A stretch of DNA of 64,000 nt, from contig NZ_BOOQ01000007.1 in the NCBI RefSeq assembly GCF_016863315.1, forward strand, positions 1 to 64,000, in the 5' to 3' direction. A model generated the notes under the pieces. It saw nothing but the letters and a program-made list of their open reading frames with translations, did not search any database and had not been told where the DNA came from. The position numbers and the translations under genes are program-made. This stretch comes from Planotetraspora silvatica. Lineage in GTDB: Bacteria > Actinomycetota > Actinomycetes > Streptosporangiales > Streptosporangiaceae. The first letter of the stretch is position 1. Every line of letters begins with the position of its first letter. Shown piece after piece: positions 1 to 64,000 of this stretch.

Positions 1-84
1 GGCGGGCAGGGCGGCGGGCACGGTGGTAGCGGGCACGGTGGCGGCGGGCAGGGCGGCGGGCACGGTGGTAGCGGGCACGGTGGC
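1..84. repeat. 42-bp tandem repeat (two copies) coding for the E2 linker
   Basis: Bases 1-42 and 43-84 are identical and each contains shorter internal repeats. In the minus-strand E2 frame each unit encodes 14 residues of an Ala/Pro/Thr/Val linker. The array probably continues past the left edge. Confidence 0.85.
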
Positions 85-426
85 GGCGGGCGCGCTCGCG
101 GCGGGGGAGCCCGATGCGGTGACGTTCGCCGCGGGTGAGGTCACGCCGAGTTCGGCGAGCAGGGCGTCGACGTCGGCCGCCTTCTCGCCGGGTCCGCCGA
201 TGACCGCGATGGGCGAGCCGACCTCGACCCCCGCCCCCTCGGGGACCAGGGTCTTCAGGATGACGCCGTCGGCGTCGGCCTCGACGTCCGCCACGGCCTT
301 CTCGGTCTCGACGGTGGCGATCACATCGCCCTTGGCGTACGGAGTGCCCTCCGGGAGCGGCCATCCCTGGAGGACGGCCTCGACCGCGTTGGCGGCCAGT
401 TCTGGCATGCGCAGGAGCTTGGCCAT
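1..426 (-). CDS. 2-oxoacid dehydrogenase E2 (dihydrolipoyl acyltransferase), N-terminal part, cut by window edge
   Basis: Starts at ATG 426 on the minus strand behind a GAGGGG ribosome site, 11 bp after the stop of the E1 gene, and stays open to base 1, so only about 142 residues are visible. Residues 1-80 form a biotinyl/lipoyl domain: the lysine expected to carry lipoate lies in the segment VETEKAVADVEA. A hydrophobic swinging-arm linker rich in Ala, Pro, Thr and Val follows, with a 14-residue unit repeated twice in tandem. E2 proteins transfer the acyl group made by E1 to CoA, so this is the partner of the adjacent fused E1. The catalytic domain lies outside the window, so pyruvate versus branched-chain or acetoin specificity cannot be told. 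Confidence 0.85.
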   Translation of the reverse strand, partial: MAKLLRMPELAANAVEAVLQGWPLPEGTPYAKGDVIATVETEKAVADVEADADGVILKTLVPEGAGVEVGSPIAVIGGPGEKAADVDALLAELGVTSPAANVTASGSPAASAPAATVPATTVPAALPAATVPATTVPAALPA

Positions 427-437
427 GTCGGGACCCC

Positions 438-2618
438 TCAGTACCGCGTGATCTCGGTGAGCTTGGCGGCCACTTCTTCGGTCCTCGCGATGGCCGCACG
501 CTCGAGGACCTTGCTGATGCTGGGTGACGCCTCGCCGCCGGTCACCCGTTCGACCGGCTGGTCGAGCCAGTCGAAGAAGCGGCGCTGTATCTCGTCGGCG
601 AGCCAGCCGCCGTACGACGTGCCGACCGCTCCCTGCTCCGCGATGAGCACGCGGTTCGTCTTCCGGATGCTCTCGCCGATGGTGCCCCAGTCGATGCTCG
701 CGCGGTCGAGCCAGCGCAGGTCGATCACCTCGGCGTCGACGTCGCCGAGGGACTCGACGGCCTCCAGGACGTAGTTGGTCATCGCGAGATAGGAGATGAC
801 CGTGAGCTGCGATCCGGCCCGGCGGACCGCGGCCTTGCCGACGGGGATGCAGTAGTCGAGGTCGTCGACCGGGCCCTCGCCCGACGACGCGTAGAGGTCG
901 ACGTGCTCCAGGACGACCACGGGATCCTTGCACCGCAGCGCGCTGTTCATCAGGCCCACGTAGTCGAAGGGGGTCGAGGGGGCGACGATGCGCCAGCCCG
1001 CCGCGGTCGCGAAGATCCCGGCGGGGTCCATCGAGTGTTGCGAGCCGTAGCCGGTGCCCATCGCGACCTTGCTGCGGAGCACGAAGGGGACCTCGCCGTC
1101 GCCCCCGAACATGTGCCTGGCCTTGCCGATCTGGTTGAAGAGCTGGTCGGCGGCGACCCACATGAAGTCCGCGTACATGAACTCGACCACGGGCTTGTAA
1201 CGACCGTCGAGCGCGACCCCGCCGCCGAGGCCGGCGAAGGCGTTCTCGCTGATCGGAGTGCCGAGGATCCGATCGGGATAGGCCTGCTTGAGCCCGCGCG
1301 TGGCGCCGTTGGTGCCGCCGCCCAGCCGGTGCACGTCCTCGCCCATGACGACGACGGTCTCGTCGGTCTCCATCCGGCGCCCCATCACCCGCGCGACGGC
1401 GTCGATGAACTTCTGCTCGGCGACCTCGCCCGTGAACGACTCGCGGTCGGCCATCCTGGCTCCGGCGAACTCGCCGAGGTCGCCGCGGACCCCCACGTCG
1501 ACGAAGGCCGGGTCGGGCCACTCGTCCGGCCTGATCCGGCGCTGGCCGTCCTTCCCGCCCGGAAGGGGCTCCAGGAGCACGTCGCCGAGGTCGGCCATCA
1601 GCGCCTTGGCCCGCTCGGTCACGGCGTCGATCTCGGCGACGCCGAGGATGCCGCGCCGTACCAGGTGGCCGGAGAGCTGCCTGATCGGATCCCGGTCGCG
1701 CCAGGCCTTCTCCTCTTCCTTGGTCCGGTAGCCGAACGCGCTGCCGGGGAAGGGGCCGTTCTGGTGGAAGTAGCGGTAGACGTCGGCCTCGATCACCGTC
1801 GGGCCCCTGCCGTCCCGCATGTGGGCGAGCGCCTCCCGCATGGCGAGGTGGACCGCGAGTGGATCCATTCCGTCGACCTTCCAGCTGGGGATCCCGAAGC
1901 CGGGCCCGCGCGCCGACAGCCGGGGCTCACCGGTGGCCTCCTCGACATTGGTCGAGACGGCGTAGCGGTTGTTCTCGATGAAGAAGCACAGGGGCAGGTG
2001 CCACGCGGAGGCCAGGTTGAAGGTCTCGAGAGTGGAGCCGATGTTGGCGGCGCCGTCGCCGAAGTAGGTCACCGCCACCGCGTCGGTGCCCGCCTGCCGG
2101 TGCGCCCAGGCGGATCCGGCCGCGAGCGGGACGCCGCCCCCGACGATGGCGTTCGTGCCGATGGCGCCGGCTTCCTTCCACTGCAGGTGCATGGAGCCGC
2201 CGCGGCCGTGACTGAAGCCGCGGTCGAGGCCGCAGATCTCGGCGAGGCTCTTGAGCAGCACCGCGCGCACGTCGGCGGAGAACTCCTTGGTGGGGTCGAT
2301 CCCCTTCGCCTCGACGTGGGCGAGCACCTTGGCGAGGAACTGGTGGTGACCCCGATGGGAGCCGTTGACGGTGTCGGCGCTGGTGAGGGGGAGGATCGAG
2401 CCGACGGCGCCGCCCTCCTGGCCGATGCTCGAGTGCGCGGGACCGTGGACCAGGCCCTCCCGGGCGAGGTCGAGGACGTACTCCTCGAAGGTCCTGATCA
2501 GCACGAGCTGGCTGAGCATCGACGTGAGCAGAGCCGGTTCGGCCGCGTCCCAGTCGGCTTCTGTGGCGACGATCTCGACCCACGGCGCGGCGGGTTCGAG
2601 CCGGTTGTGCTCGGTCAT
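438..2618 (-). CDS. Fused 2-oxoacid dehydrogenase E1 (alpha and beta subunits in one chain)
   Basis: A 726-residue protein from ATG 2618, chosen because GGGAGAG sits just upstream; an in-frame start at 2684 would run through an operator and is less likely. Residues about 35-345 match the E1 alpha subunit, including the thiamine-diphosphate motif GDGAANIG followed by the downstream Asn pair. Residues about 395-726 match the E1 beta subunit (GEDVHRLGG, then the SENAFAGLGGGVAL segment). It should decarboxylate a 2-oxoacid with ThDP and pass the acyl group to the lipoyl domain of the E2 encoded 11 bp downstream. Fused E1 proteins exist in other bacteria. A GCAATCGTTCGC LacI-like operator (2630-2641) and a TGGATCCA GntR-like site (2665-2672) precede it. 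The substrate (pyruvate, branched-chain oxoacid or acetoin) is unclear. Confidence 0.87.
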   Translation of the reverse strand: MTEHNRLEPAAPWVEIVATEADWDAAEPALLTSMLSQLVLIRTFEEYVLDLAREGLVHGPAHSSIGQEGGAVGSILPLTSADTVNGSHRGHHQFLAKVLAHVEAKGIDPTKEFSADVRAVLLKSLAEICGLDRGFSHGRGGSMHLQWKEAGAIGTNAIVGGGVPLAAGSAWAHRQAGTDAVAVTYFGDGAANIGSTLETFNLASAWHLPLCFFIENNRYAVSTNVEEATGEPRLSARGPGFGIPSWKVDGMDPLAVHLAMREALAHMRDGRGPTVIEADVYRYFHQNGPFPGSAFGYRTKEEEKAWRDRDPIRQLSGHLVRRGILGVAEIDAVTERAKALMADLGDVLLEPLPGGKDGQRRIRPDEWPDPAFVDVGVRGDLGEFAGARMADRESFTGEVAEQKFIDAVARVMGRRMETDETVVVMGEDVHRLGGGTNGATRGLKQAYPDRILGTPISENAFAGLGGGVALDGRYKPVVEFMYADFMWVAADQLFNQIGKARHMFGGDGEVPFVLRSKVAMGTGYGSQHSMDPAGIFATAAGWRIVAPSTPFDYVGLMNSALRCKDPVVVLEHVDLYASSGEGPVDDLDYCIPVGKAAVRRAGSQLTVISYLAMTNYVLEAVESLGDVDAEVIDLRWLDRASIDWGTIGESIRKTNRVLIAEQGAVGTSYGGWLADEIQRRFFDWLDQPVERVTGGEASPSISKVLERAAIARTEEVAAKLTEITRY

Positions 2619-2629
2619 GACTCTCCCAT

Positions 2630-2641
2630 GCAATCGTTCGC
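2630..2641. promoter_or_regulatory. LacI-type operator copy upstream of the E1 gene
   Basis: GCAATCGTTCGC, a near-palindrome centred on CG, lies 12 bp upstream of the E1 start codon. It differs by one base from the copy at 21628-21639. No convincing promoter hexamers could be assigned here, unlike at the other copies. Confidence 0.55.
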
Positions 2642-2663
2642 AGGGCGTCAAGCGTGACACAAA

Positions 2664-2673
2664 GTGGATCCAA
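2664..2673. promoter_or_regulatory. Probable GntR/FCD operator, copy 1
   Basis: GTGGATCCAA contains the perfect 8-bp palindrome TGGATCCA (2665-2672). It lies between the divergent E1 and VOC genes, 64 bp centre-to-centre (about six helical turns) from the second copy, and a FCD-type GntR regulator is encoded immediately downstream. Confidence 0.5.
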
Positions 2674-2727
2674 TATCCAGCCATCTGAGGGTTGTGGACG
2701 TCGGTTTGCCGGGCGGTCTATGCTAAT

Positions 2728-2737
2728 TTGGATCCAA
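2728..2737. promoter_or_regulatory. Probable GntR/FCD operator, copy 2
   Basis: TTGGATCCAA is a perfect 10-bp palindrome 24 bp upstream of the VOC-protein start and just after the possible -10 element TATGCT (2719-2724). FCD-family GntR regulators often bind short palindromes of this size. The neighbouring regulator is the natural candidate. Confidence 0.55.
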
Positions 2738-2761
2738 TGTTCCCTCGTGGAGAGTTTCAGG

Positions 2762-3289
2762 ATGAACGTGGGACTTCCGGGGCTGAGCGGCGTGGACCAC
2801 ATCGGTTTCACGGTGCCGGACCTCGAAGAGGCGAGCAGGTTCCTCGTCGATGTGCTCGGGTGCGAGTACATGTACACGCTGGGCCCTTACCGCCATGACG
2901 ACAGCGACTGGATGGCCGAGCACCTCAACGTCCACCCGCGAGCGGTGATGCGGCAGCTGCACTTCTTCCGGTGCGGCGGGCAGGCGATCTTCGAGGTGTT
3001 CGAGTACTCCGCACCGGAGCAGAACGCGACGATGCCGAGGAACAGCGACATCGGCGGCCACCACGTGGCGCTCTACGTCGACGACCTGGATGTCGCCGTC
3101 GCGTACCTCAAGGACAAGGGGGTCACCATGCTCGGCGACCCGACGGCCAGCAAGGGGCCGAGCGAGGGCCAGCGCTGGGTGTACTTCCTCAGTCCCTGGG
3201 GGATGCAGTTCGAGCTCGTTTCATATCCCGGAGGCAAGGCCTTCGACCACCGGGCGAAGGACACCGCGACCCGGGGCGACTCGGCCTGA
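2762..3289 (+). CDS. VOC (glyoxalase/dioxygenase fold) family protein
   Basis: A 175-residue protein starting at ATG 2762 behind TGGAGAG. The N-terminal segment GVDHIGFTVPDLEEASRF and the C-terminal half with GHHVALYVDDLD and WGMQFELVSYP give the paired beta-alpha-beta-beta-beta modules of the vicinal-oxygen-chelate fold; the His residues in both modules and a Glu near the C-terminus are the usual metal ligands. Members include glyoxalase I, methylmalonyl-CoA epimerase and extradiol dioxygenases, so the reaction cannot be named. It heads an apparent operon with the GntR regulator and the molybdenum hydroxylase, and is probably an enzyme of the same catabolic pathway. Confidence 0.82.
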   Translation: MNVGLPGLSGVDHIGFTVPDLEEASRFLVDVLGCEYMYTLGPYRHDDSDWMAEHLNVHPRAVMRQLHFFRCGGQAIFEVFEYSAPEQNATMPRNSDIGGHHVALYVDDLDVAVAYLKDKGVTMLGDPTASKGPSEGQRWVYFLSPWGMQFELVSYPGGKAFDHRAKDTATRGDSA

Positions 3290-3326
3290 GAGGCCCACCG
3301 ACCAGACGGAACCAAGAGGACGACCC

Positions 3327-4016
3327 TTGACGACAGAGGCCGAGCAGGCGGCGAACGGCAGCCGGAATCACGCGGCGAGTCACCGCGTGGCCGACTACCT
3401 GCGTGCCGCGATCCTCAGCGGGGAGATCGGGCCCGGCGAGCGCATCCGCCAGGAGGACGTGGCCGAGCGGTTCGGCGCCAGCAGGCTGCCGGTGCGGGAG
3501 GCGTTGCGGATCCTCGAAGCGGAAGGGCTCACGGAGCACGAGCAGCACAAGGGCGCCAGGGTGCCGTCGCTCTCGATGCGGGACCTGAGCGTCATCTACC
3601 AGATCCGCGAGCGGCTCGAACCTCTCGCGCTCACGGAGAGCATCCCGAACCTCACGCAGCACGATCTCCGTGAGCTCGACCGGCTGCAGCAGAGGATCGA
3701 GGCCGACACCGGCATCGACGAGTTCCTCGCGCTCGACCGCGAGTTCCATCTGATGACCTACACCGGCTGCCAGGTCGACCAGCTCTCGATGATGGTCGTC
3801 CGGCTCTGGAACTCCACCCAGCACTACCGCCGGGCGTTCATGAAGGTGAGCGGATCGGGACGGCGGTGGGTGATCAACGCGGAACACCGGCTGCTGCTCG
3901 ACGCCATGGAACGGCGAGACTCCGTCGACGCCGAACGGCATCTCGCCGGCCACATCCGGCGCACGCGCACCGAGCTCTCCCGGCACCCCGAGGTTTTCGG
4001 CGGAGCGACCTCATGA
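3327..4016 (+). CDS. GntR-family transcriptional regulator, FCD (FadR) subfamily
   Basis: Best start is TTG 3327, preceded by AAGAGGA at the right distance, giving 229 residues; longer frames upstream overlap the VOC gene. Residues about 15-80 are a winged helix-turn-helix (VADYLRAAILSGEIGPGERI, then REALRILEAEGL). The C-terminal all-helical FCD domain has the LDREFHLMTY segment and later His residues that in this family bind a metal and carboxylate effectors. It is probably the local regulator acting on the two TGGATCCA sites in the E1/VOC intergenic region. Its stop overlaps the next start by four bases (ATGA). Confidence 0.88.
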   Translation: MTTEAEQAANGSRNHAASHRVADYLRAAILSGEIGPGERIRQEDVAERFGASRLPVREALRILEAEGLTEHEQHKGARVPSLSMRDLSVIYQIRERLEPLALTESIPNLTQHDLRELDRLQQRIEADTGIDEFLALDREFHLMTYTGCQVDQLSMMVVRLWNSTQHYRRAFMKVSGSGRRWVINAEHRLLLDAMERRDSVDAERHLAGHIRRTRTELSRHPEVFGGATS

Positions 4017-4507
4017 CGCGGGCATTCGAGCTGACCGTCAACGGCAGGCAGGTCCGGATCGAGACGCATCCGAACACGTCGCTGCTCCATGCCCTGCGCA
4101 ACGAACTGGGGCTCAAGGGCCCCCGCTTCGGCTGCGGGCTCGGCCTGTGCGGCGCGTGCTTCGTGCGGATGGACGGCCAGGTCGTGGCATCCTGCGACAC
4201 CCCCATGTGGTCGGCGGAGGGCCGGACCGTGGTGACGGTCGAAGGACTGGAGCCCGGAGAAGGCCTCCACCGCGTGCAGCAGGCGCTGCTCGACGAGCAG
4301 GCGGCCCAGTGCGGCTTCTGCATCACCGGGATCGCCGTGAACGCGGCGACCCTCCTCGAGACGAACCCCGACGCCGACGAGGAGGCCATCGTGGAGGCGC
4401 TCGACCGGAACCTGTGCCGCTGCGGCGTCCAGCGCCGTGTGGTGCGGGCCGTGCTGAAGGCGCGTTCCGGGAGCGCCTGCCACGTGACACCGGAGGACGC
4501 CGGATGA
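4013..4507 (+). CDS. Molybdenum hydroxylase small subunit, (2Fe-2S)-binding
   Basis: A 164-residue protein from ATG 4013, translationally coupled to the GntR gene. It has the two-domain architecture of xanthine-dehydrogenase-family iron-sulfur subunits: a plant-type ferredoxin N-terminus with the CGLGLCGAC cluster motif and a later Cys, then a helical domain with CGFC and CRC supplying the second cluster. It passes electrons from the Mo-pterin subunit, encoded next door, to an acceptor. No FAD subunit gene is present, which fits the two-subunit type such as isoquinoline 1-oxidoreductase or nicotinate dehydrogenase. Confidence 0.92.
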   Translation: MTRAFELTVNGRQVRIETHPNTSLLHALRNELGLKGPRFGCGLGLCGACFVRMDGQVVASCDTPMWSAEGRTVVTVEGLEPGEGLHRVQQALLDEQAAQCGFCITGIAVNAATLLETNPDADEEAIVEALDRNLCRCGVQRRVVRAVLKARSGSACHVTPEDAG

Positions 4508-6636
4508 CCGTCGAGCGTGAGATCGTCAGGACGCCCATCCTCCCGCAGGATCTGGCGGCCAACCCTGTGCTGTCGCGCTGGTTGACCGTCCACCCCGGCG
4601 GGACGATCGACGTGCGCGTCGGGAAGGTCGAGCTCGGCCAGGGCATCCTCACCGCGCTTGCTCAGATCGCCGCCGAAGAGCTCGGCGTGAACCTGGAGCA
4701 GGTCCGGATGCCGCCGGCGAACACCGTCCGCGGCCCCAACGAGGGCGGGACCTCCGGGAGCATGTCGATCATCCATTCCGGGCCGGCCGTACGGGCCGTG
4801 TGCGCGCAGGTGCGGGCGAAGTTCGTGGCCGAGGCGGCTCTGCGCTGGGGCGTCGACCCCGCCCAGGTGACCGTGCGGCAGGGCGTGATCCGGTGTGACG
4901 AGCGCACCATGTCGTACGGCGAACTGGCCGGCGTGGTCGACCTCGATGTGCCCGCCGACCCCTGCGGACCGCTCGGCGGCGGCGACCGCCCGGTGCTCGT
5001 CGGCATGAGCGCCGCCCGGCTGGACCTGCCCGACAAGATCGCCGGGCGTCCCCGTTACATCCACGACCTCGACCTGCCGGGCCAGCTGTCCGGGCGGGTT
5101 CTGCGGCCGCCGTCGCCGGGGGCGAGGCTGCTGCGCGTCGACGAGGGCCGGCTGGCGGATCTGGACGTCCGGCTCGTCAGGGACGGCTCGTTCGTCGGAG
5201 TCGTGGGAGCGGACGAGGCCGAGGCGATGCGGGCCGTGAAGGTCCTCCGGGACGCCACGACCTGGGAGGAGTCCGATTCGCTCCCCGATGAGGACGACCT
5301 GTCCACGTTCCTGCGATCCGGGCCGCACGAGACCATCGAGGTGCTGATCCCCGAGGGCCCGCCCCCCGGAGGACACACGATTCAGGCGACGTACAGCAGG
5401 CCGTTCCTCGCCCACGGGTCGATGGCGCCGAGCTGCGGGATCGCCCGGTGGAACGACGACGGGACCCTGTCCGTCTGGAGCCACAGCCAGGGCATCCATG
5501 GTCTCGGCGCCGCGATCGCGCGGGCGCTGGACATCGACGTGGAGCGGATCGAGGTCGAGCACGCGGAGAACGCCGGCTGCTACGGCCACAACGGCGCCGA
5601 CGACGCGGCCTTCGACGCCGTGCTGCTGGCCCGCGACGTGCCCGGCCGGCCGGTGCAGGTGCAGTGGAGCAGGCAGGACGAGCTCGCGTGGTCGCCGCTG
5701 GCGTCCGCCATGTCGGCCGACGTCCGGGCGGTCGTCGCCGATTCGGGGTCGGTCGTGTCCTGGCGGTACGACGTCTGGAGCCAGGGGCACACCAGCAGGC
5801 CCGGCTATCTCGGCGTGCCGGGTCTGCTCGCGGGCGCCTACCTCGAACGGCCGTTGCGCTATCCCGCGCCGGCGGACCCTCCGGCGGCGAGCGGCGCGGG
5901 CACGGTGCGCAACGGCGTGCCGATCTACGACTTTCCCGACCGGGGCGTCACCGGTCACCGGCTGCTCGAGACGCCCATCCGCACGTCGGCGATGCGCGCC
6001 CTCGGCGCGTACATGAACGTGTTCGCGATCGAGTCGTTCATGGACGAGCTCGCCCTGTCCGCCGGGGCCGACCCGCTGGAGTACCGGCTCAGGCACCTCG
6101 GCGACGCCCGTGGACGGGCCGTCCTCGAAACCGCCGCCCGGGCGGCCGGCTGGGGGACGCCGGCTGAGGAGGGCGTCGGGCTCGGCATCGGGTTCGCCCG
6201 CTACAAGGACAAGGGCGCCTACTGCGCGGTGGTCGCGGAGGTGGAGGCCGAGAGCGACATCCGGCTCCGGCGGCTGACCATCGCCGTCGACGTCGGCATG
6301 GTCGTCAATCCGGACGGCGTGCGCAACCAGATCGAAGGCGGAGCCACGCAGGCGGCCAGCTGGACGCTGAAGGAGCGGGTGCGATTCGACCGGCGCAGAA
6401 TCACCAGCGACGACTGGGAGAGTTACCCGATCCTGCGGTTCAGCGAGGCGCCGGAGGTCTCCGTGGAGATCGTGGAGGCGCCGGGCGTCCCGTCGGTGGG
6501 CGCCGGTGAGGCTGCCCAGGGGCCGACCGCGGCGGCCATCGCGAACGCGGTCGCCGCGGCCATCGGCGTGCGCGTCCGCGACCTCCCGCTCACGACCGAC
6601 GCGGTCGTCGCCGCCATCGAGGCCTCCGGCGACTAG
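4504..6636 (+). CDS. Molybdenum hydroxylase large (Mo-pterin binding) subunit, IorB-like
   Basis: A 710-residue protein from ATG 4504, overlapping the small subunit by ATGA. The early segments GKVELGQGILTAL and GPNEGGTSGSMSI are typical Mo-pterin contacts, and GAGEAAQGPTAAAIANAV near the C-terminus holds the Glu that in this family activates water. The order of segments resembles isoquinoline 1-oxidoreductase beta more than the three-subunit xanthine dehydrogenases. These enzymes hydroxylate N-heterocycles or aldehydes using water. The substrate is unknown; the neighbouring regulator, VOC protein and E1/E2 suggest a role in breaking down a cyclic or aldehyde compound. Unlike some IorB proteins, no Tat signal is seen. 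Confidence 0.85.
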   Translation: MTVEREIVRTPILPQDLAANPVLSRWLTVHPGGTIDVRVGKVELGQGILTALAQIAAEELGVNLEQVRMPPANTVRGPNEGGTSGSMSIIHSGPAVRAVCAQVRAKFVAEAALRWGVDPAQVTVRQGVIRCDERTMSYGELAGVVDLDVPADPCGPLGGGDRPVLVGMSAARLDLPDKIAGRPRYIHDLDLPGQLSGRVLRPPSPGARLLRVDEGRLADLDVRLVRDGSFVGVVGADEAEAMRAVKVLRDATTWEESDSLPDEDDLSTFLRSGPHETIEVLIPEGPPPGGHTIQATYSRPFLAHGSMAPSCGIARWNDDGTLSVWSHSQGIHGLGAAIARALDIDVERIEVEHAENAGCYGHNGADDAAFDAVLLARDVPGRPVQVQWSRQDELAWSPLASAMSADVRAVVADSGSVVSWRYDVWSQGHTSRPGYLGVPGLLAGAYLERPLRYPAPADPPAASGAGTVRNGVPIYDFPDRGVTGHRLLETPIRTSAMRALGAYMNVFAIESFMDELALSAGADPLEYRLRHLGDARGRAVLETAARAAGWGTPAEEGVGLGIGFARYKDKGAYCAVVAEVEAESDIRLRRLTIAVDVGMVVNPDGVRNQIEGGATQAASWTLKERVRFDRRRITSDDWESYPILRFSEAPEVSVEIVEAPGVPSVGAGEAAQGPTAAAIANAVAAAIGVRVRDLPLTTDAVVAAIEASGD

Positions 6637-6681
6637 TGTCCTGCGGCTGAAGTCGCCCGCTCACTGCCCAGCCGACACGGT

Positions 6682-6721
6682 CGAGGACCGCGTCCAGGAC
6701 TCCAATCCCGCGCGGTCCTCG
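6682..6721. terminator. Bidirectional terminator hairpin
   Basis: CGAGGACCGCG (6682-6692) and CGCGGTCCTCG (6711-6721) form a perfect 11-bp stem with an 18-base loop, placed between the convergent molybdenum hydroxylase and LysR genes. There is no U-tract, as is usual in actinomycetes. Confidence 0.65.
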
Positions 6722-6819
6722 TCACTGATCAGCGGCTCGATCACGGGTGCGCGGTGAAGACATGGGCGACGGCATACGCCGATCAGCCCACCACCAGATC
6801 GCGCCTGAGGTTGTGAGTG

Positions 6820-7788
6820 TTACCGGCGGTGCGAGGTGATGTCTCCGTCGCCGCGACGCGGGGTCGCCGCCCAGGACGGGAGCCAGGTCGTCTCGGGGAG
6901 GCAGGCCAGGCTCCCGAAGTGGTTGATGATCCCCCGTAGTCCTGGGTGCGGAGCCGTTCTGGGCAGGATGAGCGAGATCGGGTAGGCGATCGTCGGGTTC
7001 ACGATCGGGATGCGGCGCAAGTCGTAGCTCGTCGGCCAGATGTACCGGTCGCGCGCGCCGACGAGCGTGCCCACGTCCGCGGAGTCCGCGAGGGTGTCGA
7101 GGAGTACCTCGTTGCCGAAGTTCGGGCCGGCGGCGTCGACGCGGAGGTCGAATTCGGTGGTGAGCTGATCGTAGAACTCGGCCCATTCGCTTCGCGGCGC
7201 GATGCCCGGCACCCAGATCCGGTGCCCGCGCAGTTGGGGCGGCGTCAGTGCTCGTGCGGAGGCGAGTGGATGGCGGGGGCCGACGACGAGTTCCAGCGGA
7301 GAGTCGAACGCGCGGATCATCCGCAGGTCGCGCGGCAGCGCGGCGGGGTCGGTGATCGTGCGGAACGTGGCGTCGACGTCGCCTGCTTGGACGGCGGCGA
7401 CCGCCGTGCGCGGGTCGTCGACCCTGAGGGTCACCACGTCGAGCTCGGTTTCGGGATGCGACCGCCAGTAGTCGTGCAGGATCACGGCCTGCGCGGATCG
7501 CAGGCCGAGAACGTCGATCCGAAGGGCCCGCGAGCCCGGTCTGATCGCGGTGACGGCGCGATCGACACCCGCGATGATGCTCCGGGCGTGCGGGAGAAAC
7601 GCCTGGCCGTCGAGCGTGAGCTCGACTCCTCGGGCGGTGCGGGTGAACAGGCGGACGCCGAGTTCGCGTTCGAGGGCGGCGATCCGCTTGGAGACGGCCT
7701 GCTGCGTCACGCCGAGCTCGTCCGCCGCCTGTTGCAGCTGTCCGAGCTCGGCGGCGCGGACGAATGATCGCACTGCCTCGGTATCCAC
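6820..7788 (-). CDS. LysR-family transcriptional regulator
   Basis: A 322-residue protein from GTG 7788. Residues 1-60 are the LysR winged helix-turn-helix (VRSFVRAAELGQLQQAADEL, then VTQQAVSKRIAALERELGVRLF). The rest is the periplasmic-binding-like effector domain. It is divergent from the MFS gene at 7911 across 122 bp, the classical arrangement for a LysR regulator and its target, so it probably controls that exporter. The effector cannot be inferred. Confidence 0.92.
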   Translation of the reverse strand: MDTEAVRSFVRAAELGQLQQAADELGVTQQAVSKRIAALERELGVRLFTRTARGVELTLDGQAFLPHARSIIAGVDRAVTAIRPGSRALRIDVLGLRSAQAVILHDYWRSHPETELDVVTLRVDDPRTAVAAVQAGDVDATFRTITDPAALPRDLRMIRAFDSPLELVVGPRHPLASARALTPPQLRGHRIWVPGIAPRSEWAEFYDQLTTEFDLRVDAAGPNFGNEVLLDTLADSADVGTLVGARDRYIWPTSYDLRRIPIVNPTIAYPISLILPRTAPHPGLRGIINHFGSLACLPETTWLPSWAATPRRGDGDITSHRR

Positions 7789-7910
7789 TGATCCAGTCTA
7801 CGGATGCCCAACTGATGGTTGTGGCTCACCGGCAGGTGGTTGTTTGATCGCGCTCCGGGCCGGCTGGTGTGATTCACGGGTCCGGCCATCGGTTGTCGCG
7901 AAGGAGTCGC

Positions 7911-9158
7911 ATGCGCGTGCAGTTGGGACGCAGTTTCGGTCGGCTGTGGTCGGCCTACGCGGTGAGCACCTACGGCACGTGGATCGCCTTCGGAGCGTTC
8001 CCGCTGATCGCGGTGCGAGTGCTGCACTCGTCGGCATTCGCCGTCTCGCTCCTGGAGGCCGCCGGTCTCGCCGTCGCGGCGGTCGTCGCGGTCCCGCTCG
8101 GTCCGTGGATCGAGCACCGGGCCAAGCGCCCGGTGATGATCGGGACGGACCTGATCCGCTTCCTGGCCATGGCGAGCGTTCCGATCGCGTACCTCCTCGG
8201 GCTGCTGTCTTACGGACAACTGTTCGTTGTCTCGGTCATCTCGGGAACCGCGAGCATCGCGTTCACCGCCGCCTCGGGCGCGTACCTGAAGCACCTCGTC
8301 CGCGGCGATCATCTCCTCATCGCGAACGGGAGATTCGAGGGCACGACCTGGGTGGCCACCGCGGCGGGACCGCCGCTCGGCGGCGCGCTCATCGGGCTGC
8401 TCGGCCCGGTCGTCACCGTCGCGGCGGATGCCCTCAGCTACCTGCTCTCCGCGCTCGGGGTCCTCCAGATCCGCGGAGCCGACGTCGCGGTATCCCGCGA
8501 CCCCGCGACCGGGTTGCGCGCCGCCGACTTCCTGGCCGGTTGGCGCTTCATCTTCCACGACCGGGTGATGCGGCGCCTGTTCCTCAACCAAATGACCGTC
8601 AACGGCCTGATCATGGCCACCGGCCCGCTTCTGGCCGTCCTCCTGCTCGGCCAGTACCACTTCCCGGCCTGGCAGTACGGTCTCGCCTTCGGCATCCCGG
8701 CACTCGGAGGCTTCGCCGGCGCCCGCCTGTCCGCGCGCTTCGTCGCCCGCTACGGGCGGCACCGCGTCATGATCGTCACCGGCCGGCTGCGCTCGATCTT
8801 CCCGCTCGGCCTCGCCTTCACCTCTCCCGGCATTCCCGGCCTTCTCACCGTGATCGTCGTGGAGGGCCTGCTGATCGTCTGCATGGGCGTTTTCAACCCC
8901 ATCAGCGCGACGGAACGCCTGCGACGCGCTCCCGCCGATCACGCCGCCCAAGTCCTCAGCGCATGGAGCATCAGCAGCAAACTCGCTCAGGCCACCCTCA
9001 TGGTGATCTGGGGCGTGATCGCGACACTCACCGGCCCGCTTGCCGCGATCACCGTCTCCGGCGTCCTCCTGCTCGGCACCCCCCTCCTGCTGCCCGGGCG
9101 GGAACACGTGCCCGACCCGGTGGCGGCACCGGCGTCCGAAGACGTCCGGTCCGCATGA
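7911..9158 (+). CDS. MFS transporter, probable exporter (12 TM)
   Basis: A 415-residue protein; ATG 7911 is chosen because AAGGAG precedes it, rejecting a longer frame from 7869. The sequence is hydrophobic throughout with about twelve membrane segments, begins LGRSFGRLWSAYAVSTYGTW and has the loop 2-3 segment IEHRAKRPVMIGTD typical of the EntS/MFS_3 branch of the major facilitator superfamily. Members export siderophores, macrolides and other small molecules by proton antiport. It is convergent with a second MFS gene of the same branch at 9215-10489. Confidence 0.85.
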   Translation: MRVQLGRSFGRLWSAYAVSTYGTWIAFGAFPLIAVRVLHSSAFAVSLLEAAGLAVAAVVAVPLGPWIEHRAKRPVMIGTDLIRFLAMASVPIAYLLGLLSYGQLFVVSVISGTASIAFTAASGAYLKHLVRGDHLLIANGRFEGTTWVATAAGPPLGGALIGLLGPVVTVAADALSYLLSALGVLQIRGADVAVSRDPATGLRAADFLAGWRFIFHDRVMRRLFLNQMTVNGLIMATGPLLAVLLLGQYHFPAWQYGLAFGIPALGGFAGARLSARFVARYGRHRVMIVTGRLRSIFPLGLAFTSPGIPGLLTVIVVEGLLIVCMGVFNPISATERLRRAPADHAAQVLSAWSISSKLAQATLMVIWGVIATLTGPLAAITVSGVLLLGTPLLLPGREHVPDPVAAPASEDVRSA

Positions 9159-9214
9159 CTCGCCGCGACGTCTCGACCGCTCAGCATGATCGGGAACCGC
9201 CGGGACGACTCGCT

Positions 9215-10489
9215 CTACGCCGGGACGCCCGACCCGCGCGGAGGCGGGAAGTCGCGGAGGGGGCGGATCGGGCCGAACAGCAGGACGGCGACTGAGAGGA
9301 CCTGGGCGGCCGCCATCAGCCACAGGGTCTCGCGGACGCCGATCGTCTCGCCCAGCACGCCGCCGAGCAGCCCGCCGAGGGGGATCGCGCCGTAGTTCAG
9401 CGCCGAGGTGCTCGCGGTGACCCGCCCGAACAGTCCGGCCGGGCAGTACTGCTGCCGGAAGGTGCCGGTCAGGACGTTCGAGGCGACGAAGCCCACGCCG
9501 GTGCCGAAACCCGCGGCGGTGAACAGGGCCAGGCCGGTGGCGCCACCGCCGATCGGCCCGAGCAGCGTCATCGGCGCGGCGAACATCTCGCAGAGCAGGA
9601 ATCCCCGCGCCGTCCCGAATCGGGAGGCGACGCGGCCGGCGAGCGTCGCGCCGAACAGCCCGCCCGCCCCGGCCAGCGCCAGCACCACGCCGATCTGCCC
9701 CGGCCCGGCGCCGAGATGCCGGGCGAGGTACACGACCTGGATCGACTTGAAGCCCATCAGCGCGATGTTCGACATCGCACTGAACGTGGTGAGTGTGCGC
9801 AGGTACGGATCGTGCACCACGAACCGCAGCCCGTCGCGGATCTCCGCGAGCAGTCGCCGGTCGGCGGTGTCGACCCGCCGCGTCTCCCTGGCTCGTACGG
9901 CACGCAGGCACAGCACGGCGACCCCGAAGCTGACCACGTCCGCCAGTACGCCGCTGACCGCGCCGAATGCCTGCGCGAGCAGTCCGGCGAGCCCGGGACC
10001 GGCGATCTGCGCGGCCGATTCGCTGCCCTGGAGCCGGGTGTTGGCCTCCAGCAGGCGCTCGCCCCCGACCAGGGTCGGCAGGTACGCGCGGTAGGCGAGG
10101 GTGAAGAACACCCTGGCGACCCCGCCGACGGTGGCCGCCACGAGGAGATGGGTCATCGTGAGCGCGCCCAGCCAGGCCGCGATCGGCACACTCGCGAACA
10201 CCGCCATCGAGACGGTGTTGCACACCTGCATCATCGGCCGTTTCCGCGACCGGTCCACCCACGCGCCGGCGGGCAACCCGGCCAGCAGCCAGGGAAGCCA
10301 GGCGGCCGCGGTGAGCAGGCCGACGGTGAACGTGCTCGCGTGCAGTGTCACCACCGCGACGAGCGGCAACGCCACACTCGCGACCGAACTGCCGAGCATG
10401 CTGGTGGTCTCGCCGGCCCACAGCAGCCGGAAGTCCCGCATCCGCAGCAGTTCACCTCGCAGGGCCGGCGCAGGCGGCGCCGCGGTCAC
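9215..10489 (-). CDS. MFS transporter, probable exporter, second copy of the same branch
   Basis: Start GTG 10489 overlaps the stop of the ArsR-like gene by four bases (GTGA), giving 424 residues; the longer open frame to 10813 is a shadow of the regulator. The N-terminus RMRDFRLLWAGETTSMLGSS, the DRSRKRP loop and about twelve hydrophobic segments mark the MFS_3 family. Co-transcription with the regulator at 10486-11049 suggests an inducible efflux pump. It is probably a distant paralogue of the pump at 7911. Confidence 0.86.
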   Translation of the reverse strand: MTAAPPAPALRGELLRMRDFRLLWAGETTSMLGSSVASVALPLVAVVTLHASTFTVGLLTAAAWLPWLLAGLPAGAWVDRSRKRPMMQVCNTVSMAVFASVPIAAWLGALTMTHLLVAATVGGVARVFFTLAYRAYLPTLVGGERLLEANTRLQGSESAAQIAGPGLAGLLAQAFGAVSGVLADVVSFGVAVLCLRAVRARETRRVDTADRRLLAEIRDGLRFVVHDPYLRTLTTFSAMSNIALMGFKSIQVVYLARHLGAGPGQIGVVLALAGAGGLFGATLAGRVASRFGTARGFLLCEMFAAPMTLLGPIGGGATGLALFTAAGFGTGVGFVASNVLTGTFRQQYCPAGLFGRVTASTSALNYGAIPLGGLLGGVLGETIGVRETLWLMAAAQVLSVAVLLFGPIRPLRDFPPPRGSGVPA

Positions 10490-11049
10490 GGCCGGCCCGG
10501 GACGGCCCGCACGGTCAGGAAGACGGTCTTGCGCTCCTGCCCGTCGTCGGGGATCTCCCGGTCGGTCAGCGAGGCCAGCAGGGCGAGAATCCGCTCCTCC
10601 AGTTCGGCGAGCTCGGCGACCGACAGCCGCGCCCAGTGGTCGGCGGTGAACGCCGCCCGCCGCCACGGCTCGGGGTAGCCGTCGCGTTCGGCGAACCACT
10701 GCCGCGCCATGGCGGTCTGCCGGTCCAGGACCAGCGACTCGGCGGCCTCGGCGACGGGATCGTCGGGGAAGTCCGACGGCGACCAGTTGAGACGGCCGGA
10801 GACCATGCGCCACCAGCGTTCCCGGCGGTCACGCGCGAGCTCGGGGGCCTCTTCGACGAGTTCACTCGCCGCGAGGACCTTCAGGTGATGGCTGATGTTG
10901 CCGACGGCCTGCCCGGTCTTGTCGGCGAGCACCGACGCCGTCGACGGGCCGTCCACCCGCAGGACGTCGAGCAGCCGCCGCCGCAGGGGATGCGACATCG
11001 CGGCGAGGACCTTCGAATCGTGGATTTCCCGCGTCGGACGATCAGACAT
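10486..11049 (-). CDS. ArsR-type winged-helix transcriptional regulator
   Basis: A 187-residue protein from ATG 11049. Residues about 10-85 are a winged helix: SHPLRRRLLDVLRVDGPSTASVLADKTG, then the recognition part AVGNISHHLKVLAASELV. The C-terminal half is longer than in metal-sensing ArsR proteins and lacks the Cys motifs, so it belongs to the HTH_20 kind that often controls drug exporters. It is coupled to the downstream MFS gene and divergent from the SARP gene; a 9-6-9 inverted repeat (11062-11085) in front of it is the likely operator. Confidence 0.88.
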   Translation of the reverse strand: MSDRPTREIHDSKVLAAMSHPLRRRLLDVLRVDGPSTASVLADKTGQAVGNISHHLKVLAASELVEEAPELARDRRERWWRMVSGRLNWSPSDFPDDPVAEAAESLVLDRQTAMARQWFAERDGYPEPWRRAAFTADHWARLSVAELAELEERILALLASLTDREIPDDGQERKTVFLTVRAVPGRP

Positions 11050-11061
11050 GCGCTCACCCTA

Positions 11062-11085
11062 ATTGCACAATGATTCTTGTGCAAT
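11062..11085. promoter_or_regulatory. Perfect 9-6-9 inverted repeat, probable operator shared by ArsR and SARP genes
   Basis: ATTGCACAA (11062-11070) and TTGTGCAAT (11077-11085) are a perfect inverted repeat in the short gap between the divergent regulator genes. A third half-site, TTGTGCAT (11091-11098), follows 14 bp after the second and touches the first possible start codon of the SARP gene (ATG 11099). Confidence 0.75.
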
Positions 11086-11149
11086 AACTCTTGTGCATAT
11101 GCGCTCGCCTGATCACCTCAACGCGCCGCGCATGGGTCAGAATCGGTTC

Positions 11150-14100
11150 GTGCAGTTCGGCATCCTGGGGCCGCTTGAGGTTCGGACGGCCGAGGGGGAA
11201 TCGATCTCCGTCGGCGGCCCGCGGCCGCGCGCGCTCCTCGCGCTGCTCCTGCTCGACGCCGGTCGGCTCGTCGGCGTGGAGCGACTGGTCGACGGTCAAT
11301 ACGGCGACGATCCGCCGGCCGGAGCCGCCAACGCGATCCAGGCCCACGTGTCACGGCTCCGCCGCAACCTGCCCGCCGATCTGATCGAGTTCCACGGCGC
11401 CGGGTATCGGCTCGCGGTCGACCCCGACGACGTGGACGTTCACCGCTTCGAGCGGCTCGCGCGCGAGGGGCGCAGGCTCCTGGCCGCGGGACACCACGAG
11501 CGCGCCGCGAGATCGCTCAAGGACGCACTCGGGTTGTGGAGAGGCCCCGCGCTGGCGGACGTGGCCGACGCGCCCTTCGCGCCGTCACAGGTGACCCGCC
11601 TGGACGAGGTACGGCTGGCGGCGCGGGAAGACCTCATCGAGGCCGAGCTCGCGCTGCCCGAGGGCACGTCGGCGGCCGAGTTGCGGCAACTGGTGGCGGC
11701 CAACCCGCTGCGCGAACGGCTGCGCGGCCAGCTCATGCGGGCGTTGCACGCCGCCGGACAGCAGGCGGCCGCGCTGGCCGTGTTCGACGAGGGGAGGCGG
11801 CTGCTCGCGGACGAGCTCGGCGCCGATCCGTCACCCGAGCTCGCGGCGCTGCACGTGGCGATCCTGCGTGGCGACGAGGCGCGTGAGCGGGCCCCCGGCC
11901 CCCGCCTGCCCGCACGGCTCACCAGCTTCGTCGGCCGCGCGACGGAGCTGGATCGGATCGACTCGCTGCGAGAATCGCGACTGGTCACCGTGACGGGGCC
12001 CGGCGGCGCCGGCAAGACCAGGCTGGCGGTCGAGGCCGCCCGCCGCCGGAGGCTGGACGTCTGTTTCGTGGACCTGTCCCCGCTCGACGACGGCGGCCAG
12101 ATCCCGCAGGCCGTGCTGAGCGCACTCGGCCTGCGGGAGATGGGATTGCGGTCACTGGACCCCGGTCAGAGCGACATCGCGGACCGGATCACCGCCGCCC
12201 TGGCGGATCGAGAACTCCTGCTCGTCCTGGACAACTGCGAACACGTGATCGCACCGGCCGCCGTCCTCGTCCGCCGGTTGCTCGACGCCTGTCCCGGACT
12301 GGCCGTCCTGGCGACCAGTCGCGAGCCGCTCGGGATCACCGGTGAGACGCTCGTCCCCCTGTCGCCGCTGGCCGTGCCGCCGCCGGGCACGCCGCTCGAC
12401 GAGGCGGTCGAATACCCCGCCGTACGGCTGTTCGCGGATCGGGCCGCCGCCGCACGGCCGGGCTTCGCGATGCGGCCCGAAGTCGTCGAGATCTGCACGT
12501 CGCTGGAGGGATCGCCGCTGGCCATCGAGCTGGCCGCGGCGAGAGTGCGGTCGTTCACCGTGGAGGAGATCGTCTCACGTCTGAAGGAACACGGTAGGTT
12601 CGCGCTGTTGTCGCGCGGCGACCGCACCGCGGCGGTGCGCCACCAGACCCTGCACGCGGTGGTCGAGTGGAGCTGGAGCCTGCTCACCCCGGACGAGCAG
12701 AAGATGGCCAGGCGTTTCTCGGTCTTCTCCGGAGGCGCCTCGATCGAGGCGGTCGAACGGGTCTGCGGACCCGCCGACGTGCTGGCCGACCTGGTGGACA
12801 AGTCCCTCATCGAGGCGGGCGGCGGACGCTACCGGATGTTCGACACGATCCGCTTGTTCTGCGCCGAACGTCTGTCGGAGGCGGGGGAGGAGGAGCGGCT
12901 GCGTGACGCGCACGCCGCCTGCTTCCTCGACCTGGCGCGACGCGCCGACCCGTGGTTACGGCGGGCCGAGCAGCTCGACTGGCTGGCCCGGCTCTCCGCG
13001 GAACACGGCAACCTCGAGGCCGCGTTGCGGCATGCCGTACAGGCGGATCCGGAGACGGCCCTGCGGCTGATCGCCGCCCTGTCGTCGTACTGGTGGCTGA
13101 GCGGAAGACGCGGCCAGGCGGTCTCGTCGGCGCTCAGCCTGCTCGGGCGGCTCGGCGCCGACGCGCGGGAAACGCCCGCGGGGCTGGAGGAGGAGTACGT
13201 CCTGTGCGTGCTGCAGGCCGTACCGGATGTCCAGCCCGCGCAGTGGGCGCGGGCCGAGGAGATCATGCGATCGCTGGACCGGGAGTTGCGGCACCCGTTC
13301 GCGGCGGTCATGTGGGGAATGGTCGCGGGGCCGCCGGAGCCCGGCTCGGCCAGGACGCGCCAGTTCGGCTCCGACCCGTGGAGCCGGGCCATGGCGTTGC
13401 TGGGGCAGGGCACGATGAACCTGCTCGGCGGCAGGGTGGCCGAAGCCGAGCGGGATCTGGAGGCGAGTCTGGAGAGCTTCGGTTCGCTGGGCGAACGCTG
13501 GGGGACCGCGCAGGGGTTCGAGTGGCTGGGGACGATCTCCAGCTGGCGGGGCGACTGGGCGCGGGCCAGACGCCTCTGGGGGCAGGCCCTGGACCTGCAC
13601 GAGCAGCTCGGCGCGCTGGACGAGATGGTGGACGTGCTCTGTCGCCGGGCGAGCGGGCTGCTGCGCGAGGGCGACTTCCACGCCGCGGACGCCGACCTGC
13701 GGCGCGCCGCCGAATTGGAGCGAAGGACGGGCCGATCGCACCGGCGGGCCGTGGTCGCGCTGGGCCGGGGCGACCTGGCCCGCCTCCGAGGCGATCACGC
13801 CGAAGCCCGCACCTGTTACATGGAGGCGCTGAACGACGCCCGCCCCGGCACCTACGTCGGCGACGACACCAGGGTGTCGACGCTGTCCGCTCTGGGACGG
13901 CTGGCTCAGGCGGAGGGCGACCGCACGGAGGCCAGGCTTCGTCACGGTCAGGCCCGCGCGCTGGCGCGCGGGATGCCGCCGATGGACCTCGCCGATGTCG
14001 CCGAAGGCCAGGCGGGGCTGTCCCTCCTCGATGGGCCTGCGGAGCGGGCGGCGTTCCTTCTCGGGGTGGCGGTGGCGCTGCGCGGCGTGGCCGTCACCGG

Positions 14101-14224
14101 TGACCGCGACGTCGCCGGGATCGCTGCGGGCGCCACGGAGGTCATCGGCGCCGAGGCGTTCGCGGCGGCCTTCGCCAAGGGAGCCGCGCTGGACCTGGAC
14201 GAGGCGCTGACAGCCCTGTCCTGA
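11150..14224 (+). CDS. SARP/BTAD-domain large transcriptional regulator with NTPase and TPR domains
   Basis: GTG 11150 is preferred because SARP proteins usually begin at the QFGILGPLEV strand; ATG 11099 and 11132 are possible. About 1024 residues in this order: an OmpR-like DNA-binding domain (1-90), a bacterial transcriptional-activator domain (95-240), an NTPase with the P-loop GPGGAGKT near residue 285 and LLVLDNCEH as Walker B, and a C-terminal TPR-like region to the end. Such AfsR/DnrI-type proteins switch on secondary-metabolite genes. The FAD monooxygenase 52 bp downstream and the divergent exporter/regulator pair are likely targets. A 9-6-9 operator lies upstream. Confidence 0.87.
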   Translation: MQFGILGPLEVRTAEGESISVGGPRPRALLALLLLDAGRLVGVERLVDGQYGDDPPAGAANAIQAHVSRLRRNLPADLIEFHGAGYRLAVDPDDVDVHRFERLAREGRRLLAAGHHERAARSLKDALGLWRGPALADVADAPFAPSQVTRLDEVRLAAREDLIEAELALPEGTSAAELRQLVAANPLRERLRGQLMRALHAAGQQAAALAVFDEGRRLLADELGADPSPELAALHVAILRGDEARERAPGPRLPARLTSFVGRATELDRIDSLRESRLVTVTGPGGAGKTRLAVEAARRRRLDVCFVDLSPLDDGGQIPQAVLSALGLREMGLRSLDPGQSDIADRITAALADRELLLVLDNCEHVIAPAAVLVRRLLDACPGLAVLATSREPLGITGETLVPLSPLAVPPPGTPLDEAVEYPAVRLFADRAAAARPGFAMRPEVVEICTSLEGSPLAIELAAARVRSFTVEEIVSRLKEHGRFALLSRGDRTAAVRHQTLHAVVEWSWSLLTPDEQKMARRFSVFSGGASIEAVERVCGPADVLADLVDKSLIEAGGGRYRMFDTIRLFCAERLSEAGEEERLRDAHAACFLDLARRADPWLRRAEQLDWLARLSAEHGNLEAALRHAVQADPETALRLIAALSSYWWLSGRRGQAVSSALSLLGRLGADARETPAGLEEEYVLCVLQAVPDVQPAQWARAEEIMRSLDRELRHPFAAVMWGMVAGPPEPGSARTRQFGSDPWSRAMALLGQGTMNLLGGRVAEAERDLEASLESFGSLGERWGTAQGFEWLGTISSWRGDWARARRLWGQALDLHEQLGALDEMVDVLCRRASGLLREGDFHAADADLRRAAELERRTGRSHRRAVVALGRGDLARLRGDHAEARTCYMEALNDARPGTYVGDDTRVSTLSALGRLAQAEGDRTEARLRHGQARALARGMPPMDLADVAEGQAGLSLLDGPAERAAFLLGVAVALRGVAVTGDRDVAGIAAGATEVIGAEAFAAAFAKGAALDLDEALTALS

Positions 14225-14276
14225 CCGTCAGCCGGTTGTCCGCGGACTGTCAGCGCTTCGCGCGAGCCTCTGGGAC

Positions 14277-15440
14277 ATGAAGAACATCACCATCCTGATC
14301 TCTGGCGCCAGCATCGGTGGCCCCGCACTGGCCTTCTGGCTCGACCGCTACGGCTACAAGGTGACCGTGGTCGAGAAGGCCCCCGCACTCCGCCTCGGGG
14401 GCCAGGCCGTCGACTTCAAGGGCGAGGTGCACCTCACGGTGCTGGAACGCATGGGCATCCTGGAGGACGTACGGCGCCTGAAGACCGGTGGGACCGACCA
14501 GGAGATCGTCGACGCCGAGGGCCGGACACTGGCGGTGATGCCCGGCGAGTTCACGGGCGGTGAGCTGGAGATCCCGCGCGGCGAGCTGTCCCGGCTGCTG
14601 TATGAGAGGACGCTCGCCACCGGATGCGAGTACGTCTTCGGTGACTCCATCACCTCGCTCACCGAGACCTCGGACGGCGTGCACGTCACGTTCGAGCGAG
14701 GCGCTCCGCGCACCTTCGACCTGGTGGTGGGTGCGGACGGCATCCATTCCAACGTCCGCCGTCTGGCCTTCGGCCCGGAAAGCGACTACGTCCGCTTCCT
14801 CGGCTACTACTACGCGCTGGCCGACGTCCGGCAGGACTTCGGGAAGGCCGCGCAGATGTACAACGAGCCCGGCAGGCTGGTCTCCACCGGGGGGCCCGCG
14901 GCCGCCGCGTTCTTCGCCTTCGCCTCGCCGCAGTTGGACTACGACCGTTATGACGTCGAAGAGATGAAGCGGATCGTGATCGACGCCTACGCCGGGATGG
15001 GCTGGCGGACTCCCGCCATCATCGAGGCGGTGCGCCACACGGACGACCTCTATCTCGACTCGATCAGCCAGGTCCGGATCGACCGCTACGCCAAGGGCCG
15101 CGTGGTGCTGCTCGGCGACTCCGCGTACGGCAACACCCTGGGGGGCTTCGGCACCGGGCTGGCCATGGTGGCCGCGTACGTGCTGGCCGGAGAGCTCGCG
15201 GCGGCCGACGGAGATCATCGGGTCGCCTTCCGGCGTTACGAGGAGGAGTTCCGCGACTATGCCAAGATCGCCAAGAACGGCAACGCGGGCAGCTTCCTCG
15301 CTCCGAGAACGCGCGGCAGGATCCGCATGCGCAACTGGATCTTCAAGGCCGGCCTCCTGTTCAAGATCATGATGAAGATGACCGACAAGTTCGCCACCGA
15401 CATCACGCTCAAGGACTATTCGTCTCTGGTGCGCCGCTGA
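14277..15440 (+). CDS. FAD-dependent monooxygenase (PHBH/UbiH-like)
   Basis: A 387-residue protein. ISGASIGGPALAFWLDRYGYKVTVVEK is the Rossmann dinucleotide fold with GxGxxG-type glycines, the middle DLVVGADGIHSNVR is the DG motif, and RVVLLGDSAYGNTLGGFGTGLAM is the second FAD motif. This is the aromatic hydroxylase family that also contains tetracycline-modifying TetX-like enzymes. It starts 52 bp after the SARP regulator and is probably in its transcript. No strong ribosome site is seen before ATG 14277. Whether it modifies an antibiotic or acts in biosynthesis cannot be decided. Confidence 0.88.
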   Translation: MKNITILISGASIGGPALAFWLDRYGYKVTVVEKAPALRLGGQAVDFKGEVHLTVLERMGILEDVRRLKTGGTDQEIVDAEGRTLAVMPGEFTGGELEIPRGELSRLLYERTLATGCEYVFGDSITSLTETSDGVHVTFERGAPRTFDLVVGADGIHSNVRRLAFGPESDYVRFLGYYYALADVRQDFGKAAQMYNEPGRLVSTGGPAAAAFFAFASPQLDYDRYDVEEMKRIVIDAYAGMGWRTPAIIEAVRHTDDLYLDSISQVRIDRYAKGRVVLLGDSAYGNTLGGFGTGLAMVAAYVLAGELAAADGDHRVAFRRYEEEFRDYAKIAKNGNAGSFLAPRTRGRIRMRNWIFKAGLLFKIMMKMTDKFATDITLKDYSSLVRR

Positions 15441-15449
15441 CCGCCGGGC

Positions 15450-15601
15450 TCATTCCGGCGTCACGCCGTCCAGAGCCTCCCGTATGGTCGGATATCTGGC
15501 CTCACCTTCGGGTCCCGTCCGGGGCCGAGGTTCCTCATCGTCTGACAATTCCGCTTCGATCCAGGGGTATCTCGGGTCCTCGCCGTAGAGGACCCCGTAG
15601 A
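15450..15601 (-). pseudogene. Orphan coding tail in another frame, fused to the truncated phosphatase
   Basis: Reading the minus strand one frame over from the end of the phosphatase fragment gives an open, actinobacterial-looking C-terminus of about 55 residues (DHDVIYGVLYGEDPRYPWIE at its start), ending at TGA 15450. It has no start codon of its own and does not resemble a phosphatase C-terminus. It looks like the remaining end of a different gene joined by deletion. I do not recognise the family. Confidence 0.45.
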
Positions 15602-16072
15602 TCACGTCATGGTCCGCCGGGTCCGTGGCGCGGCACCGTCGTGGGACACCATGTACACGTACTCGGTGCCCGGCTTGAGCCGGTTCAGCTGCGCGTGGTG
15701 GACGTAGACGGTGCGGCCCGACTTGCCGTCGACGTAGGTGAGCGTGGTCGCGTCGGCGTGGGAGCCGAACCCGTGCTCAAGCGTGCCGTACATCACCCGT
15801 GGCCTCTTCACGCGCCCATCGGTGATCCACGAGACGACCATCTGGGTGCTGGGGTCGGCACCGAAGGTCAGGTGAAGGCCCTGCACCGGCGACGCGCCGC
15901 CGGTGTCGGGGGTTGAGATGAAAGCAGGAGCGTCGAACCCGGTCTCCGCCGCCGCGGGGGTGGCGGAGAGCATTGGAATGGAGGCGGCACCGGCACCGAA
16001 CGAGCCCAGAAGGCCCAGAGCGCTACGGCGGGAGAGCCCGTTGGGCTTCTCCTCATCGTGGGTAGTGTCCAC
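15602..16072 (-). pseudogene. Truncated purple-acid-phosphatase-like (metallophosphoesterase) N-terminus
   Basis: From GTG 16072 (AAAGGG upstream) the frame encodes about 156 residues: a twin-arginine signal (LSRRSALGLLGSFGAGAASI, Ala-rich cleavage region) followed by a fibronectin-like purple acid phosphatase N-terminal domain (GLHLTFGADPSTQMVVSWIT, then LKPGTEYVYMVSHDGAAP). The frame then runs into a few Arg/Thr residues and stops. The metal-binding catalytic domain, normally another 300 or so residues with GDxx and GNHE motifs, is absent. It would be exported but cannot be an active phosphatase. The junction with the foreign tail at 15450-15601 points to a deletion. Confidence 0.72.
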
Positions 16073-16467
16073 AATTGCCCTTTCGTTACAGGCGAACCCG
16101 TGAACACTCGCGCGCCACGACGACCATGGGATGAACGACACCTTGCTGATCGCGGCGAAACAGTCCAACACCGCACATACTGGTGCAAATTGGTCTACTT
16201 GCCTCGTACGGCATGCCGAGGCGGCGGAGGACGGCGGGTCAGGTGTCCGCGGCCGCCTCCCATAGCGCCGACAGCGGGAGTGCGCGCATCCGGTCCCCGA
16301 AAGGGAGCGTTTCCTGGCCTGCGTAGAGGACGATGCCGTTCGCGCGCCGAGGCCAGGACTCAGGCGTGGCAGATCTGCCGCCACCCTCATGGCAGATCTG
16401 CCGCTGCCTCCGTGGCAGATCTGCCGAATAGATATGCCGAGCCGTCAAGGCCTGGTTCCGGTCCGGA
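16073..16467. other. 395-bp gene-free stretch with three evenly spaced palindromes
   Basis: No convincing gene is present; short open frames here lack actinomycete codon bias. The stretch separates the truncated phosphatase from the end of the sigma-factor operon. Its only clear structure is the triple GGCAGATCTGCC array at 16368-16425. Confidence 0.6.
16368..16425. repeat. Three copies of palindrome GGCAGATCTGCC at exact 23-bp spacing
   Basis: The perfect 12-bp palindrome occurs at 16368-16379, 16391-16402 and 16414-16425. Each is preceded by T and the first two are followed by G then C. The bases between copies differ, so the palindrome rather than a longer unit is conserved. A fourth, degenerate half (GATATGCC) follows. 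Confidence 0.85.
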
Positions 16468-17103
16468 TCAGTCCTGCCGGCTGTAGCGCAGATTCATGGT
16501 GTCGGTGTGCCCCGACCACCTCAGGGTGAGATGCCAGCAGCCGCTGCCGGGAAGGTCGATGCCCGAAGGGCCGGGGCCACCGAGAACGGTGCGCTCGACT
16601 ACCGTTCCCGAGCCGTCGAGCCGAGCTTCGATGCGGAGCGGGTCACCGGGGTGGAGAGGAACCCGCGAGACCCAGAGGATCTTGTTGCTGCGATCGGGCA
16701 GCGGCGGCGCCGTCAACGGGTAGCCGAAGATGATCGCGGCGATGTCGCCACGATCGCCCAGCACGTACGGCATGCGGGGCTCCGGATCGCTGAAGCCGGT
16801 CCGGGCCCACTGCGGGAGCACCCGGCTGGGCACGTCGGCGGCGCAGGCCGCGATGGGTGACGCGGTCACCGGAGCCGGACGGGGAGCCGCCGGCCGGGTC
16901 CGGTCGGAGCCGAGGTCGACGGTGATCAGGGCGACGCCTGCCACCACGACCAGGACGGCCGTCGCGGCCGTGAGCGGAGCGAAACGGCTCCACCTGGCCC
17001 GGCGCCCGGCGGCCGTCGCCCAGTCCGGCTGCGCAGGGTCCGGCACGCCTGCCGTACGAGCCTGAAACGCGTTCCGAACCCGCTCCTGGAGATCTTCTTT
17101 CAT
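16468..17103 (-). CDS. Membrane-anchored protein co-transcribed with ECF sigma factor; possible anti-sigma or effector
   Basis: A 211-residue protein from ATG 17103 whose first base is the last base of the sigma-factor stop codon (TGATG), so translation is coupled. A charged N-terminal 45 residues (LQERVRNAFQARTAGVPDPA at the start) precede one membrane segment (LTAATAVLVVVAGVALITV) and a C-terminal domain of about 140 residues that should lie outside the cell, with two Cys that could form a disulfide. Genes in this position next to SigE-like sigma factors are often annotated hypothetical. No zinc anti-sigma HxxxCxxC motif is visible, so an anti-sigma role is only a guess. Confidence 0.7.
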   Translation of the reverse strand: MKEDLQERVRNAFQARTAGVPDPAQPDWATAAGRRARWSRFAPLTAATAVLVVVAGVALITVDLGSDRTRPAAPRPAPVTASPIAACAADVPSRVLPQWARTGFSDPEPRMPYVLGDRGDIAAIIFGYPLTAPPLPDRSNKILWVSRVPLHPGDPLRIEARLDGSGTVVERTVLGGPGPSGIDLPGSGCWHLTLRWSGHTDTMNLRYSRQD

Positions 17104-17654
17104 CACTGGACACCTTCCAGACGCGCACCGAGCGCGGCGAGGGCACGAGAGATCGTGGACGACACGGTGCTGCGGCTCACCCCGAGGGTGACGGCGATCT
17201 CCGGATCCTCGAGATCGAGGTAGAAGCGGAGCACCAAGACCTCCCGCTGCCGTCGCGACAGGTCCCTCATCGCGGTGAAGACCGCGGCGTGCTCCTCCTG
17301 GAGCAGGACCACGGCCTCCGCCGAGTTCTCCTGGATCCGGTGCTCGATCCCGGCCGCCGAGGCGAGCCTGCGACGGCGGAGCGCCGAGCGGCACCCGTTG
17401 ACGACCGAGGTGCGCAGGTACGCCGGTGGGCTGTCCGGCGGTCCTTGGCGCTGCCAGCGGCGATGCAGTCCCATGAAGGCGTCCTGCACCACCTCCTCGG
17501 CCAGCCCCTCGTCTCCGGTCAGCAGCACCGCGACCCGTACGAGAGGTCCGGCATGGGCGGAGAACAACAGTGTGAGCTGCTCCGCAAGGACCGGTGGTGG
17601 TTCGGCGCTCGCCGGCCGGTCGCCGTACGGCGATGGAAGGTGGTCCGTCGTCAC
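17103..17654 (-). CDS. ECF RNA polymerase sigma factor, SigE-like family
   Basis: Start GTG 17654 gives 183 residues; the longer frame to 17858 has no sigma-like sequence. Region 2 is recognisable (LLFSAHAGPLVRVAVLLTGD, then AEEVVQDAFMGLHRRW), and region 4 has the helix-turn-helix LSRRQREVLVLRFYLDLEDPEIAVTLGVSRSTV. The protein directs RNA polymerase to a specific promoter set in response to an extracellular signal. It is coupled to the membrane protein at 16468. Its regulon cannot be deduced here. Confidence 0.9.
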   Translation of the reverse strand: MTTDHLPSPYGDRPASAEPPPVLAEQLTLLFSAHAGPLVRVAVLLTGDEGLAEEVVQDAFMGLHRRWQRQGPPDSPPAYLRTSVVNGCRSALRRRRLASAAGIEHRIQENSAEAVVLLQEEHAAVFTAMRDLSRRQREVLVLRFYLDLEDPEIAVTLGVSRSTVSSTISRALAALGARLEGVQ

Positions 17655-17856
17655 GCCTGAGCCGCCTTCCTGGAAATTCCCGAGTACTACCCAGTAAGAC
17701 GTCCGAAGGCCCGATCTGCTGAATCGCGCCGAGGAATCGCGCCGAGTTTCTGGACGCGATGCTGAACAAGCACATGCGGTGGCAGCAGTTCCGCGTCCCC
17801 ACGTGACCGGGCGACTCGGCGGCCCTGTGGCGACCCGCGAACTGCGTGCGCATGCC

Positions 17857-17889
17857 ACGGCCCGGCCGGGTCTCGCCCGGCCGGGCCGT
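17857..17889. terminator. Strong 14-bp hairpin terminator
   Basis: ACGGCCCGGCCGGG (17857-17870) pairs perfectly with CCCGGCCGGGCCGT (17876-17889) across a 5-base loop. It lies just past the stop of the semialdehyde dehydrogenase on the minus strand and ends that operon. Confidence 0.8.
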
Positions 17890-17920
17890 CACTGACGTCA
17901 TCGGGTACGGCTGAGCCGGG

Positions 17921-19381
17921 TCACCACTCGACGGCGATGTACTTGGCCTCCACGTAGTCGAGCATGCCCTCGTGGCCGCCCTCCCTGCCGATGCCGCTCT
18001 GCTTCACGCCGCCGAACGGCGCCGCCGGGTCGCTGACCAGGCCGCGGTTGAGCCCGACCATGCCGGACTCGATCCGCTCCGTCACCCGCAGCCCCCGGGC
18101 CAGGTCGCCGGTGTAGACGTAGGCGACCAGCCCGAACTCGGTGTCGTTGGCCAGCCGGATCGCCTCGTCCTCGTCGTCGAAGGTGACGATCGGGGCCACC
18201 GGCCCGAAGATCTCCTCCTTCAGGATCGGCGCGTCCGGGTGCACGTTCACCAGCACGGTCGGGTCGTAGTAGAAGCCGGGCCGGTCGGGCCTGCCGCCGC
18301 CGACGACCGCCTTCGCGCCCCCGTCGACGGCGCCCCGGACGAGGCTGTCGACCTTGTCGACGGCGTCCTGGTTGACGAGCGGGCCGACCTGGGTGCCCTC
18401 GGCGGTGCCGGGGCCGACGGTGAGGGCGGACATCCGCTCCGCCAGTCGCCGCCCGAACTCTCCGGCGATCGGCGACTCGACGTAGAACCGGTTGGCCGCG
18501 GTGCACGCCTCACCGGCGTTGCGCATCTTGGCGATCATCGCGCCCTCGATCGCCGCGTCGAGGTCGGCGTCGGCGAAGACGACGAACGGCGCGTTGCCGC
18601 CGAGTTCCATCGACGTGTTGATCACCTGGTCGGCCGCTTCCTTGAGCAGGACGCGCCCCACCTCGGTCGAGCCCGTGAAGGAGAGCTTGCGGACCCGGGG
18701 GTCGTGCAGCATGGCCGACACGACGGCACCCGACCTGCGCGCGGGGAGCACGTTGACGACGCCGGCGGGCACGCCCGCCTCCGCCAGGATCCGCGCCATG
18801 GCCAGTGCGGTCAGGGGGGTGTCGCTGGCCGGCTTGAGGATCACCGTGCACCCGGCCGCCAAGGCCGGGCCGATCTTCCGCGTGGCCATCGCGGCGGGGA
18901 AGTTCCACGGTGTGACGAGCACGCAGATGCCGACCGGCTGGTGCACCACGAGGATGCGGTTCGCCCCCGAGGGCGCCGTGGTGACCGAGCCGATGTCCCT
19001 GACGGCCTCCTCGGCGTACCACCGGAAGAACTCCGCGGCGTAGGCGACCTCACCCCGCGCGTCCGGCAGCGCCTTGCCGTTCTCGAGAGAGATCAGCCGG
19101 GCGAGGTCCTCGCTCTGCGCCGTCATCAACTCGAAGGCCTTGCGCAGGATCTCGGCGCGGGCACGTGGAGGTGTCGCGGCCCACGCGGCCGCCGCCTTGT
19201 CCGCCGCGTCGACCGCGGCGATCGCGTCGTCCACGGTGCCGTCGGCCACCGAGGCGACGACGTCTCCCGTGGCGGGGTCGAGCACGTCGAAACGGCCGCC
19301 GTCGCCGGCGGGGACGGCCTCACCCCCGATGTAGAGCTCGGTGAGCAGATCGCCCACGAGTGCCTGGCTGTTGTCTCCCAT
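17921..19381 (-). CDS. gabD: NAD(P)-dependent succinate-semialdehyde-type aldehyde dehydrogenase
   Basis: From ATG 19381 (AAAGG upstream) 486 residues, the normal length for this family. It contains the fold landmarks TPWNFPAAMATRKIGPALAAGC, the NAD-loop FTGSTEVGR, the general base in MELGGNAPF and the nucleophilic Cys in NAGEACTAANRF. The order and the phosphate-binding context fit the GabD/succinate-semialdehyde branch, although glutarate semialdehyde and other omega-semialdehydes are possible. It is the last gene of a three-gene operon (reductase, M24 protein, this enzyme) under a LacI-type operator, and would oxidise the aldehyde released by the pathway to a TCA-cycle acid. Confidence 0.87.
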   Translation of the reverse strand: MGDNSQALVGDLLTELYIGGEAVPAGDGGRFDVLDPATGDVVASVADGTVDDAIAAVDAADKAAAAWAATPPRARAEILRKAFELMTAQSEDLARLISLENGKALPDARGEVAYAAEFFRWYAEEAVRDIGSVTTAPSGANRILVVHQPVGICVLVTPWNFPAAMATRKIGPALAAGCTVILKPASDTPLTALAMARILAEAGVPAGVVNVLPARRSGAVVSAMLHDPRVRKLSFTGSTEVGRVLLKEAADQVINTSMELGGNAPFVVFADADLDAAIEGAMIAKMRNAGEACTAANRFYVESPIAGEFGRRLAERMSALTVGPGTAEGTQVGPLVNQDAVDKVDSLVRGAVDGGAKAVVGGGRPDRPGFYYDPTVLVNVHPDAPILKEEIFGPVAPIVTFDDEDEAIRLANDTEFGLVAYVYTGDLARGLRVTERIESGMVGLNRGLVSDPAAPFGGVKQSGIGREGGHEGMLDYVEAKYIAVEW

Positions 19382-19407
19382 CGGAAACGCCTTTCGCATG
19401 GCAGGAT

Positions 19408-20652
19408 TCAGTACGGGTTGGCGACGACCAGGTCCTGGGCCGGGAACAGGGTGAGGATGCGCCCACCATCGGGTGTGACGACGACCTCCTCCTCGATCCT
19501 CGCAGCCGAGAAGCCGTCGCTTGCGGGGCAGTAGGTCTCCAGGGCGAACACCATTCCGACCTGGAGCTCGACCGGCTCCCGCATGCTGTTGAGCCGCGAG
19601 ATGATCGGCCGCTCGTGCAGACCCAGCCCCAGGCCGTGGCCGAACTGGAGGCCGAAGGCGGCCATCTCGTTCTCGAAGCCGAACTCGGTCGCCGCGGGCC
19701 ACACGGCGGCCACCTGGTCGGTGCCCACCCCCGGCTTGATCATGCGGATCGACGCGTCCATCCACTCACGCGCCTTGGTGTAGGCGTCCCGCTGGCTCGG
19801 AGTCGCGCTGCCGACGCTGAACGTCCGGTAGTAGCAGGTCCGGTAGCCGTTGAAGGAGTGGATGATGTCGAAGAACGCCTGGTCGCCCGGGCGGATCAGC
19901 CGGTCGGAGAAGTTGTGCGGGTGCGGGTTGCACCGCTCGCCGCTCACCGCGTTGACCGCCTCGACCTGGTCCGAGCCCATCTCGTAGAGGCGCTTGTTGG
20001 CCAGGGCCACGATCTCGTTCTCGCGGATGCCGGGCTTGAGGGCCTCGACGATGTCCTGGTAGACGCCGTCGACCATGGCGGCGGCCTGGGTGAGGAGCAT
20101 GATCTCGTCCGAGGACTTGATCTGCCGGGCGTCGAGCATCAGTTGCTGTGCGTCGACCACCTTCAGGCCCTGGCGCTGCATCTCGAACAGGAATGCCGGC
20201 TCGACGATGTCCACCCCCACGGGGACGTCCGCGAGACCCGCGTCCTCGAGCAGGCCCTTGATCTGGCGGACCGCGTCCACCATCAGCCCCGCCGTCGGCG
20301 CGATGGCGCCGCGGAGCCCGAGCATGCCCGCGTGGCAGTTGGCCGGGTCGAGCCACGGGCTGTACAGCCGGTGGTGACGGGCCGCCGACCCGAAGTCCCA
20401 CAACATGGGCTCGCCGCCCCGCGTGAGCAGCGCGTACCTGGTCATCTTGTCGCCGAGGGCGCCGCCGATCCAGGTCTGGGTGACGTAGCGGATGTTGTAG
20501 AAGTCGAAGAGCAGGAAGGCGCCGCACTCGCTGGCATCGAGCGACGCCCTGGCCCGGCTCAGCCGGTAGTCCCTGAGCCGGCCGAAGTCGACCCGCTGCT
20601 CGTAGTCGACCCCCATGTGCCCGGGCGCGGGCATCGGAATCGCCGATGTCAT
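19408..20652 (-). CDS. M24-family protein, creatinase-like (pita-bread fold) with altered metal site
   Basis: A 414-residue protein from ATG 20652, overlapping the upstream reductase by ATGA. The N-terminal domain has FDFYNIRYVTQTW, similar in place to creatinase HNINYY, and the C-terminal pita-bread domain has GHGLGLGLHERP, then a Glu in VFALETY and EEE near the end. In metal-dependent M24 peptidases two Asp lie in the DxxxG...D...R segments; here that stretch reads FFDIIHSFNGYRTCYYRTF, keeping one Asp and losing the other. Creatinase works without metal and uses a His in a NP-H context, which this protein also has (CNPHPHNFSD). It may cleave a C-N or C-S bond rather than a peptide. DddP-type DMSP lyase is a less likely alternative. 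Confidence 0.75.
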   Translation of the reverse strand: MTSAIPMPAPGHMGVDYEQRVDFGRLRDYRLSRARASLDASECGAFLLFDFYNIRYVTQTWIGGALGDKMTRYALLTRGGEPMLWDFGSAARHHRLYSPWLDPANCHAGMLGLRGAIAPTAGLMVDAVRQIKGLLEDAGLADVPVGVDIVEPAFLFEMQRQGLKVVDAQQLMLDARQIKSSDEIMLLTQAAAMVDGVYQDIVEALKPGIRENEIVALANKRLYEMGSDQVEAVNAVSGERCNPHPHNFSDRLIRPGDQAFFDIIHSFNGYRTCYYRTFSVGSATPSQRDAYTKAREWMDASIRMIKPGVGTDQVAAVWPAATEFGFENEMAAFGLQFGHGLGLGLHERPIISRLNSMREPVELQVGMVFALETYCPASDGFSAARIEEEVVVTPDGGRILTLFPAQDLVVANPY

Positions 20653-21614
20653 GACCGACCGTCCTCACGCGGGGTGCCGAGGCCGTCGTCGACGTGGACG
20701 CTCTCGGGCTTGAGTTCGATTCCGGAGGCGGCGGCCTGCAGGTCGAGCAGGATCGAGAAGTCCTCGTCCACCCGGCCGCTGCCGACGCTGGCCTGCACCA
20801 TCTGCGCGGTGATCGCCGTGACGGGCATCGGCACGTCGAGACTCCGGGCCGCGGCGAGGCCGAGGTCGAAGTCCTTGCGCAACAGGATCGGCGTGAACGT
20901 CGGGGTGTAGTCGAGGTTCACAAAGGCGGGGGACTTGTAGCGGGTGAACGCCGAGCCCATGACGCTGTTGTTCAGGAACTCGAGGAAGGCGTGCCGCGAG
21001 ACGCCGCCCTTCTCGACGAGGACGGTGATCTCGGCCAATGACTGGGTGACCACGCCGAGCATCAGGTTGTGCGCGATCTTCACCAGGCGGGCGAGGTCGC
21101 CCTCTCCCACATAGGTGACCGACTTGCCGATGTGCCTCAGCAGATGGGCCACCTTGTCGTAGGTCGCCTCCGGGCCGGACACGACCAGGCTCAGGGTTCC
21201 GGACCTGACGACCTTGCCGTTCCCGCTGACCGGGGCGGCGAGGAAGTCGACGCCCCGCTCCGCGCATATCGCGCGCACCGCGGCCGACGCCTCGGTGGAG
21301 ATCGTGGAGCAGTCGACGACCGCGCCCGGCACCTGGTCGCCGGTGAGCAGGCCGCCCTCGCCGAGGAGCACCTTCTCGAGGTCGGCCGACGTGGAGACCA
21401 TCGTGAACACGACGTCCCTGTCCCTGAGGTCGGCGACCGCCTCGCACACCGCGGCGCCGTGCTCCTTGAGCGGTTCCGCCTTGGCGAGGGTGCGGTTCCA
21501 GGCGGTGAGGTCTACGCCGGCCTTGGCGAGCCGCTCCGCCATCGCGACACCCATGCGGCCGGTGCCGATCCAGCCGACCCGGGGGCCGGAAGCGTCCGTA
21601 GTCGAATCAGTCAT
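20649..21614 (-). CDS. NAD(P)-dependent oxidoreductase, 3-hydroxyisobutyrate dehydrogenase family
   Basis: Start ATG 21614 (GAGGCGG upstream) gives 321 residues; a longer frame to 21662 runs over the promoter and operator. The Rossmann motif is GWIGTGRMGVAMAERLAKAG, followed by the substrate-region VSGNGKVVRSGTLSLVVSG and the catalytic Lys in VKIAHNLMLGVV, the usual arrangement in beta-hydroxyacid dehydrogenases (3-hydroxyisobutyrate, tartronate semialdehyde, 6-phosphogluconate-like). It heads the operon with the M24 protein and the semialdehyde dehydrogenase. It has a good promoter with a LacI-type operator on the start point. Confidence 0.86.
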   Translation of the reverse strand: MTDSTTDASGPRVGWIGTGRMGVAMAERLAKAGVDLTAWNRTLAKAEPLKEHGAAVCEAVADLRDRDVVFTMVSTSADLEKVLLGEGGLLTGDQVPGAVVDCSTISTEASAAVRAICAERGVDFLAAPVSGNGKVVRSGTLSLVVSGPEATYDKVAHLLRHIGKSVTYVGEGDLARLVKIAHNLMLGVVTQSLAEITVLVEKGGVSRHAFLEFLNNSVMGSAFTRYKSPAFVNLDYTPTFTPILLRKDFDLGLAAARSLDVPMPVTAITAQMVQASVGSGRVDEDFSILLDLQAAASGIELKPESVHVDDGLGTPREDGRS

Positions 21615-21627
21615 CTGGTCCGCCTCT

Positions 21628-21673
21628 GCAATCGTTTGCTGTTCAAAGTAGGAGCCGATCATATCCCTGTCAA
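21628..21673 (-). promoter_or_regulatory. Promoter and LacI-type operator of the reductase/M24/SSADH operon
   Basis: On the minus strand TTGACA (21673-21668) and TACTTT (21650-21645) are 17 bp apart. The operator GCAATCGTTTGC (21628-21639 on the plus strand) covers the predicted start of transcription, the classic place for repression. Confidence 0.75.
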
Positions 21674-21735
21674 TATGACGCCGCTCACGGTCGGGGCCGA
21701 TGGTCAGACGCCGATCGGCCCCCCGTGGACGGCGT

Positions 21736-22794
21736 TCAGCGAAGCCGGTCGGCCACCCAGTCGGCGGTGTACGGGCGGTGCCACGGGGCGACGTTGGCGC
21801 AGCCGTGGTTGCCGTCCTCGAGCATGAGCAGCTCGGTGTCGCTGCCCGAGGCGGCCCTGAGCCGCTCCGCGTGCTGCCAGGGGATGAGGCGGTCCTTGCG
21901 CCCGAAGACGATGAGCAGCGGCGCGGTGATGGCCTCCGCCGATCCGTCCAGGTTCAGGGTGGAGGCGATGGCGTGGGCCTCCTCCTGCGACTCGGCGCCC
22001 GACCTGACCTGGAACGTCTGCCGGGTGAGCAGCGGGAGCCCGTCCCAGCAGTCCCCGAAGTTGTACGGCCCCGCCAGGGCGACGCAGGCCTTGACCCGGT
22101 CGCCGGCCGCGGCGGCGACCCTGGGCGCGTAGTAGCCGCCCAGGCTGACGCCCCACACCGCGATCCGGTTCTCGTCGATGTCCGGCTCGGCGGCCAGGGC
22201 GTCCAGGATGGCCTTGCCGGGCAGGGACCAGTCACCCCTGATGGGCAGGTCGTACTCGGCCTCGCCCTGGCCGGGGCCGTCGACGCTGAAGGTGGCGAGC
22301 CCGCGCTCGAGGAAGGTCTCCTCGGTCGACCGCAGTTCCTCCTTGGTCGAGTCCAGGCCCGACAACATCAGCACCACGGAGTGCGGCCCGGGACCGGCGG
22401 GAAGCCGGAGCACGCCGGCCAGCGTGGTCCCCTCGAAGTCGATCTCGATCCGCCGGCCGGCGGGAGACAGGTGCGGCAGGGCGTCGGTGAGGCAGGCGAC
22501 CGCGTGGCCGTGCGCCTCCCGCATCTGGTCCAGGTCCTCGACGAAGACGAACTTCGCGAAGTGGTAGTAGACGGCGGCGCGGGTGAGGTGCTGCCCCGCG
22601 GACAGGAACCGGTCGCGCGCGAGGGCGTCACGCCCGAGTTCCTCGTGCTCGGCGGCGACCTTCGACCAGGCGGAACACCAGTCGGCCCAGTTTTCGAGCC
22701 CCCGGGTGACGCGTTGGAAGTCGGAGACCGTCACACCGTTCGTGGTGAACCGCGGGCCCCAGTTGGCTATGGCTGAGGCGACTCGATCGTCCAT
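21736..22794 (-). CDS. Alpha/beta hydrolase, 2,6-dihydroxypseudooxynicotine-hydrolase-like (C-C hydrolase type)
   Basis: ATG 22794 gives 352 residues; the frame could begin at TTG 22821, but that codon lies inside an operator. The helical N-terminal domain with AWSKVAAEHEELGRDALA and the hydrolase core with VLMLSGLDSTKEEL, the nucleophile elbow GVSLGGYY, the Asp in VFGRKDRLIPW and the His in DGNHGCANV match the DHPON hydrolase/FrsA-like group. In the Arthrobacter nicotine pathway that enzyme splits a C-C bond next to a ketone. Here the natural substrate is unknown, but a beta-ketone cleavage feeding the semialdehyde dehydrogenase is plausible. Confidence 0.8.
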   Translation of the reverse strand: MDDRVASAIANWGPRFTTNGVTVSDFQRVTRGLENWADWCSAWSKVAAEHEELGRDALARDRFLSAGQHLTRAAVYYHFAKFVFVEDLDQMREAHGHAVACLTDALPHLSPAGRRIEIDFEGTTLAGVLRLPAGPGPHSVVLMLSGLDSTKEELRSTEETFLERGLATFSVDGPGQGEAEYDLPIRGDWSLPGKAILDALAAEPDIDENRIAVWGVSLGGYYAPRVAAAAGDRVKACVALAGPYNFGDCWDGLPLLTRQTFQVRSGAESQEEAHAIASTLNLDGSAEAITAPLLIVFGRKDRLIPWQHAERLRAASGSDTELLMLEDGNHGCANVAPWHRPYTADWVADRLR

Positions 22795-22815
22795 GTCGAC
22801 CTGCTTTCTGGCGTC

Positions 22816-22858
22816 TTGCAAACGAGTGCAATCTCGCTCATTGTGGGTGAACTGTCAA
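22816..22858 (-). promoter_or_regulatory. Promoter and LacI-type operator of the hydrolase gene
   Basis: On the minus strand TTGACA (22858-22853) and GAGATT (22835-22830) are 17 bp apart. TTGCAAACGAGTGCAA (22816-22831), a near-perfect 16-bp palindrome, overlaps the -10 end and the start point. Confidence 0.75.
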
Positions 22859-22861
22859 GGA

Positions 22862-22875
22862 ATCAACCGTTTGAT
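22862..22875. promoter_or_regulatory. Variant palindrome ATCAACCGTTTGAT before the FAD oxidoreductase
   Basis: A 14-bp near-palindrome centred on CG, 45 bp from the centre of the operator at 22816-22831. The halves carry TCAA/TTGA where the main operators have GCAA/TTGC, so it may be a weaker site of the same regulator or a site for another LacI protein. Confidence 0.4.
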
Positions 22876-22902
22876 ACCTGTGAGGGACCTGGTGAGGCAT
22901 AG

Positions 22903-24480
22903 ATGGGTGTGACCAACGGAGCAAGGGCCGCCGACCTGCCGGATTCGGTCGATGTGATCGTCGTCGGAGCCGGGCACAACGGCCTGGTGTGCGCCGGATA
23001 TCTGGCGGCCGCCGGTCTGGAGGTGCTCGTCCTCGAGGCGAGGGACGTCCCCGGCGGCGACACCGTCACCGAGGAGCTGACGCTGCCGGGCTTCGCGCAC
23101 GACTCGTGCTCGAGCGCGCACGTGCTGATCCAGTCGAACCCGCTGATCAGAGACGACGAGCTCGGTCTGCTCGGCGCGTACGGGCTCGAGTACACGATGA
23201 CCGACCCCGCGGTCGTGCTGCCCCAGGCAGACGGCGACGCGCTGGTCATGCACCGTGATCTCGGCGCGACCGCCGATGAGATCGCCCGCTGGTCCCGCGC
23301 CGACGCGGAGGCCTTCAGGCGGCTGGTGGGGGAGTGGTCGGACGGCCTGGCCGCGGAGCACGCCAGATGGAGCTCTAACCTTCCTCCGGGTGACGGCGAC
23401 GCGGCCGGGCGGTACCAGGCCCTGCGCCGCCGGTCCGCCTGGGACGTCGTCCACGAGCGGTTCGAGAACCCGGTCGTCCGCTCCTTCATGGTGTGGCTTG
23501 CGCTGGCGACCATCCAGGACCCGCGCAGGCCGGGCACCGGCGTCCTGCCGGCCTCCATCACGGCGGGCCGTCTCAATTTCGGCTGGACCACCCCGATCGG
23601 CGGGTCGAGCGCGCTTCCCGCCGCGCTGATCCGGCAGATCGAGGCCCATGGCGGCCGGGTCGCCTGCTCGGCACCCGTCTCCTCGATCGACGTCGAAGGC
23701 GGCCGGGCCGTCGCGGTCCGCACGGCCGACGGCCGCGAGGTGCGGGCCCGGCAGGCGGTGGTGTCGAGCGCGCACCTGGCCCGCCTCGCCGCCATGGTCT
23801 CCGGTGCGGACGTACCCGCCGACCTGGCGCAGGCCAGGGACACCTGGCGGCCGGGACTCAGCGTCTTCGCCGTGCACGCCGCGCTGCGCCACGACATCGC
23901 CGTGAACGCGCGGGGAGGTCCGGTCGCGAGCGCCGCGGCGGGGTTCGGCACCGCCGAGGGCATCGCCCGCCAGATGGCGGCCTTCCACGGCGGAGAGCCC
24001 GACGCTAGCGACCCCTGGCTGCTCGTGGTCGACCAGACCGTGGTCGATCCCGGCCGTGCGCCCGACGGCGGGGCCACCTTCAAGATCCTCACGATCGCGC
24101 CGTACGAACGCGCGGACGGACGCTCGTGGGAGGAGAGCAAGCACGAGCACGCCGAGGCCCTGATCGGCCTGGTCCGCTCGCGGACCACCGGGCTGGAGCC
24201 GGAGAACGTCCTCGCGATGCGGGCGGAGTCGCCGGTCGACGTGGCCGCCCACAACATGCACAACCTCGGTGGCTCCTGCCACGGTGGTGAGTTCCTGACG
24301 CCGTCCGGAGAGGTGATCCCCGGCTGGCTCTCGTACCGATCTTCCATTCCCCGCCTGTTCCTCACGGGCGCCACGACCCACCCCGGGGGATCGGTCTCCG
24401 GCAGGCCCGGGCGCAACGCCGCCCGGACCGTGCTGACCGACCTCGGGATCGATCCTGCGAAGGTGATGGGCCCGATCTGA
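22903..24480 (+). CDS. FAD-dependent oxidoreductase, phytoene-desaturase/amine-oxidase fold
   Basis: A 525-residue protein from ATG 22903 (GAGG upstream), divergent from the hydrolase. The N-terminus VIVVGAGHNGLVCAGYLAAAGLEVLVLEA is the FAD-binding fold, and the C-terminal PRLFLTGATTHPGGSVSGRPGRNAA is the closing FAD motif of the phytoene-dehydrogenase-like group (COG1233). Despite the family name, neighbours are catabolic, not carotenoid genes, so a dehydrogenase acting on an alicyclic or amine substrate in the same pathway is more likely. Similar proteins are often annotated only as NAD(P)/FAD-dependent oxidoreductase. Confidence 0.83.
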   Translation: MGVTNGARAADLPDSVDVIVVGAGHNGLVCAGYLAAAGLEVLVLEARDVPGGDTVTEELTLPGFAHDSCSSAHVLIQSNPLIRDDELGLLGAYGLEYTMTDPAVVLPQADGDALVMHRDLGATADEIARWSRADAEAFRRLVGEWSDGLAAEHARWSSNLPPGDGDAAGRYQALRRRSAWDVVHERFENPVVRSFMVWLALATIQDPRRPGTGVLPASITAGRLNFGWTTPIGGSSALPAALIRQIEAHGGRVACSAPVSSIDVEGGRAVAVRTADGREVRARQAVVSSAHLARLAAMVSGADVPADLAQARDTWRPGLSVFAVHAALRHDIAVNARGGPVASAAAGFGTAEGIARQMAAFHGGEPDASDPWLLVVDQTVVDPGRAPDGGATFKILTIAPYERADGRSWEESKHEHAEALIGLVRSRTTGLEPENVLAMRAESPVDVAAHNMHNLGGSCHGGEFLTPSGEVIPGWLSYRSSIPRLFLTGATTHPGGSVSGRPGRNAARTVLTDLGIDPAKVMGPI

Positions 24481-24486
24481 GACCGA

Positions 24487-24523
24487 CGGCGTCCGACCGG
24501 GCCCACCGCCCGGTCAGACGCCG
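24487..24523. terminator. Bidirectional hairpin terminator between convergent genes
   Basis: CGGCGTC-C-GACCGGGC (24487-24502) pairs with GCCCGGTC-A-GACGCCG (24508-24523) across a 5-base loop with one mismatch. It includes the stop codon of the LivF-like gene. Confidence 0.8.
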
Positions 24524-25284
24524 GCCGCCTCCGCCTTCGGCCCTCCGGACGACGGGCCGCCCGGAGAGGACGCGCTCGCGCCGCCGAGGTACAGCGACGC
24601 GATCTCCGGGTCGTCCTTGACCGCGGACGCCGTGCCGGTGAGCCGCACCTTGCCGCCCTCCATGACCACGCCATGGGTGGCCAGGCCGAGCCCGAGCCGT
24701 ACGTTCTGCTCGACCAGCAGGACCGTCGTGCCGGCCTGGTTGAGCTCGTTGATCAGACCGGCCACTCCCGACAGGCTGCGCGGGTCGAGACCCAGTGACG
24801 GCTCGTCGAGCAGGATCAGCTTCGGGTCGAGCATGAGGCACCGTGCGATCTCCACCATCCGCCGCTGGCCGCCGCTGAGGTTCCCCGCGTTGTCGCTCGC
24901 CCGGGTCGCCACGATGGGGACCCGCTCGAGCACCATGTCGAGCCGCTCCCGCAGGAGCGCGCGGTTCTTGCGGATCAGGTAGCCGCCCATCAGGACGTTC
25001 TCCCGCACCGACATGGCCGGGAACAGCGCGTGCGACTGCGGCACCTGGGTGATCCCCTTGCGGAGGATCTCGTCGGGCGACCGGTCGCCGATCGTCTCGC
25101 CGTTCATGGAGATCTCGCCGCTGCTCGGCTTGAGCAGCCCGCTGATGACGCGGAGCACGGTCGACTTCCCCGCGCCGTTGGGGCCGACGATGCACGTGAT
25201 CGTCTGCGGGGCGCACTCCAGGTCGACGCCCTGCAGCACGCTCCCTCCGCCGTAGCCCGCGACGACTCCCTTCAGGGACAGCAC
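24514..25284 (-). CDS. livF: Branched-chain-type ABC importer ATP-binding protein (LivF-like)
   Basis: A 256-residue protein from GTG 25284, one base after the stop of the LivM-LivG fusion. It has the P-loop GPNGAGKS, the signature LSGGQRR, Walker B LILLDEPSLGLDP and the H-loop-equivalent region of LivF proteins. A Gly/Ser/Pro-rich tail of about 20 residues follows the ATPase. It is one of the two ATPases driving a high-affinity HAAT-type importer. The operon as a whole is under the LacI-type operator at 29406, so the substrate is probably the pathway compound rather than an amino acid. Confidence 0.9.
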   Translation of the reverse strand: MLSLKGVVAGYGGGSVLQGVDLECAPQTITCIVGPNGAGKSTVLRVISGLLKPSSGEISMNGETIGDRSPDEILRKGITQVPQSHALFPAMSVRENVLMGGYLIRKNRALLRERLDMVLERVPIVATRASDNAGNLSGGQRRMVEIARCLMLDPKLILLDEPSLGLDPRSLSGVAGLINELNQAGTTVLLVEQNVRLGLGLATHGVVMEGGKVRLTGTASAVKDDPEIASLYLGGASASSPGGPSSGGPKAEAAGV

Positions 25285-25285
25285 G

Positions 25286-27178
25286 TCACTGCACCGCCTC
25301 TCGTGTCGCCGTCTCGGTCCGGTCGCTCTCGCCGGCGCCCTCGTCCGCCGCGCCGTCCTCGGCCGGCCGCCAGTCGTCGCCGAGGTAGGCGTCGAGGACC
25401 AGCGGGTCGGTCCGGATCCGCTCGGGCGGCCCCTCCGCGATCGGCGCGCCGTGAGAGAACACGACGACCGGGTCGCACAGGTCGAGGACGAGGGGGATGT
25501 TGTGCTCGACGATGAGGAACGTCACGCCGCTCCGGTTCAGCTCGCGGATGACCTCGGTGAGCTGCCCGAGCAGGCTGGGGTTCACGCCGCCGGCCGGCTC
25601 GTCGAGCAGGATCAGCTTGGGCTCGAGCATGAGAACCTGCGCGAGCTCGACGAGTTTCTGCTGGCCGTACGACAGCGCGCCCGCGGGCTGGTTCGCGAAC
25701 CGGCCGAGGCCGACGATGTCGAGCAGTTCCCTGGCCCGCGCCGCCTCGTGACCGCCGACCGCGTCGGAGAACATCGTCCGCCAGCGCGAGTCCGGCAGCG
25801 GGGCGACCACGTTCTCCTGGACCGTCATCTCCTTGAACAACCGGGTGACCTGGTAGGTGCGTCCCAGTCCCAGGTGGCCGCGCCGCCAGGGCCGCATCCC
25901 GTCGATCCGCCTGCCGTCGAACCAGATCTCGCCCGAGTCCGCGGCCATGCCGCCGCTGATGAGGTTGAACAGTGTCGTCTTGCCCGACCCGTTCGGCCCG
26001 ATCAGCGCCGTGATCGTTCCCTTGCGTACGGTCAGACCGGCGTTGTCGACCGCCGTCAGGCCGCCGAACCGCTTCGACACGCCGCGCACGTCGAGCAGGA
26101 TCTCGCCTGGAGCGATCGCGTCCTCGGCGTTCACGGCGGCGAGTTCGGCGCGTACCCGCTCGGTCGTCGTGGCGGGGGCCCGGCTGAGGGCGCCGGTCTG
26201 GTCGGTGTACTCCACCTCTTCCGGATGCCGCCTGCGCCACCACGCCTCGATCGTCGGCAGCAGGCCCTTGGGCAGGAACAGCACCACGACCATGAGGGCC
26301 AGGCCGAACAGCAGCACACGCGACTGGCTGCCGCCGCCGTACACCGTGGCCGCCTCGCTGACGACCTGGACGATGAAGGCGCCGATGACCGGCCCGTAGA
26401 GGGTGCCCCTGCCGCCGGTGAGGGTGGCGAGCACGATGGTCACGCTGCCGAGGATCGCGAACGACCCGACCGGGTTGATGAAGCTGAGGTAGTAGGCGTA
26501 GACGCCGCCCGCCATGCCGATGAAGAACGAGCTCGCGGCGTAGGCCACGATCTTGAAGCGCGTGGTGTTGACGCCGATCGAGGCGGCCTTGCCCTCGTCC
26601 TCCCGGATCGCCACCAGGCCCGTGCCGAACTTCGTGCGCCTGATCCACGCGCTGAACAGGACCGTCAGCACCAGCAGGATCAGATACACGTAGTAGAACG
26701 GGATGTTCTGGAAGTCCCGATCCCAGAAGGGCAGCTCGAGGGTGATCCCGTCCGACCCCTGGGTGATGCTCTTCAGATTCACCGCGAAGATCTGTGCGGC
26801 GAGCAGCATCGCGATCGTGATGATGACGAACGCGTGGCCCCGGGTGCGCAGCACCACCGAGCCGATCAGCACCGCGATGATCACCGCGGTGACCCCGCCC
26901 AGCGGCGCGACCCACAGCGGGTTCACGCCGAACCGCACGGCGAGCACGCCGACGGTGTAGGAGCCGAGGCCGAGGAACATGCTGTGGCCGAGGGAGATGT
27001 ATCCGGCGTAGCCGGAGATGATGTTCCAGCTCGACGCCTGGATGGCGAGCAGGAACGCCAGCAGCATGACCCCTTGGGGATAGGGCTGCCACGGGTTGAC
27101 GACCGGGTAGAGCACGAGCACGACCAGACAGAGCCCGGCGATCAGGTGTGCGCGGGGAAGGGCTCGCAACCTGCTCAT
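25286..27178 (-). CDS. Fused ABC importer permease and ATPase (LivM-LivG type)
   Basis: A 630-residue protein from ATG 27178, overlapping the LivH stop by ATGA; the open frame to 27904 is a shadow. Residues about 10-320 are a LivM permease with eight or so membrane segments and the HAAT motif GVNTTRFKIVAYAASSFFIG. A linker of about 45 residues leads to a LivG ATPase (about 365-605) with GPNGSGKTTLFNLISG, signature LSYGQQKL and Walker B LILLDEPAGGVNP. A charged acidic tail ends the protein. Such permease-ATPase fusions occur in actinobacteria. The protein should sit in the membrane with LivH, LivF and the lipoprotein at 28076. Confidence 0.9.
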   Translation of the reverse strand: MSRLRALPRAHLIAGLCLVVLVLYPVVNPWQPYPQGVMLLAFLLAIQASSWNIISGYAGYISLGHSMFLGLGSYTVGVLAVRFGVNPLWVAPLGGVTAVIIAVLIGSVVLRTRGHAFVIITIAMLLAAQIFAVNLKSITQGSDGITLELPFWDRDFQNIPFYYVYLILLVLTVLFSAWIRRTKFGTGLVAIREDEGKAASIGVNTTRFKIVAYAASSFFIGMAGGVYAYYLSFINPVGSFAILGSVTIVLATLTGGRGTLYGPVIGAFIVQVVSEAATVYGGGSQSRVLLFGLALMVVVLFLPKGLLPTIEAWWRRRHPEEVEYTDQTGALSRAPATTTERVRAELAAVNAEDAIAPGEILLDVRGVSKRFGGLTAVDNAGLTVRKGTITALIGPNGSGKTTLFNLISGGMAADSGEIWFDGRRIDGMRPWRRGHLGLGRTYQVTRLFKEMTVQENVVAPLPDSRWRTMFSDAVGGHEAARARELLDIVGLGRFANQPAGALSYGQQKLVELAQVLMLEPKLILLDEPAGGVNPSLLGQLTEVIRELNRSGVTFLIVEHNIPLVLDLCDPVVVFSHGAPIAEGPPERIRTDPLVLDAYLGDDWRPAEDGAADEGAGESDRTETATREAVQ

Positions 27179-28053
27179 ACCGTGTCCTCGCGCAGCTTGG
27201 CGCCGAACAGCCCCTGCGGGCGGATCAGCAGAACGACCATGATCACGATGTAGAAGACCAGAGTGGACCAGTTCAGCGACCCGTAGGTCGCGGTCAGCGT
27301 CTCGGCCAGCCCCAGGATGCCCGCGCCGACGAGGGCGCCCGGCAGGCTGCCCATCCCGCCGAGGACCACGATCCCGAGCAACCGGGAGATCCAGTCGTAG
27401 TGGGACGCGGGGAAGAAGGGATACAGCACGGACAGGATGGACCCGCCCACGCCCGTCGTGGCGCTGCCGATCGCGAACGCGAGGGCGGCCGTGCCGGTGG
27501 CGCCGACCCCGACGAGCGCGGCGCCCGACGGGTTCTGCGTCGCGGCGCGGATCGCCCGCCCGGTCCAGGTCCTGGTCAGCACGAAATACAGGGCGGCCAG
27601 CACGGCCATGGCCGCGAGGAAGCCGAAGACCTGCGCCTTGGGCAGCGAGATGGCCCCCACGCGGAAGGACTCCTCGAAGTACGACGGCGTGGCCGACTTG
27701 AACTTGTTGCCCGCGGTGATGTTCAGGACGCCCTCGATGACCAGCGCGAAGCCGAAGGTCAGCAGAACCGACATGGAGGCCGAGGAGCCCCGGATCCGCG
27801 ACAGCAGGAGGCGGTAGGCCACCCAGCCGAAGCCGAACATGAGCGGAGTCGTGACCACCGACGCGAGGATCGGGTCGATCCCGGTCTCGTGCCACAGCCA
27901 CCACGTGAGCATCGCCACCAGGATGAGGAAGGCGCCTTGTGCGATGTTGATGATCCGCATGACCCCGAAGATCAGGGTGAGTCCGGACGCCATGAGCGCG
28001 TAGACCCCCCCGATCAACAGGCCCAGTGCGATCGCCTGGACTAGATGTGTCAT
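27175..28053 (-). CDS. livH: Branched-chain-type ABC importer permease (LivH-like)
   Basis: A 292-residue hydrophobic protein with about eight membrane segments. The N-terminus VQAIALGLLIGGVYALMASG and the downstream GVMRIINIAQGAFLILVAM are the LivH hallmark. It forms the translocation pore with the LivM half of the fused protein. It lies 22 bp after the binding-protein gene in the same operon. Confidence 0.92.
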   Translation of the reverse strand: MTHLVQAIALGLLIGGVYALMASGLTLIFGVMRIINIAQGAFLILVAMLTWWLWHETGIDPILASVVTTPLMFGFGWVAYRLLLSRIRGSSASMSVLLTFGFALVIEGVLNITAGNKFKSATPSYFEESFRVGAISLPKAQVFGFLAAMAVLAALYFVLTRTWTGRAIRAATQNPSGAALVGVGATGTAALAFAIGSATTGVGGSILSVLYPFFPASHYDWISRLLGIVVLGGMGSLPGALVGAGILGLAETLTATYGSLNWSTLVFYIVIMVVLLIRPQGLFGAKLREDTV

Positions 28054-28075
28054 CTGGGGAACTCCTCGGCCGCCG

Positions 28076-29365
28076 TCACTTCCAGGCGGGCTTGGGGTTG
28101 ACGACGGTGGTGGATGTCGCGACGTCGGACGGCGCGACGACCTCGACCTTTCCTGACTGCCACTGGGCGAGCAGGAACTGGCCCTTCGGCTCGCCGGTCG
28201 CCTCCCACGACAGGGGGCCCAGGATGGTGTCGACGGTGTTGCCGTGCAGCCAGTCGCGGATCTTGTTCTGGTCGATGGAGCCGACCTTCTCCGTCGCGGT
28301 CTGCAGGACCTGGGCGGCGGCGAACGCGTCGGCCGCGTCCTCGGCGGGGTCGGCGTTGTAGGCCTTCTTGTACGCGGCGACGAAGTCGGTGTTCAGCGGC
28401 GTCGTGGCCTTCTCGTTCCAGCTGACCGTGTAGAAGACGCCCTCGGTGTTGGCGAGGCCGACGCCGTCGCTGTACTGGCCGGCGTTGCTCGGAGCGGAGG
28501 TCTGGAAGAGCATCTTCGGCGAGAAGTTGAGCTGCTTGAGGCCGCGGACCAGCCCGACGCCGTCCTCGAACACCGCGCCCTGCGCGACCAGGTCGGGCTT
28601 CTTGCTGGCCAGGTTGCTGGCGATGGTCTGGAAGTTCGTCGTGTCCGCCGGGTAGACCTCGCTGTAGACCGTCTGCACGCCGAGGGCCTCGAGCTGCTTC
28701 TGCATCGACTCGATCACCGGCTTGGCGAAGGGGTCGTCCTGGCTGGGGTAGGCCGCCGTCTTGGGGCGGTCGGCCTCGGGGAGCGACTTGATCCAGTTCA
28801 CGAACACGTCGGCCTGGTGGGGGGCGGTCGCGGGCTGGGCGAAGAAGAGGTACTTGAAGTTGCGCTCGAACATGTTGGGGGCGCCGCCGGCCGGCTCGAC
28901 GAAGACCATGCCGTTCTTCTCGGCCACGGCCGAGGCGGCATAGTTGAGCAGGGAGGAGAACGTGCCCAGCAGCAGGTCGACCTTGTCCTGCGTGATCAGC
29001 TTGGTGTAGTCGGCGACGACGGTGTCCTGGTTGCTCGCGTCATCGGTGATCTTCAACTCGACCTGGCGCCCCATGATCCCGCCCTTGGCGTTGACCATGT
29101 CGCGCCACACCTCGTAGCCGCGCTTGGCCTCACCGCCGGGCTGGGCGAAGTCTCCGGTCAGGGGGAGGGAGATGCCGACGACGATCGGCTTGCCGGTGTC
29201 GCCGCCGGCGGCGGCCGATTCCGACGGCCGCGTTCCGCAGGCCGCGAGCGCCAAGGCCGCCACGACGCTCAGCGCCACCGTCCTCAAACCTCGACCGCGA
29301 CGGCGGGAAAGGGGGAGGCCGGATTTACCATGGGTCTCTGTGCCGCTGGGGGATGAAGCGGTCAT
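28076..29365 (-). CDS. ABC importer substrate-binding lipoprotein (LivJ-like, Peripla_BP_6)
   Basis: Start ATG 29365 with the strong ribosome site GAGGAGGG gives 429 residues. After a Thr/Ser/Arg-rich N-terminus and a hydrophobic stretch comes the lipobox LAACG, so the protein is a membrane-anchored lipoprotein. PIVVGISLPLTGDFAQPGGE is the typical start of the type I binding domain of branched-chain and aromatic-acid importers. It delivers the substrate to the LivH/LivM-G/LivF complex. Relatives bind amino acids, amides, urea or aromatic acids; the ligand here is probably the inducer or substrate of the pathway. Confidence 0.9.
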   Translation of the reverse strand: MTASSPSGTETHGKSGLPLSRRRGRGLRTVALSVVAALALAACGTRPSESAAAGGDTGKPIVVGISLPLTGDFAQPGGEAKRGYEVWRDMVNAKGGIMGRQVELKITDDASNQDTVVADYTKLITQDKVDLLLGTFSSLLNYAASAVAEKNGMVFVEPAGGAPNMFERNFKYLFFAQPATAPHQADVFVNWIKSLPEADRPKTAAYPSQDDPFAKPVIESMQKQLEALGVQTVYSEVYPADTTNFQTIASNLASKKPDLVAQGAVFEDGVGLVRGLKQLNFSPKMLFQTSAPSNAGQYSDGVGLANTEGVFYTVSWNEKATTPLNTDFVAAYKKAYNADPAEDAADAFAAAQVLQTATEKVGSIDQNKIRDWLHGNTVDTILGPLSWEATGEPKGQFLLAQWQSGKVEVVAPSDVATSTTVVNPKPAWK

Positions 29366-29405
29366 GAGCCCTCCTCTGTGAGCTTTTTGCCGCATAGATT
29401 TAACC

Positions 29406-29456
29406 GCAAACGATTGCGATGGCCAGCAGCATGCGGTTTCATCCTGTCAGTGTCAA
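29406..29456 (-). promoter_or_regulatory. Promoter and LacI-type operator of the Liv importer operon
   Basis: On the minus strand TTGACA (29456-29451) and CATGCT (29433-29428) are 17 bp apart. GCAAACGATTGC (29406-29417) lies just downstream of the predicted start of transcription. Confidence 0.7.
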
Positions 29457-29485
29457 GAGGTCGGGCAGGACTCGCCGCGCGGACT

Positions 29486-29507
29486 GCAAACGAGTGCGGG
29501 CTATCAT
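29486..29507 (+). promoter_or_regulatory. LacI-type operator and -10 element of the SBP/MFS/LacI operon
   Basis: GCAAACGAGTGC (29486-29497) is followed by TATCAT (29502-29507), a good -10 element; the -35 (near 29479-29484) is weak. The operator thus fills the spacer between the hexamers. It implies that the LacI gene, third in this operon, represses itself. Confidence 0.65.
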
Positions 29508-29554
29508 GGGCGGGTCCGTCCAGCTGAATCGAGCCGAACGGGAGCTATCAAATC

Positions 29555-30478
29555 GTGACACGGCACCTCGTGGTCGGGGCCTTCAGCCCGTCCGTCCTGC
29601 TGCGCGTCGGCCGACGCGTCGGCCTGCTCGCCGAGCATGACCTCGACGTGACGGAGAAGCCCGTTCCCTCGTCGCCCGCGCAGTTCCGCGCGCTGATCGA
29701 CGGCGAGCTCGACGCGGCCCTCACCAGTCCGGACAACGTGGTCGCCTATCGCTTCGACCCGGGCAACCCGCTCGGCGAGACGGCCGACGTCCACATCGTC
29801 TCGGCGATCGACCGCGGCCTCGGCCTCGGCGTCTACGCCCGCCCCGGGCTCGACTCCGCGGCGGACCTGAAGGGCGCGACCATCGGCGTCGACGTGCCCG
29901 GTTCCGGGTTCGCCCTCGGCCTGTACGCGCTGCTCGAGTCCCTCGGCCTCGACCGAGGCGACTACGAGATCGCGACCCTCGGCTCCACTCCTCGCCGCCT
30001 GGAGGCCCTGCTGGCGGGCGGCTGCGACGCGACCATGCTGAACGCGGGCAACGAGTTGCGGGCGGAGGCCGCCGGTTCGGTGCGGCTCGGCCGGCTCGTC
30101 GACGTCTGCCGGCCGTACCTGGGCACGGTTCTGAGCGCGGCGGGCGACCGTAAGAGGCCGCTCGTCGAGGCGCTGGCCGCCGCGCTCCTCGCGACCGCCC
30201 GCGAGATCGGCGCCGGACGCGCCGACCAGGTGACCGTGGAGGAGGCCGTCGAGGCCCTGCGATTGCCCGAGGACCTGGCCGTGCGGTATCTCGAACGGCT
30301 CAAGGACCCCGAAGAAGGCCTGGTCGCCGACGGCGTCGCCGACATCGCGTCGATGGAGACGATCGTCGGGTTGCGGCGCAGGTACGTGCCGGCGCTCGTG
30401 GACGGGGCCGACGTGCTGGCCACCGCCCTCGACCCCGCGCGCGGCCTCATCGATCCGCCTTCGGCGACGAGGCGATGA
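29555..30478 (+). CDS. Solute-binding-fold protein without signal peptide (NMT1/SsuA-like)
   Basis: A 307-residue protein from GTG 29555 (GGGAG ten bases upstream). The sequence HLVVGAFSPSVLLRVGRRVGLLAEHDL, then the central IGVDVPGSGFALGLYALLESLGL, matches type II binding proteins related to nitrate/sulfonate/thiamine-precursor binders. Unlike those it has neither a signal peptide nor a lipobox, so it should be cytosolic. It is coupled by ATGA to the MFS gene and through that to the LacI regulator. It could be an enzyme or a sensor built on the binding-protein fold; I do not know the function. Confidence 0.78.
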   Translation: MTRHLVVGAFSPSVLLRVGRRVGLLAEHDLDVTEKPVPSSPAQFRALIDGELDAALTSPDNVVAYRFDPGNPLGETADVHIVSAIDRGLGLGVYARPGLDSAADLKGATIGVDVPGSGFALGLYALLESLGLDRGDYEIATLGSTPRRLEALLAGGCDATMLNAGNELRAEAAGSVRLGRLVDVCRPYLGTVLSAAGDRKRPLVEALAAALLATAREIGAGRADQVTVEEAVEALRLPEDLAVRYLERLKDPEEGLVADGVADIASMETIVGLRRRYVPALVDGADVLATALDPARGLIDPPSATRR

Positions 30479-31653
30479 CCGCGCTCGCCACCCGGGAACG
30501 GTCGCCGCGGCTGCTGCAGTACATCTCGTTCGTCAGCACCCTCGACCGGTTCTCGATGCCCCCGATGCTGATCGCGATGGCCCGCGACCTCGGGGCGCCG
30601 CTGTCGGCGGTGGTCAACGCGGCCGGCGTCTACTTCCTGCTGTACGGGCTCATGCAACCGCTGTGGGGGATGGTCTCCGACCGTCTGGGCCTGGTCAGGA
30701 CCATGCGGATCGCGTTGCTGCTCGCGGCGGTCTGCTCGACGGCTGCCGCCTTCGCCGAGTCGGCGCTCAGCCTCGGCGTGGCCAGGGGACTGGCGGGGGC
30801 GTGCTTCAGCGCCGCGGTCCCCGCGAGCCTGATCTACATCGGCGACACGGTTCCCGCCCACCGGCGGCAGCGGGAGGTCACCGGCCTCATGACGGGCGTG
30901 GCGCTGGGCACGGCGATCGCCTCGACGGGCGCGGGTGCGCTGGCCCAGTTCGCGAGCTGGCGGATCGCGTTCGTCCTGACCGGGGTCATCTCGCTGCTGC
31001 TCGTGTTCGCGCTCGGACGACTTCCGCAACCGGCGCTCGTCCGGGCGCACGCCAGCCTCCTCGCCCCGCTGGTCGCCGTCGCCCGCTCCGGGCCCACGCG
31101 GCTCGTGCTGGTGCTGGCTTTCGTCGAGGGAGCCGTCCTGCTCGGTTCGCTGACGTTGCTCCCCCCGGCCGTCGAGGCCGCGGGTGTGAGTGCTTCCGTC
31201 GCCGGTGCCGTCACCGCCGTGTACGGTGTTGCCGTACTGGGGTTCGCCCGTGTGGTCGGTGTGTTGTCGCGCCGCACGCACGCGTCCCGGCTCATCGCAC
31301 TCGGAGCGCTCGCCGCCGCGGCCGCATGCGGGCTGACCGCCCTGTCCCGCTCGCCGGGCATGGCACTGGTCGCCGCGGGTCTACTCGGCCTCGCCTGGGC
31401 CTCGATGCACTCGTCGTTGCAGACCTGGGCGACCGAGGTGTTGCCGGAGGCTCGTGCGACGGTCGTGTCGGCCTTCGCCGGGGCGCTGTTCCTCGGCAGT
31501 GCCGTCGCCGCGGTGCTCGTCGGGGGCCTCGCGGAGAGCCACAGGTACACGGAGATCTTCGGCCTTGCGGCGGCTCTCGCCGTACCGCTCGGCCTGTTCG
31601 CCACGCTGGGACGCAAGCGATGGATCCGACCTGAAGGAGAACCCGGTCGATGA
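30475..31653 (+). CDS. MFS transporter
   Basis: A 392-residue protein with twelve likely membrane segments, starting at ATG 30475 overlapping the upstream stop. The N-terminal half contains STLDRFSMPPMLIAMARDLG and the loop motif GMVSDRLGLVRTMRI, the MFS A-motif. It may import the pathway substrate or export an intermediate. The gene lies between the cytosolic binding-fold protein and the LacI regulator in one tightly overlapped operon. Confidence 0.87.
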   Translation: MTALATRERSPRLLQYISFVSTLDRFSMPPMLIAMARDLGAPLSAVVNAAGVYFLLYGLMQPLWGMVSDRLGLVRTMRIALLLAAVCSTAAAFAESALSLGVARGLAGACFSAAVPASLIYIGDTVPAHRRQREVTGLMTGVALGTAIASTGAGALAQFASWRIAFVLTGVISLLLVFALGRLPQPALVRAHASLLAPLVAVARSGPTRLVLVLAFVEGAVLLGSLTLLPPAVEAAGVSASVAGAVTAVYGVAVLGFARVVGVLSRRTHASRLIALGALAAAAACGLTALSRSPGMALVAAGLLGLAWASMHSSLQTWATEVLPEARATVVSAFAGALFLGSAVAAVLVGGLAESHRYTEIFGLAAALAVPLGLFATLGRKRWIRPEGEPGR

Positions 31654-32729
31654 GACCCAACCAGCCTTCGTTAACCCCTGCCGGGGAGGTCAAGCGGGCT
31701 CAGCCTCCCACCCTCCGGGACGTCGCCGAGGCGGCGGGGGTGCACGCCGCCACCGCTTCACGTGCCCTGAACCCGAGCACGCGACGGCTCGTCAGCGCGG
31801 AGACGGCCAGGCGGGTGATCAAGGCGGCCAAGACCCTCGGCTACCAGCCCAACCCCATCGCGCGGAGCCTGAAGACCGCCAAGTCGAGCACGGTCGGCCT
31901 GGTCATCCCCGACCTGACCAACCCGCTGTTCCCGCCGATCGTCCGGGGGATCGAGGACGTCCTCGAGGCCGAGGGCTTCAGCGCCTGGATCGTCAACACC
32001 GACAACGATCCGGAGCGTGAGCGCGCGCGCATCGACTCCCTTCGCTCCCGGCAGGTCGAGGGCCTCATCATCGCCACCGCACGGGTCGACCACCCGTTCC
32101 TCGAGGCGCTGCACGAGCAGGGCGTCAAGATGGTGCTCGTCAACCGGCGGGTGGAGAACCTCGAGGTCCCGTATGTGACGGCCGACGACGCCACCGGCAT
32201 CGCGCTCGCCGTACGGCATCTGGCGGATCTCGGGCACAGGCGGATCGCCCATCTGGCCGGCCCGCAGGGGACCTCCACGGGCGTCGTGAGGTCGAGGGCG
32301 TTCCGGCACGCCATCCGTGACCACGGACTGGAGGACGATCCGTCCCTCATCGTGGAATGCGCCCGCTGGAACGAGGCCGACGGGGCCACCGCGATGCGCG
32401 AACTGCTCGATCGGGACGACCGGTTCACGGCCGTCGTCGCCGGCAACGACCTGATCGCGCTCGGCTGCTACGACGTGTTCGCCGAGCGGGGCATCTCCTG
32501 CCCGGACGAGATGAGCGTGGTCGGCTTCAACGACATGCCCTTCATCGACAAGCTGCGCCCGCCGCTGACGACGGTCGGGGTGCCGCACAACGACATCGGC
32601 GCCGAGGCCGCACGCATGTTGCTCGACTGCATCGAGGAGCCTGAGCGGCGTCCGAGGTCGCTCCTCCTCCCCGTGACGATGGTCGTCCGGGACTCCACCA
32701 CCCACCCCCGCCCCCTCCCTTCGCCGTGA
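31650..32729 (+). CDS. LacI-family transcriptional regulator, probable master repressor of the catabolic island
   Basis: A 359-residue protein from ATG 31650, ATGA-coupled to the MFS gene. An N-terminal extension of about 19 residues precedes the LacI helix-turn-helix (TLRDVAEAAGVHAATASRAL) and hinge helix (PNPIARSLKT); the rest is the sugar-binding-like effector domain starting VGLVIPDLTNPLFPPIV. It is the best candidate for binding the GCAAnCGnTTGC sites at 2630, 21628, 22818, 29406 and 29486. Its last codons run into a Pro-rich tail and the stop codon TGA is supplied by the first copy of the 53-bp repeat array. Confidence 0.9.
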   Translation: MRPNQPSLTPAGEVKRAQPPTLRDVAEAAGVHAATASRALNPSTRRLVSAETARRVIKAAKTLGYQPNPIARSLKTAKSSTVGLVIPDLTNPLFPPIVRGIEDVLEAEGFSAWIVNTDNDPERERARIDSLRSRQVEGLIIATARVDHPFLEALHEQGVKMVLVNRRVENLEVPYVTADDATGIALAVRHLADLGHRRIAHLAGPQGTSTGVVRSRAFRHAIRDHGLEDDPSLIVECARWNEADGATAMRELLDRDDRFTAVVAGNDLIALGCYDVFAERGISCPDEMSVVGFNDMPFIDKLRPPLTTVGVPHNDIGAEAARMLLDCIEEPERRPRSLLLPVTMVVRDSTTHPRPLPSP

Positions 32730-32949
32730 TCATGCACACCTTCGTGAATGTGGGCTCTGACGTGCCTCCATCGCGGGCGTGATCATGCACACTTTCGGCC
32801 GCATCACCTCTGACCTGGGCCCATTTCGCGCGTGATCATGCACGGATTCGTGTGCGGCGGCGCTGACCTGGGCGTGCGCCGTGCGTGATCATGCACGGAT
32901 TCGCGGGGGAGGCCGCTCGCCTGCGGGTCCTTCTTTCGTGATCATGCAT
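32726..32949 (+). repeat. 53-bp periodic array, five copies, forward orientation
   Basis: GTGATCATGCAC starts at 32726, 32779, 32832, 32885 and (ending in T) 32938, each exactly 53 bp after the last. Within each unit a downstream TTCG and, in several, CTGACCTGGG are also conserved, while the rest drifts. The copy at 32726 contains the stop codon of the LacI gene. The same family occurs in reverse at 33968-34138 and in both orientations at 54943-55315. Confidence 0.93.
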
Positions 32950-33007
32950 TCGGGGGCCGCCCCTCGCCGCGCGAGGTAACCGTCCCTCCGGTAGCGCTGT
33001 CAATGGA

Positions 33008-33865
33008 ATGAAATATGGCGTTTTTCCCGATCTGCTACTTTTGTCCGCCCAGCCGCCTTGTGCATCTGACTACGTGAAAGCGGTGTGGTCTCCCATGGGT
33101 GACATCGGTGTGGACGGCCTGGCCGATGGGGCGGCGAAGGCGCTCCTGCTGGCCTTCGAAAAGTTGCTCACGGCAGGCTGGGGGGTGGACAGCCCGCGAG
33201 GGGAGCACGGCACCCGTCTGATCACCTCCGGCATTCCGCTGCCCCACCTGAACGGCGTGTTCACCGAGAGCCGCGACCCCGATGTCGACGAGGTCGCCGA
33301 GTTCGCCCACCGGATGACGGCGAGTGCCGTCCCGTGGAGCATCCAGGTGCGCGGCGAGCCTGCTCCAGAGCTCGTCGAGGTGGCCGCGCGTTTCGGGCTC
33401 ACCCACCGCATGCGCCTTCCGCTCATGGCGATGCCGGCGACACCGGTGGCGCTCACTTCGGGGGACCACTCGATCCGGACGGTCGACGGGAAGGATCACG
33501 ACATCTATCGCGACGCTCTCGCCGCCGGTTTCGAGGCTCCCGTGGACATCATGGCGGCGCTGGCCCAGCCGGAGATCCTGGACATGCCAGGCGCGACCGC
33601 CTATCTCGTCGAAGCGGACGGAGAACCGGTCTCAACGGGATTCGGCATCCTCGTGGGGGACCATGTCGGGGTGTTCAACGTCTCGACCCCGCCGCGCCAC
33701 CGGCGCCGCGGGTACGGCAGGGCCGCCACCGAGGTGGTCATGCGGGACGGGTTCGCCGCCGGCGCGCGTGTGGCGTTCCTTCAGGCCAGCTCCGACGGTC
33801 TGCCCCTCTACGAACTGCTCGGCTTCCGCGTCGTCGAGACCTGGACCTACTTCCAGCACGGCTGA
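33008..33865 (+). CDS. GNAT-fold N-acetyltransferase
   Basis: A frame of up to 285 residues; ATG 33095 (256 residues) is an alternative start and neither has a strong ribosome site. The C-terminal half contains the acetyl-CoA binding motif A of GNAT enzymes (VFNVSTPPRHRRRGYGRAA) and ends LLGFRVVETWTYFQ. The N-terminal half is a second, more divergent GNAT-like half. The acceptor substrate is unknown. The gene is the only one between two opposed 53-bp repeat arrays (32726-32949 and 33968-34138), which makes its link to them worth testing. Confidence 0.8.
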   Translation: MKYGVFPDLLLLSAQPPCASDYVKAVWSPMGDIGVDGLADGAAKALLLAFEKLLTAGWGVDSPRGEHGTRLITSGIPLPHLNGVFTESRDPDVDEVAEFAHRMTASAVPWSIQVRGEPAPELVEVAARFGLTHRMRLPLMAMPATPVALTSGDHSIRTVDGKDHDIYRDALAAGFEAPVDIMAALAQPEILDMPGATAYLVEADGEPVSTGFGILVGDHVGVFNVSTPPRHRRRGYGRAATEVVMRDGFAAGARVAFLQASSDGLPLYELLGFRVVETWTYFQHG

Positions 33866-33967
33866 CTCGCCGGCCGGGCGTACAGGGCGTCAGCGCCTGA
33901 TTCGGCCGGCCGGACGCGCCGGTCCGCTCGACGGAGCGGCGCCCCCTGCCTTGCCGTACGGTCACAC

Positions 33968-34138
33968 GTGCATGATCGCGCATGCCGTACGGCCAGGTCG
34001 GCGTGGGTTTCCGCGAAGGTGTGCATGATCACGCGGGGGGTCCGGCCAGGTCGGAGTGGGTTTCTACGAATCTGTGCATGATCACGAACGGGGTGTGGCC
34101 AGGTCAGGGGGGATACACCCGAATCTGTGCATGATCAC
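33968..34138 (-). repeat. 53-bp periodic array, four copies, reverse orientation
   Basis: GTGCATGATCAC (reverse complement of the motif in the forward array) starts at 33968 (GTGCATGATCGC), 34021, 34074 and 34127, exactly 53 bp apart. Between copies GGCCAGGTC, GTGGGTTTC and CGAA are conserved, matching the complement of the forward units. The array closes an inverted pair around the GNAT gene. Confidence 0.93.
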
Positions 34139-34180
34139 GAGCAAGAGGGGCGGCTGGCTCGGGCAGGGTGGGGGCGAGCA

Positions 34181-34234
34181 TTGACAGGGCAATCCGTCGG
34201 GGTCATTCTGCTCGGGCTGGGCAAATCGTTTTGC
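34181..34234 (+). promoter_or_regulatory. Promoter and long LacI-type operator of the sugar dehydrogenase gene
   Basis: TTGACA (34181-34186) and CATTCT (34204-34209) are 17 bp apart. GCAAATCGTTTTGC (34221-34234) follows the predicted start point. It is one base pair per half longer than the GCAAnCGnTTGC sites, so it may belong to another LacI protein, such as the TetR-LacI fusion two genes on. Confidence 0.68.
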
Positions 34235-34287
34235 GATAGACCAGGCGGAGACGGCCCGGTCTGACGAACAAGCTGAAAGGAGAACGC

Positions 34288-35175
34288 ATGACCGACCAAC
34301 CGCGTCGCGTTCTGGTGACCGGCGCGGCCGGCAGGCTGGGGCGGGCGGTGCTCGACCTGCTCGCCACGCGCGGCGTGCCCGCGACCGCGCTCGACCTGCG
34401 GGACCCGGGAGGGCTCCCCGCCGACCGCGTGGTGGCCGCCGACGCGGGCGATCCCGTGGCCGTGCGCGAGGCGCTCGACGGGGTGGACGCGGTGGTGCAC
34501 CTGGGGGCGATCCCGGCGCCCAGCCTGGGCACACCGGAGGAGGTCTTCTGCGGGAACACGAGGGCGACGTTCGTCGTGCTCGAGGAGGCGGGCGCCCTGG
34601 GCGTGCGCAGGGCGGTCATCGCCAGCAGTTTCTCCGTGCTCGGCCTGCCGTGGGCCTCCACGCTCCTGCATCCGGCGTACGTGCCGATCGACGAGGCGCT
34701 TCCCCTCCAGGTGGAGGATCCGTACGGACTGTCGAAGCAGGTGGACGAGGCGACGGCGGCGATGGTGGCCAGGCGCCATGGCATGGCCGTCGTGGCCCTG
34801 CGCTTCCCGCTGCTCGGCGGTCCCGGAGACAAGTTCGGCAAGACCGTCGCCCGCTATGCCGAGGATCCGGGCTCGGGCGCCAAGGAGTTGTGGACCTACC
34901 TCGACACCCGTGACGCCGCCCTGGCCTGCTGGCTGGGACTGACCCGCCCCTTCGAGGGATACCACGCGGTCTTCGTCGCCGCCCCGACCACATTGGCGGC
35001 CCAGCCGACGGAGGAGCTCATCGGCCGGTTCCATCCCCAGTCCGAGCAGCGCGCGCCGATCCCGGGCCGGGCCGTGCCCATCGACCTCAGGGTGGCCGAG
35101 CGCCTGCTGGGCTTCGCCGCCCAGCACCCCTATCCCGTCGACACAGCGAAGGATCAGGAGGCCGCAGCCTCCTGA
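34288..35175 (+). CDS. NAD-dependent epimerase/dehydrogenase (extended SDR, uronate-dehydrogenase-like)
   Basis: A 295-residue protein from ATG 34288 behind AAAGGAGAAC. VLVTGAAGRLGRAVLDLLA is the extended-SDR Rossmann motif; Ser in VIASSFSVLGL and the pair YGLSK complete the Ser-Tyr-Lys catalytic set. The short length and the LHPAYVPIDEALPL segment resemble sugar or uronate dehydrogenases rather than nucleotide-sugar epimerases. It lies next to a sugar regulator, a glycosidase and a sugar importer, so it probably acts on a released sugar or uronic acid. Confidence 0.8.
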   Translation: MTDQPRRVLVTGAAGRLGRAVLDLLATRGVPATALDLRDPGGLPADRVVAADAGDPVAVREALDGVDAVVHLGAIPAPSLGTPEEVFCGNTRATFVVLEEAGALGVRRAVIASSFSVLGLPWASTLLHPAYVPIDEALPLQVEDPYGLSKQVDEATAAMVARRHGMAVVALRFPLLGGPGDKFGKTVARYAEDPGSGAKELWTYLDTRDAALACWLGLTRPFEGYHAVFVAAPTTLAAQPTEELIGRFHPQSEQRAPIPGRAVPIDLRVAERLLGFAAQHPYPVDTAKDQEAAAS

Positions 35176-35223
35176 GGACTTTTTCAGTGAGCATAAGGAG
35201 TCATCGACTGTAAGATCCCGGAC

Positions 35224-36996
35224 ATGTCCCCCGAAGGCCGATCGGTCGCGCGGCGCGAACGGAAGAAGGCACAGACCCGCGAGGCGATCGTCGCGGCGGC
35301 CTTCAGGCTGTTCGCCGAGCGTGGATTCGACACGGTGACCGTGGCCGAGATCGCCGACGCGGCGGACGTCTCGGCGAAGACGGTCTTCAACCATTTCGCG
35401 GCCAAGGAGCAGTTGTTCTTCGAGGGTGAGCCGCTCCTTCACGGTGAGCCGGGCGCGCTGGTCGGGAGCCGCGCGTCCGGCACCACCGTCGGGCAGGCGA
35501 TCGAGGGCGTGTTGCCCGGCTCGGCGGACCAGGCGTCCGACGCTCGTGACCAGGCGACATGGGCGCGTGTCTACGCGGGCAGCCCCGCTTTGCGCGCGTA
35601 CGCCCGGGAGTCGTTCTCCAGGTGGGAGGGCGACCTGGCCGGCGTGATCGAGGCCGAGTTCGGCGCGCGTCCCGGCACGCCTTCGCCCGGGGTCGTGGCG
35701 GCGGTCGTGCTCGCCGCGGTCCGCGAGGTCTGGGAGTCGACCCTGGCCGCCATCGCCGGGGGAGCCCCGCCCGACGAGGCGGTCGCGGAGGGGAGGGGGC
35801 GCCTCGCCGCCACCTTCGTCACCCTCGCGCCCGTCATGCCCGAACGGGGGTCCCTCGCGCCCGTCATGCCCCTCGTGCCCCCGGAGTCCGCAGAAGGCGA
35901 CGCGGCCGTCGTACCCCCGGCGTCCTCCCAAAGTGACACGGCCGTCGTGCCCCCGGTGCCCGGCCAGGGTGCGGCCGCCGCCATGCCCCGGGCCCCCCGG
36001 GGGGAACGGCCCAGCATCACCCGCGTGGCCGAACTGGCCGGAGTCAGCGCGACCACCGTGTCCCACACGCTGAACGGCCGCAGGCCCGTCGCCGAATCGA
36101 CCAGGCGGCGTGTGCTCGACGCGATCGAACGGCTCGGCTACCGCCCCAACGTGCTCGCCCGTGGCCTGCGGACCAGCAGGAGCCAGACGATCGGGCTGGT
36201 CATCCCCGACATCACCAACCCGTTCTACCCGGCGCTCGCCCGCGGCCTGCAGGACGTCCTGGGCCCGGCGGGTTACGACGAGATCATCAGCAACACCGAC
36301 GGCGACCGCGACCTGGAGCGGGCGGCGATCGAGCAGATGATCGCCAGGCAGGTCGACGGGCTGGCCTTCGCGGTGTTCCACACGCACGCCGAGGACCTGC
36401 TGCCCGCCATAGAGGCGGGCATCCCGGTGGTACGGCTCGGCGGCCGGCTCGTTCAAGAGGGCGTCGACGTGGTGCACAGCGACGACGAGGGCGGGGCCGC
36501 CGAGGCCACCCGCTACCTGCTGGCGCGCGGCTACCGCAGGATCGGGTTCGTCTGCGGCCCGCGGGCCGAGGGACCGGCGGCCGAACGTGTGGCGGGCTAC
36601 CGCGCCGCGCTGGCCGAGGCCGGGGCGCCCGCCGACCCCCGCCTCGTCGTGCACACGCACTTCAGCAGGTCCGGCGGCCAGGAGGGCGCGGCCGTGCTGC
36701 TGGACCTGCCGGAGCCCCCCGACGCGGTGTTGTGCGCCAACGACATCATGGCGATCGGCGCCCTCGAGACGGCGGCCCTGCGCGGGCTGCGCGTTCCGGA
36801 CGACCTGGCCGTGATGGGGTTCGACGACATCGAGGCCGCGGGTCTCATCTCGCCCGGCCTGACCACGATGGCGAACCCGGCACGCGAGATCGGCCAGGCA
36901 TGCGCCCGCCTGCTCCTCGACCGGTTGTCCGGCCGGGCCGAGGGATATCGCGAAGTGGTCATCCCCGCCCGGTTCGTCCGGCGCCAGTCGGCCTGA
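35224..36996 (+). CDS. TetR-LacI fusion transcriptional regulator
   Basis: One uninterrupted 590-residue frame. Residues 17-62 are a TetR helix-turn-helix (REAIVAAAFRLFAERGFDTV, then VSAKTVFNHFAAKEQLFF) and 63-200 a TetR-like ligand domain. A Pro/Val/Ala-rich linker (about 201-262) follows. Residues 264-312 are a LacI helix-turn-helix and hinge (SITRVAELAGVSATTVSHTL, PNVLARGLRTSRS), then a full effector domain beginning GLVIPDITNPFYPALARGL. Both halves have normal length for their families. An internal ATG at 35983 could also make the LacI half alone. The possible -10 TAAGAT at 35211 is 7 bases before ATG 35224, so the message may be leaderless. Confidence 0.88.
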   Translation: MSPEGRSVARRERKKAQTREAIVAAAFRLFAERGFDTVTVAEIADAADVSAKTVFNHFAAKEQLFFEGEPLLHGEPGALVGSRASGTTVGQAIEGVLPGSADQASDARDQATWARVYAGSPALRAYARESFSRWEGDLAGVIEAEFGARPGTPSPGVVAAVVLAAVREVWESTLAAIAGGAPPDEAVAEGRGRLAATFVTLAPVMPERGSLAPVMPLVPPESAEGDAAVVPPASSQSDTAVVPPVPGQGAAAAMPRAPRGERPSITRVAELAGVSATTVSHTLNGRRPVAESTRRRVLDAIERLGYRPNVLARGLRTSRSQTIGLVIPDITNPFYPALARGLQDVLGPAGYDEIISNTDGDRDLERAAIEQMIARQVDGLAFAVFHTHAEDLLPAIEAGIPVVRLGGRLVQEGVDVVHSDDEGGAAEATRYLLARGYRRIGFVCGPRAEGPAAERVAGYRAALAEAGAPADPRLVVHTHFSRSGGQEGAAVLLDLPEPPDAVLCANDIMAIGALETAALRGLRVPDDLAVMGFDDIEAAGLISPGLTTMANPAREIGQACARLLLDRLSGRAEGYREVVIPARFVRRQSA

Positions 36997-37033
36997 GGCG
37001 CCGCCGCCCTTTACCGGAAGCGCACGCGCACTC

Positions 37034-37085
37034 TTGACACTCCCTGTGTTGCGTGTAGATTTCGGGATCAATCTTAACGATTTGC
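37034..37085 (+). promoter_or_regulatory. Promoter and LacI-type operator before the glycosidase/sugar importer operon
   Basis: TTGACA (37034-37039) and TAGATT (37056-37061) are 16 bp apart. TCTTAACGATTTGC (37072-37085) follows the predicted start point; its right 10 bases equal the reverse complement of the site at 34221-34234. Confidence 0.65.
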
Positions 37086-37182
37086 GCGAAGAAACTCGCC
37101 TGGTGCCAAGCGCCGGGCCGGTGCCTTCCGCGTCCCGCCGGCACGCGTGATCGACCCCCCAGCCAGTGACGAAAGGACGCCG

Positions 37183-38250
37183 ATGTCAGCCGGTGCAAAA
37201 CGTCGAAACCCCGTGTTCGTCACGATGCTCGTGATGATCCTCTGCGCTCTGTGGGCGCAACCCGTGCCCGCGGCCGAGGCCGCGAAGCTCTCGACGAACG
37301 TCCAGCTCTTCTACTACCCGTGGTACGGCAACCCCGAGGTCGGCGGGGAATGGCGGCACTGGCAGCAGGGCGGCCACACGCCACCGGAGGACATCGGAGC
37401 CGACCTGTACCCGAAGCTCGGCGCCTACGACTCCGGCGACGTCAAGGGCGTGGTCGCCAAGCACATGAAGTGGGTCCAGCGCAGCGGCGCGGGCGTCATC
37501 GTCTACAGCTGGTGGGGCCGCGGCAGCTACGAGGACCGGATGGCCAGGGGCGTGCTCGACGCCGCGGCCGAGCGCGGCGTCAAGGTGGCCTGGCACATCG
37601 AGCCGTACGAGGGCCGCACCGCCGAGTCCGTCGTCGCCGACATCGCCTACCTCAACGCTGCCTACGGCGGCCACCCGGCCTACTTCCGCGCCCCCGACCA
37701 GGGAAGGCGCCCCGTCTTCTACATCTTCTGGAGCCTGCAGATCGCCGACTGGACGGCTCTCGACCAGGTCAACCAGGACAACGTCATCCTGGCGCAGACG
37801 ACGGACACCTCCAAGATCGCGCACTTCTCCGGGATGTACACCTACGACGGCATCGCGGGAGCCACGGCTCCCGGGTGGAAGGAAGCCGGCGCCTACGCCA
37901 GGGAGCACGGCCTGATCTGGGCGCCTTCGGTCGCTCCCGGCTACGTCGACGACCGCGCGGTGCCGGGCAACACCACCCCGACGCTCGGCCGGGACGACGG
38001 CGCCACCTACGACAAGGAGTGGTCCAACGCCCTCGACCCCGCGATCGGCGGATCGCCCACGTGGGTCTCGGTCACCTCGTTCAACGAGTGGCACGAGGGC
38101 AGCTCCATCGAGCCCGCCTCCAGCAAGCCGCCGGCGGGCTTCGGCTACCAGACCTTCGCCGGCGCGTACGGCAAGCGGGGCAAGGCGGCCGAGACGGCCT
38201 ATCTCGATCGGACGAAGTACTGGGTCAAGGCGTTCGAGAAGCGGCGCTAG
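37183..38250 (+). CDS. Secreted GH99-like glycoside hydrolase (endo-alpha-mannosidase family)
   Basis: ATG 37183 (GAAAGGAC upstream) gives 355 residues with a signal peptide (VFVTMLVMILCALWAQPVPA, Ala-rich cleavage). The mature part begins with VQLFYYPWYGNPE and has VIVYSWWGRG, and near the end SFNEWHEGSSIEPA; in GH99 enzymes the two Glu of E-W-H-E are catalytic and a 1,2-anhydro intermediate is used. Family members cut alpha-1,2-mannan or N-glycan mannosides. It starts an operon with an ABC importer, so it probably releases an oligosaccharide outside the cell for uptake. Confidence 0.82.
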   Translation: MSAGAKRRNPVFVTMLVMILCALWAQPVPAAEAAKLSTNVQLFYYPWYGNPEVGGEWRHWQQGGHTPPEDIGADLYPKLGAYDSGDVKGVVAKHMKWVQRSGAGVIVYSWWGRGSYEDRMARGVLDAAAERGVKVAWHIEPYEGRTAESVVADIAYLNAAYGGHPAYFRAPDQGRRPVFYIFWSLQIADWTALDQVNQDNVILAQTTDTSKIAHFSGMYTYDGIAGATAPGWKEAGAYAREHGLIWAPSVAPGYVDDRAVPGNTTPTLGRDDGATYDKEWSNALDPAIGGSPTWVSVTSFNEWHEGSSIEPASSKPPAGFGYQTFAGAYGKRGKAAETAYLDRTKYWVKAFEKRR

Positions 38251-38277
38251 CCGTACGCGAGCAGAAGGAGAGACGAG

Positions 38278-39657
38278 ATGGGTTCAGTGCGGAAGCGGGC
38301 GCTCGGCGCGGCCGTGGCGCTCGTCGTCGGAGTGGTCGTGGCGGGCTGCGGGGGCGGGGCGGAAGAACAGCAGGGCGGCGAGCAGACGCTGAAGATGTGG
38401 ACGTTCAAGAAGTCGCACGCCGACGCGCTCAACAAGGTCGCCGCCCAGTTCAAGAGCGAGACCGGCATCACCGTGAGCGTGGAGGCGGTCACCCCGGACG
38501 ACGTGTTCGTCAGCAAGGTGCAGAGCGCGGCGCAGACCGGCGGCCTGCCCGACGTGCTGGAGGTGCACGCGGGCGGCGAGGACCTCGAGATGGGCGCCTC
38601 GGGCCTGCTGCAGGACCTGCAGGGTGACGTCGACGCCACCTGGAAGCAGCGGCTGCTGCCCACCACTCAGGAGAGCGGGGTGATGACGCAGCAGCGGATC
38701 GACGACGCGGCGAGCGACTCGCCGTTCAAGAGCACCAAGGCGGGCCAGCGCTTCAGCGTCGGCTTCACCGCGGGCGCGTTCGGCATCGTCTACGCCAACA
38801 AGGACAAACTGCAGGCGGCGGGCCTCGACCCGAACACGCCCCCGAAGACCTGGGAGGAGTTCCTCGCCGCGCTGAAGGCCACCACCGGCAAGGACTCCCA
38901 GCAGGGCGGCCTGTCCCTCGGGCTGAAGGTGAGCCAGACCGGCTACAACTGGGTCTACCAGCCGCTCGCGCACGCCTATCTGGGCAAGGACCGGTTCCAC
39001 GCGCTGTTCGCCAAGGGCGCCGCGCAGGGCTTCGCCTCCCCCGACGGGGTCAAGACGCTCGACGTCTTCAGCAGGCTGACGCCGTACTGGATGCCGGGGA
39101 GCACCACGCTCGGCATCGACGAGGCGGACATCGCGTTCGCCCAGGGCAAGTCGGCGTTCGACGTCGGCGGCACCTTCACCCTGGCGTTCCTCGCACAGAA
39201 CGGCTTGACGCCCGACAAGGTGCTCACCTTCCCCATCCCGCCGTCGGCCGACGGGGTGAACAAGGAGATCTCGATGTCCCCGCTTGCCCTGACGGGGCTC
39301 GGGGTCACGGCCACTACTAAGAACCGGGCGGCCGCGGTCAAGTGGCTCGACTGGCTCACCTCGCCCAAGGGGGCCGGCGCCGTCGCCAAGGAGTCCCTCG
39401 ACCTGCCGGCGACCGATCTCGGCGCCGACGCCGAGTCGCTGCTGGGCGCCGACCTCGCCGCGCTGCAGAAGTACTTCACCGGCCCGCCGGAGAGCGCCTA
39501 CGACGCCGCGGACGTCAGCTTCTTCCCCTCGGACTACGACCAGGTCAAGCCGGGTGACCTGATGGTCAGGCTGTCACCGCTCCAGGAGGTGTCGCCGCAG
39601 CAGGCCGGAACCGAGCTCGACAAGATCATGGGCTCCATGTGGAAGGCCACCGAGTGA
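38278..39657 (+). CDS. Sugar ABC importer substrate-binding lipoprotein
   Basis: A 459-residue protein with a hydrophobic signal and lipobox VVAGCGGG. The mature N-terminus TLKMWTFKKSHADALNKVAA is typical of the family-1 extracellular solute-binding proteins that serve oligosaccharide importers (CUT1). GTGA couples it to the first permease. It lies 27 bp after the GH99-like gene and probably binds its product. No ATPase gene follows, so a shared MsmK-like ATPase encoded elsewhere must drive the transporter. Confidence 0.9.
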   Translation: MGSVRKRALGAAVALVVGVVVAGCGGGAEEQQGGEQTLKMWTFKKSHADALNKVAAQFKSETGITVSVEAVTPDDVFVSKVQSAAQTGGLPDVLEVHAGGEDLEMGASGLLQDLQGDVDATWKQRLLPTTQESGVMTQQRIDDAASDSPFKSTKAGQRFSVGFTAGAFGIVYANKDKLQAAGLDPNTPPKTWEEFLAALKATTGKDSQQGGLSLGLKVSQTGYNWVYQPLAHAYLGKDRFHALFAKGAAQGFASPDGVKTLDVFSRLTPYWMPGSTTLGIDEADIAFAQGKSAFDVGGTFTLAFLAQNGLTPDKVLTFPIPPSADGVNKEISMSPLALTGLGVTATTKNRAAAVKWLDWLTSPKGAGAVAKESLDLPATDLGADAESLLGADLAALQKYFTGPPESAYDAADVSFFPSDYDQVKPGDLMVRLSPLQEVSPQQAGTELDKIMGSMWKATE

Positions 39658-40619
39658 GCTCGCTCGCCGTGAAGGATCGCCCCGGCCGGCTCCGGAAGGA
39701 GCCGTCCGGGGGCAGGTCCCCCCGTCGCTGGCCCGGCTGGCTGACCGGATGGGCCTTCGTGTTCCCCGCGGTCGCGCTGTTCGCGGTCATGGGGGCCTAC
39801 ACGATCGGCAGCGGCCTGGCCCTGAGCTTCGCCAAATGGAACGGTTTCACGCCGACCTGGAACTGGGTCGGGGTGCAGAACTACCTCGACCTGCTCTACG
39901 CCGACCCCGTGCTGGCCCCCGAGCTTCGCCGGGCCGGGTGGAACACCCTGCAGGTCATGATCGCCGTGCCGCTGCTCACCGTGGTCATCTCGCTGCCACT
40001 CGCCGTCGCGCTCAACTCGGTCAGGCGGCTGCGCGGGGTGCTGCGCTCGGTCTACTTCCTGCCCTATGTCACCACCGGCGTCGCGATCTACTTCGCGTGG
40101 CGGTACGTGCTCGAGCCCGACGGCGCGATCAACACGCTCCTGCGCTCCCTCGGCCTCGGGACGCTCTCACAGCCGCAGGGGTTCCTCGGCAACCCGAGCA
40201 CCGCGTTGCCCACGCTGATCCTCGTCCTGGTCTGGTCGAGCGTCCCGGTCGCGACACTGCTCTACCTGAGCGGTCTCCAGGCCATCGACCCCCACCTGTT
40301 CGAGGCCGCGCAGATCGACGGGGCCGCCCCCCGCCACGTCCTGCGCCGGGTGATCTGGCCCCTGCTCCGGCCCATCACCGCCGTCATCGTCCTGCTCGGC
40401 GTGCGTGACACGCTGCACGGCTTCCAGATCTTCCTGGTCATGACGAACGGCGGTCCCGGCGGGCACACCGACGCCCTCGCGCTCATGGCGTACCGGCTGT
40501 CGTTCTTCAAGGGGCTGGCCCAGACCCTCGGCCTGGCCAGCGCGCTCGGCTGGCTGCTGTTCGCCGGGGCCGTCCTGTTGACCCTGGTGAACGCGCGCAT
40601 GTTGCGGAGAGTCCAGTGA
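39654..40619 (+). CDS. Sugar ABC importer permease 1 (MalF/UgpA-like)
   Basis: GTG 39654 overlaps the upstream stop (GTGA), giving 321 residues. A charged N-terminus is followed by about six membrane segments; the EAA loop reads EAAQIDGAAPRHVLRRVIWPLL. This is the CUT1 inner-membrane protein that pairs with the permease encoded next. The longer frame from 39639 would overlap the binding-protein gene and is less likely. Confidence 0.9.
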   Translation: MSSLAVKDRPGRLRKEPSGGRSPRRWPGWLTGWAFVFPAVALFAVMGAYTIGSGLALSFAKWNGFTPTWNWVGVQNYLDLLYADPVLAPELRRAGWNTLQVMIAVPLLTVVISLPLAVALNSVRRLRGVLRSVYFLPYVTTGVAIYFAWRYVLEPDGAINTLLRSLGLGTLSQPQGFLGNPSTALPTLILVLVWSSVPVATLLYLSGLQAIDPHLFEAAQIDGAAPRHVLRRVIWPLLRPITAVIVLLGVRDTLHGFQIFLVMTNGGPGGHTDALALMAYRLSFFKGLAQTLGLASALGWLLFAGAVLLTLVNARMLRRVQ

Positions 40620-41437
40620 CCGCGCGGCGCGTGGTCAGGGCGGTCGTCTTCGTCGCCCTGTTCGTGTACGCGCTGATCAGCCTGTACCCCTTCCTGTGGA
40701 TGATCTCGGGCGCCTTCAAGGGCAGGAGCGAGATCCTGGAGGGCGGCTTCCTGCCTCGCGCGTTCACCCTCGACACGCTCACGCAGACCTGGGGACGGCT
40801 GCACTTCTTCGACTACTTCCTCAACAGCCTCAAGGTCACCGGGCTGACCGTGCTCGGCGTGCTGGTGGTCTACAGCCTGGCGTCCTACGCGTTCGCGGTG
40901 CTCGACTTCCCCGGCCGGCGGATCCTCTTCTGGTTCTTCGTGGCGCTGCTGTTCGTGCCGGGCATCACGATGTTGCTGCCGGTGGTGATCCTGGAGAAGC
41001 AACTCGGGGTCCTCGGCACGCACATCGGTCTCGTGCTGCCCTTCGTGAACGGCACCGCCCCGCTGACGGTGCTCCTGCTCACCAACGCCTACGGATCGAT
41101 CCCGAGGGAGTTGCGGGAGGCGGCCCGCTCCGACGGCGCGAGTGAGGTGCGGATCTTCTGGTCGGTCTACCTGCCGCTGGCCAGGCCCGCCCACGTGACG
41201 GTTGCCGTCCTCACGGCGGTGCCGACCTGGAACGAGTACGTCCTGACCCGGGTGTCGATCTCCGATCCTTCGCGCTACACGCTGCCGTTGGGCCTGGAGT
41301 CCCTGATCTCCAGTGAGGTCCCCCGGTACAACGAGGTGATGGCCGCCTCACTGATCATCGTGATTCCGGTCATCGTGCTGTTCTTGTTCCTCCAGCGCTA
41401 CTTCGTCAACGGCCTGGTAGGGGCGATCAAGGGCTGA
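40616..41437 (+). CDS. Sugar ABC importer permease 2 (MalG/UgpE-like)
   Basis: GTG 40616 overlaps the preceding stop by GTGA; 273 residues with six membrane segments. The N-terminus ends in LYPFLWMISGAFKGRSEIL and the EAA loop is EAARSDGASEVRIFWSVYLPL, both characteristic of CUT1 MalG-type permeases. It is the last gene of the glycosidase/importer operon. Confidence 0.9.
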   Translation: MTARRVVRAVVFVALFVYALISLYPFLWMISGAFKGRSEILEGGFLPRAFTLDTLTQTWGRLHFFDYFLNSLKVTGLTVLGVLVVYSLASYAFAVLDFPGRRILFWFFVALLFVPGITMLLPVVILEKQLGVLGTHIGLVLPFVNGTAPLTVLLLTNAYGSIPRELREAARSDGASEVRIFWSVYLPLARPAHVTVAVLTAVPTWNEYVLTRVSISDPSRYTLPLGLESLISSEVPRYNEVMAASLIIVIPVIVLFLFLQRYFVNGLVGAIKG

Positions 41438-41498
41438 CAGGCCGCGTGACCTGGGTAGACCCTGGACAGGGTCCGCCGAGGAAGCCGGGAGAGCGCAC

Positions 41499-42317
41499 AT
41501 GAGACTCGCGGGAGCACGCGTGCTCGTCACGGGCGCGTCGTCGGGCATCGGCGCGGCGACCGCGCTGGCGATGGCCGGACGGCACGCGCACCTCGTCCTG
41601 GCCGGCCGCGACAGGGGCAGGCTCGCCGCCGTCGCGGCGCGCACGGGCGGTGAGGTCCTCGCCGGCGACCTCCCGGCGGGCGCCGCCCGCCTCGTCGCGG
41701 ACGCCGGCCCCGTCGACGTGCTGGTGAGCAACGCGGGGGAGGGGTGGTGCGGGCCGTTCACGGAGATGCCGGCAGAGGCGGTCGAGCGCCTCGTGGGCGT
41801 CAATCTGGCGGCCCCGATCCACCTGACCCGCCTGCTGCTGCCCGCCATGATCGAGCGGGGCCGCGGGCACCTCGTCTTCGTCGCCTCGATCGCCGGGGCC
41901 GTGGGCGTGGGGGAGGAAGCGGTGTACTCCGCGGCGAAGGCCGGGCTCATGGCCTTCGCCGAAGCGCTCAGGTACGAGTTGCGCGGACTGAGGGCGTCCC
42001 GCGCCGGCGGACGCGGCGGGGCACCGCGGATCGAGGTGACCGTCGTGGTGCCCGGGGTGGTGGACACGCCGTTCTTCGACCGGCGGGGCGTGCCGTACGG
42101 ACGCCGCCGCCCCGCGCCGATCCCGCCGGAGCGGGTCGCGCGCGCGGTCGTCGCGGCGGTGGAGCACGGCCGGGCCGAGTGCTACGTCCCCGGCTGGCTC
42201 CGCCTGCCCGCCCGGATGCGGGGGGCGTTGCCCGGTCCCTTCCGGGCGCTCGCCGGGCGGACGGCGATGCGGGGACGGCCGGTCAGTCGCCGCGCAGCGC
42301 CCGGATCGACTCCTTGA
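41499..42317 (+). CDS. Short-chain dehydrogenase/reductase
   Basis: A 272-residue classical SDR: VLVTGASSGIGAATALAMAG binds the nucleotide, VSNAGEG is the NAG motif, and S...YSAAK supplies the catalytic Ser, Tyr and Lys. The C-terminal 60 residues are an Arg/Pro-rich extension. Its 3' end overlaps the end of the convergent hpnH gene by 35 bp. SDR genes are often found beside hopanoid clusters, but its substrate is unknown. Confidence 0.88.
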   Translation: MRLAGARVLVTGASSGIGAATALAMAGRHAHLVLAGRDRGRLAAVAARTGGEVLAGDLPAGAARLVADAGPVDVLVSNAGEGWCGPFTEMPAEAVERLVGVNLAAPIHLTRLLLPAMIERGRGHLVFVASIAGAVGVGEEAVYSAAKAGLMAFAEALRYELRGLRASRAGGRGGAPRIEVTVVVPGVVDTPFFDRRGVPYGRRRPAPIPPERVARAVVAAVEHGRAECYVPGWLRLPARMRGALPGPFRALAGRTAMRGRPVSRRAAPGSTP

Positions 42318-43287
42318 GCGAGCCCAGCGTGGCGAAGACCGCCGTGGGCTCGTAGCCGCAGTGCGCCATGCAGTTGGCGCACCGGGGATCGTGGCCACGG
42401 CCGTAGGAATCCCAGTCGGTTTCCTCGACCAGCTCACGATAGGTCTCGGTGTAACCGTCCGACATGAGGTAGCAGGGCCGCTGCCAGCCGAACAGCGAGT
42501 AGGACGGGATGGCCCAGGCCGTGCACGGGAAGTCGGTCCTGCCCTCGAGGAAGTCGAGGAACAACGGCGTGTGGTTGAACCGCCACCTGCGGCGGTTGCC
42601 GTCGGCGAACGCCTTGTGGAACAGCTCCCTGGTCTCGCGCACGCCGAGGAAGCAGTCCTGGTCGGGAGCCTTCTCGTAGGCGTAGCCCGGAGAGATCATC
42701 ATCTGGTCGACGTGCAGGTCGTCGTTGAGGTAGTCGAGCACGTCGACGACGGTCCGCGGGCTGTCGGTGTTGAAGAACGTCGTGTTCGTGGTGACGCGGA
42801 ACCCGCGGCGCTGGCATTCGCGCACGGCCGCGACGGCCTCGTCGAACACGCCCTCCTTGCAGACGGACGCGTCGTGCCGCTCGCGCAGCCCGTCGATGTG
42901 CACCGTCCACGCGAAGTACTCCGACGGCGTGAACTGGTCGATCTTCTTGGGGATCAGCAGTGCGTTGGTGCAGAGGTACACGTACTTCTTCCGGTCGACC
43001 AACTCCTCCACGAGCTCCCCGATCTGGGGATGCATGAGCGGCTCGCCGCCCGCGATCGACACCATGGGCGCGCCGCATTCTTCGATGGCGGCGACCGCCT
43101 GCTCGACGGGCATGCGCTGCTTGAGCACGTCGGCGGGATGCTGGATCTTGCCGCAGCCCGCGCAGGAGAGGTTGCAGGCGAACAGCGGCTCGAGCTCGAC
43201 CAGCAGCGGGAACCTCCGGCGCCCGCGCAGCTTCTGGCGCAGGATGTAGCCGCTGACGCGCAGGCTCTGACGGATTGGCATGGGCAT
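42283..43287 (-). CDS. hpnH: Adenosyl-hopene transferase HpnH (radical SAM)
   Basis: A 334-residue protein. The N-terminus MPMPIRQSLRVSGYILRQKL is characteristic of HpnH, and the radical SAM cluster motif CNLSCAGC has Cys at 38, 42 and 45. Further landmarks are the SAM-binding GGEPLMHP and a C-terminal Cys region (CANCMAHCGYEP) that can bind an additional cluster. HpnH joins a 5'-deoxyadenosyl radical to hopene (diploptene) to give adenosylhopane, the first step to C35 bacteriohopanepolyols. ATG 43287 abuts the HpnG gene end. A second ATG six bases in is equally possible. Confidence 0.94.
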   Translation of the reverse strand: MPMPIRQSLRVSGYILRQKLRGRRRFPLLVELEPLFACNLSCAGCGKIQHPADVLKQRMPVEQAVAAIEECGAPMVSIAGGEPLMHPQIGELVEELVDRKKYVYLCTNALLIPKKIDQFTPSEYFAWTVHIDGLRERHDASVCKEGVFDEAVAAVRECQRRGFRVTTNTTFFNTDSPRTVVDVLDYLNDDLHVDQMMISPGYAYEKAPDQDCFLGVRETRELFHKAFADGNRRRWRFNHTPLFLDFLEGRTDFPCTAWAIPSYSLFGWQRPCYLMSDGYTETYRELVEETDWDSYGRGHDPRCANCMAHCGYEPTAVFATLGSLKESIRALRGD

Positions 43288-44321
43288 CAGGGCCAGGCCT
43301 CCTTGGGTAGGGCGGTCGCTTCCGCGGTCGCCCGCTGCTTCTCGACCACGAGCGGGCCGAGTCCTTCAAGGGCCGTGAGGACGGCGCTCACGAGCGCGGG
43401 CGGGCCTCCTGCCAGCCGGATCGTCCGGGCGCCCGCCAGCCAGCCGAGCGCGACGTCCCCCGGCGCCCCGACGGCGTGCAGGCCACCGGGCTCGTGCGCG
43501 TCGGATCGCAGGGGGTGCGGAGGCCTGGCGTCCGGCCTGACCAGGAGCGTCAGGTCGGGCGTGGGACGTGTGCCGGGGTCGCCTTCCATGTCGCCCGTGG
43601 GAGCGCCGAGGAGCACCCGGCGCGTGCCGGTCGCGGCGGCCCAGCGCGCCAGGACGGGGCCGAGCCGCGTCAGGACGCGGCGGGCGGCCAGGCCGTGGGC
43701 GATGGTCGCGGGGCGGAGCAGGGGCCGGGAGGGGGTGTCGACGACCACCCGCACCACCGCGAACGGCAGCCCGGCGCGAGCGGCGGCGACCGGCCCGCTC
43801 TCCATGTCGGCCGCGCGCGCCGGCTCACCTTCCGCGTGATTCGTGTGTGCGCGCTCACCTTCCGCGTGATTTGCGTGGTCCGCGTGCTCTGTCTCCTGTG
43901 TGCCGGCCGGCCGGCCCTGCGTGCGTTCGGCGGCCGCCGCCGGCATGCCTTCGCGGGCCGCCCTCCGGCGTGCCCCGCCGGTGACGACACGGCGCGTCGT
44001 GACGACAGGCCCGGTCTGTACGGCCAGGCCCGCGCGGGCCAGATCACCGGCGATGAGCGGAGCGGAAGGACAGGGCCAGACCTGTCCGTCGTACCGGACC
44101 TCGCTGGCCACGAGCACCTCACCCGGGCTCAGCCCGTCGTCGAGGGCGCCCGCGAAGCCGGTGAGGGCCAGCGGGACGCCGGGCGGCAGCCCCGCTGCGG
44201 CGCGCGCCGCGCGCCGGGGTCCCATCCCGAGCCTGATCACCTCGTCGTGGCCGGGAGGGAGGCCGCGGCGGACCGCCCGGGCCTCGATCCCCAGCGCGAC
44301 GCAGATGAGCGGTCCGGTCAT
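43287..44321 (-). CDS. hpnG: Adenosylhopane nucleosidase HpnG with insertion and IspH-like C-terminal remnant
   Basis: ATG 44321 overlaps the shc stop by ATGA. Residues 1-115 and 170-225 form a nucleoside-phosphorylase-like fold: LALTGFAGALDDGLSPGEVLVAS, and ADMESGPVAAA near 171 in place of the family MEMA/DMES element. HpnG removes adenine from adenosylhopane. Between them lies an insertion (about 118-168) with a repeated NHAEGE unit, and residues 228-344 are foreign to HpnG: RRVLLGAPTGDMEGDPG, PGDVALGWLAGARTIRLAGG and LVVEK...ALPKE align by eye with the C-terminal parts of IspH, but without its Cys ligands. At 344 residues it is far longer than usual (about 210-240). Confidence 0.8.
   Translation of the reverse strand: MTGPLICVALGIEARAVRRGLPPGHDEVIRLGMGPRRAARAAAGLPPGVPLALTGFAGALDDGLSPGEVLVASEVRYDGQVWPCPSAPLIAGDLARAGLAVQTGPVVTTRRVVTGGARRRAAREGMPAAAAERTQGRPAGTQETEHADHANHAEGERAHTNHAEGEPARAADMESGPVAAARAGLPFAVVRVVVDTPSRPLLRPATIAHGLAARRVLTRLGPVLARWAAATGTRRVLLGAPTGDMEGDPGTRPTPDLTLLVRPDARPPHPLRSDAHEPGGLHAVGAPGDVALGWLAGARTIRLAGGPPALVSAVLTALEGLGPLVVEKQRATAEATALPKEAWP
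43823..43871. repeat. 19-bp direct repeat at 30-bp spacing inside hpnG
   Basis: The 19 bases at 43823-43841 recur exactly at 43853-43871. In the gene frame they encode the NHAEGE repeats of the HpnG insertion. Confidence 0.85.
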
Positions 44322-46369
44322 GTGGACGTCACCCGGATCACCCGGAGGCGGTCGCCGTCCTGGTCGCCGTTCCCGTCGCCGTCCCGCTCCTGGTCCCGGT
44401 CGCCGTCCCGCTCGCCGTCCTCGCCGTTCCCCCCTGGGTCCCGCTCGTGGTCCTGGGCGCCGTCCCAGCCGTCGTACCGGTCGTCCCGGTCGTCCCGGAG
44501 ACGCAGGTAGCGCCCGAGCGCGCTGATCGGGAAGACGAGCCGATAGAGGTGGTAGTTGATGTAGAAGTCGCCGGGGAAGCCGGTCCCGGTGAAGAAGTCC
44601 TCGTCCCAGGTGCCGTCGGGGCGCTGCTGCTCGACGAGCCAGCGGACGCCCCTCTCCACGGCTCCGTCCGGATCACCGGCCGGCCGGTCGGCGGCCAGCA
44701 GCCCGATCAGGGCCCAGGCCGTCTGGGAGGGCGTCGACGTGCCGCGCCCGATCCAGGCGGGGTCGTCGTAGGAGCGCAGGTCCTCACCCCATCCGCCGTC
44801 GCCGTTCTGGTGCCGTTCCAGCCAGGCCACGGCCCTCCGCACGCAGGCCGCGTCCCGCCGTACGCCGGCGGCGATGAGGGCGGGCAGCACGGCGCCGGTG
44901 CCGTACACATGGTTGGCGCCCCAGCGGCCGAACCACGATCCGTCCGGTTCCTGCGCCTTCAGCAACCACAGGACGGCACGGCGGGCGACGGCCGACCTCG
45001 CCTGGCCCTCCGCCGCCAGCGCCTCCACGACATGGGCCGTGACGTCGGCGGTCGGCGGATCGATGACGGCGCCGAAGTCGCAGAAGGGCAGCCTCTTGCA
45101 CAGCTCCCGGGTGTTGTCAGCGTCGAAGGCGGCGAACCCGCCGTCCCTGGACGCCATGCCCGTCATCCAGCGCATGCCCCTGTCGACGGCCGGGCGCGTG
45201 TTCTGATGGGGCACCCGCCTGAGCGCGAGGATGACCTCGGCCGTGTCGTCGATGTCCGGGTAACCGTCGTTGTCGAACTCGAACGCCCAGCCGCCCGGCG
45301 CCAGCGACGGCCGCCGCACCGCCCAGTCGCCGGGGCCTTTGACCTCCTCGGCGAGCAGCCAGTCCGCGCCACGCGCCACGGCGGGATGGTCACCGGGCAG
45401 TCCCGCGTCGAGCAGGGCGTTCATCGCGAGCGCGGTGTCCCACACCGGAGACTGGCAGGCCTCAAGCCTGCGGCCGGTCTCGTCGCGGATCGTGAACCGG
45501 TCGAGCCCCGTGAGGCCCTTCGTCATCACCGGGTGGTCGAGCCGGTAGCCGCACAGGTCGAGCGCCATCAGCGAGTAGACCCAGGGTGGCTGGATGCCGC
45601 CCCATGACCCGTCGAGCTCCTGCCTCGCCACGATCCAGTCGGCGGCGCGGCGGATGGCCGCGTGGCGCAGGCCGGGGATCGGCCGCCGCTGGTAGCGGTG
45701 GAGGACCCCGTCGAGAGCGGTGAACGCGGCGTCCCAACCGCCACGGGGCCGCCGAGGCGCACGACGGCCGGTGCGCAACTCGGCGAGGTCGACGGGGAGC
45801 GGCCGCACCGGGCGACGCGCGCTCACGATCGTCAGCGGCACGATGGTCTGCCTGGCCCAGCACGCCCAGTCGTAGACGTTGAGGGGGAACCACGAGGGCA
45901 GGAAGATCATCTCTGGGGGCAGGACCGGCAGGTCGTCCCATGGCCACTGCCCGGCCGTCGCCAGCCAGATGCGGGTGAAGACCCTGCTGGCCTCGATCCC
46001 GCCCGCCTGCCGTACGAACTCGGCGGCGGCCTTCATGTGCCGCGCGTCGGCGGGGTCGCCCGCGAGGCGCAGGGCGGTGTACGCCTCGATGGTGGTGGAC
46101 AGGTCGCCGGGTCCGCCGTGGAAGTTGGCCCACGTTCCGTCGTCCCGCTGCTGGGACCGGATCCAGCGGGCCGCCTCGGACGTCTCCTCCTCCGTGCGGA
46201 TGCCCAGGAAGTGGCGCAGCAGCAGGTCCTCGGCGTCCATGGTCACGTTCGTCTGAAGCTCGCCCTTCCACCATCCTTCCGGTGCCTGGAGGCCGAGCAG
46301 GTGGTCGCAGGCCGCGTCGAGGGCGCGTTCGACGCCGGACGCGGGCGGTGCGGCGGGAGCCGTGGTCAT
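44318..46369 (-). CDS. shc: Squalene-hopene cyclase
   Basis: ATG 46369 behind AAGGAG gives 683 residues. The family catalytic motif DIDDTA (D372, D374, D375), the repeated QW motifs (QQRDDGTWANF, QEPDGSWFGRWG, QQRPDGTWDEDFF, among others) and the aromatic C-terminus FYINYHLYRLVFP identify it as the membrane-associated cyclase that folds squalene into hopene and hopanol. The last 55-60 residues are an Asp/Arg/Gly-rich low-complexity tail not seen in usual cyclases. Its start lies about 20 bp from the left end of an IS element, which separates it from the other hopanoid genes upstream. Confidence 0.95.
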   Translation of the reverse strand: MTTAPAAPPASGVERALDAACDHLLGLQAPEGWWKGELQTNVTMDAEDLLLRHFLGIRTEEETSEAARWIRSQQRDDGTWANFHGGPGDLSTTIEAYTALRLAGDPADARHMKAAAEFVRQAGGIEASRVFTRIWLATAGQWPWDDLPVLPPEMIFLPSWFPLNVYDWACWARQTIVPLTIVSARRPVRPLPVDLAELRTGRRAPRRPRGGWDAAFTALDGVLHRYQRRPIPGLRHAAIRRAADWIVARQELDGSWGGIQPPWVYSLMALDLCGYRLDHPVMTKGLTGLDRFTIRDETGRRLEACQSPVWDTALAMNALLDAGLPGDHPAVARGADWLLAEEVKGPGDWAVRRPSLAPGGWAFEFDNDGYPDIDDTAEVILALRRVPHQNTRPAVDRGMRWMTGMASRDGGFAAFDADNTRELCKRLPFCDFGAVIDPPTADVTAHVVEALAAEGQARSAVARRAVLWLLKAQEPDGSWFGRWGANHVYGTGAVLPALIAAGVRRDAACVRRAVAWLERHQNGDGGWGEDLRSYDDPAWIGRGTSTPSQTAWALIGLLAADRPAGDPDGAVERGVRWLVEQQRPDGTWDEDFFTGTGFPGDFYINYHLYRLVFPISALGRYLRLRDDRDDRYDGWDGAQDHERDPGGNGEDGERDGDRDQERDGDGNGDQDGDRLRVIRVTST

Positions 46370-46391
46370 CAAGTCTCCTTGAGTGTGGAGA

Positions 46392-46411
46392 CCCCTGCCT
46401 TCAGGCTGGGG
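46392..46411. repeat. Left-end subterminal hairpin of the IS element
   Basis: CCCCTGCC and GGCTGGGG pair around TTCA with one T-T mismatch. The right-end hairpin has the same loop and flanking bases. Confidence 0.75.
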
Positions 46412-46491
46412 AGGAAACGCGGCGCGGTGCCGCACGGAATAATCTCGAACACGCGTTCAGTATTGCCTGGTCGTGGCTTAGGGTGTTGGGC

Positions 46492-47598
46492 ATGTCGCAG
46501 ATCGTGAAGCGGGCGTTCAAGTTCCGCTTCTACCCGACCCCGGAGCAGGCTGACGAGCTTGCCCGGACGTTCGGCTGCGTCCGCCTCGTCTACAACAAGG
46601 CACTTGAAGAGCGGACCCGCGCCTACAGGGTGGAGGGCCGCAGGGTCTCCTACGTGCAGTCGTCGGCCGCGCTGACCGAATGGAAGCGTTCGCGGGAGCT
46701 GGCGTTCCTCAACGAGGTGTCCAGCGTTCCGCTTCAGCAGGCGCTGCGTCATCTGCAGGCGGCGTTCGCGAACTTCTTCGCCAAGCGGGCCAGGTATCCG
46801 GCGTTCAAGTCGCGTAAGAAGTCCCGGCTGAGCGCCGAATACACCCGCAGCGCGTTCCGCTGGCGGGACGGGCGGTTGTGGTTGGCGAAGATGGACGGCC
46901 CGCTGAACATTGTGTGGTCGCGTCAGCTGCCTGAAGGTGCGGAGCCGTCCACGGTAACGGTGTCGAAGGATGCGGCCGGACGCTGGTTCGTGTCCATCCT
47001 GTGTGAGGACCGGATTCGGCCGCTCGACCCGACGGCGAACAGGGTCGGTGTGGACGCGGGGGTTACCGCATTGGTCACCTTGTCCACCGGGGAGAAGGTG
47101 GCCAACCCTCGGCATGAGCGGGCCGACCGGCGCACGCTGGCCAAGGCCCAGCGGGCACTCGCCCGTAAGGCCAAGGGATCGAACAACCGGGCCAAAGCCC
47201 GGCTCAAGGTCGCGAAGGTGTACGCGCGGATCGCCGACCGTCGCCGCGACTTCCTGCACAAGCGGACCACTCGGCTCGTCCGTGAGAACCAAACGGTCGT
47301 GATCGAGGACCTCACCGTGCGCAACATGGTGAAGAACCGCACGCTGGCCCGCGCCATCTCGGACGCCTCCTGGCGGGAACTGCGGTCCCTGCTGGAGTAC
47401 AAAACCGCCTGGTACGGGCGGGAACTGGTCGTGATCGACCGGTGGTTCCCCAGCTCGAAACTGTGCTCGGCGTGCGGCACCCTGCAAGACAGGATGCCGT
47501 TGAACGTCCGGGAGTGGGTGTGCGCCTGTGGCGCGGTTCACGACCGGGACGTCAACGCAGCGATCAACATCCTCGCCGCCGGGCTGGTGGAGAGGTGA
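46492..47598 (+). CDS. tnpB: TnpB RNA-guided nuclease-like protein of IS605-type element
   Basis: ATG 46492 gives 368 residues, full length for TnpB; the frame upstream to 46282 is a shadow of shc. The N-terminus KRAFKFRFYPTPEQADELAR is typical. The RuvC-like nuclease residues are intact by eye: D188 in GVDAGV, E272 in VVIEDLTV, and D353 in HDRDVNAA. The zinc-finger cysteines are present as CSACG and CACG. TnpB proteins cut DNA with a guide RNA transcribed from the right end of the element and help keep the element in place. No frameshift is visible, so it may be active. Confidence 0.92.
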   Translation: MSQIVKRAFKFRFYPTPEQADELARTFGCVRLVYNKALEERTRAYRVEGRRVSYVQSSAALTEWKRSRELAFLNEVSSVPLQQALRHLQAAFANFFAKRARYPAFKSRKKSRLSAEYTRSAFRWRDGRLWLAKMDGPLNIVWSRQLPEGAEPSTVTVSKDAAGRWFVSILCEDRIRPLDPTANRVGVDAGVTALVTLSTGEKVANPRHERADRRTLAKAQRALARKAKGSNNRAKARLKVAKVYARIADRRRDFLHKRTTRLVRENQTVVIEDLTVRNMVKNRTLARAISDASWRELRSLLEYKTAWYGRELVVIDRWFPSSKLCSACGTLQDRMPLNVREWVCACGAVHDRDVNAAINILAAGLVER

Positions 47599-47714
47599 AA
47601 CGCCTGTGGAGCTGGTGTAAGACCTCAACGGAAACCTCCCGGCGGGCGACTGGCGATGAAGCAGGAACTCCCACGGGCGACCGTGGGAATCCCCTCCCTT
47701 CAGGGAGGGGAGAA
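47480..47714 (+). ncRNA. Predicted omega RNA (reRNA) region of the TnpB element
   Basis: In this group the guide RNA is made from the end of tnpB through the right end. Two perfect hairpins close the region: CCCACGG-GCGA-CCGTGGG (47670-47687) and CCCCTCCC-TTCA-GGGAGGGG (47691-47710). The guide would start right after the element, around 47711-47735. The 5' limit is a guess from the family. Confidence 0.45.
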
Positions 47715-47721
47715 GGTCAAG

Positions 47722-48735
47722 TCAGTGATCCCTGGACGTGATGAAGTGGGCGATGTCGAGGAACTCCGCGCGGACGGCCGCGGGCATGTCCGCCTGCGCG
47801 AGGTGGCGCTCGGCGGCGTCGAGCCGGTGTTTGGCCTCGGTCTCCGCCCAGTCCCGGCCGCCCGCCTCGTCGACGAGCCGCGCGGCCTCGCCGAGGTCGG
47901 TCTCCGTGAGCGGTCCTGGCCTGGCGAGCAGGGCCGCGAGCGCGTCGCCCGCCGGGGTGCCGCTGGTCAAGGCGGCCACGACGGGCAGGGTTTTCTTGCG
48001 GCTGCGCAGATCGGACAGGACCGGCTTCCCCGTCGTCTCCGGGCTGCCCCAGATGCCGAGCAGGTCGTCGACGAGCTGGAACGCCAGTCCCGTCTCCGCC
48101 CCGAAGGACGCGAGGGCCGACACGAGCCGGTCCGGCGCGCCCGCCGCGATCGCGCCGATCGAGCAGGCGCACGCGAGCAGCGAGGCGGTCTTGTCCGTGG
48201 ACATCCGCCGGCACTCCTCCAGGCTCACGTCGTCCCGCCGTTCGAAGTCCAGGTCGAGCGCCTGGCCGGCGATCAGCCGCCGGGTGGCCGCGAGCAGGCG
48301 GACGGCGGCTCGCGTCCGCGCCGGATCCGTCTCGCCGAGGATGAGCTCGTTGGCCAGCGCGAGCAGGGCGTCCCCCGCGAGGAGCGCCGCCGATTCGCCG
48401 AACACGGTCCACGCCGCGGGGCGGTGCCTCCGAGTCGGGTCGCGGTCCATGACGTCGTCGTGGAGCAGGGAGAACGCGTGCACGAGCTCGACCGCGGCGG
48501 CGACCGGCAGGCAGCGCTCCCCGCCGCCGCCCGCCGCGCGCGCGGACAGCACGGCCAGGGCCGGCCGCAGGGCCTTGCCGCCGCCCTCGGTGCGCCGCCC
48601 CGAGGCGTCCGTCCACCCCAGGTGGTAGGCGGCGACGCGGGCCGACAGCGGGTCGAGGCGGGCGACGGCGTCGCGCAGCACGGGCTCGACCAGCTCGCGT
48701 GCCTCCGACACCGACGGCGGGGTCACTCCTGTCAT
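47722..48735 (-). CDS. Polyprenyl (farnesyl-type) diphosphate synthase of the hopanoid cluster
   Basis: ATG 48735 overlaps the hpnE stop by ATGA, giving 337 residues. The first Asp-rich motif is LLHDDVMDRDPTRRHRP, the second LVDDLLGIWG, where the usual final Asp is replaced by Gly, as in several actinobacterial relatives. GKALRPAL and the KTASLLACA helix are further landmarks. It extends DMAPP with IPP, most probably to farnesyl diphosphate for the squalene steps encoded next to it. Its stop lies about 10 bp from the right end of the IS element. Confidence 0.9.
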   Translation of the reverse strand: MTGVTPPSVSEARELVEPVLRDAVARLDPLSARVAAYHLGWTDASGRRTEGGGKALRPALAVLSARAAGGGGERCLPVAAAVELVHAFSLLHDDVMDRDPTRRHRPAAWTVFGESAALLAGDALLALANELILGETDPARTRAAVRLLAATRRLIAGQALDLDFERRDDVSLEECRRMSTDKTASLLACACSIGAIAAGAPDRLVSALASFGAETGLAFQLVDDLLGIWGSPETTGKPVLSDLRSRKKTLPVVAALTSGTPAGDALAALLARPGPLTETDLGEAARLVDEAGGRDWAETEAKHRLDAAERHLAQADMPAAVRAEFLDIAHFITSRDH

Positions 48736-50057
48736 GGCCTCGCCTCTTTCAGGTGGCGTCTGGCGAGGCCGGCGGCGGTGAGTCCGCTCCGCACGGCGCC
48801 CTCCATCGTGTCGGGCCAGCCCGTGGCGGTCCACGCGCCGGCGAGATACAGCCCGGGCAGCAGGGTGGCCGCCCGCGGCCGGAGCGCGCCGCTGCCCGGG
48901 CTCTGGCGGAAGGTGGCACGCCGTTCCCTGGTGACGAAGAAATCCTTGATCCTGGCCTCGCGCGCCTGGGGGAGCAGCCGCTCGACCTCCGGGACGAACG
49001 CGGCGCGCACCTCGGCGGTCGAGGCGTCGATCCACCGGCGGGCGGCCGAGACGGAGATCGTCAGATACTGCCCCTCACGGACTCCTCCGGCTCGCGTCTT
49101 GTCGAAGAACCACTGCACCGGTGAGCCGGTCACCGCGGCGAACGGCAGGTCGGTGACGCGCCTGTCGTAGACGATGTGGACGTTGACGATCGGGCTGGAG
49201 TCCAGTGCGCTCCACCGGTCCCGGTCGGGTGCCGCCTCGACGGGGACGAGTTTCGCGGCCTGCTCGTGCGGCGTCGCGACGATGACGGCGGACACCTCGA
49301 TCCTGGCGCCGTTCACGACGATGGTGGGCCCCGGTTCGATCGCCTCGACCTTCGCCGACAGCCGTACCTCGCCGCCACCGCGCTCGATCGCAGACCTCGC
49401 GGCCGTCCCGTGGAGCTCCCGGAGCGGGATGGCGGGGATGCCGATGTCGGCGGCGTCGGCCCGGCCGAGCAGCGCGGTCTGGAAGACCATCGCCGCGGGG
49501 CCCAGCGCGGCGTCCTCCGTGTGCATGTTGAGCGCGGCCACGGTGAACAGGTCCCAGAGGTCGCGCCTAGCGGCGTCGCCCTGCCCGTGCGCGGCCAGCC
49601 AACTCCCGAGGTCGGTCCGGTCGAGACGCGGATCGGCGGGGTCGAGCCTGCGCAGGGCGAGCGAGCCGCGCATCGCGCGCAGCCGGTCCGCCGGGGCGAG
49701 CAGCGAGTACGTCGCGAGAGCGGGCAGCAGGTGGAACGGCCCGGGCAGGGCCGAGCGGCGCAGCCGCCCCGCTCGCCCCTCGGGCGTCAGCACCCGCACG
49801 TCGAACCGGTCCTGGATGTGCACGCTCCCGCCATGTCCCAGCCGGTCGAGCAGCCCGCGGTAGGCCGTGCAACAGCGGAGGAAGACGTGCTGGCCGTTGT
49901 CGGCGAGCAGGCCGCCCCGCTCGAACGAATGCGTCGCCCCACCGAGCCGGGGGCGTGCCTCGAAGAGGGTCAGCGGGATCCCGGCCTTCGACAGGGCGAC
50001 GGCCGCGGCGATGCCCGCGAGCCCGCCGCCGACGATCGCGACCCGTGCGCCGGTCAC
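48732..50057 (-). CDS. hpnE: Hydroxysqualene dehydroxylase HpnE
   Basis: GTG 50057 overlaps the hpnD stop by GTGA, giving 441 residues; the upstream open frame is a shadow of hpnD. The N-terminus VAIVGGGLAGIAAAVALSKAG is the FAD-binding fold, and the family end motif is LYLAGAWTATGWPDTMEGAV, characteristic of HpnE. Together with HpnC and HpnD it converts farnesyl diphosphate to squalene; HpnE reduces hydroxysqualene in the last step. Confidence 0.93.
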   Translation of the reverse strand: MTGARVAIVGGGLAGIAAAVALSKAGIPLTLFEARPRLGGATHSFERGGLLADNGQHVFLRCCTAYRGLLDRLGHGGSVHIQDRFDVRVLTPEGRAGRLRRSALPGPFHLLPALATYSLLAPADRLRAMRGSLALRRLDPADPRLDRTDLGSWLAAHGQGDAARRDLWDLFTVAALNMHTEDAALGPAAMVFQTALLGRADAADIGIPAIPLRELHGTAARSAIERGGGEVRLSAKVEAIEPGPTIVVNGARIEVSAVIVATPHEQAAKLVPVEAAPDRDRWSALDSSPIVNVHIVYDRRVTDLPFAAVTGSPVQWFFDKTRAGGVREGQYLTISVSAARRWIDASTAEVRAAFVPEVERLLPQAREARIKDFFVTRERRATFRQSPGSGALRPRAATLLPGLYLAGAWTATGWPDTMEGAVRSGLTAAGLARRHLKEARP

Positions 50058-50902
50058 CGGCCGGCCCCGGCGACGGCGCGTGCCGCGACCATCGCCTTCA
50101 TCCACGGAGCGAGGGACAGCCGCCGGGACAACGCGCCGGCCGGGTCCGCCGCGATGCGGCCGAGCAGCCGGCGGTAGATGCCCGCCATCGCCGCGGTGCA
50201 GGCCGCGCTGCGCCGGTCGAGAAGGGGCACCAGGCGCATCCCGTCGTCGTACCAGCCGAGCGCGCGATGGGCCTCGAAGCGCACCAGGTTCGCCAGCCGT
50301 TCCGGTGGATCGGTGAACCGGCCCGCGTGGTCGACGCCGAGCGTGCACCCGAACCGGTCGAGGTCCTCGGCGGGCAGGTAGACGCGCCCGGCGAGCCGGT
50401 CCTCCGACAGGTCGCGCAGGATGTTCGTCAGCTGGAGCGCCACCCCGAGCGCATCCGCCAGCTTGGGTGCGGCGGGCTCCTCGGATCCGAAGATGCCGAG
50501 TGACAGCCGGCCGATCGATCCGGCGACGTGCCTGCAGTACGTCAGCAGGTCGTCGAAGCGTTCGTAGGTCGCGCCCCGGACGTCGGCGGCGCAGCCGTCG
50601 ATGAGCTCGTGGAACGCGGGGAGCGGGATGGGGTAGCGGCCTGCCGCGTCGTGCAGCGCCACGAGGACGGGGTCGTCGGACGCCGTCGCCCTGAGGGCGG
50701 CCCGCGCGGCGGTCAGAGCCGTCAGCCGCTGGTCCACGGGTCCCGTGCTGTCGCCGATGTCGTCGATCCGGCGCGCGAACGCGTACACGGCGCTGAGCGC
50801 GCGCCGTTTCTGCGGCGGCAGCAGCAGGATGCCGTAGGCGAAGTTCTGTGCCCTGGCCCGGACGATCTGCTCGCACTGCCGATAGGCGTCGGACGGGTCC
50901 AC
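50054..50902 (-). CDS. hpnD: Presqualene diphosphate synthase HpnD
   Basis: A 282-residue all-helical squalene/phytoene-synthase-family protein. The first Asp-rich motif is ARRIDDIGD, the second LTNILRDLSEDRLAGRVYLP, and AQNFAYGILLLPPQKRRAL is the expected start of HpnD. It condenses two farnesyl diphosphates to presqualene diphosphate. The gene sits between hpnC (4 bp apart) and hpnE (overlap) in the same operon. Confidence 0.94.
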   Translation of the reverse strand: MDPSDAYRQCEQIVRARAQNFAYGILLLPPQKRRALSAVYAFARRIDDIGDSTGPVDQRLTALTAARAALRATASDDPVLVALHDAAGRYPIPLPAFHELIDGCAADVRGATYERFDDLLTYCRHVAGSIGRLSLGIFGSEEPAAPKLADALGVALQLTNILRDLSEDRLAGRVYLPAEDLDRFGCTLGVDHAGRFTDPPERLANLVRFEAHRALGWYDDGMRLVPLLDRRSAACTAAMAGIYRRLLGRIAADPAGALSRRLSLAPWMKAMVAARAVAGAGR

Positions 50903-50906
50903 CGGC

Positions 50907-51914
50907 TCACCTCCCTCTCGCGAGGACGCGCAACCACTCGATCAGCAACCGGTCTCGGTGAGGCCGGATGGTGGTTCCGAGGACGTCGTGCCGGCCGTGC
51001 TCCAGCGCCGCGACGGTGGCGCGTCCGCCCGCCACGTAGCCGGCCACGGCCAGCCGGGCGAACCCGTCGAGCGTGCCGACGAGCGGCGCGCCCTCGTCGA
51101 GCAGCGCCGCCGCGCGCCGCGTCTCGAACGCGATGACCTGGCGCAGGCACGGCGAGGTCGAGGGCGCGGCCAGGTCGGCCTCGACGCAGCCGAAGCGCCG
51201 CAGGTCCTCGCCCGGCACGTAGACGTGACCCCGCGCGAAGTCCTCACCGACGTCCTGGCAGTGCTCGATGACCTGGAGCGCCGAGCAGATGCGGTCGGAC
51301 AGGCCGAGCCGTTCCGGCACGGCCAGGCCGAAGACGTGCAGCACGATGTGCCCCACGGGGTTGGCTGACAGCTCGCAGGAGGCCAGCAGATCCTCGAAGG
51401 TGTCGTACCGCGTGACCGTCTGTTCTCGCCGGTTCGCCTCGACGAGCCGGTGGAAGGGACCTGCGGGGATGGCGCAGGCCTCGATCGTGGGAGCGAGCGC
51501 CCGGATGACGGGCAGTCGCGGCTCGCCGCCGTCGTACAGGCGGGTCAGGTCCGCGTCGACGGCGTCGAGAAGGCGGAGGCGGTCGCGTGGCTGACGTGGC
51601 TGACGTGGGTCGCCTTGGTCGCCTTGGTCGCCTTCCGAGCCGGCGTCGCCGATGTCGTCGACGCGGCGGGCGAACCCGTAGACCGCGATGAGGTGGCGTC
51701 GGTAGCGAGCGGGCAGCAGCCGGGAGGCGACCGGGAAGTTCTCCCGGCGCACCGGCGCCGCATCACAGGCATCGCTGACATCGCCCGCACTCCCAACGTT
51801 TCCAACATTGCCGATATTGCTGACATTGCGGACGTTGCGAATGTGGCGGAGAACGCCTCCCCCCGACAACATGACAAGAGGATCTCCCTCGCGATTCACC
51901 ACAAAACATGGCAT
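50907..51914 (-). CDS. hpnC: Hydroxysqualene synthase HpnC with N-terminal and internal low-complexity expansions
   Basis: Frame of 335 residues from ATG 51914; ATG 51872 (321 residues) is an alternative. The core begins RRENFPVASRLLPARYRRHLIAVYGFARRVDDIGD, the HpnC signature with the first Asp-rich motif; the second is HCQDVGEDFARGHVYVP. HpnC turns presqualene diphosphate into hydroxysqualene. Two stretches are odd: residues about 24-50 are a run of Asn-Val, Asn-Ile and Gly units (NVRNVSNIGNVGNVG), and GDQGDQGDPRQPRQPRD interrupts the fold right after DDIGD. HpnC usually has 280-300 residues. It is the first gene of the hopanoid operon. Confidence 0.9.
   Translation of the reverse strand: MPCFVVNREGDPLVMLSGGGVLRHIRNVRNVSNIGNVGNVGSAGDVSDACDAAPVRRENFPVASRLLPARYRRHLIAVYGFARRVDDIGDAGSEGDQGDQGDPRQPRQPRDRLRLLDAVDADLTRLYDGGEPRLPVIRALAPTIEACAIPAGPFHRLVEANRREQTVTRYDTFEDLLASCELSANPVGHIVLHVFGLAVPERLGLSDRICSALQVIEHCQDVGEDFARGHVYVPGEDLRRFGCVEADLAAPSTSPCLRQVIAFETRRAAALLDEGAPLVGTLDGFARLAVAGYVAGGRATVAALEHGRHDVLGTTIRPHRDRLLIEWLRVLARGR
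51583..51655. repeat. Short tandem repeats inside hpnC
   Basis: Triplicated units (GTGGCTGAC twice, then GTCGCCTTG three times) encode the Gly-Asp-Gln and Arg-Gln-Pro run after the first Asp-rich motif. Confidence 0.75.
51770..51850. repeat. Degenerate 6-9 bp repeats at the start of hpnC
   Basis: Serial variants of GACATTGC / GATATTGC / GACGTTGC encode the Asn-Val/Asn-Ile run at the HpnC N-terminus. The stretch is lower in GC than its surroundings. Confidence 0.7.
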
Positions 51915-52173
51915 GAGCTCGGCAGACTTTACGCACGTGGCCGCTCGGGCAGACGAAATGTTTGATCACGACCGGTGAGGTCGAGGGAATTCAAAATCCT
52001 TATTGTCGGGAGAGGTCGGTTAATGGGTGCGCTTTCCCATGCTTTTGCCGTAATGGCGTGAGGTAAAAGCTTGGCGCGCCTGAACGGCCCCGGCTCGTAC
52101 GGCCAGGCGCGGCCGGGTAGGAGCCCGGCGGAAGTCATCCGGCGCCGAGCCGGAGCCAGTCTCAGTCGCAGTC

Positions 52174-52884
52174 TCAGTCGACGCCGTGCTCGGCCAGTGG
52201 GCCGACGCGCAGTCCCGCGGAGCGGCAGTGATCGACCAGTTGCCCGAGGGCGCCCAGCGCCGAGCGCCACGCGCCCGGGGCCGAGGTGTGGTCGGAGTCG
52301 TGCAGCAGGAGCGTCGCCCCGCCGCGCAGGCCGGGGGCCATGCTCGCCAGCACGGAGGCCGGGGTCGCGCGCTCGGTCCAGTCCCGTCCCCACGCGGTCC
52401 ACAACACGGGGCGCAACCTCCAATACCGGGCCGCGACCAGCGTCTCCGCGCTGAGCACCCCGTACGGTGGGCGATACCAGGCAGGGCGCACGCCCGTGAC
52501 CGCGCTCACCAGACCGGTCGCCCGGCCCATCTCGGCGGCGACCCGGCCGGGCGGCGTCGTGAGGGCGTTCTGGTGGCGCCAGCCGTGCACGCCGATCTCG
52601 TGTCCGGCCTCCGCGATTCGGCGGCCGACATCGGGGTGGCGTTCGAGCATCTCGCCGAGCACGAAGAAGGTCGCGCGGCATCCCAGCCGGTCCAGTTCGC
52701 CGAGGAAATATGGCGTGGACCTCGGGTCGGGCCCGTCGTCGAAGGTCAGGGCGACGTGGTCGGGCGCCCCCGCCCCGGCCAGCCCGGGCAGCAGGCGGCG
52801 GACGGTGGGCAGCCAGGTCGCGCCGGGGGCGGCGTGCAGCAGGGCCGCACCACCGAGTCCGAGCGCGAGAGCAGCGCGAGTCAC
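52174..52884 (-). CDS. Polysaccharide deacetylase (NodB domain)
   Basis: GTG 52884 just after GAGGGG is preferred (236 residues); a TTG at 52923 would overlap the divergent glycosyltransferase gene. A hydrophobic N-terminus (ALALGLGGAALLHAA) may be a signal or anchor. The NodB motifs are present: ALTFDDGPDP with the catalytic and metal Asp, HGWRHQ with the zinc His residues, RPPYG and LLHDSD near the end. It removes acetyl groups from cell-wall sugars or another carbohydrate. It is divergent from the MGDG-synthase-like gene. Confidence 0.88.
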   Translation of the reverse strand: MTRAALALGLGGAALLHAAPGATWLPTVRRLLPGLAGAGAPDHVALTFDDGPDPRSTPYFLGELDRLGCRATFFVLGEMLERHPDVGRRIAEAGHEIGVHGWRHQNALTTPPGRVAAEMGRATGLVSAVTGVRPAWYRPPYGVLSAETLVAARYWRLRPVLWTAWGRDWTERATPASVLASMAPGLRGGATLLLHDSDHTSAPGAWRSALGALGQLVDHCRSAGLRVGPLAEHGVD

Positions 52885-52916
52885 CCCCTCAAGTGTTCTC
52901 AAGGAAGGCGCTCGTG

Positions 52917-53999
52917 ATGCCAAAGGGGCGAAAAATCCTCATCCTGAGCGCCGCCATGGGGGCCGGGCACGACGGCGTCGCCGCCGAACTCAGCCGACGG
53001 CTGGCCGCCGAGGGCGTGGAGGCCGAGGTGGTCGACATCCTGCGGCTGCTCCCGCTGGGCCTGGGATCGTCGTTGCGCCGTGGCTACGGCTGGATGATCC
53101 GTTCGGCGCCGTGGTTGTACGCCGCGATCTACAAGATCTTCTTCGTGTCGGAGAGGGCTCCGACGACCTCGCCGCTGACCCTTCTGGCCGCCGGGCCGCT
53201 CCGCGAGCTCGTCCGGCTCCGCGCCCCCGAGGCGGTCGTCTCGACGTTTCACCTGGCCGCGCAGGTCACGGGTCACCTGCGCGAACGGGACCGGCTCGCC
53301 GTACCGAGCGTGGTCATCGTCACGGACTTCGCCGCGCACCGGTTGTGGCTGCATCCCGGGAACGACAGGTACCTGTGCGGCGACGCCGTGACGGCCCTCG
53401 TCGTCGCGGAGGCGACGGGGCGGCCCGCGTTCTGTCACGCCCCGCTCGTCCGGCCCGAGTTCCTGAAGCCGGCTGCCGACATCGCGCGGGCGCGTGAGCG
53501 GCTCGGCATCCAGGAGGGCGACCGGCCGGTGCTCGTCTCCGCCGGGGCCTGGGGCGTGGGGCGGGTCGAGGAGACGGCCCGCGTCCTGGCGGCGTCCGGC
53601 CGCTATCTTCCCGTCGTCCTCTGCGGGCGGAGCGACCGTCTCCTGCGCCGCCTCCGGGACGCCGGAACGGGGCTGGCCCTCGGCTGGTGCGACGACATGG
53701 CCGACGTGTTCGCCGCCGCGTACGCGATGGTGGACAACGCGGCCGGCCTGACCTGCAGGGAGGCGTTCGCCGCCGGGGTGCCGGTCGTGTCCTACCGGCC
53801 CATCGCGGGGCACGGGCGCGACGGCGCGCTCGCCATGGCGCGGTCGGGCCTGAGCGTTTACGCGCGGAACGCGGCCGAGCTCATCGGGGCGCTCGACCGC
53901 CTCGACGGCACACCCGAGCGCGCCCGGATGATCGCCAGAGGGGCCGCGCTGTTCAGCGCTGCGTCCGCCGAATCTCTTCTGGGTCGTCCACCCGGATGA
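52917..53999 (+). CDS. MGDG-synthase/MurG-like glycosyltransferase (GT28)
   Basis: ATG 52917 behind AAGGAAGG gives 360 residues. ILILSAAMGAGHDGVAAELSRRL is the N-terminal nucleotide-binding strand with the GAGH motif of monogalactosyldiacylglycerol synthases, and the C-terminal VDNAAGLTCREAFAAGVPVVSYRP is the sugar-nucleotide binding part. This family transfers sugar to diacylglycerol or other lipids at the membrane. Its end overlaps the convergent DMT transporter gene by 47 bp. With the deacetylase it may modify an envelope glycolipid. Confidence 0.85.
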   Translation: MPKGRKILILSAAMGAGHDGVAAELSRRLAAEGVEAEVVDILRLLPLGLGSSLRRGYGWMIRSAPWLYAAIYKIFFVSERAPTTSPLTLLAAGPLRELVRLRAPEAVVSTFHLAAQVTGHLRERDRLAVPSVVIVTDFAAHRLWLHPGNDRYLCGDAVTALVVAEATGRPAFCHAPLVRPEFLKPAADIARARERLGIQEGDRPVLVSAGAWGVGRVEETARVLAASGRYLPVVLCGRSDRLLRRLRDAGTGLALGWCDDMADVFAAAYAMVDNAAGLTCREAFAAGVPVVSYRPIAGHGRDGALAMARSGLSVYARNAAELIGALDRLDGTPERARMIARGAALFSAASAESLLGRPPG

Positions 54000-54843
54000 C
54001 GTCGTGACCCAGGATGGCGGCCGAGCGCGAGAGCAGCACGCTGCCCAGGAGGATCACGCCGATTCCCACGAGTTCCGGCACCACCCAGGGGCCCGTCCTG
54101 ATGTCCTCGCCGAATAGGGCCACGCCGTAACCGGTGCTCGCCACCGGATCAGTCACGGTGAGCGCCGGCTGGACGGCGACGAGCGACGAGCGCTGCAGGG
54201 CGTTCTGCAGGAGGAAGACGCTGCACAGACCCGTGGCGACCATGGTGTAAAGGGACCACGTGGTCAGCACGGCGGGCGGATTCCTCTCCAGCACGTCGAT
54301 GGTCCGCTTCATCAGCACCGCGGTGTAGGCGAAGCTGAGCCCGGCCGCGATCCCGAGTGCCACGCCGCGAAGCCCGCTGCCGGCGACCATCCCGACCGCG
54401 ACCGCCAGTGTCACGAGCCCTGCCGTGACCGCCGCGGAGATCACCCAGCCCAGGAGGCCGGGCAGCCGGTCGGCGTTGGCGGGGGCGGCCGCGATGAGGA
54501 AGATGGCGAGGCCCACGGTCAGGGCGCCGACGGCCAGCCACGACTGCCGCCCGAGCCGGATCTTGAACATCCACGCGGCGATGAGCATCGTGACGGGCAA
54601 CTCCACGACGAGGAGGGGTTGCACGAGCGCGAGCCCGCCGAAGCCGAGCGCGGTCGCCTGGAAGAGGAAGCCGCCGATGAGGGCCAGGATGCCGAGGAGC
54701 CACGCCGGGCGCCGGATCAGGTCCCACATCAACGCCAGGCGGAACGCCTCACTCGCCGGGACGGATCGGGCGGCCTTGCGCTGCAGCACGGAGGCGATGG
54801 CGTTGCACACCGCCGCCAGAAGTGCGAGAGGAACAGCGATCAT
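53953..54843 (-). CDS. DMT/EamA-family membrane transporter
   Basis: ATG 54843 gives 296 residues; the frame further up to 54984 enters the repeat array. About nine to ten membrane segments fit the drug/metabolite transporter superfamily with its two repeated halves. The opening IAVPLALLAAVCNAIASVLQRKAAR is common in the actinobacterial members annotated DMT family transporter. The substrate is unknown. Its last 47 bp overlap the end of the glycosyltransferase gene. Confidence 0.85.
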   Translation of the reverse strand: MIAVPLALLAAVCNAIASVLQRKAARSVPASEAFRLALMWDLIRRPAWLLGILALIGGFLFQATALGFGGLALVQPLLVVELPVTMLIAAWMFKIRLGRQSWLAVGALTVGLAIFLIAAAPANADRLPGLLGWVISAAVTAGLVTLAVAVGMVAGSGLRGVALGIAAGLSFAYTAVLMKRTIDVLERNPPAVLTTWSLYTMVATGLCSVFLLQNALQRSSLVAVQPALTVTDPVASTGYGVALFGEDIRTGPWVVPELVGIGVILLGSVLLSRSAAILGHDVIRVDDPEEIRRTQR

Positions 54844-55337
54844 GACGTGGCCCCCGGATTCCGCGTCCGCTGAGGGAGCAATACCCCCCGAATGGCTCCC
54901 CCCACGAGCAGATACCCCATGACCTGCCCAAACCCCTCCGCCGTGATCATGCACAGGTTCGTGGATGTACGCACTGACCAGCACCGATGCCGAGCGTGAT
55001 CATGCACGGGTTCGTGGATATGTGCGCCGACCAGCGCGGACGGCGTTCCTGATCATGCAATGTCTCGGGTCGGTTGTACGGCGGCCGTGGGGGATTGTGA
55101 TCGAGTCGTGGAAGGCGACACCTCGGGATGGGGTGCCGCCCTCCGTGCATGATCACGACGCTCGTTCGAGCAGGTGAGAGGGTATGCCGCCGAATCTATG
55201 CATGATCACGATGCGCGTATGCGCAGGTGGGACGGTGTTCTCCCGAAAGTGTGCATGATCACGGCTGGGGTTTGGTCTGGTCGAGGGGCATGATCTCGAA
55301 CCTGTGCATGATCACGCGGGAAAGGGGGGGTGGGGGG
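54844..55337. other. 494-bp intergenic stretch occupied mostly by head-to-head 53-bp arrays
   Basis: The first 100 bp are the upstream region of the DMT transporter gene. The rest is the array at 54943-55315, followed by a 22-bp gap to the stop of the ABC permease. No gene is seen; open frames here are fragments with stops imposed by the repeats. Confidence 0.85.
54943..55315. repeat. 53-bp periodic arrays, three forward then four reverse copies
   Basis: Forward GTGATCATGCAC starts at 54943 and 54996, with CTGATCATGCAA at 55049. After an 85-bp centre, which holds a weak reverse copy near 55093, reverse GTGCATGATCAC starts at 55145, 55198 (first base A), 55251 and 55304. Every step is 53 bp. 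The forward copies again have TTCGTGGAT and CTGACCAG or CCGACCAG downstream, and the reverse copies have CGAA upstream, as at 32.7-34.1 kb. Confidence 0.93.
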
Positions 55338-56168
55338 TTAGCCGCGGGCTAGGCGGGGGAGTAGGGCCGAGGCGATGACGATCATGACGATGGCCGACAC
55401 GAGCAGTACGCCGAAGTCGAGCAGGAGCCTGGCGGAGGTGCCGACCAGCAGTCCCCGCAGGGCCTCGACCTCGTAGCTCAGCGGGTTGATGTGGTTGACC
55501 ACCTGCAGCCAGCCCGGCATGAGCTGCACGGGGTAGAGCGCGTTCGACGCGAAGAACAGCGGCATCGTGATGGCCTGCCCGATGCCCATGAGCCGGTCCC
55601 TGGACAACACCAGGCCGGCGATGGTGATCGACAGGCAGCAGAAGAACGCCGACCCCAGCAGCAGCGCGGCGACCAAAGCGATGATCTTGAGCGGGTTGGT
55701 CGCGAGATGCACGCCGAGGATCAGCGCGAGGACGAGCACGACGACGGCCTGGGCCACGGCGCGAACTCCGGCCGCGAACGCCTTGGCCCCGACCAGCGCG
55801 ATCCGCGGCGTGGGCGTCACCAGCAGCTTGGCGAGCACGCCCGCGTCGCGCTCCCAGATGATCTGGATGCCGTAGAAGATCGCGATGAACAGCGCGGACT
55901 GCGCGAGGATGCCGGGAGCCAGGAAGTCCAGGTACGGAGTCGAGCCGGTCGGGATCGCCCGGATCCGGGTGAACACCTGGCCGAACACGAGCAGCCACAG
56001 AGCGGGCTGGACGGCCCGGGTGACCAGTTCCGTCCGGTCGTGACGGAGTTTCTGCAACTCGACCAGGCAGGTCGTGGCGATCCGCGAGGCGACGGTGCGG
56101 GCCAGGGCGAGTGGTCCGGGTTCGGTCTCAGCCGACGCGGCGGGCGGTGCGACGGGCAGCGCGGACAT
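55338..56168 (-). CDS. ABC-2-type exporter permease (DrrB-like)
   Basis: A 276-residue protein starting ATG 56168 and overlapping the ATPase gene by 41 bp. About six membrane segments follow an Ala/Pro-rich N-terminus; QPALWLLVFGQVFTRIRAIPTG and NALYPVQLMPGWLQVVNHINPLSYEVEALR are typical of daunorubicin-resistance DrrB-type permeases. With the ATPase it forms an exporter of drugs, lipids or polyketides. It is the last gene of a MarR-controlled operon. Confidence 0.9.
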   Translation of the reverse strand: MSALPVAPPAASAETEPGPLALARTVASRIATTCLVELQKLRHDRTELVTRAVQPALWLLVFGQVFTRIRAIPTGSTPYLDFLAPGILAQSALFIAIFYGIQIIWERDAGVLAKLLVTPTPRIALVGAKAFAAGVRAVAQAVVVLVLALILGVHLATNPLKIIALVAALLLGSAFFCCLSITIAGLVLSRDRLMGIGQAITMPLFFASNALYPVQLMPGWLQVVNHINPLSYEVEALRGLLVGTSARLLLDFGVLLVSAIVMIVIASALLPRLARG

Positions 56169-56934
56169 CGCGCATTCCTCCGTTCTCGTTGTCGCCGATC
56201 AGGGCGTTGCCGGTGTGGTGGCGGAAGACGTCGTCGAGGGTGGTGCCGGGTCCGAGGGCGTCCTTCAGTTCGTCGGGGGAGCCCTGTGCGCGGATGCGGC
56301 CCCGGTGCATGAGGGCAACGCGCTCGCAGTGCTCGTCGGCCTCCTGCATGGCGTGCGTCGTGACGAGGACGGTCATCCCGGTGGCGGCGCGGATCGAGGC
56401 GATCTTGTCCCACACGCCGTCGCGGGCCACGGGGTCGAGCCCGACGGTCGGCTCGTCGAGGATCAGCAGCTGTGGGGCGCTGACCAGGGCCTGGGCCAGC
56501 TCCAGCCGGCGGACCATCCCGCCGGAGTAGGTCTTGCTCGGACGGTCGGCCACCTCGGTGAGGTCCATCGCGTCGAGGACGGCCGCGACCTGGTCGGCGC
56601 GGCCGACGCGCGGCACGTCGTACAGCCGGGCGAACAGGGCCACGTTCTCCCTGCCCGTCAGCGTCCCGTCAGCGGACAACTGCTGGGGGACGTAGCCGAT
56701 CAACCGGCGTACGGCGGTCCGCTGCCGCGCGACGTCGCGGCCGAGCACCTGGATCGCGCCGGGCGGTGCGGGAAGGAGCGTGGTGATCATCCGGATCGTC
56801 GTGGTCTTGCCGGCTCCGTTCGGCCCGAGCAGGCCGAACACCTCGCCGCGTTCCACCTCCAGGTCGAGTCCGTCGACGGCGACGGTGTCGCCGAACTTCA
56901 TCCGCAGCCCGACGCAGCGCAGAGCCGGTGTCAT
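56128..56934 (-). CDS. ABC exporter ATP-binding protein (DrrA-like)
   Basis: ATG 56934 overlaps the MarR stop by four bases, giving 268 residues; the frame above it is a shadow. The P-loop is GPNGAGKTTTIRMI, the signature YSGGMVRRLELAQAL, Walker B LLILDEPTVGLDP and the switch His lies in VLVTTHAMQEAD. The DrrA-type C-terminal region with LDDVFRHHTG is present. It energises the permease encoded downstream. Confidence 0.92.
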   Translation of the reverse strand: MTPALRCVGLRMKFGDTVAVDGLDLEVERGEVFGLLGPNGAGKTTTIRMITTLLPAPPGAIQVLGRDVARQRTAVRRLIGYVPQQLSADGTLTGRENVALFARLYDVPRVGRADQVAAVLDAMDLTEVADRPSKTYSGGMVRRLELAQALVSAPQLLILDEPTVGLDPVARDGVWDKIASIRAATGMTVLVTTHAMQEADEHCERVALMHRGRIRAQGSPDELKDALGPGTTLDDVFRHHTGNALIGDNENGGMRDVRAARRTARRVG

Positions 56935-57389
56935 GGGAGTTCCTCCGCGAGTTCTGTGAGCAGGTGCCGCAGGGCGGGCAGGGCCGCCGCGACGGTGGCG
57001 GCCTCGTCGTCGCTCAGCCGGGCGAAGGCGTCGCCGACGAGCCGGCTGCGGGTGTTGCGCCAGCGGGCGAGCCGGGCGACCGCCGCGTCGGTGAGGAAGA
57101 GCCGGGCCGCACGGCGGTCCGCGGGGTCGATCTCCCGGCGCAGGAGCCCGGAGGCGCCGAGTTGGTTCACGAGCGTGCTCACCGAGTTGCCCGCGAGATG
57201 CAGGGCCCGCGCTGCCGCCGCGACGCCGATGCCGGGCTCGGTCTCGACCAGTTGCAGCAGCTCCACCTGACCGCCGCGCAGCAGTGGGCCGGGCAACTCG
57301 GCACGCAGGCGGCGGCGGACGACACGGCGCAGCGCCAGCGTGACGGCCATCACCTCGTCGGCCGTGGCAGGAGTCCCCATCGGAGTCAT
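56931..57389 (-). CDS. MarR-family transcriptional regulator
   Basis: A 152-residue protein with the MarR winged helix: LLQLVETEPGIGVAAAARAL, then the recognition stretch AGNSVSTLVNQLGASGLLRRE and the wing DPADRRAARLFLT. It probably represses its own operon with the ABC exporter and responds to an exported compound. A perfect 19-bp inverted repeat lies between its -35 and -10 elements. The -10 TATAGT ends 7 bases before the ATG, so the message may be leaderless. Confidence 0.92.
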   Translation of the reverse strand: MTPMGTPATADEVMAVTLALRRVVRRRLRAELPGPLLRGGQVELLQLVETEPGIGVAAAARALHLAGNSVSTLVNQLGASGLLRREIDPADRRAARLFLTDAAVARLARWRNTRSRLVGDAFARLSDDEAATVAAALPALRHLLTELAEELP

Positions 57390-57396
57390 AAAGTGA

Positions 57397-57426
57397 ACTA
57401 TACCTCTTATTAAGAGGTAATTTCAG
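57397..57426 (-). promoter_or_regulatory. Promoter of the MarR/ABC exporter operon with operator in the spacer
   Basis: On the minus strand CTGAAA (57426-57421) may be the -35 and TATAGT (57402-57397) the -10. TACCTCTTA-T-TAAGAGGTA (57401-57419) is a perfect 9-1-9 inverted repeat that fills the space between them. Confidence 0.78.
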
Positions 57427-57442
57427 GACGAAAGCCACATGA

Positions 57443-58408
<966 letters not shown>

Positions 58409-58756
58409 CGTGCGTCCACCTCCAGCGGCACCTGGCCGCGTTCGCATCGGATCGTCTCCGTCGCGCGTGTGGTGGTTGGTTACCGCAACCGGCTCCGCTA
58501 AACGGACTTTTATTGATAATTCAACTTAAATGGGGACACATTCTCGCGAGGTTGTCACGTTGTGTAGTCGTCAGAGCTGTTTGTTCCGGTCGCTCCCGGG
58601 TAGCCGAGGGGCCCGTGAGGTGGCGCGCCCGTAGGGGCCGTGAAGACGCCGTGAAGATGCGGCGAAGACGTCGTGGAGACGCGGCGAAGACGCCGATGAA
58701 CAGGTGATGACCGAACGGGCCGGGCGGGATGGCCGATCGACGGGGAGCGGGGATCG
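58409..58756. other. 348-bp divergent intergenic stretch with an 11-bp repeat
   Basis: It holds the likely promoters of the epimerase and the glycosyltransferase, including an AT-rich segment near 58508-58535. No gene is supported. The one clear structure is the five-copy 11-bp repeat at 58642-58696. Confidence 0.65.
58642..58696. repeat. Five tandem copies of an 11-bp unit (GAAGACGCCGT type)
   Basis: GAAGACG, or GAAGATG or GGAGACG, starts at 58642, 58653, 58664, 58675 and 58686. Alternate units are most alike, so it can also be read as a 22-bp repeat. It ends about 60 bp before the glycosyltransferase start. Confidence 0.8.
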
Positions 58757-59719
58757 ATGAGAATCCTGGTGTGGCACGTGCACGACTCGTGGACCACCTC
58801 GTTCGTTCAGGGAGGCCACGACTATCTGATGCCGCTCACGCCCGGCCGCGGGCCCGACGGCAGAGGCCGGTCACGCATGTTCCCCTGGCCGGACAACGTG
58901 CGTGAGGTGCCCTGCGACCTGCTCCGGGACGCCGAGGTGGACGTGGTCGTCTTCCAGCGGCCGCACGAGATCGCGCTGGCCCGCGAATGGCTCGGGCGCG
59001 ACGTGCCGGGCGTGTACGTCGAGCACGACACCCCCGTGGGCGACGTGCCGGACGCCCTGCATCCCGTGGCGGGCCGGGACGACATCCCCCTCGTCCATGT
59101 CACGCACTTCAACGACCTGTTTTGGGACTCGGGCGACGCGCCCACCCGGGTGATCGAGTACGGCGTGATCGATCCCGGCCACCTCTACAGCGGCGAACTC
59201 ACACGTGCGGGCGTGTTCGTCGACGATCCGATCAGGCGATGGCGCGTCGCGGGGACCGACCTGCTGCCCGCCTTCGCGGTGTCCGCCCCCCTCGACGTCT
59301 TCGGCACGCGGGTGGGCGGCCTGCCCGCCGCTCTCGGCCTCCACGGCAGGATGGCCGCCTTCGAGGATCTGGCGCGGAGGGAGGCGCTTGCCGAACTGGC
59401 CAGGCGGCGGGTCTACCTGCACCCGTATCGCTGGACGTCTCTCGGCGCGTCGCTCATCGAGGCCATGATGCTCGGCATGCCGGTCGTCGCCCTGGCCACC
59501 ACCGAGGCGGTGGAGGCCGTCCCGCCGGAGGCGGGGGTCGTCTCCACGCGCGTCCCCGCGCTCATGGCCGCGCTGAAGGGATTCGCCGCCGAGCCGGAAC
59601 TGGCCGCCCAGGCCGGCAAGGCGGCCCGGGCCGCGGCCCTCGCACGTTACGGCCTCGGCCGCTTCCTGGCCGACTGGGACCGGATGTTGCTCGACGTGGT
59701 CGCCGGCGGGGCCGGCTGA
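58757..59719 (+). CDS. Glycosyltransferase (GT-B fold)
   Basis: A 320-residue protein behind GGGGAGCGGGG. The C-terminal half has YLHPYRWTSLGASLIEAMMLGMPVVALATTEAVEA, the donor-binding region of GT4-like enzymes with the E...E pattern; the N-terminal half starts ILVWHVHDSWTTSFVQGGHDY. Actinobacterial proteins of this kind are often next to nucleotide-sugar genes, here a UXS-like epimerase. The acceptor is unknown. Confidence 0.82.
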   Translation: MRILVWHVHDSWTTSFVQGGHDYLMPLTPGRGPDGRGRSRMFPWPDNVREVPCDLLRDAEVDVVVFQRPHEIALAREWLGRDVPGVYVEHDTPVGDVPDALHPVAGRDDIPLVHVTHFNDLFWDSGDAPTRVIEYGVIDPGHLYSGELTRAGVFVDDPIRRWRVAGTDLLPAFAVSAPLDVFGTRVGGLPAALGLHGRMAAFEDLARREALAELARRRVYLHPYRWTSLGASLIEAMMLGMPVVALATTEAVEAVPPEAGVVSTRVPALMAALKGFAAEPELAAQAGKAARAAALARYGLGRFLADWDRMLLDVVAGGAG

Positions 59720-59760
59720 TCTCGACGGTCGATCCACCCGCGCCGGGACGGTCCCCGAGG

Positions 59761-59820
59761 TCGATCTGTGCCGGGACGGCTCGCCCGAAATCGATCTGTG
59801 CCGGGACGGCTCACCCGAGG
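59761..59820. repeat. 30-bp tandem repeat, two copies with flanking partial copies
   Basis: 59761-59790 and 59791-59820 differ at four bases; a partial 32-bp variant precedes (59729-59760) and a shorter one follows from 59821. They lie between the glycosyltransferase and the histidine kinase and do not code. Confidence 0.85.
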
Positions 59821-60017
59821 CCGATCTACCTGACGGCTCGCACGATGGGGCCTGCGTCTGACGGCCTGTCGCCCCGGGAGCCGGGGGTGTCGATTAAAGA
59901 GGTCTTTGTGCAGGTTAGACCTCCACACTCCCGGGTAGCGCTAATCGGACGAATCTATTCAAATGCCGCAAAATTCTCGATCGGGATTGAAGTCACGGAA
60001 TCTCCCGGAGCGGCGCC

Positions 60018-61217
60018 ATGGAGGCCGGAATCAGGTACGCGCAGGGTGGATGGCGGGGATTCACCGAACGTCACCGAGACGTTCTCGTCGACGTGTCGCT
60101 GGCGGTGGCGGTCCTGGTCTGCAGCCTTCCCCCGGCGCTCGCGGAACTGGCCGCTCCCGCGTCATGGGTGTCGGCCCCCCGCTGGTTCGCCATGCTGTCC
60201 GCCGTCGCCGCGTCGCTCGCCATGCTGGTACGGCGTCGCGGGGCCTGGCCGCCCCTCGTCGCCTCGGTGATCTGCCTCGCGGTCACCGGGGAGTTCCTGC
60301 CTCTGACCATCGCGGCGTACTCGATGACGGCGCATGCCACCGTACGCAGGTGGGAACGGGTGGCCGCGGTGGCGTCGGTCGCCTACCTGGCGATGAGCCT
60401 GCTGGCCCGGCCGCCGTCGCATCTGCTCTGGGCCGAGGCGATCCGCGCCGTGGCGCTGGTCTACCTCCCCGCGATGATCGGGGCCTGGGTCAGGGGATAC
60501 CGCACGATGCGGTCGGAACAGTGGTTGCGGGAAGAGCGGGCCGCGTGCGACGAACGCCGTCGCCTGGCGGGGGAGTTGCACGACACCGTCACCCACGCGG
60601 TCACGGTGATGGTCCTCAACGCCGGCATCATCCGGGACACCGAGGACCGGACGGAGGTCGTTTCGCTGGCCAGGATCATCGAGGACAAGGGCGTGCGGGC
60701 GCTGTCCGAGCTGAGGGACCTGCTGACGGTGGTGCGCCGCGGAGACATCCCCGCGTCGGCCAAGGGGATCGACGCGATCCCGCAGCTGATCGACGAGTGC
60801 TCCGCGATGGGCCTGCGGATCGACCTCCGGCTCGACACGGGTGCACTCTCCAGGGAGACCGGCCACGCGTGCTACCGGATCGTCCAGGAGGGGCTCAACA
60901 ACGTCCGCAAGCACGCGCCGGGATCCGAGGTGCGGGTGCTCTGCGAGACCACGGGCGAGGTGACCAGGGTGTCGGTGATCAACGGCGAGCCCGACGGCGA
61001 GCCGCGCCCGGCCAGGGTGATTCTCCAGCCCGCGGGGACCGGCTACGGGCTGGAGGGGCTCAAGGAGCGCGTCGTCCTCCTGGGGGGCCTGCTCGCCTGG
61101 GCTCCGACGGAGGAGGGGGGCTTCGTGCTGACCGCCCGCATCCCCCGGAACAAGGACATGGGGTATCCGCCGCCGGCCAGGTGGGGGGCCGTGGGCGCCG
61201 CCGCCGGCCCTCGGTGA
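60018..61217 (+). CDS. Sensor histidine kinase (NarL/DesK type), no adjacent response regulator
   Basis: A 399-residue protein with four to five membrane segments in the first 150 residues and a HisKA_3 box ERRRLAGELHDTVTHAV with the phosphorylated His at residue 188. The ATPase domain has an N-box YRIVQEGLNNVRKHA and a degenerate glycine loop GYGLEGLKERVVLLGG. Such kinases normally pair with a LuxR-type response regulator, but neither neighbour encodes one. The signal is unknown. Confidence 0.88.
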   Translation: MEAGIRYAQGGWRGFTERHRDVLVDVSLAVAVLVCSLPPALAELAAPASWVSAPRWFAMLSAVAASLAMLVRRRGAWPPLVASVICLAVTGEFLPLTIAAYSMTAHATVRRWERVAAVASVAYLAMSLLARPPSHLLWAEAIRAVALVYLPAMIGAWVRGYRTMRSEQWLREERAACDERRRLAGELHDTVTHAVTVMVLNAGIIRDTEDRTEVVSLARIIEDKGVRALSELRDLLTVVRRGDIPASAKGIDAIPQLIDECSAMGLRIDLRLDTGALSRETGHACYRIVQEGLNNVRKHAPGSEVRVLCETTGEVTRVSVINGEPDGEPRPARVILQPAGTGYGLEGLKERVVLLGGLLAWAPTEEGGFVLTARIPRNKDMGYPPPARWGAVGAAAGPR

Positions 61218-61329
61218 AACTCGCCGGAACGTCACTCCAGCCGTACGGCGCGTGATCCGCTTCTGTTTCCGCATATATCCGGGTTTGTTGGCTACGTTGA
61301 GATCAACATCGGACGCGGGCGAGGGACGG

Positions 61330-62142
61330 ATGAACAACATGGAACAGGCACCGTCGGGGATCGATCCGGCGATTCCGAGCGTCGCCCGGATCTACGACTA
61401 CCTCCTCGGCGGCACGGACAACTTCGCCTCCGATCGGGCGGCGGCCGACAAGCTCGCCGAGTTGACCCCCAACATCAGGGAGGGCGTCCAGGCCAATCGG
61501 CGCTTCCTCAGCCGTGCGGTGCGCTTCCTCGCGGAAAGGGGGGTCCGCCAGTTCCTCGACATCGGCGCGGGCCTGCCCACCCAGGAGAACGTCCACCAGG
61601 TCGCGCTGAGGGTGGCGCCGGACTCCCGGATCGTCTACGTCGACAACGACCCGATCGTGCTCGCCCAGGGCGGCCGCCTGCTGGCGGACGACCGGCAGTC
61701 GATCGTCGTGGACGGCGACCTGCGCGAACCCGAGGCCATCCTGAGCGACCCGCGGATCCTCGCTCACATCGACTTCGACCAGCCGGTCGGGCTGCTCATG
61801 CTCGCCGTGCTCCACTTCGTCCCGGAGGACGACGTCGCCGAGAGGGCGGTCCGCACGCTGTGCGCCCGGCTCGCTCCCGGAAGCGGCCTGGTGATCAATC
61901 ACCTCTCCTTCGGCGACATCGACGACGGGAAGCTCCAGGAGGGCCGCGAGGTCTACCGCCGCACCGCCACCGGCTCCGTGACGCCCAGGACCCGCATGGA
62001 GATCCTGCGGTTCTTCGACGGATTCGAGCTGGCCGAGCCGGGCCTGGTGTCCACAGGGGAGTGGCGTCCGGAGCCGGACGAGCCCACCATCCCCAAGCTG
62101 CCCGGCATCGACGGGTTCAGCGGGGTTGGCCTGCTCCGCTGA
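61330..62142 (+). CDS. SAM-dependent methyltransferase, Methyltransf_19 (DUF574) family
   Basis: ATG 61330 behind GAGGGAC gives 270 residues. The family start SVARIYDYLLGGTDNFASDRAAA and the SAM motif FLDIGAGLPTQENVHQVA are characteristic of a large family amplified in filamentous actinomycetes. The acidic VYVDNDPIVLAQ follows. Substrates of these proteins are mostly unknown. The stop region is partly duplicated 64 bp downstream. Confidence 0.92.
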   Translation: MNNMEQAPSGIDPAIPSVARIYDYLLGGTDNFASDRAAADKLAELTPNIREGVQANRRFLSRAVRFLAERGVRQFLDIGAGLPTQENVHQVALRVAPDSRIVYVDNDPIVLAQGGRLLADDRQSIVVDGDLREPEAILSDPRILAHIDFDQPVGLLMLAVLHFVPEDDVAERAVRTLCARLAPGSGLVINHLSFGDIDDGKLQEGREVYRRTATGSVTPRTRMEILRFFDGFELAEPGLVSTGEWRPEPDEPTIPKLPGIDGFSGVGLLR

Positions 62143-62206
62143 GAGCGACTGAAGGCTCGCGCGGGTCTGCCCGTCAGGTGGCGCTCGCGCGGGCCTGCTC
62201 CGCTGA
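62128..62206. repeat. Direct repeat of the methyltransferase 3' end
   Basis: GGCCTGCTCCGCTGA at 62128-62142, which ends in the stop codon, recurs at 62192-62206, followed in both cases by GAAGGCTCGCG. It looks like a small tandem duplication. Confidence 0.75.
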
Positions 62207-62280
62207 AAGCAAGCGGCTGAAGGCTCGCGCCGGCCTGCCTCAGACTCGCGTGTGCCGTGCGCGTCAGACGGCGGTGCGCG

Positions 62281-63240
62281 TCAGACGGCGCTCGCCATCG
62301 GGCCGCCGTTGTACCGTACGGCGTCGCCGATGGCTTCCAGGAGGTCGAACGGCGTGCCCGTGGCGTCGGCGTACGCACGGTGCAGGTTGAGCGCCAGCCT
62401 CTCGGCGTCCGGCATGTCCGCGAACTCGCCGAGGTCGCAGCGCTGCGCCGCCTCGAGCGGCGTCAGGCCCTCGGCGAGCCCGGCCCGCGCGGTCCGCAGC
62501 ACCAATTGGAGATAGCGCTCCATGCCGGCCAGCACCCCGGGCAACTCGGCCCCCGCGATGAGGGGACCGTGACCGGGGACGACGTGGTCGGCGCCGAAGT
62601 CGGCGAGCCAGCCCAGCGACGCGATCGCCCCCTCGACCGAGCCCATGAACACCAGCGGGGTGACGCCGTGGAAGATCAGGTCGCCGGTGAACAGGACCCG
62701 CTCCTCGGGAAGCCAGGCCACGACGTCGCCGGTCGTGTGCGCGGGATGGCCGGGGTGCAGCAGGTCGACGCGGCGCGAGCCGGTGAACAACGTCAGATCC
62801 GAGCGCAGGACGACCGAGGGGGCCCGTCGCGTGACGCGGCCCCAGTCCGGCACCGGCTGCCAGACGGGCGGGCAGCCGTCGATGATCGGATCGACCAGCA
62901 GTCCCTCGCGCATGGCCTCGTGGCCGATCAGCACCGTCGTGTTCGGAAGCAGGCTGTTGCCGTAGGTGTGGTCGCCGTGCAGGTGCGTGTTGACCGCCAT
63001 GGTCAGCGGCGCGTCGCCGGTGGCCGCGCCCACGGCGGCCAGGAATCGGCGGGTGCGCTGCTCGGTGGCGCAGGTGTCGATGACGATGGTGCCGTCGGGG
63101 CCGTTCACCGCGCCGGCGTTGTTGATCCACCAGGTGCCGTCGGGCTGCACCCAGGCGAAGACGCCTTCGACGATCTCGTGCAGGGCCGCCGCCTCGGGCG
63201 CGGAGCCGGCTCCGTCGTGCGTCGATGTCACCGTTGTCAT
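62281..63240 (-). CDS. Metallo-beta-lactamase-fold hydrolase
   Basis: A 319-residue protein. The zinc motif is NTHLHGDHTYGN (HxHxDH), with further ligands in HPGHPAHTTGD and FTGDLIFH, and the late His in VVPGHGPL. The C-terminal 80 residues are helical. This arrangement is common among the MBL-fold proteins with a cyclase- or quinoprotein-relay-like annotation; it does not identify a substrate. It is divergent from the phosphoglucomutase gene. Confidence 0.9.
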   Translation of the reverse strand: MTTVTSTHDGAGSAPEAAALHEIVEGVFAWVQPDGTWWINNAGAVNGPDGTIVIDTCATEQRTRRFLAAVGAATGDAPLTMAVNTHLHGDHTYGNSLLPNTTVLIGHEAMREGLLVDPIIDGCPPVWQPVPDWGRVTRRAPSVVLRSDLTLFTGSRRVDLLHPGHPAHTTGDVVAWLPEERVLFTGDLIFHGVTPLVFMGSVEGAIASLGWLADFGADHVVPGHGPLIAGAELPGVLAGMERYLQLVLRTARAGLAEGLTPLEAAQRCDLGEFADMPDAERLALNLHRAYADATGTPFDLLEAIGDAVRYNGGPMASAV

Positions 63241-63468
63241 CCCTCTGTTCGTGCGCGGATCACGGATTCGCGGGCAGGTCGCGGGACCATTCGCCGCCCG
63301 CGTGCCCCGGTTACGATACGACCCCTTTGGGCGATTCTATGAAGCGGTCCTCTCGTACGGCACGGCCGCCGGTGACCAGCGGCGCCTCCCGGAGGGGAGA
63401 GCCGGAGGATATGGGGCAGACTGGCGGATGCCCCCGTCTGACGGCGAACCGCAGGAGCATGAGAGCCC

Positions 63469-64000
63469 ATGGCCGACCCACGCGCCGGACAACCCGCCCG
63501 CCCCTCCGACCTCGTTGACGTGGCCCGTCTGGTCACGGCCTACTACGCCTTGCACCCCGATCCCGAGCAGGCCGGCCAGCGGGTCGCGTTCGGGACGTCG
63601 GGTCACCGGGGATCGGCGCTCAACGTCGCCTTCAACGAGGACCACATCCTCGCGACCAGCCAGGCCATCTGCGAGTTCCGGGCGAGCAGGGGCGTGGACG
63701 GGCCGCTCTTCCTCGGCGTCGACACCCATGCCCTCTCCGAGCCCGCCCGGGTCAGCGCGCTGGAGGTCTTCGCGGCCAACGGCGTCTCCGTGCTGATCGA
63801 CAGCCGTGACGGGTACACGCCGACGCCCGCCGTCTCCCACGCGATCCTCACCTTCAACCGCGGTCGCGAGACGGGACTCGCCGACGGGGTCGTGGTCACG
63901 CCGTCGCACAACCCCCCGGCGGACGGCGGCTTCAAGTACAACCCGCCGAACGGCGGCCCGGCGGACACCGACGCCACGTCGTGGATCCAGGACCGGGCCA
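63469..64000 (+). CDS. pgm: Phosphoglucomutase (alpha-D-glucose type), N-terminal part, cut by window edge
   Basis: From ATG 63469 the frame is open to the right edge, about 177 residues. [22 protein letters not shown] is the N-terminal signature of the bacterial alpha-D-phosphohexomutase group, and [20 protein letters not shown] is the serine-phosphate active-site loop, where the Ser is phosphorylated. It interconverts glucose 1- and 6-phosphate. The remaining domains lie outside the window. Confidence 0.93.

Follow-up and report, generated by a model that had tools for sequence, protein, structure and literature searches.

Polar motif arrays at 53-bp steps with inward-facing arms lie near gene ends in Planotetraspora and are candidate boundary elements

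We analyzed a 64,000-nt stretch of Planotetraspora silvatica DNA (assembly GCF_016863315.1, contig NZ_BOOQ01000007.1; hereafter the window), in which a gene encoding a GNAT acetyltransferase lies between two arrays of a 12-bp motif that run toward each other (Table 1). The five copies before the gene and the four inverted copies after it, each set at exact 53-bp steps, had been described in a first-pass annotation of the window, and the motif starts confirm this arrangement. Four of the five left-arm copies read exactly GTGATCATGCAC and the fifth reads GTGATCATGCAT; on the right, three of four are exact and the copy at 33968 reads GCGATCATGCAC, making two one-mismatch copies among the nine across both arms. 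The gene upstream, which encodes a LacI-family regulator, has as its stop codon the TGA inside the first left-arm motif, and a gene for an NAD-dependent epimerase/dehydratase follows the right arm. The protein encoded between the arms contains acetyltransferase domains only, and its mechanically called open reading frame could start as early as 33008. The same arrangement around the GNAT gene is found in genomes G002–G004 and is thus common to four species. With up to three mismatches allowed, the window contains 109 matches to the motif, against 47 ± 7 in shuffled sequence. Beyond the epimerase gene, the window also encodes a 590-aa protein (35224-36996, + strand) that joins an N-terminal TetR helix-turn-helix (residues 22–67) to a complete LacI-family repressor, itself composed of a helix-turn-helix (265–309) and a sugar-binding domain; open reading frames of similar length occupy the orthologous place in G001–G004.

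Table 1 Motif arrays and neighboring genes in the window
Feature	Position	Strand	Details
LacI-family regulator gene, upstream of left arm	31650..32729	+	
Left arm, five motif copies, exact 53-bp steps	32726..32949	+	starts 32726, 32779, 32832, 32885, 32938
GNAT acetyltransferase gene, between arms	33095..33865	+	Pfam Acetyltransf_1, E=1.1e-6
Right arm, four motif copies, exact 53-bp steps, facing inward	33968..34138	-	starts 33968, 34021, 34074, 34127
NAD-dependent epimerase/dehydratase gene, downstream of right arm	34288..35175	+	
EamA gene, one flank of second element	53953-54810	-	
Second element, left arm	54943..55060	+	copies 54943, 54996, 55049 (last: 2 mismatches), 53 bp
Second element, right arm	55145..55315	-	copies 55145, 55198 (1 mismatch), 55251, 55304, 53 bp
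ABC2_membrane gene, other flank of second element	55338-56168	-	

The window holds a second element of this kind (54943-55315), additional to the one that brackets the GNAT gene and absent from the first-pass annotation. Genome-wide, such elements are abundant. Genome G000 (8.66 Mb, 117 contigs) carries 698 exact copies of GTGATCATGCAC (360 and 338 by strand) and 0 of the reversed pattern used as a control; at about four to five copies per arm pair, this corresponds to well over 100 elements. Within the Planotetraspora DNA examined, which consists of stretches of genomes partly picked for holding the motif pair rather than of whole genomes, 603 of 640 same-strand neighbor distances of 170 bp or less fall at 52–54 bp (552 at 53, 43 at 52, and 8 at 54). 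The 53-bp regularity is a property of the genome, and it is also common to relatives. Where two arms meet closely, their start-to-start distance is often exactly 23 bp, with unrelated bases between (16 cases). In G001 the variant GTGATCATGCAG is the main form, and at the G001 ortholog of the window locus, which lies at a contig end (L130), the motif forms a 21-bp tandem array of GGCCAAGGGGTGCATGATCAC with about five copies, some of which read GTGTGTGATCAC.

The consensus of 355 non-redundant units consists of C-GTGATCATGCA, TTC at positions 15–17, and YGACCTG at positions 32–38, with the next motif beginning at 53. Conservation within the two blocks is high (at least 99% for T16 and C17, 94% for C36, and 97% for G38), and the TTC and GACCTG blocks are present solely between motifs, each arm being closed by a bare motif. 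The unit had been described as a 12-bp motif followed by a drifting spacer; this is mostly accurate, but the description passes over the two conserved blocks.

The same annotation proposed that selection keeps both the motif and its spacing, and comparison among species bears this out. Between index-matched, syntenic units of orthologous elements (44 unit pairs, from arms of equal length), we counted 2 indels and 378 substitutions, compared with 76 indels and 1146 substitutions in 65-bp windows of array-free gaps from the same species. The corresponding indel-to-substitution ratios, 0.005 and 0.066, represent a 12-fold depletion (Fisher p=1.9e-7), and because indels are depleted in orthologous units relative to array-free gaps, the spacing itself is under selection. 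BLAST searches with single units were rejected as an indel test, since they align paralogous units with gaps. Substitution rates, calculated from a looser unit set, are 0.06 per site in the motif versus 0.26 in the spacer; the sequence of the spacer is thus free to change, whereas its length is not. Units gained and lost through recombination stay in register, and this process must add to the regularity; the scarcity of indels within orthologous units is not explained by it. Nor are the arrays ordinary minisatellites with highly similar whole units, as mean spacer identity between non-redundant units is about 50%. MIRUs are actinobacterial intergenic tandem repeats of similar length; by description, the arrays are set apart from them in conserving solely the motif and short blocks, and in having inverted arms. 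No reading frame runs through the array units, since 53 is not a multiple of 3.

Helical phasing had been offered as the reason for the 53-bp step. This distance does amount to about five turns of the helix, which leaves phasing possible, but unproven: other spacings show no significant phase (p=0.13), and we found no significant 10.5-bp periodicity in the conservation profile. As a general rule phasing can be discarded on the basis of these other spacings and of another family in which the step is mostly 37–38 bp. Because other families use other unit lengths, it is a possible cause in the Planotetraspora group only.

Arm orientation is strict. Among arms less than 450 bp apart, 81 pairs face inward ('><') and 0 face outward ('<>'). 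The two arms of an element also tend to match in length (rho 0.47, p=9e-6), being equal in 45 of 80. Array-bearing gaps in G000 comprise 10 of 57 convergent, 13 of 174 tandem, and 2 of 81 divergent gaps, based on gene calls from a simple codon-usage script rather than a published gene finder, which entails some error in distances and gap classes. In 26 of 102 arrays that come after a co-directional gene, the motif's own TGA is the stop codon. Most gene ends are without arrays. Single arms in tandem gaps follow the upstream gene about as often as they oppose it (18 versus 13), so the arms are not simple gene-end signals. At one locus in Planotetraspora phitsanulokensis (L018:568-1526), a three-motif array lies directly 3' of argR and ahead of argH.

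As around the GNAT gene, single arms can face inward across one or two genes, which we observed at 10 loci versus 1 with outward arms. The bracketed genes, named from their translations, include typA, cobS/cobU, cobD, fdhD, and those for an aldehyde dehydrogenase and a P450; typA and fdhD each account for two of the ten loci, from different species. It was this bracketing that could suggest the ends of a mobile unit, a proposal that the wider survey does not support. Elements occupy conserved loci in G003 and G004, and in G001 wherever this could be tested; the one exception is a G003 gap that is differently occupied. Unit numbers vary between species. The bracketed genes are unrelated to one another and are ordinary chromosomal genes; many arms have no gene between them, two-armed elements usually being gene-free; the GNAT arrangement is common to four species; and transposases of the tested type (Y1) do not accompany it. 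We thus give next to no credence to the idea of a mobile cassette with the GNAT gene as cargo and the arms as its ends. A phage origin was discarded as well, as IMG/VR contains no 53-bp motif pair.

In a scan of 84,980 species genomes for motif pairs at a 53-bp step, every one of the matches listed was from Planotetraspora. Per genome, the five species of the window's genus have 127–679 such pairs, G085, which is placed in its own genus, has 389, and four species of genus g86 have 1–9, with 0 in the other 65 genera sampled within the family. Genomes with arrays in g86 include G144, G210, and G239, and those without include G123 and G163. Arms in g86 start with GTGATCTTGTAGTTTGTCGC, followed by GTGATC(A/T)TGCA units at about 53 bp; the motif in this genus is often GTGATCTTG, which is not self-complementary, and the 53-bp spacing is kept. 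Reduction has occurred within Planotetraspora, too: many units have been lost in G002, where several loci keep a one-plus-one inverted pair or just a hairpin, and no single common alternative replaces the arrays. Exact 53-bp spacing is thus a feature of the Planotetraspora group and g86.

The core of the motif, CGTGATCATGCA, is amplified more widely. It occurs 288 times in G331 (3.1 Mb), 287 times in G390, 100 times in G538, 35 times in G329, 29 times in G449, and 22 times in G372, compared with 0–6 in nearly all other genomes and 0–1 per strand for the reversed control, and the amplified genomes belong to at least four actinobacterial families besides that of the window. All 27 placeable loci in 400 kb of G331 are intergenic, 13 in convergent and 14 in tandem gaps, with 0 in the 39 divergent gaps. 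Two-armed loci in this genome again face inward (7 '><' and 0 '<>'), several start in a stop codon, and single arms in tandem gaps follow the upstream gene in 5 cases versus 7 in which they oppose it. Inward polarity, gene-end siting, and stop-codon overlap therefore recur in at least one unrelated family; unit lengths in G331 vary, with 37 commonest and others of 23–58 and about 130. Independent amplification of the same 12-mer is seen at individual loci of G390 (L204–L209; units of 49, 35, and 38) and G331 (L242–L261; units of 37, 45, 30, 23, and about 130). A further form is found in family f33 (L184–L192 in G372 and L215–L216 in G357), which has 60-bp inverted repeats, GTGATCATGCAGTT...AACTGCATGATCAC, in convergent or tandem gaps; their inner sequences differ between the two genera, and the core dyad centers are about 52 bp apart.

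Dispersed intergenic repeats of the REP/BIME type are among the closest precedents for this distribution. These repeats number in the hundreds between genes, where they form inverted pairs and clusters; they lie in tandem and convergent gaps and close to 3' ends, and it has been suggested that they act in supercoiling, termination, and mRNA stability (PMC3733652, PMC2817692). Actinobacteria are not among the phyla given for them (PMC3733652). The arrays share this intergenic siting, yet they fail on the features that define REP/BIME: a REP unit forms a palindromic stem-loop and bears a GTAG or CGTC tag, neither of which the array unit possesses, and the arrays are polar, strictly spaced at 53 bp, and arranged in strictly inward arms. 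Mobilization of REPs by RAYT was discarded because its domain (Y1_Tnp, PF01797) is absent from most carriers, namely G000, G002–G004, G085, G331, G390, G372, and G538, and is present only in G001 and G144. It could still be that the arrays are an old repeat of this general kind, spread long ago by copying, tolerated at places where promoters and coding regions are not harmed, with little function, and growing or shrinking by unequal recombination between motifs. Such an origin would accommodate the REP-type siting (PMC3733652), the unit numbers that vary between species, and the patchy occurrence in distant families. It does not account for a 12-fold depletion of indels in spacers that are about half identical, for elements fixed at orthologous loci, or for the lack of a stem-loop unit and, in nine carriers, of a Y1 transposase, and we consider it unlikely. 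We found no description of a 53-bp array element in the open-access literature and no described family that fits, in keeping with the first-pass statement that no actinobacterial element of this form was known.

The location of arrays after stop codons raises the possibility that they act in the transcript, as terminators or 3'-UTR RNA signals. Two loci in G002 and the f33 family have strong hairpins at positions that carry arrays in other genomes or at sites of that type, and in the 100 nt that follow the stop, strong stems are found in 12% of cases with arrays versus 43% without. Across whole convergent gaps, however, hairpins are equally common with arrays (46–50%) and without (49%), so the deficit in the first 100 nt reflects occupancy; the arrays do not substitute for hairpin terminators and are not obviously needed as terminators. 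The left arm has a predicted fold (z=-2.6), which is partly due to self-complementarity of the motif, a property often missing in g86. Watson-Crick covariation was absent from the 355 non-redundant units, and Rfam covariance models gave no match to positions 32600-34300 up to E=1. Selection is unlikely to target RNA structure, given the absence of covariation and a g86 motif that often lacks self-complementarity yet keeps its 53-bp spacing. Moreover, RNA would have no need of a fixed 53-bp spacing, and in tandem gaps the arms that oppose a gene are about as numerous as those that follow one. Overall, we see little chance that the arrays are RNA signals.

If the arrays are instead read as DNA, the identity of the reader becomes of interest, and one lead points to the arginine repressor. 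Among Streptomyces coelicolor fragments shifted by ArgR in electrophoretic mobility shift assays, one box, SCO5864, is CTCTCCGTGATCATGCACCC (PMC5839063 Table 1), and it contains the core CGTGATCATGCA letter for letter as well as the array consensus C-GTGATCATGCAC. This box came from a literature text search with 26 matches, in which those listed were mostly primer-like and the ArgR table alone was relevant, and a chance match is possible; the independent part of the test is a model of the ARG box. Using a model of 35 boxes, with two motif-like boxes removed, we ranked loci across 400 kb of G000 and found that 33 of the top 100 fall on array motifs, which make up 0.3% of positions, and that the dyad of TGATCA lies at the ARG-box center in 33 of these 33 (offset 0). 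For sixty column-permuted models, the number of top 100 loci on array motifs averaged 1.1 and never exceeded 23.

The likeness to ArgR operators thus includes the register of the core with the ARG-box dyad, as well as the single G001 array in which the motif recurs at 21 bp. The differences are substantial. Arrays lie away from arg promoters, in hundreds of copies, and are strictly polar, and where ARG boxes form contiguous pairs at 20–21 bp center to center, the arrays step by 53 bp; motif pairs at 20–21 bp are rare in the Planotetraspora DNA examined. The argG gene of G000 has a canonical ARG box, TTGCATGGTCATGCATTA, and the array site has a G (99%) at a position where this operator has an A. 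Because of this substitution, and because array sites are not contiguous 20–21 bp pairs, plain ArgR is a doubtful binder of the arrays. The invariant G, the polarity, and the spacing are all unlike known ARG boxes, and the putative binder is as likely to be an ArgR relative, or an unrelated protein of similar taste, as ArgR itself.

Our leading, though tentative, reading is that the arrays are intergenic boundary elements, composed of arrayed polar sites for a putative, possibly ArgR-like protein and insulating transcription units from one another. From sequence patterns we infer protein binding, an ArgR-like binder, and insulation that would be transcriptional or topological. Each arm would be a row of polar sites for one sequence-specific DNA-binding protein, which would recognize the core CGTGATCATGCA and may make secondary contacts at TTC and GACCTG, and the 53-bp step would set a fixed geometry in which adjacent bound proteins touch. 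Arms facing inward from both sides of a gap could then let the protein build a nucleoprotein block that separates neighboring transcription units, mostly between convergent genes or at a gene's 3' end, and that would sometimes surround just one gene, as with the GNAT gene. We favor a protein–DNA assembly because the sites are polar, spaced, and paired at gene ends; pairing into a hairpin is disfavored since an RNA or DNA hairpin would allow '<>' as well as '><'. An architectural protein or an insulator, both of which the first-pass annotation had put forward, appears on these sequence grounds to be the best class of explanation.

Besides an old REP-like repeat, the main rival to boundary function is a site for folding the chromosome, at which a nucleoid protein would bridge the arms and affect transcription only indirectly. 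Such a role is compatible with the dispersal of the elements over well over 100 loci, with inward-facing arms of matched length, and with fixed spacing. The coupling of arrays to gene ends, and to stop codons in particular (26 of 102), would be unexpected for purely structural sites, and we regard this alternative as quite unlikely.

Oriented short sites, partly arrayed near gene ends, are known from Ter-Tus, from the eukaryotic Reb1/TTF-I terminator arrays, and from convergent CTCF sites. Their likeness to the arrays lies in inward orientation; we offer the comparison as one of working principle, having identified no homologous protein or site. It is possible, if on the doubtful side, that boundary elements of the kind we propose form a system present in at least five actinobacterial families, in which a polar protein, perhaps a repurposed ArgR relative, insulates transcription units. 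Such a system, with inward-facing arrays and lineage-specific unit lengths, would follow a logic similar to that of convergent CTCF or Reb1 sites.

The dispersed repeats of bacteria are as a rule palindromes or minisatellites in decay, whereas the arrays conserve, across many gaps, a 12-bp site together with its direction and the distance that separates it from the next site. A natural comparison is at hand in the array-rich genomes, the congener G002 in which most arrays have been lost, and related species without any. If a protein reads the arrays, they would be a general means by which actinobacteria mark the boundaries of transcription units.

Follow-up and report, generated by a model that had tools for sequence, protein, structure and literature searches.

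Polar arrays of a 53-bp repeat unit at gene ends in Planotetraspora and related lineages

Introduction

An intergenic region in the genome of the soil bacterium Planotetraspora silvatica carries a 53-bp repeat in two opposed sets with no gene between them, and the same repeat recurs 22 kb away, where the two sets flank an acetyltransferase-like gene. A preliminary description of the 64,000-nucleotide stretch analyzed here (the window) took the opposed pair to be the real unit, suggested comparing relatives to see whether genes enter or leave its centre, and pointed out that the region, if transcribed, could form a hairpin RNA. What is the unit of this repeat, then, and what might it do where it stands? 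Searching the available literature by sequence and by topic retrieved no paper on these arrays, and the family is apparently undescribed so far.

Results

Anatomy of the repeat

The given locus is intergenic and consists of three forward and four reverse cores at 54943-55315, all seven in 53-bp steps (Table 1), as first described; its gene-free centre also stands, with the size recomputed from 85 to 84 bp. When up to two mismatches are allowed, the window contains 27 core matches, compared with 4.0 expected and a maximum of 9 in shuffled sequences. The core of the P. silvatica genome is CACAGGTTCG. A genome-wide search (8.66 Mb) for the exact core GTGATCATGCAC found 698 copies (360 + 338) and for the reversed pattern none (0 + 0), which excludes chance. 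At the second locus, the LacI-type regulator gene at 31650-32729 takes its stop codon from the TGA of the first forward core. A relative, G001, has this gene-bracketing arrangement unchanged, so no gene traffic was seen.

Table 1. Features of the two repeat loci in the window (positions in the 64,000-nucleotide stretch)
Feature	Position	Strand	Remarks
Forward arm, second locus	32726-32949	+	5 cores
Acetyltransferase-like gene between the arms of the second locus	33095-33865	+	same arrangement in G001 C3:162594-163914
Reverse arm, second locus	33968-34138	-	4 cores; faces start of epimerase gene
EamA-like transporter gene	53953-54810	-	start 132 bp from forward arm
Unit remnant upstream of forward arm	54919-54942	+	TGACCTGCCCAAACCCCTCCGCC; second block without core, matched against unit consensus
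Forward arm, given locus	54943-55060	+	cores GTGATCATGCAC at 54943-54954, 54996-55007 and 55049-55060 (last, degenerate: CTGATCATGCAA, 2 mismatches); two 41-bp bodies
Centre between last cores of both arms	55061-55144	.	84 bp, gene-free
Reverse arm, given locus	55145-55315	-	cores 55304-55315 (first), 55251-55262, 55198-55209 (1 mismatch), 55145-55156 (last); three 41-bp bodies
C-rich tract (as read on the - strand)	55316-55337	-	from stop codon of ABC-2 gene to first core of reverse arm
ABC-2 type transporter gene	55338-56168	-	stop codon 22 bp before reverse arm

We assembled 220 arrays with 807 units (duplicates not yet removed) from the Planotetraspora genome under study and named relatives. 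An array holds 2-5 cores in the arrangement (12-bp core + 41-bp body)n + core, so that the 53-bp unit of the preliminary description holds with one refinement: it is a core plus a body, and every arm closes with a bare core. Of 590 steps, 548 measure 53 bp, 37 measure 52 bp and 5 measure 54 bp. Aligning the units yields the consensus CGTGATCATGCACAggTTCG, about 13 variable bases, YGACCTGcGc, then aC.c....C. The first core is near invariant (mean mismatches 0.12), while the last, bodiless core averages 0.81. Bodies diverge yet retain their length and a second block, YGACCTGC, at a fixed place; with the variable positions almost saturated, such retention of length points to selection on the spacing. 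Five turns of B-DNA span 53 bp, which suggests that the sites would sit on one face of the helix. Within units there is no Watson-Crick covariation (568 units), the couplings between columns being those of adjacent positions, and an RNA fold within units is therefore unsupported. The core is only partly symmetric, and with no covarying pairs the unit is not a short palindrome.

Bodies compared across loci are as dissimilar as expected (mean 0.51), so the units are not recent copies of one another. Adjacent units with identical bodies were seen at G001 C1:150746-150811, at L068 and at G003 C11:221051-221168; single-unit tandem duplication thus does occur. A-T 1434 has a subfamily of similar units.

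Placement at gene ends

Gene ends were taken from a codon-usage gene caller, which called about 85% of bases coding. Among 167 non-redundant arms, 99 start between -20 and +60 bp of a sense stop codon, whereas only 13 have an antisense start close by; in 25 arms the core's own TGA serves the gene as stop codon. This stop-codon rule has many exceptions, because an antisense gene precedes 74 of the 214 arms that have a callable upstream gene. One of them is the forward arm of the given locus, whose neighboring EamA-like gene points away. A C-rich tract commonly separates stop codon and array: 44-56% of array genes, but 15-20% of others, have CCCC in the 18 nt that follow the stop, and in array genes these 18 nt (C 0.41-0.50, G 0.18-0.23) have the C-rich, G-poor composition of a rut site. 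The array-associated genes identified so far are of mixed function (RibH, LeuA, DAHP synthase, regulators, transporters), as expected if the array is a general element. At a density of only about 40 arms per Mb, most genes end without an array.

Polarity of the arms is strict. Over 1.65 Mb, all 19 pairs of neighboring arms no more than 500 bp apart run forward then reverse, and none reverse then forward. The proposed polarity rule thus holds, and the random mixtures of orientations that would have spoken against it were not seen. Less survives of the opposed pair as the real unit: 29 of 67 arms are solitary, with no partner within 500 bp, and the adjacent gene is the better predictor of where an arm lies. 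The basic unit is a single arm that follows closely on a sense stop codon, with a C-rich tract in between; an opposed pair is in most cases the meeting of two gene ends. In two related lineages the opposed pair looks like the standing form. Lone arms alternate over long range at P 0.007 (G000 C2, G001 C3 and the window together) and P 0.09 (G001 C1); given these weak values and a G062 position list that by eye lends no support, we rejected a boundary-like alternation.

Hairpins at array-bearing gene ends

We measured the best 50-nt hairpin within 100 nt after the stop codon. Array genes average -17.4 kcal (z -0.28), with 7% below z -2, compared with -29.0 (z -2.29; 44% below -2) at convergent ends that have no array and -24.7 (z -1.35; 35% below -2) at tandem ends. 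Array-bearing gene ends therefore lack the hairpins usual at other gene ends, and no T-run was noticed in the loci inspected. A hairpin still follows 28% of lone arms, and replacement of the terminator by the array may thus not be universal.

Folded as one RNA, whole pairs reach a z of about -13 on average and -7.0 at the given locus, so the hairpin RNA of the preliminary description is energetically real. It cannot serve lone arms, however, which are barely structured (z -1.7), and no covariation within units supports it; for both reasons the hairpin seems a consequence of sequence-specific sites that face each other.

Sequence exchange between facing arms

Mirrored units of facing arms are more alike than expected (0.537 versus 0.500, sd 0.005), and facing arms thus exchange sequence; we ascribe the similarity to an exchange of the template-switch type. 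Only roughly 10 of 72 pairs are strongly mirrored, which led us to reject a general selection for complementary arms. Between one pair of convergent genes, G000 carries the arm in forward orientation (C2:346757-346926) and G001 in reverse (C1:394014-394184). The junction of this flipped array is a perfect palindrome, CACCCTCACTGCCCGTGATCATGCACGGGCAGTGAGGGTG, around a 6-base ATCATG centre, as expected of a natural template-switch footprint.

Distribution and core dialects

Most loci are syntenic between G001 and G000. In several orthologous arrays of these two genomes the gene-distal units correspond and the gene-proximal units differ, and some sites are array-free in one species. At G000 C2:27032, for example, the array provides the stop codon of the gene, and the G001 orthologue has a stop codon of its own and no array.

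A sequence-only profile applied to 141 genomes of the order detected arrays in g1, in g34 and in some species of g65; most genera of the family lack the element. The core differs between lineages. In G004 (probably P. thailandica) it reads CAGAAGTTCG, nearly all sampled first units carry CGTGATCATGCAGAAGTTCG (positions 11-13 at 100% in 52), and the last cores mostly retain GTGATCATGCAC. TTCC replaces TTCG in G062 (genus g59). Genus g65 has the core dialect CTTGTAGTTTGTCGCA, with CGTGATCTTGTAGTTTGTCGCA in the first unit; second block and 53-bp spacing are unchanged, and its last cores often abut (CGTGATCTTGCAATTGCAAGATCACG). Genus g34 (G037) carries CGTGATCTTGCANNNNNTCGCA. The 4.3-Mb genome G434, from family f30 of the same class, gave seven weaker hits to the profile (E 6e-8 to 8e-5), which possibly represent a further dialect.

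Despite their differing core dialect, 3 of 10 comparable array-bearing gene ends of g65 and g34 are also array-bearing in Planotetraspora (leuA, a 2Fe-2S subunit gene and a third gene), against a background of about 40 array-bearing gene ends among 1412 genes. Species thus share array positions, as in part do genera; the core, by contrast, changes concertedly between lineages. At loci shared between G004 and other species the bodies are too diverged for a dialect change in situ to be demonstrated unit by unit.

A suspected resemblance prompted a search of family f39 (probably Micromonosporaceae), in which 10 of 61 genomes carry an inverted-pair element, with up to 74 copies per genome. In this element a C-rich tract and GTCGATCATGGAGTTGTGG, or one of its dialects, are followed by a variable centre and then, at a near-constant 68-69 bp, by the reverse complement. 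By likeness of core, flanks and position, this inverted pair is probably a minimal relative of the arrays. An example with C- and G-rich tracts at its flanks lies at G436 C1:2607565-2607633 (GATCATGGAGTTGTGG dialects), and in some genomes (G568) the element is almost entirely palindromic around GACATGTC.

Discussion

Polarity, C-rich tract, spacing, concerted cores and the missing 3' hairpin all fit factor-bound, polar elements for termination or insulation at gene ends, a reading that we consider quite possible, if short of probable. Each arm would be a polar array of putative sites for a sequence-specific factor; lying just 3' of a gene and behind its C-rich tract, it would stop or insulate the transcription that leaves the gene. 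Two converging genes would each own one arm, which would produce the head-to-head pair. The spacing of five helical turns points to a DNA-binding protein as the reader of the sites, and transcription termination or a roadblock would be the outcome. The arrays may well mark and insulate gene ends. Stop-codon placement, the conserved positions and the lack of covariation speak for this reading as well; against it count the many exceptions to the stop-codon rule, the hairpins after some lone arms, the majority of genes that end without an array and the absence of the element from most genera of the family.

A parallel is offered by the Sal boxes of eukaryotic rDNA, which together with TTF-I are polar terminator arrays. 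In both, several copies of a factor-binding site (here putative) are directly repeated in fixed orientation downstream of a gene. The likeness is one of mechanism only, since the bacterial arrays stand at hundreds of genes instead of one and form facing pairs. Like intrinsic terminators, they directly follow the stop codon and often lie between convergent genes; unlike them, they have long, conserved, sequence-specific cores, and the first 100 nt hold no strong local hairpin. Neisserial DNA uptake sequences are comparable as 10-12-mers in hundreds of copies, with inverted pairs that act as gene-end terminators (PMC2397512) and species-specific dialects (PMC3630211). They differ from the arrays, which are phased, have a second block, stand at stop codons with no T-run noted and have no known link to DNA uptake.

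Selfish or mobilized extragenic repeats of the REP/REPIN/BIME kind, harmless after stop codons and copied by a transposase-like enzyme, are a rather unlikely alternative. The arrays do resemble such repeats, which earlier work has credited with possible roles in termination and supercoiling (PMC8049555, PMC2817692): they are intergenic, exceed 100 extragenic copies per genome, often lie near gene ends in inverted arrangement, have a patchy distribution, differ in presence or absence at orthologous sites, and include identical units in tandem as well as the subfamily of similar units in A-T 1434. Yet the unit is non-palindromic with variable bodies, and in place of single copies in alternating orientation there is a block of 3-5 direct units, spaced at 53 bp, and then the opposite block facing it. 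The unlikeness of bodies across loci, the persistence of positions between genera, and a constrained core and spacing beside saturated bodies also speak against mobile copies. The RAYT-type Y1 transposase (PF01797) is absent from four array-rich genomes (G000-G003), on which ground RAYT mobilization was rejected; G004 has four partial PF01797 (Y1_Tnp) hits.

Sites of chromosome architecture or supercoiling, such as the gyrase or nucleoid-protein anchors proposed for BIMEs, would have no direct role in termination. Convergent gene ends, where positive supercoils meet, would be apt places for them, and strict helical spacing and neighbors with no common function agree with this explanation. It requires neither the strong polarity relative to the gene nor the C-rich tract, however, and the alternation of lone arms is weak in G000 and not evident in G062; we regard it as unlikely, slightly more so than selfish repeats.

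A transcribed hairpin or 3'-UTR RNA of arm or pair as the functional form, acting in stability, processing or antisense, is improbable. Pairs fold far better than shuffled sequences, and mirrored units are sometimes common to facing arms. Against this stand the missing covariation and weak structure of lone arms, a 53-bp spacing stricter than RNA needs, mirroring in few pairs (in one case a template-switch palindrome) and the lack of a match in Rfam.

To CRISPR-like arrays of direct repeats and spacers we give almost no credence, even with a degenerate last core, orthologues that differ most in their gene-proximal units and 64 CRISPRs counted in one Planotetraspora species by DFAST (3-18 in others; PMC11431748, Table 1), because the bodies share a length and a conserved block at a fixed place, the arrays are short, exceed 100 per genome and are tied to stop codons, and the window locus has no match among phage and plasmid records. 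The published counts are probably these arrays miscalled. No cas genes were found among the neighbors identified, which are some of the neighbors only. A search of viral contigs with the Planotetraspora-dialect pattern likewise found no hit, and with both searches empty a phage, plasmid or viral origin was rejected.

The element thus departs from REP/REPIN sequences, CRISPR arrays and intrinsic terminators in defining features that were tested, and it is a realistic possibility that a factor-dependent terminator of a new kind underlies these gene-end repeats. A broader version of the gene-end reading is more doubtful: one protein would bind phased polar arrays after hundreds of genes as a form of punctuation, its specificity would have drifted between lineages (Planotetraspora, g59, g65 and g34) and dragged the sites along, and family f39 would have a minimal two-site form. 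For annotation, the arrays can provide stop codons and have probably been miscounted as CRISPRs. If they end transcription, they would constitute a factor-bound, polar bacterial terminator distinct from hairpin terminators. If one factor reads them, hundreds of sites would have shifted their core in step between related species, and the co-evolution of a protein with its genome-wide set of sites would become directly testable.
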